Shown: positions 1 through 11,241 of the stretch, in pieces
Layout of the letters: each line of letters opens with the position of its first letter
Numbering within the stretch: the stretch's first letter is position 1
DNA from: Deltaproteobacteria bacterium
GTDB lineage: Bacteria; Desulfobacterota; UBA8473
DNA: 11,241 nucleotides
Direction: 5' to 3'
Assembly (NCBI GenBank): GCA_030621455.1
Contig: JAUXHQ010000027.1
Span: forward strand, 1-11,241
The notes under the pieces: model-generated
What the model saw: the letters and a program-made list of their open reading frames with translations, nothing else
What the model was told of the DNA's origin: nothing
Databases searched by the model: none
Position numbers and translations under genes: made by a program

Positions 1-73
1 CAATGCTAATTCAGCGGACGAAAAAAGCCGCGCCCGTTGAAAAGCGGGCGTTATGCGTTCAATCAAAATCAAT

Positions 74-155
74 ACCCCGCAGGGGTGAAACATACCAGCC
101 CAGGGCAATGCCCTGGGAAAGAGATAAAAGATGAATTTTAGCCCTGTAAGGGCGT
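74..155 (+). repeat. Left REP-like arm with three palindromes
   Basis: This arm contains hairpin A at 74-86 (ACCCC/GGGGT stem, 3-nt loop), palindrome B at 99-117 (9-bp arms, one central base) and hairpin C at 141-153 (GCCCT/AGGGC stem, 3-nt loop). It matches the right arm in reverse complement with no length change. The GC-rich stems stand out in AT-rich surroundings. Confidence 0.8.
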
Positions 156-175
156 GACATCACAAGGGTTTGATT

Positions 176-229
176 ATGTCTCAATCTTTGTCAAAAATTG
201 AATACGACGAAAAATATCTATGGGATTGA
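176..229 (+). pseudogene. 17-codon remnant of an IS200-like (RAYT) transposase
   Basis: The ORF reads MSQSLSKIEYDEKYLWD then stops. From memory of the family, many REP-associated IS200-like transposases of about 150 residues begin MSQSL(S/A)KIY and end (I/V)EYDERY(L/V)WD. This ORF looks like those two ends fused in frame, with the whole catalytic domain missing, including the HUH motif and catalytic tyrosine. An AAGGG ribosome-binding-like sequence at 163-167 precedes the ATG by 8 nt, as expected of a retained gene start. It lies exactly between the two inverted REP arms, where a RAYT gene would sit. It cannot encode an active transposase. The alternative, a chance 17-codon ORF, is hard to reconcile with matches to both ends. 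Confidence 0.6.
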
Positions 230-242
230 CGATGAATATGTA

Positions 243-324
243 ACGCCCTTACAGGGCTAATAATTAGGGAACTTTCAAAACCCAGGGCAATGCCCTGGGC
301 TGGTATGTTAAGCCCTTTCAGGGC
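243..324 (-). repeat. Right REP-like arm, inverted copy
   Basis: This is the reverse-complement counterpart of 74-155: hairpin C at 245-257, palindrome B at 281-299 and hairpin A at 312-324. Positions 243-260 are an exact 18-bp inverted copy of 138-155. In hairpin A the stem sequence differs from the left arm at two base pairs, and both changes keep pairing. Confidence 0.8.
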
Positions 325-382
325 CATTTACCCGAAAAATAGTATTGTTTCAGCAATTGGTTACCACATGAGGTATTGGACG

Positions 383-853
383 GTGATTAAATGCGGGCCA
401 TCAAGCAATATGGGTTTTACCCTCCTTGAGGTCTTGATAGCCTTGGTAATTCTCTCCATAGGCCTGCTTGCCGTGGCGCAGATGACAATATATGCGATAA
501 GGGGCAATGCCATCGGGAATAAAATCACTAAAGCGGCAGTGCTTGCTGAGGGTAAATTAGAGGGTTTGAACAACCTTTACCGTATCGATCCCACGAATAC
601 GATGTTGACTGACGATGGAGACAAAAGCGATATTGGAGTGGATGTACATTCAAATACTGTCCTCTTTACGAACCCGGATCATTCTGATTCCTGTAACAGC
701 AATTGTTCTGTGAGTATTGGACAGACCCCGCAAAGGGTATGGAATGTGGCAGATGATACCCCGGCCTCCGGAATGAAGACCGTGACTGTAATTGTCGGTT
801 GGAAGGACTCAATAAATCATTTTGTTGTCTTGTCCACTGTAATGAGGAGATGA
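383..853 (+). CDS. pilV: Type IV pilus minor pilin / modification protein PilV
   Basis: This is a class III prepilin. The processing site G|FTLLEV has the conserved Glu at mature position +5, followed by a hydrophobic helix (LIALVILSIGLLAVAQM) that anchors the pilin in the inner membrane and packs in the pilus core. The AxxLAExKLEGL stretch after the helix is typical of PilV-family proteins, which are minor pilins thought to help prime pilus assembly. I chose GTG 383 because GAGG at 370-373 lies 9 nt upstream; it gives an 11-residue leader and a 156-aa protein. ATG 368 is also in frame, with a 16-residue leader but no visible ribosome-binding site. ATG 391 would give an attractive leader but is out of frame by one base (see findings). 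Pilin function is confident; the start is not. Confidence 0.85.
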   Translation: MIKCGPSSNMGFTLLEVLIALVILSIGLLAVAQMTIYAIRGNAIGNKITKAAVLAEGKLEGLNNLYRIDPTNTMLTDDGDKSDIGVDVHSNTVLFTNPDHSDSCNSNCSVSIGQTPQRVWNVADDTPASGMKTVTVIVGWKDSINHFVVLSTVMRR

Positions 854-869
854 CATTGCTTCATTATCT

Positions 870-881
870 ATGGAAACTTAG
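870..881 (+). other. Stranded original pilW start (ATG GAA ACT TAG)
   Basis: ATG-GAA-ACT here is followed by TAG at the edge of the inserted element. After the element the frame resumes GAA-ACC-TAT-AGC, matching codons 5-8 of the present pilW. With the element removed, one would read ATG GAA AC(T/C) TAT AGC, starting 16 nt after the pilV stop. I infer this is the former start of pilW, cut off by the insertion. Confidence 0.55.
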
Positions 882-1141
882 GCATCCTTCATTTGCCGCT
901 TTACACTTTTTATAACTTTTGAGAAAGTTAGTTCTAATTTCAGCTAAGAATCTTGAGTGCCTAAAATTAAGGAATGCACTCCAAAGCACTGCTGATTTTG
1001 TTTCTTAGCATGATCTGGTTTATAGAATAATCAGAATAAATTAACTTTAGGCACTTCAAACTTTAGGCACTTGTAACTTTTTGTGTAACCGCACAAGTTA
1101 GGAAAAGTGTAAACTACTTTTGATATTGCATGAAGGATACC
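881..1141. mobile_element. MITE-like 261-bp element with TIRs and 8-bp target duplication
   Basis: The ends are 12-bp terminal inverted repeats with 11 of 12 matching: GGCATCCTTCAT at 881-892 and ATGAAGGATACC at 1130-1141. They are flanked by a near-perfect 8-bp direct repeat, GAAACTTA (873-880) and GAAACCTA (1142-1149), as expected of a target duplication. The interior is AT-rich and non-coding. It holds further nested inverted pairs: TTACACTTTT at 901-910 with its complement at 1103-1112, and 955-970 with 1041-1056. There is also a perfect 7-bp hairpin at 913-930 and a 14-bp direct repeat with period 16 (1043-1056, 1059-1072). No transposase is present, so movement would need help in trans. 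An 8-bp duplication occurs in several IS families (for example ISL3 and IS66), but I cannot assign one. Confidence 0.65.
1043..1072 (+). repeat. Tandem 14-bp repeat AACTTTAGGCACTT, period 16
   Basis: Two identical copies (1043-1056 and 1059-1072) lie inside the MITE-like element. A diverged inverted copy sits at 955-970 (14 of 16 positions match 1041-1056 in reverse complement). The core TTAGGCA also occurs at 878-884, at the left end of the element, so the motif may be a recognition site. Confidence 0.7.
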
Positions 1142-1969
1142 GAAACCTATAGCAGACAAACCCGGAAGATGATTTATGTGAGCAAAGACATCCATGGCTT
1201 CACACTGACAGAGATTATGGTAGCCCTTGCCGTGACAGGTATACTTTTGGCATCAATATACAACCTGTATATTTCTCAAAGCAAGACGTATGCGGTGCAG
1301 GAAGAGATTTCGGACATGCAGCAGAATGCCAGGGTAGCCATGGACATTCTGTCAAGACACATCCGTATGGCAGGGTTTGGCCAACCCACCTGGACAACGA
1401 TAAACGGCGCTTCGGGCATCGCATATAAGGGTATACAGATTATAGACGGAGGCACAGGAAACCCGGACACCCTCGAGATCGTGGGGTGTATCGATCCTCC
1501 ACAGGGTAAACTGTCAACAGCAGCCCCCCCAGGCAGTACTGCGGTCTCCCTCCAATCGTCCTATGAGGCAAGAAGGTTCAATGCAACGACAAAAAGCGAT
1601 ATCTTTATCGGCGAACTGGAAAATGCCAAGGTAACCGCTGTTTCAGGGGCAGTTCTAACCGTTGATACGGACCCGGCTCAGACTGGAAATCAGGGGTTTG
1701 CAAATGCGTATCCGGCAGGAGCCAATATCTACAGGGTAAAAAGGGTTACCTATAGTATTCGGAACACATCACTGAGAAGAAACGAGAACACAGGTGGCGG
1801 CGCTCAGCAGATTGCGTTAAATATCGAGGATTTACAGGCTGGGTTCACCAGACCCAGGGTGAATCTATCCATAACCGCCAGGACGAGGGACAAGGACCCT
1901 GATTACAGAGGTGATGGCTACCACCGGATAACCCTGAGCTCTGATATAATAGCAAGAAACTTGGAGTAA
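1130..1969 (+). CDS. pilW: Type IV pilus minor pilin PilW
   Basis: This is a prepilin of 279 aa with a class III leader ending at Gly23. The processing site is G|FTLTE, Glu28 is at mature +5, and a hydrophobic helix follows (IMVALAVTGILLASIYNLY). PilW-family traits are the conserved segment after the helix (VQEEISDMQQNARVAMDILSRHIRMAGFG) and a beta-rich C-terminal domain. It should work with PilV and PilX in the minor-pilin complex that primes pilus assembly. The current ATG lies in the right terminal repeat of the inserted element and has no clear ribosome-binding site; ATG 1169 would leave a 10-residue leader (MIYVSKDIHG). The next gene starts 43 nt after the stop. A 7-C run at 1524-1530 is a possible slippage site. 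Family call confident, start uncertain. Confidence 0.87.
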   Translation: MKDTETYSRQTRKMIYVSKDIHGFTLTEIMVALAVTGILLASIYNLYISQSKTYAVQEEISDMQQNARVAMDILSRHIRMAGFGQPTWTTINGASGIAYKGIQIIDGGTGNPDTLEIVGCIDPPQGKLSTAAPPGSTAVSLQSSYEARRFNATTKSDIFIGELENAKVTAVSGAVLTVDTDPAQTGNQGFANAYPAGANIYRVKRVTYSIRNTSLRRNENTGGGAQQIALNIEDLQAGFTRPRVNLSITARTRDKDPDYRGDGYHRITLSSDIIARNLE

Positions 1970-2012
1970 GGGTAGCAGTGAGCAGACTACCCTAATGGAG
2001 AGAATCGCTGCG

Positions 2013-3560
2013 ATGCTGAAGAACAAGAAAGGGATGGCCCTGGTCATATCTCTCCTTTTTTTGACGGTCCTGTCGATCCTGGGTGCTGCAGGAATCACAA
2101 CATCTACTTTAGATATAAAGATTGCGAGCAACAGCCTTTCCAATACGGAGGCCCTCTATATCGCCGAAGCAGGGTTAGCTCGAGCCGAGGCGGAGCTTAT
2201 CAGCGATCTGGATAAAGACCCGGATAAAAGTTTCGCCGACTCTGATTTTCATGCGTTATCGGGGACCATGTCCCTGTCACCGAGTTCAACTGCATTTTAC
2301 ACTGTATTTAGCGCCGTTCCATTCGCCGGAGGCACCTATACGGTGGAGTTCAAGAACTACAGCGCTGGGGCTGGTTTTGACCCCACAACGGTTCTGGTCA
2401 GGTGTACTGCAATAGGGCGCAATTTATCGAGGGTCCAGCTTGAAAGCTACCTTTACGCTGAAAATATCTCACCGTGGAATAATGCGGTGTTTGCCGGCGG
2501 CGGCGGTAGCGCGCCCGTTGCAGGGAACATTGATCTGGCCGGGTCTGTTCACTTGCTGGGTAGCGGTCTTGCTGCCACAGACATTGTTTTTAATAACCAG
2601 AGCGGAAAGTGCATTAACAGTAACACCGGTATGGACCCAACCCTTGCAAACGCTATTGACGGGGGCGCCACAACTGATCTAAAGGGAAAATTCAGGGTGA
2701 GGAACGGGCGGGTTGACATGACGGCAGGAACTGCAACCCTGGGTTTGGGGACAAGTCCGTTTAGGGGGATTTACGTAACAACCGGGAGAGATTCTGGTAG
2801 TAACGGTGTCAATGACGACATACTGGGCGGGGATAATGACGGCTCCGATCAGAACATCTTTGCGAGAAAAGGAGCCAGTTCTGCGGAGGCGTATGACCTG
2901 GGAGATGTTCATACAGCCATACCTCTAATCGATACAACCTATATGACCGACAACTCTATAGACCTGACTGGTACAACTGACAACGAGGGGCTGGTAGCGG
3001 GCGCACTCATATTGAATAGTAACACTTCGTTACCTCCTCCAGTCCACACATATGATATAAGCCAGAATGGCACCTCTCCCTCCGGTACTGGTTGCTCCAT
3101 AGTTTTTGATGGGAACACCAATCTCCTAATCGTGACAGGCATAGTCAAGGTGAAGTCTTTGACTATAAGCCATGATATAACATATAGCACACCCCCCGGA
3201 GGAGGCACCATATATGTGACAGGCGCTACCCTGGTCGATGGTGATGTCCTGCCTGCCACACCAGGATCTTACCCGACCATAAATGTACTTGGTGTGGTTG
3301 GCGCAGGGGATCTTACGTTGGGTAGCACCGTGCCTCAGTTGTTATTGATGGGTGCATACTACAGCGCCGGAACGGTCAGTAGCAGCAAACAGATAGAACT
3401 GGCCGGGACTATTGTGTGTCAGAATCTCAACATAACGAGTCAGGTTCCAAAGATATGGCAGGTTCCATCATTGGATACCAACCTCCCCCCGGGGATGCCC
3501 GGTTCAACTCCGGTTTGGGTTTTTACTGAGAAGACATGGAGGGAGATAACCCACAAATAG
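2013..3560 (+). CDS. pilX: PilX-type minor pilin, unusually long
   Basis: The N-terminus [20 protein letters not shown] matches the PilX_N domain: a short basic leader, Gly, then a hydrophobic helix that, as is usual for PilX, lacks the Glu at +5. The segment [23 protein letters not shown] is also typical of the family. PilX is a minor pilin linked to pilus assembly and adhesion. I chose ATG 2013 because GGAGAG (1997-2002) lies 10 nt upstream; ATG 1995 is also in frame and adds six residues, but has a weak site. The 515-aa product is far longer than classical PilX of about 200 aa. Residues beyond about 150 are rich in Gly, Thr, Ser and Asn with short beta-strand-like repeats and an acidic patch ([15 protein letters not shown]), suggesting an exposed beta-rich domain. 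I do not recognise that domain. Confidence 0.83.
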
Positions 3561-3627
3561 CCATATCTTTGCGTCGTGGAAGCCCCATGGTTCTCCAATT
3601 TCAACGTTCCGTGAACGGTTAAAGCTT

Positions 3628-4119
3628 ATGAAGTTCAAAGAAAAAGTCAAATCAAGAGATGAACTGAAGACGCTCATGAATGGGTTGAAGGCGGAGGGTA
3701 AGAAGGTCGTCTTTACCAACGGATGCTTTGATTTAATCCATGTGGGTCACACCAGGTATCTGGAAGAGGCAAGAAAACTAGGAGATGTGTTGATAGTTGC
3801 CGTAAACAGCGATCAATCAGTAAGAACAATAAAAGGAGATCGAAGGCCCATCATCCCTCAGGAAGAAAGGGCGGAGGTGCTGGCTGCATTACAATGTGTT
3901 GATTTAGTTGTAATATTCGATGAACCGGACCCGCACGATATCCTCTCTTCTTTGAAGCCTCACGTCCTTGTCAAAGGAGGGGATTGGGACGAGGATACCA
4001 TAATCGGCAGAGACATTGTTGAATCCATCGGAGGAAGGGTCGTGCGCATACCGGAGATAAGGGGGGCGTCTACGAGCAATATTGTAAGCAGGATCATCAG
4101 ATACCATTCAGAAGAATAG
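3628..4119 (+). CDS. rfaE2: D-glycero-beta-D-manno-heptose 1-phosphate adenylyltransferase
   Basis: This 163-aa nucleotidyltransferase corresponds to the C-terminal half of E. coli HldE. It transfers AMP from ATP to heptose 1-phosphate, giving ADP-heptose for the LPS inner core in the cytoplasm. Visible motifs are [13 protein letters not shown] (residues 29-41), whose HVGH is the HxGH nucleotide-binding signature, KGGDW (116-120) and STSNIVSRI (148-156). The length fits the stand-alone RfaE2 type; the RfaE1 kinase domain is absent and must be encoded elsewhere. It begins 67 bp after pilX on the same strand and may be co-transcribed with it, although the functions are unrelated. Its stop lies 11 bp from the convergent yraN stop. 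The ribosome-binding site is poor. Confidence 0.95.
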
Positions 4120-4130
4120 GAAGGCGGTGT

Positions 4131-4508
4131 TCAGTAATAATGCTGACTTAGATCGAAAGCGTTTTTTATCAACTCTACCTTTTCACCTTCCGGAGAGATT
4201 TGGACCGCTATTACGTCGAAGCGGGCATCTACATCCTGTAAATTGTTCTTATTTATATATTCCAAGGCTACTTTCGAGATCTGGTGCTGTTTTCTCTTAT
4301 TTACGACGTTGTAGGGATGACCGTATTCCGTGGACGACCTGGTCTTCACCTCGATGAACGAGAGTGTTTTCCTGTCTCTTCCTATAATATCTATCTCTCC
4401 AAAAACACAGGTATAGTTTCTCTCGATAATCTTATATTTGAGGCTCTTCAAATACGAAACAGCGATTTCTTCTCCTCTCCTGCCCAACGAGATCCTTTTC
4501 TTAGTCAT
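4131..4508 (-). CDS. yraN: UPF0102 family protein YraN
   Basis: A 125-aa protein of the YraN/UPF0102 family, with an endonuclease-like fold related to Holliday-junction resolvases. The N-terminal GRRGEEIAVSYLKSLKYKIIERNY, then GEIDIIGRD and FIEVKTR, are the family signatures; the Asp of EIDII and the E-x-K of FIEVKTR correspond to a PD-(D/E)xK nuclease site. The exact cellular role is unproven. It is the last gene of the ribosomal operon, and its ATG overlaps the rnhB stop by 4 bp (ATGA). The rnhB-yraN adjacency is common in this group. No terminator hairpin follows before the convergent rfaE2 gene. Confidence 0.95.
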   Translation of the reverse strand: MTKKRISLGRRGEEIAVSYLKSLKYKIIERNYTCVFGEIDIIGRDRKTLSFIEVKTRSSTEYGHPYNVVNKRKQHQISKVALEYINKNNLQDVDARFDVIAVQISPEGEKVELIKNAFDLSQHYY

Positions 4509-5125
4509 TGCCCCCCAAGATATTCTCTTACACCTTTAAAGGTCTTTCTGTGGATTTCGCTGCAACCAAATCTCTTGATCGCAAGCATATGCTCTTTTGT
4601 CCCATATCCCTTGTTCTGTGCAAAATTATACTCAGGGTATATGCGATGATATTCAATCATTATCCGGTCTCTGGTAACTTTGGCAATAATGGAGGCAGCA
4701 GAGATGGAAGGATTGAGAGAATCGCCCTTCTTGATGACGGATTGAGGAATCTGGGTGGGGATATTATGTATACCGTCAACCAGGAGGTAGTCAACCAGAA
4801 CCCCTAAGTCGACAACCGCCAACAGCATCGCTTTCAGACTGGCTCGAAGGATATTGATTTTCTCAATCTCTCGTTGATCCACGATACCAACGCCAACGGC
4901 TTGAGCATCCTCATGGATTTTGCTGAATAATGCTTCTCTCTTGCCGGCCGATAGCTTCTTGGAATCTGCTATCCCCGGGATAATGCAGTCTTTGGAAAGG
5001 ATAACAGCGGCCGCAACAACCGGCCCGGCGAGAGGCCCCCTTCCTGCTTCATCAACTCCGGCAATAGATTGATATCCCTTTGCATATATTCCCCTCTCCG
5101 GATGAGTAGGGGGAAAAGATATCAT
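4505..5125 (-). CDS. rnhB: Ribonuclease HII
   Basis: A 206-aa type 2 RNase H that cleaves RNA in RNA/DNA hybrids and removes ribonucleotides misincorporated in DNA. The signature [14 protein letters not shown] is present. The four expected carboxylates are at Asp25, Glu26, Asp117 and Asp135; their spacing (92 and 18 residues) equals that of E. coli RnhB (D16, E17, D108, D126), so the active site is intact. The [12 protein letters not shown] segment is also typical. The ATG overlaps the rplS stop by 4 bp, and the 3' end overlaps the yraN start in the same way, so translation is probably coupled. Confidence 0.97.
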
Positions 5126-5475
5126 CGTGAGAATCTCTTCTCTTTGATACGGGCAGCCTTGCCCTTCAGTTTTCTGAGATAGTAGAGTTTTGCTCTCCTC
5201 ACCCGTCCTTTGCGGACAACCTCTATCTTGGCAATCCTCGGTGAATGGAGAGGTATGATCCTCTCTACACCCACTCCGTATGAAAATTTTCTTACAGTGA
5301 AACTTGCCCCGCTTCCTCCTCCCCTCCTTCTTATCACAACACCCTCAAAGATCTGTATCCTCTCTTTTTCTCCTTCCACGATCCTGGAATAGACCTTAAT
5401 TGTGTCTCCGGGTTGGAACTCCGGTATGCCGAGGTTCATATGTTCTCTTTCAATCATTTCTATCAGACTACTCAT
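5122..5475 (-). CDS. rplS: 50S ribosomal protein L19
   Basis: A 117-aa protein matching bL19 in length and motifs: [29 protein letters not shown], then [30 protein letters not shown], and a basic C-terminus ([22 protein letters not shown]). L19 sits at the 30S-50S interface. It follows the SPOUT methyltransferase gene with an ATGA overlap and precedes rnhB with another. The trmD-rplS linkage is widely conserved, here with one methyltransferase gene inserted between. Confidence 0.98.
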
Positions 5476-6077
5476 AGTTCGTTCTCCAAGGATTTTTCAT
5501 CTCTTATTCCCAATAGTCTATCGAGGATTATGGCCGCTGCCGATCTCACTGACAGGTGATAGTACTCAGTAGCCCCCCGGATGGGGGCCAGCACATAGTC
5601 CGAATCTTCGATAACATCTTCTGTCACACCCCAACCGGTCCCCAATAAGAGAAGGTAAGGTCTTGATCCTTCTTCAATAAGTTTTTTTAAATCTAAATAG
5701 TCGATGCTCCTCTCAAAGAGCTGGGCATCAGTAACCACTGTATGAGGTCTTATGCCCCAGTCACTATGGATGTCCTCACAAACACTATCCAGTGAATCGG
5801 ATATTGTAACCAACTTTAAGGCTTCCTTCCTCCTGGGATTATACTGGGCACCAAATCCCGATCTCCAGTGAAGAAGTATCCTCTCTGCCAGTTTCCTTTG
5901 TTTCCTTAGGGGGGTAACTAGGTAGTATTTGCGTATCCCGTAAGTTCTAGCTGCTCGCGCAATGTCGTGAATATCCACGTTGGTTAACGACGTAGAAACG
6001 ACCTTCTTGTTTTTGTCGTAAACGGGGTAATGTAACAGGGCCAAATAAAGGTTTGCCGTTCTTGTCGTTTCTGCCAC
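5472..6077 (-). CDS. SPOUT-like RNA methyltransferase (Methyltrn_RNA_4-like)
   Basis: A 201-aa protein of the kind often annotated simply as RNA methyltransferase and found between trmD and rplS. The N-terminal half ([37 protein letters not shown]) and the C-terminal stretch [24 protein letters not shown]...[19 protein letters not shown] fit a trefoil-knot SAM-binding fold. The Gly-rich loop and the HLSVRSA segment would form the knot. The RNA target is unknown; position suggests tRNA or rRNA. The start is GTG at 6077: its G is the last base of the trmD TAG stop, a 1-bp overlap. The 3' end overlaps the rplS start by 4 bp. Confidence 0.85.
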
Positions 6078-6820
6078 TACTTACTTGGGTCCGATTCTTT
6101 CCTCATCTCAGATAACAGGCTCAAATCCTCATCGGACAAGTCGATTTGTTCCAGGAGATCCGGACGTCTTTCCAATGTCCTTTTGAGGGATTGCATGCGT
6201 CTCCATCTCTTGATCTCTCCATGATTACCGGAGAGGAGCACCTCCGGAACCTCTAAGCCTCTGTATTTCCTTGGGCGTGTATATTGAGGGTACTCCAATA
6301 ATCGGTTGGAGAACGACTCATCCTCTGGTGATCCTGGATTTCCTAAGACCCCGGGGATCAGTCTTGTAACAGTGTCAAGCAATACCATTGCCGCCAGTTC
6401 TCCCCCGGAGAGTATGTAATCTCCAATGGAAATCTCATCGTCAACGTATTTTCTTACCCTTTCATCAACCCCCTCGTACCTGCCACAAATGATGACGATC
6501 TGTGAGAGCCATGACAGCTTCAATGCGTACGCGTGATCAAACCTCTTTCCCTGAGGGGTCATTAGGATAACCCTTGATCCCTCAATCGGGGATGTCACCT
6601 TTTCAATACCCTTTATAATCAACTCCGGCTTCATTACCATACCCCGTCCGCCGCCATAGGGGTAATCATCCGCAGTGTGGTGTTTGTCTGATGAAAAGTC
6701 ACGGAGGTCGTGAACCTTTATCTCAACCAGTCCCTTCTGTTGGGCTCGTTTCAGTATGCTCTCATTTAGTGGAGAAGAGAACATATTCGGAAATAAGGTA
6801 AGGATGTCAAATCTCACCAT
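6077..6820 (-). CDS. trmD: tRNA (guanine-N1)-methyltransferase TrmD
   Basis: TrmD methylates G37 at N1 in tRNAs that read codons starting with C or G, preventing +1 frameshifting. Signatures in order are [11 protein letters not shown] at the N-terminus, [66 protein letters not shown] (the SAM-binding trefoil knot) and [29 protein letters not shown] (the C-terminal tRNA-binding part). I chose ATG 6820 (247 aa, [11 protein letters not shown]); an in-frame TTG at 6826 is possible because AAGG lies nearer to it. Either start lies inside the end of rimM, a 14- or 20-bp overlap that favours translational coupling. Confidence 0.97.
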
Positions 6821-7331
6821 CTCCAAAGAGACCTTCCAAAGGACATACGATCATTGTTTTTTTCCCCACATCTATGTTGGTGACCACATCAGCAATCGCC
6901 GGGATTAGATATTCCTTTTCCTCTTTCCCAATGACATATACGTCATTGCTCCCTGTCTGTAAAATTCTTTTTACCGTTCCAAGGAAGGTGCCGTTATCGG
7001 TGAATACCTCCAGACCGATAATATCAAACCAATAATACTCATCTTCAGCGGGGGGGGGCAATTTGCTTTTTTCGACAAGTATAGAAGCGCCGACGAGTTC
7101 TTTTGCTTCGCTGATTGAGGATACACCGTCGAGCTCCAGGAGGAGGACGTTCTTATGTGGCCTAATATGAGTCAATTCGTATCTTCTTATATCCCCTTTT
7201 CTGCCTTTTAGATACAGAAAATCCTGTGCGGAGAAGGTAGCATGAGATTCAGCATCGGAATGAACCCGCATTTTGCCCTCGGTCCCATGAGTGCCAATGA
7301 TCTTTCCTATAACCAACAGGTCGTCTTCCAT
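6807..7331 (-). CDS. rimM: 16S rRNA processing / 30S maturation factor RimM
   Basis: RimM binds ribosomal protein S19 and helps mature the 30S head. The 174-aa protein has the N-terminal beta-barrel ([22 protein letters not shown]) and a C-terminal PRC barrel ([25 protein letters not shown]...NDVYVIG...[11 protein letters not shown]). A run of nine C on the coding strand (plus positions 7050-7058) encodes Pro-Pro-Pro between the two domains and is prone to slippage. It begins 13 nt after the khpA stop and overlaps trmD at its 3' end. Length and motifs are normal for the family. Confidence 0.96.
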
Positions 7332-7344
7332 GGTGAGGAAAATC

Positions 7345-7575
7345 TTACTCCAGGATTTCCAGCACGGCCCTCTTTTTAATCTTTGTTGAGGCTGCAGACA
7401 GGATCGTTCTCATCGCCCTGGCTGTTCTTCCTTGTTTTCCGATAACCTTCCCCAGATCCTCCTTTGCCACTTTCAACTCTATGACTGAGGTTCTCTCACC
7501 TTGAACCTCTGAGACCACCACCTCATCAGGATTATCCACCAGTGCTTCAGCAATGTACTTAATCAAGTTCTTCAT
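7345..7575 (-). CDS. khpA: KH-domain RNA-binding protein KhpA
   Basis: A 76-aa single KH domain. The nucleic-acid-binding GxxG loop is GKQG within [20 protein letters not shown], followed by the helix typical of type II KH proteins. KhpA proteins bind RNA, often with KhpB/Jag. It sits in its usual place between rpsP and rimM. The start is well supported by GGAGG 9 nt upstream. That ribosome-binding site is itself part of a vestigial rpsP tail: the gene start lies in copy A of an 83-bp tandem duplication, and in the pre-duplication arrangement the gene would have overlapped rpsP by 17 bp. Confidence 0.95.
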
Positions 7576-7612
7576 CTTTAGTAACCTCCGCGCTTAATTT
7601 TGCCGTAAAATT
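7530..7612 (-). repeat. Copy A of an 83-bp tandem duplication (khpA start side)
   Basis: This segment contains the live khpA start (ATG at 7575, with GGAGG upstream). Upstream of that is a vestigial rpsP C-terminus that would still read [17 protein letters not shown] and stop at TAA 7559-7561, but it is now detached from rpsP. It matches copy B (7613-7695) at 77 of 83 positions with no gaps and abuts it directly. Confidence 0.9.
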
Positions 7613-7695
7613 GATTATCCACTAGTGCTTCAGCAATATACCTAATCTAGTTCTTCATCTTTAGTAACCTCCGCACTTAATTTTGCTGTAAAATT
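7613..7695 (-). repeat. Copy B of the 83-bp tandem duplication (rpsP end side)
   Basis: This segment contains the live rpsP 3' end (stop TAG at 7642-7644) followed by a dead khpA start. The ATG at 7658 and AAG AAC are kept, but codon 4 has become TAG, so this copy cannot express KhpA. The six differences from copy A are all single substitutions. Confidence 0.9.
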
Positions 7696-7938
7696 TTTTA
7701 AGACTCCCTCCTTCCTTAAAATGCTCCGAACGGTTTGGGTTGGTTGGGCTCCCTTGGTCAACCAATCCAGTATTCTCTCATCTTTGAGCTTTATCTCAGC
7801 AGGGTCCATGCACGGATTGTACGTACCAACAACTTCGATGAATCTCCCATCTCTAGGGGCTCTGGCATCTGCAACCACTATTCTGTAGAAAGGTTTCTTC
7901 TTAGTCCCCTTTCTTGTCAATCTTATCTTAACAGGCAT
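7642..7938 (-). CDS. rpsP: 30S ribosomal protein S16
   Basis: A 98-aa protein matching bS16: [42 protein letters not shown], followed by the [32 protein letters not shown] segment. S16 binds 16S rRNA and is needed for 30S assembly. AGGAGG lies 10 nt before the ATG. It starts 34 bp after the ffh stop. Its last 17 codons and stop lie inside copy B of the tandem duplication, while a second, detached copy of the same tail lies downstream, before khpA. Confidence 0.98.
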
Positions 7939-7972
7939 GTTTTGACAACCTCCTATGTACCTGGTAGGGAAA

Positions 7973-9304
7973 TTAAGATGGAAGTATTCCTCCCCTGAAT
8001 CCTCTCATCCCTTTTTTTGTAATCTTATTTATCATCTTACGCGTTTGGTTGAAGTTCTTAATGAGTCTATTCACATCCTGAACGTTGGTACCACTCCCTT
8101 TGGCGATTCTCTTGCGACGACTCCCATTCAAAATCGTATGCCTCAGCCTCTCTTCTTTCGTCATGGAGTTGATAATGGCCTCTATCTTTACCAACTCCTT
8201 TTCATCAGGTTGCAAGCCTCTTAGAGCCGAAATTCGACTTATTCCCGGGATCATTCCAAAAATTTGATCCAGAGAACCCATCCGCTTTATCTGTTGAATC
8301 TGATCTTTAAAGTCTTCTAAAGTAAAGGTGTTCTTCCTTATCTTCTTCTCGAGTTCTACTGCCTTCTTCTCATCAAAGGTTGCCTGGGCCTTTTCTATGA
8401 GGGATAAAACATCTCCCATTCCCAAGATACGAGAAGCCATTCTGTCCGGAAAAAAAACTTCTAAGGCGTCAAGGCGTTCGCCTGTACCCACAAACTTTAT
8501 GGGCTTCCCTGTCACAGCCTTAATCGACAAAGCCGCCCCGCCCCTGGCATCACCGTCCATCTTGGTAAGGATGACTCCATCCACATCCAGCATTTCATTA
8601 AATTTACCGGCTACATTTACCGCATCTTGACCGGTCATGGCATCGGCTACCAGGAGGATCTCGTTGGGCAATATGGTTTCTTTTATCGTTTGAAGCTCTT
8701 GCATCAATTCTTCATCTATGTGTAGCCTTCCAGCCGTATCTATGAGCACTATATCATGGGCACTGACACCGGCAAAGCTCACGGCGTTCTTACAGATGAC
8801 AAGCGGGTCCTCACCCGGTTTAGGTCCATATGTATCAACCTTCAGTTGCTGCCCCAGTTTCTGCAACTGGTCTATGGCTGCCGGACGAGACACATCAGCA
8901 GGAACCATATAGGGGTTATGACTCTTCTCTTTCAAAAATTTGGCTAGCTTGCCAACGGTTGTTGTTTTGCCGGATCCCTGCAATCCAACAAACATCATTG
9001 ATATTGGACGTCTCCCGGACAGTTTCAGTTGGGAATTCTCTCCTCCTAAGAGGGAAGTAAGTTCCGTATTAACGATCTTGATCACCTGCTGAGCAGGAGT
9101 AAGGCTGTTCAACACCTCTTTTCCTAATGCTTTTACTCTAATGGCTTCGATGAAGTCCTTTGCTACTCTGAAGTTTACATCTGCCTCCAGAAGGACGAGA
9201 CGAATCTCCCTCAGGACATCTTTAATGTTTTGTTCACTGAGTTTACCGTGGCCCCTCAGTTTTTTAAATACTGTATTGAGCCTTTCCGTCAAACTGTCGA
9301 ACAC
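7973..9304 (-). CDS. ffh: Signal recognition particle protein Ffh (SRP54)
   Basis: Ffh is the GTPase of the signal recognition particle; with 4.5S RNA it delivers nascent membrane proteins to FtsY. Domains in order are the N helical bundle ([17 protein letters not shown] onward), the G domain with [19 protein letters not shown] (P-loop), [14 protein letters not shown] and [13 protein letters not shown], and the M domain ([10 protein letters not shown]...[36 protein letters not shown]). I chose GTG 9304 (443 aa) because GGAG lies 8 nt upstream and the protein then begins (V/M)FDSLTERL as in the family. An upstream in-frame TTG at 9340 would add 12 residues with no family match. It is the first gene of the minus-strand operon. 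Confidence 0.97.
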
Positions 9305-9362
9305 AAACTCTTCTCCGCAAAAATGAGTATTTAGATTCAATAGTTACAAGTACAAGATGGCT

Positions 9363-9391
9363 AAGTTAAATGATTTTCCACGATTTGTCAA
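9363..9391 (-). promoter_or_regulatory. Sigma70-like promoter upstream of ffh
   Basis: On the minus strand a perfect -35 hexamer TTGACA (plus 9386-9391) is followed after 17 bp by TAACTT (plus 9363-9368), a weak -10 with 3 of 6 consensus matches. Transcription would start about 50 nt before the GTG of ffh. It is the only promoter-like site I see ahead of the nine-gene operon. Confidence 0.45.
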
Positions 9392-9659
9392 GGGAAAATA
9401 GCAGTTCTCTGCAATTCTAATATGATCAGTACAATGCCCTATTTGCTCAATGCTATGCTCAGGGCCGTGGTCAACTTAAAGGTGTCCTCATCCGCTTTTA
9501 TCAATATTTTGTATGTGTTGACCGAGGATACATATATTTATTATGAAATTTCCCCGCCAACAAGTCAAATCAGCACTACCAGCTTCAGTTCAGGTAATTT
9601 TTCTTGCCCGCAGATCAATTTTGCTGTATATTTAGGGGTCTAAAAGAAAGGGGGACTCC
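9392..9659. other. Divergent intergenic region between ffh and the glycosyltransferase
   Basis: This AT-rich spacer lies between divergent genes. On the plus strand TTGACC (9518-9523) and TATTAT (9539-9544) are each 5 of 6 matches to -35 and -10, but the 15-bp spacing is short, so they form only a tentative promoter for the gene at 9660. That gene has a strong ribosome-binding site, AAGGGGG at 9648-9654, 5 nt before its ATG. No RNA gene or terminator is evident. Confidence 0.35.
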
Positions 9660-10922
9660 ATGACCGATTTCCATCAGGAAGGGATCATTACCACACTTCA
9701 CTCACTTTATGAGATCTTTGATCGTGAGGAGTACCTGGCCGGACTTGAGCAGAAGCTGGAGGAGTACTCCCGTCATCTCAAGATAAGCCTTCTCCTCCCA
9801 TGCCTTTACTCGGAACTCCTGAATCCATCGGTGCTCGACCATATCCTGGACGAGATAGAGAAGGTCCGATACCTCCGCAGTGTGGTAGTGGCCCTGGGAG
9901 GCACATCGGGTGAAACCGACTTTAAAATGGCCAAGGAATATTTCGGGAGGCTTTGTACTCCAGAGAGGGACATGAAAATTGTCTGGGTGGATGGACCGAA
10001 GATCCTAAATATCTTCAATGATATCAAAGGACGAGAGATACCTACCGGGGTTCAGGGCAAAGGGCAGTCCGTTTGGATCGCCCTCGGCTATCTCTTCGCC
10101 CGAGAGGACTGTGATGTAATCGCTCTTCACGACTGTGACATCGTCACATATGATAGAATCCTTCTTGGAAGGCTAATTGAGCCCACGGCCAACCCCAACA
10201 ACGAGTTTGAGTTTTGCAAGGGCTATTTCCCGCGGATTTCTCTAGAGGAACGGGCTATGAAGGGAAGGGTCACAAGGCTTTTTGTAATGCCCTTTGTGGA
10301 TACCATGAGCCAGATCATGCATGGACGAGGACTCAACGAGCTGGAATCTTTCTTCAGCTATCACCGGGCCTTCAGCTATCCCCTGGCCGGCGAATTCAGC
10401 TTCACCTCACGCCTGGCCCGGGGGATCAATATAGCGTATGACTGGGGGCTGGAAGTCAGCACCCTTTCTGAGGTTTACCACAGAGTCATTTCCCGAAAGA
10501 TCGCCCAGATCAGCCTGACCCGGAATTACGAACATAAGCATCAGACCCTTTCTCCGGATGACATGACAAGAGGTCTCCACCGCATGGTAGTGGATATCTC
10601 CAAATTTTACCTCAACTACTTGCGATCTCACGGGGTTGCACTGAGCGACGCCTTTGTAGATATGATCCGGCAAACCTATTATCAAAACGCCCTCAGGTTC
10701 GTCAAAAACTACAGTGACGATGCGGAGGTGAATAACCTGGCCTTCGATCGTTATGAGGAAGAACTTACGCTCCGGCACTTTCGGGATTTCCTGTGGACCG
10801 CCTGGGAACAGATCAAGAAACATCAAGAGGATACTCAAATTCCATCCTGGAACCGGGTGTTGTATAGTATTCCCGATATCTACGCCAACCTTCTCGATGC
10901 AGTGGATGCCGACAATGCGTGA
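9660..10922 (+). CDS. GT81-like glycosyltransferase, probable glucosyl-3-phosphoglycerate synthase
   Basis: This 420-aa GT-A-fold glycosyltransferase has HDCDI (residues 157-161), whose DxD pair (D158, D160) would bind the metal and sugar nucleotide. GKGQSVWIALGYLFAR (133-148), CKGYFPR (186-192), PLAGEF (241-246) and DWGLEV (261-266) resemble, in the same order, motifs of glucosyl- and mannosyl-3-phosphoglycerate synthases. Those enzymes join a sugar from NDP-sugar to 3-phosphoglycerate to make the precursor of compatible solutes such as glucosylglycerate. It lacks a signal peptide and membrane segments, so it is presumably cytosolic. It is about 100 residues longer than mycobacterial GpgS, with the excess mainly C-terminal. 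No matching phosphatase lies in the window. Family call fairly confident; donor and acceptor inferred. Confidence 0.78.
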   Translation: MTDFHQEGIITTLHSLYEIFDREEYLAGLEQKLEEYSRHLKISLLLPCLYSELLNPSVLDHILDEIEKVRYLRSVVVALGGTSGETDFKMAKEYFGRLCTPERDMKIVWVDGPKILNIFNDIKGREIPTGVQGKGQSVWIALGYLFAREDCDVIALHDCDIVTYDRILLGRLIEPTANPNNEFEFCKGYFPRISLEERAMKGRVTRLFVMPFVDTMSQIMHGRGLNELESFFSYHRAFSYPLAGEFSFTSRLARGINIAYDWGLEVSTLSEVYHRVISRKIAQISLTRNYEHKHQTLSPDDMTRGLHRMVVDISKFYLNYLRSHGVALSDAFVDMIRQTYYQNALRFVKNYSDDAEVNNLAFDRYEEELTLRHFRDFLWTAWEQIKKHQEDTQIPSWNRVLYSIPDIYANLLDAVDADNA

Positions 10923-11241
10923 CCCTGCTGGGTCAGGTAGTTCCCATACACAAACGTAAGATTTCACTAACGATAGTCGATCATAACGCCTTTGATTGCG
11001 TGTCTACTCTTAGCGTCTTGAAGTGTCTCTGATGATTCAGTTAACAGGATTGCGTTAAGTGCCGGCTGTTTGTTTCGTTTGCCTGTTATACTTTGCCGAC
11101 TTTTATCGGCGCTTTCGACCTTATCCCTAAGATTCTAAGATTTGATTGTTATGTTATGAACCCTCGTTGTCTATTTCTCTCAGCCTCAGGAGAATCTCTC
11201 TTGGCTTGCTTGATCTGGAGATCTTCAGCTACCCATCCATC
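10923..11241. other. Right-end region without a convincing gene
   Basis: A 5-bp hairpin GACCC-TGCT-GGGTC at 10921-10934 overlaps the end of the glycosyltransferase gene but has no T-run. A second 5-bp hairpin lies at 11095-11110, and CTAAGATT is repeated in tandem at 11127-11142. On the minus strand a frame is open from the window edge to TAA at 11149-11151 (30 codons, ending ERNRQRGFIT). It is rich in charged residues and could be the C-terminus of a gene starting outside the window, but is too short to identify. Confidence 0.3.

Follow-up and report, generated by a model that had tools for sequence, protein, structure and literature searches.

Near one end of an 11,241-nt stretch of deltaproteobacterial DNA (hereafter the window), about 250 bases (74–324) hold two inverted arms of three hairpins each that enclose a single short ORF. 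What is this unit, and where did its 17 codons come from? The initial annotation had read it as a minimal REP element in which the two ends of a RAYT-like transposase gene were fused by an internal deletion. Our analysis indicates that the unit very probably derives, by internal deletion, from a small transposon with a single gene. This parent would have been a 150-codon Y1/HUH transposase gene (IS200-like TnpA with the motif Y---Q--HH) lying between two inverted three-hairpin arms. One or more deletions would have removed approximately codons 9–141, and with them the HUH and tyrosine motifs; as judged by comparison with relatives, the start, stop, leader, trailer and both arms were kept at their native spacing.

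Architecture of the unit and origin of its ORF

The features of the unit are listed in Table 1. By inverted-repeat search, the outer arm block at 75–117 pairs with 281–323 (43 nt, 84% complementary) and the inner block at 138–160 pairs with 238–260 (23 nt, 96% complementary). The identical internal spacing reported for the arms was reproduced, and their length was corrected from 82 bp to about 86 nt, in which a 20-nt unmatched spacer separates the two blocks on both sides. The palindrome P2, CCCAGGGCAATGCCCTGGG, occurs as two exact copies (99–117 and 281–299). As single-stranded DNA, the unit folded at −70.7 kcal/mol versus −27.75 kcal/mol (sd 3.67) for 200 dinucleotide-preserving shuffles of 74–324 (z −11.7). 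A comparison of Rfam with the window gave no match at gathering scores. The loops of both window copies of P2 read AAT on the same strand; in most aligned relatives the arms are mirror images, with AAC read from each side.

Table 1 Features of the 74–324 unit in window coordinates
Feature	Position	Strand	Basis
P1, left-arm outer palindrome (ACCCC-GCA-GGGGT)	74..86	+	read from sequence
P2, left-arm middle palindrome (CCCAGGGC-AAT-GCCCTGGG), with ACATACCAG just before	99..117	+	inverted-repeat search, family alignment
P3, left-arm inner palindrome (GCCCTGTAAGGGC), then foot GTGACAT	141..153	+	arm pattern, family alignment
AAGGG, weak putative ribosome-binding-like site, 7 nt 5' of ATG	164..168	+	read from sequence
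Fused 17-codon ORF MSQSLSKIEYDEKYLWD, probable remnant of a 150-codon Y1 (IS200-like) transposase gene	176..229	+	homologues, profile scores
N-terminal remnant, residues 1–8 (MSQSLSKI)	176..199	+	28.8 bits vs family profile
C-terminal remnant, residues 142–150 (EYDEKYLWD) + stop	200..229	+	35.6 bits vs family profile
Putative deletion junction; ~133 codons (~399 bp) absent, in frame	197..200	+	inferred from 150-aa family length
P3', right-arm inner palindrome, starting 15 nt past the stop	245..257	-	inverted-repeat search, arm pattern
P2', right-arm middle palindrome	281..299	-	inverted-repeat search, arm pattern
P1', right-arm outer palindrome (GCCCTTTCAGGGC)	312..324	-	read from sequence; aligned with family

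The 17-codon ORF was found between the arms as annotated, and its halves were compared with the ends of related proteins. A homologue search with a 125-aa piece from G010, a genome of the same phylum, returned 296 proteins, 120 of which were listed; 103 of these 120 are 140–165 aa long. Among the listed homologues, the N-termini are mostly M[A/P/S]QSLSK[I/V] or near it, with MAQSLSKI (26), MPQSLSKV (11) and MSQSLSKI (8), and the C-termini are mostly [V/I][E/D]YDE[R/K]YLWD or near it, with VEYDEKYLWD (7) and IEYDEKYLWD (3). In three 150-aa IS200-like Y1 proteins (P0064, P0095 and P0102), the N-terminus is MSQSLSKI and the C-terminus EYDEKYLWD, identical to the two halves of the window ORF. The search of IS200-like proteins that had been proposed for these termini was thus positive, and the likeness of the halves to typical transposase N- and C-termini, as given in the initial annotation, proved correct.

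A family profile was built from the 91 homologues of exactly 150 aa, picked among the 120 listed. MSQSLSKI scored 28.8 bits at profile positions 1–8 and EYDEKYLWD 35.6 bits at positions 142–150; the next best scores in the window were 9.8 bits for the N-terminal part, in a comparison set of 15,846 stop-free eight-residue stretches from its six frames, and 4.8 bits for the C-terminal part. When extended by one residue, IEYDEKYLWD scored 38.1 bits, whereas none of 100 mononucleotide shuffles scored above 16.9. Because the scores of both halves lie far above the next-best stretches in the window, a chance match was excluded. The last codon of the N-terminal remnant could derive from either side of the junction. 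Lys-Ile stands just before the C-terminal piece in 3 of the 91 homologues, and P0064 and P0102 have Lys-Ile at both ends, so that the window junction could possibly hold a 6-bp homology. No relative was found in the viral contigs searched.

Full-length genes and shortened units between the same arms

When one genome per species was scanned, 293 relatives were found and 80 loci were kept; 49 of the 80 were checked for P2 and P3, three of them carrying a broken gene (L075, L089 and L090). With a strict pattern, both arms were found at 15 of the 49 loci, one arm at 15 and none at 19; diverged arms were seen by eye at some of the one-arm or no-arm loci, and others may truly lack arms. At the two-arm loci the order is P1, a sequence of about ACATACCAG, P2, approximately 23 nt, P3, the foot, the gene, and then the inverted repeat of this series. 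The P2–P3 distance ranges over 18–32 nt, that from P3 to the start codon over 18–32 nt and that from the stop codon to P3 over 6–19 nt. The corresponding distances in the window (23 nt in both arms, 22 nt and 15 nt) all fall inside these ranges. In G010, the arms, at 79% identity on either side, enclose a full-length, frame-shifted gene. The gene family itself is scattered over many phyla.

Conservation of the hairpins was analysed in an alignment of 32 arms including the two of the window. The hairpins are 97.9% paired, and sliding the pairing by 1–3 bases lowered this to 21–62%. Double changes occupy 30 cells, where shuffling gave a mean of 7.2; in this control the kinship among the arms remains. 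The P1 helix is 93.8% paired with both-side changes in four of its five pairs, and the P2 helix is 99.6% paired with such changes in two of eight pairs. P3 is 99.4% paired and showed no covariation in the 32 arms, as no pair was changed on both sides. Since relatives carry the full gene between the same arms, approximately codons 9–141 appear to be gone in the window with the rest in place. The in-frame internal deletion proposed in the initial annotation, with start, stop and both arms kept, was supported by these full-length genes.

With a covariance model of the arm (R1), arms were found in 18 of the 395 genomes searched in the window's phylum, and 2 to 149 matches each were obtained in 18 genomes chosen for carrying the gene or arms. 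Neighbouring arms were counted in 13 gene-bearing genomes using 285 arms, namely all 135 of one set and the best 150 of 281. Among these listed arms, and at distances of up to 700 nt, 87 pairs have the left-right inverted order versus 15 in the opposite order and nine in the same direction. Fifteen of the 87 inverted pairs listed are compatible with a gene (453–606 nt apart); the other 72 are too close for one (<450 nt), 50 of them at 1–36 nt. In G403, a Phycisphaerae assembly, all 14 units fetched have 8–16 nt between the arms, as delimited by the cut used. In other genomes, inverted pairs occur in several copies, an organisation like that of REPINs, and the window's genome shows one pair only.

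We inspected 71 units, of which 15 were too short between the arms to score and 56 were scored against the family profile. As a control, each was shuffled 100 times by mononucleotides, except for the long units L208 and L245, which had no shuffles. Ten of the 56 exceeded all of their shuffles, where about half a unit is expected by chance: the window unit and nine in four other genomes. In G401, an N-terminal piece is kept by L200 (residues 2–24) and L201 (residues 2–23). In G397, a Candidatus Thiosymbion assembly, L205 keeps residues 113–150, and L209, L210, L258 and L259 keep the last 5–7 residues of the transposase. L248 of G408 keeps a C-terminal piece, and L247 is alike with a weaker score (1 of 100 shuffles as high). 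In L251 of G410, residues 30–53 run on in frame into the C-terminal end ELLVVLEKYGVAYDEKYLWD, and the N-terminal end is lost; by its sequence we regard it as a second in-frame internal deletion. Two further units were too short for the profile: by DNA match, the leader and the first three codons remain in L260 and also, with one base changed, in L203. With such a series of deletions elsewhere, it was fair to describe the window unit as a snapshot of deletion towards a non-autonomous unit.

The remaining 46 of the 56 scored units, including the two without shuffles, did not exceed all shuffles; hence not every mini-unit needs a deletion origin. A transposase-remnant origin was accordingly not claimed for the mini-units of G048 and G083 (82–128 nt between the arms) or for the 88-nt family of G409, none of which exceeded their shuffles. 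In the last genome, a Lentisphaeria assembly, seven listed arm pairs (L238–L244) have 87–88 nt between the arms. Two arrangements were also observed: L258, L259, L209 and L210 stand in a row at near-regular spacing, as if amplified in tandem (G397:C1:1918519-1919835 and L073), and an N-terminus mini-unit identical to L201 lies at L085 552–879, about 1 kb from a full-length gene on the same contig.

A DNA search of the 395 phylum genomes, with at most two candidates scored per genome, turned up no further instance of the fused ORF; the matches elsewhere are confined to a single side of the junction. Of the nine siblings in which a remnant was scored, none retains the original start codon together with the original stop codon. 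Given this, and because an in-frame fusion has a chance of 1 in 3, the ORF is most likely an incidental product of the deletion; for the same chance, the in-frame state carries little weight.

Junctions, host genome and alternative explanations

In three genomes, cut points could be located by reference to a gene copy that the genome itself carries. Nine units were compared in this way, and the results are estimates because the copies differ by some percent. The junction tie was 0 in L209, L258, L259 and L205, 1 in L200 and 2 in L260, L203 and L251, where the ties of L203 and L200 include a mismatched base and the true homology is smaller; in L201 the split is ambiguous, with a tie of up to 3 by reading. 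In the siblings that have a same-genome relative, only about 0–3 bases match at the junction, so that the window deletion was probably also a joining that needed little homology. The same approximately 0–3 bp give no support to a repeat-mediated deletion of the Haloquadratum type.

The host draft was searched for a parent. No transposase of this subfamily was detected in the draft by Pfam Y1_Tnp, by the 125-aa homologue or by an 18-row family alignment. The Pfam search gave three genes (L001–L003), which we assigned to other subfamilies because neither the homologue nor the alignment matched them. The arm covariance model found no arm in the draft beyond the one pair of the window. A full-length copy between the same arms, which the initial annotation had proposed to look for in the host genome, was therefore not found. 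That annotation had also taken a genome lacking any related transposase and any other copy of the arms to speak against its reading, and in form the draft is such a genome, no transposase of the subfamily and no further arm having been found in it. We judged the evidence from other genomes to outweigh this, because the draft is 78% complete and in 292 contigs. With no parent found in the draft, the position of the junction is approximate, the loss may have taken one step or more, and any mobility of this copy would be hypothetical. The only same-genus genome searched (G001) yielded one weak arm match (C132:3337-3425, 47.5 bits), and no transposase of the subfamily was found in it with the 18-row alignment.

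A second mini element with inverted ends was observed in the window at 870–1150, between prepilin-type genes. Its ends pair 878–892 with 1130–1144 and 900–921 with 1092–1113. It has 52 matches in the host genome including itself, many of them short, and one of them (C105:7129-7414) is 82% identical over most of the length. The element belongs to a dispersed family of MITE-like kind and bears no visible resemblance to the 74–324 unit.

By analogy with the biology of IS200/IS605 elements and REPINs, the arms would be the substrate of the transposase, and a two-arm unit could move in trans given an intact family enzyme. The window copy is probably now a stranded relic, no family enzyme having been found in the draft. 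One alternative is that the shortening occurred elsewhere and that the element then arrived by horizontal transfer or moved in trans. No related gene or further arm was found in the draft, the family is spread over many phyla and mini-units are multi-copy in other genomes, all of which would suit an arrival; against it, the draft is incomplete (78%), and no near-identical unit was found in the 395 phylum genomes with at most two candidates scored in each. We consider such an arrival a serious possibility, with a probability somewhat short of even.

It is also conceivable that the transposase itself made the unit by a failed single-strand excision or rejoining, in which a nick at the inner foot of P3 was joined to a second site. 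Eight distinct junctions were considered: those of the window, L251, L259, L205, the L209 group, L260/L203, L200 and L201. By our reading, one break lies no more than about 2 nt from the inner P3 foot (ACAT or ATGT) in five of these eight placeable junctions, and this mode of origin would also suit the closely spaced arms of the G403 units. On the other hand, the breakpoints of the 74–324 unit fall within the gene, away from the foot, a model that requires the arms misses breakpoints within them, so that the pile-up may be a detection effect, and L205 and L209 may share one event. For these reasons we regard the proposal as unlikely. It is similarly doubtful that subclass 1.2 TnpA genes form a lineage of transposons, bounded by long inverted arms of three hairpins, which repeatedly gives birth to REPIN-like mini elements by internal deletion, with the P3 foot favoured since the transposase nicks there and thereby makes its own parasites. 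If it did, which we offer only tentatively, the visible series would run from the intact gene, through units with one or both gene ends left, to bare arms 8–16 nt apart in many copies.

The 17 codons could instead be a functional small-peptide gene between two REP-like hairpin arms, as they have a start, a stop and AAGGG 7 nt upstream. Both halves, however, resemble the two termini of a 150-aa transposase much more closely than chance would allow, the distances from gene to hairpins are those of the transposase gene, and the search of the phylum genomes described above gave no second copy; the transposase homology refutes such an origin, and a peptide gene is very improbable. Strong palindromes beside a gene can act as terminators. 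The strong palindromes of the unit would suit an ordinary transcription terminator or BIME whose match to transposase ends is an accident, but this reading can practically be dismissed, given the profile scores of the two halves against the next-best stretches of the whole window and the fact that genes of the family in other phyla are flanked by the same arms.

Classification and comparison with known systems

As the window retains only the ends of the gene, the Pfam and NCBIfam models were run on homologues. P0064, P0102, P0095 and P0002 all passed Pfam PF01797 (Y1_Tnp) with 74.8–86.8 bits (cut-off 23), and three of these four passed NCBIfam NF033573 (IS200/IS605 transposase; cut-off 55), P0095 reaching 54. 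Among the sequences of solved structures, the family profile reached only the ISHp608 transposase and 2vhg, another transposase. The motif Y---Q--HH is present in 90 of the 91 150-aa homologues, with Y, Q and HH at residues 115, 119 and 122–123, and the remaining one has YQRH. The HUH motif is HVH in 65, HIH in 24, HLH in one and NIH in one, and WQ is present in all 91.

According to the classification of Quentin et al. 2018 (PMC6006769), as far as that source was drawn on here, class 2 (RAYT/TnpA-REP) proteins carry Y---NP and canonical REPs have a GT[AG]G foot. The family has Y---Q--HH in place of the Y---NP motif of RAYT/TnpA-REP proteins, and the consensus of the 32 arms, which has ACATACCAG ahead of P2 and GTGACAT following P3, shows no conserved GT[AG]G foot. 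The same source describes subclass 1.2 by Y---Q--HH, HUH with V/I, a WQ motif and a median length of 148, and the family agrees with it in these motifs and in its length of about 148–150 aa. Judged by its motifs, the transposase thus fits TnpA subclass 1.2 and not a true RAYT. In the part of that account used here, no REP is listed for subclass 1.2, which is described as generally without typical IS200 end structures and as hosted mostly by Cyanobacteria and Bacteroidetes. Unlike this description, the present family has conserved arms and mini-units, and occurs in delta, PVC and gamma lineages. At least one three-hairpin arm was found at 30 of the 49 loci checked, and since end structures are described as only "generally" lacking, the arms are a difference from the subclass rather than a bar to membership. 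The labels RAYT and REP in the initial annotation thus suit the 74–324 unit as analogies rather than as statements of membership.

The unit has ends in common with a full-length element and has lost the gene, as a MITE would; a MITE would in addition be moved in trans, which for this unit is conjectural. The PATEs of Haloquadratum walsbyi, as reported in the part of PMC3119063 used here, are transposase-free and retain the palindromes close to the ends of IS605-type transposons; core deletion apparently gave rise to some of them, and some transposon remnants keep short C-terminal pieces of the transposase. Their core deletions ran between direct repeats of 19–22 bp, and they have no inverted terminal repeats. 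The window unit is otherwise similar, but its arms are inverted repeats of each other. It further differs from PATEs, so far as that report describes them, in its long three-hairpin arms, in the approximately 0–3 bp of the sibling junctions, in its bacterial hosts and in the single 150-aa TnpA.

REPINs with RAYTs (PMC3116915, as far as consulted) are alike in that two inverted repeats bearing hairpins make up a small non-autonomous element associated with a Y1 transposase. They differ in the GT[AG]G foot and Y---NP motif given in PMC6006769, against three hairpins per arm and Y---Q--HH here. In the relevant passage of Bertels and Rainey 2011 (PMC3116915), the evolution of REPINs is called "a further unknown", with IS200-like flanks as one possible source. 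The TIRYT genes and TIRtrons described in 2013 (PMC3733652), in the part of that source used here, are likewise Y1 genes flanked by inverted repeats able to form small families; unlike the present arms, their repeats mostly have GGGGWSAS motifs, and 20 of the 26 TIRYT proteins are placed in subclass 2.1 by PMC6006769, again unlike here.

In the open-licence literature searched, largely by titles and abstracts, we found no description of transposase-end remnants in mini-elements derived from RAYTs or from subclass 1.2. Judging from the portions of these sources used, core-deleted IS605 derivatives were already known from Haloquadratum (PMC3119063) and a derivation of REPINs had already been proposed (PMC3116915). 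Within the literature searched, the arms, their link to this TnpA group and the bacterial deletion series appear to be new. These results suggested how tiny passenger elements can arise from a jumping gene by loss of its core, with an intermediate stage of mini-element birth seen directly in several unrelated bacteria. In addition, conserved ends are provided for a TnpA group described as generally lacking them, and its mobility thereby becomes testable.
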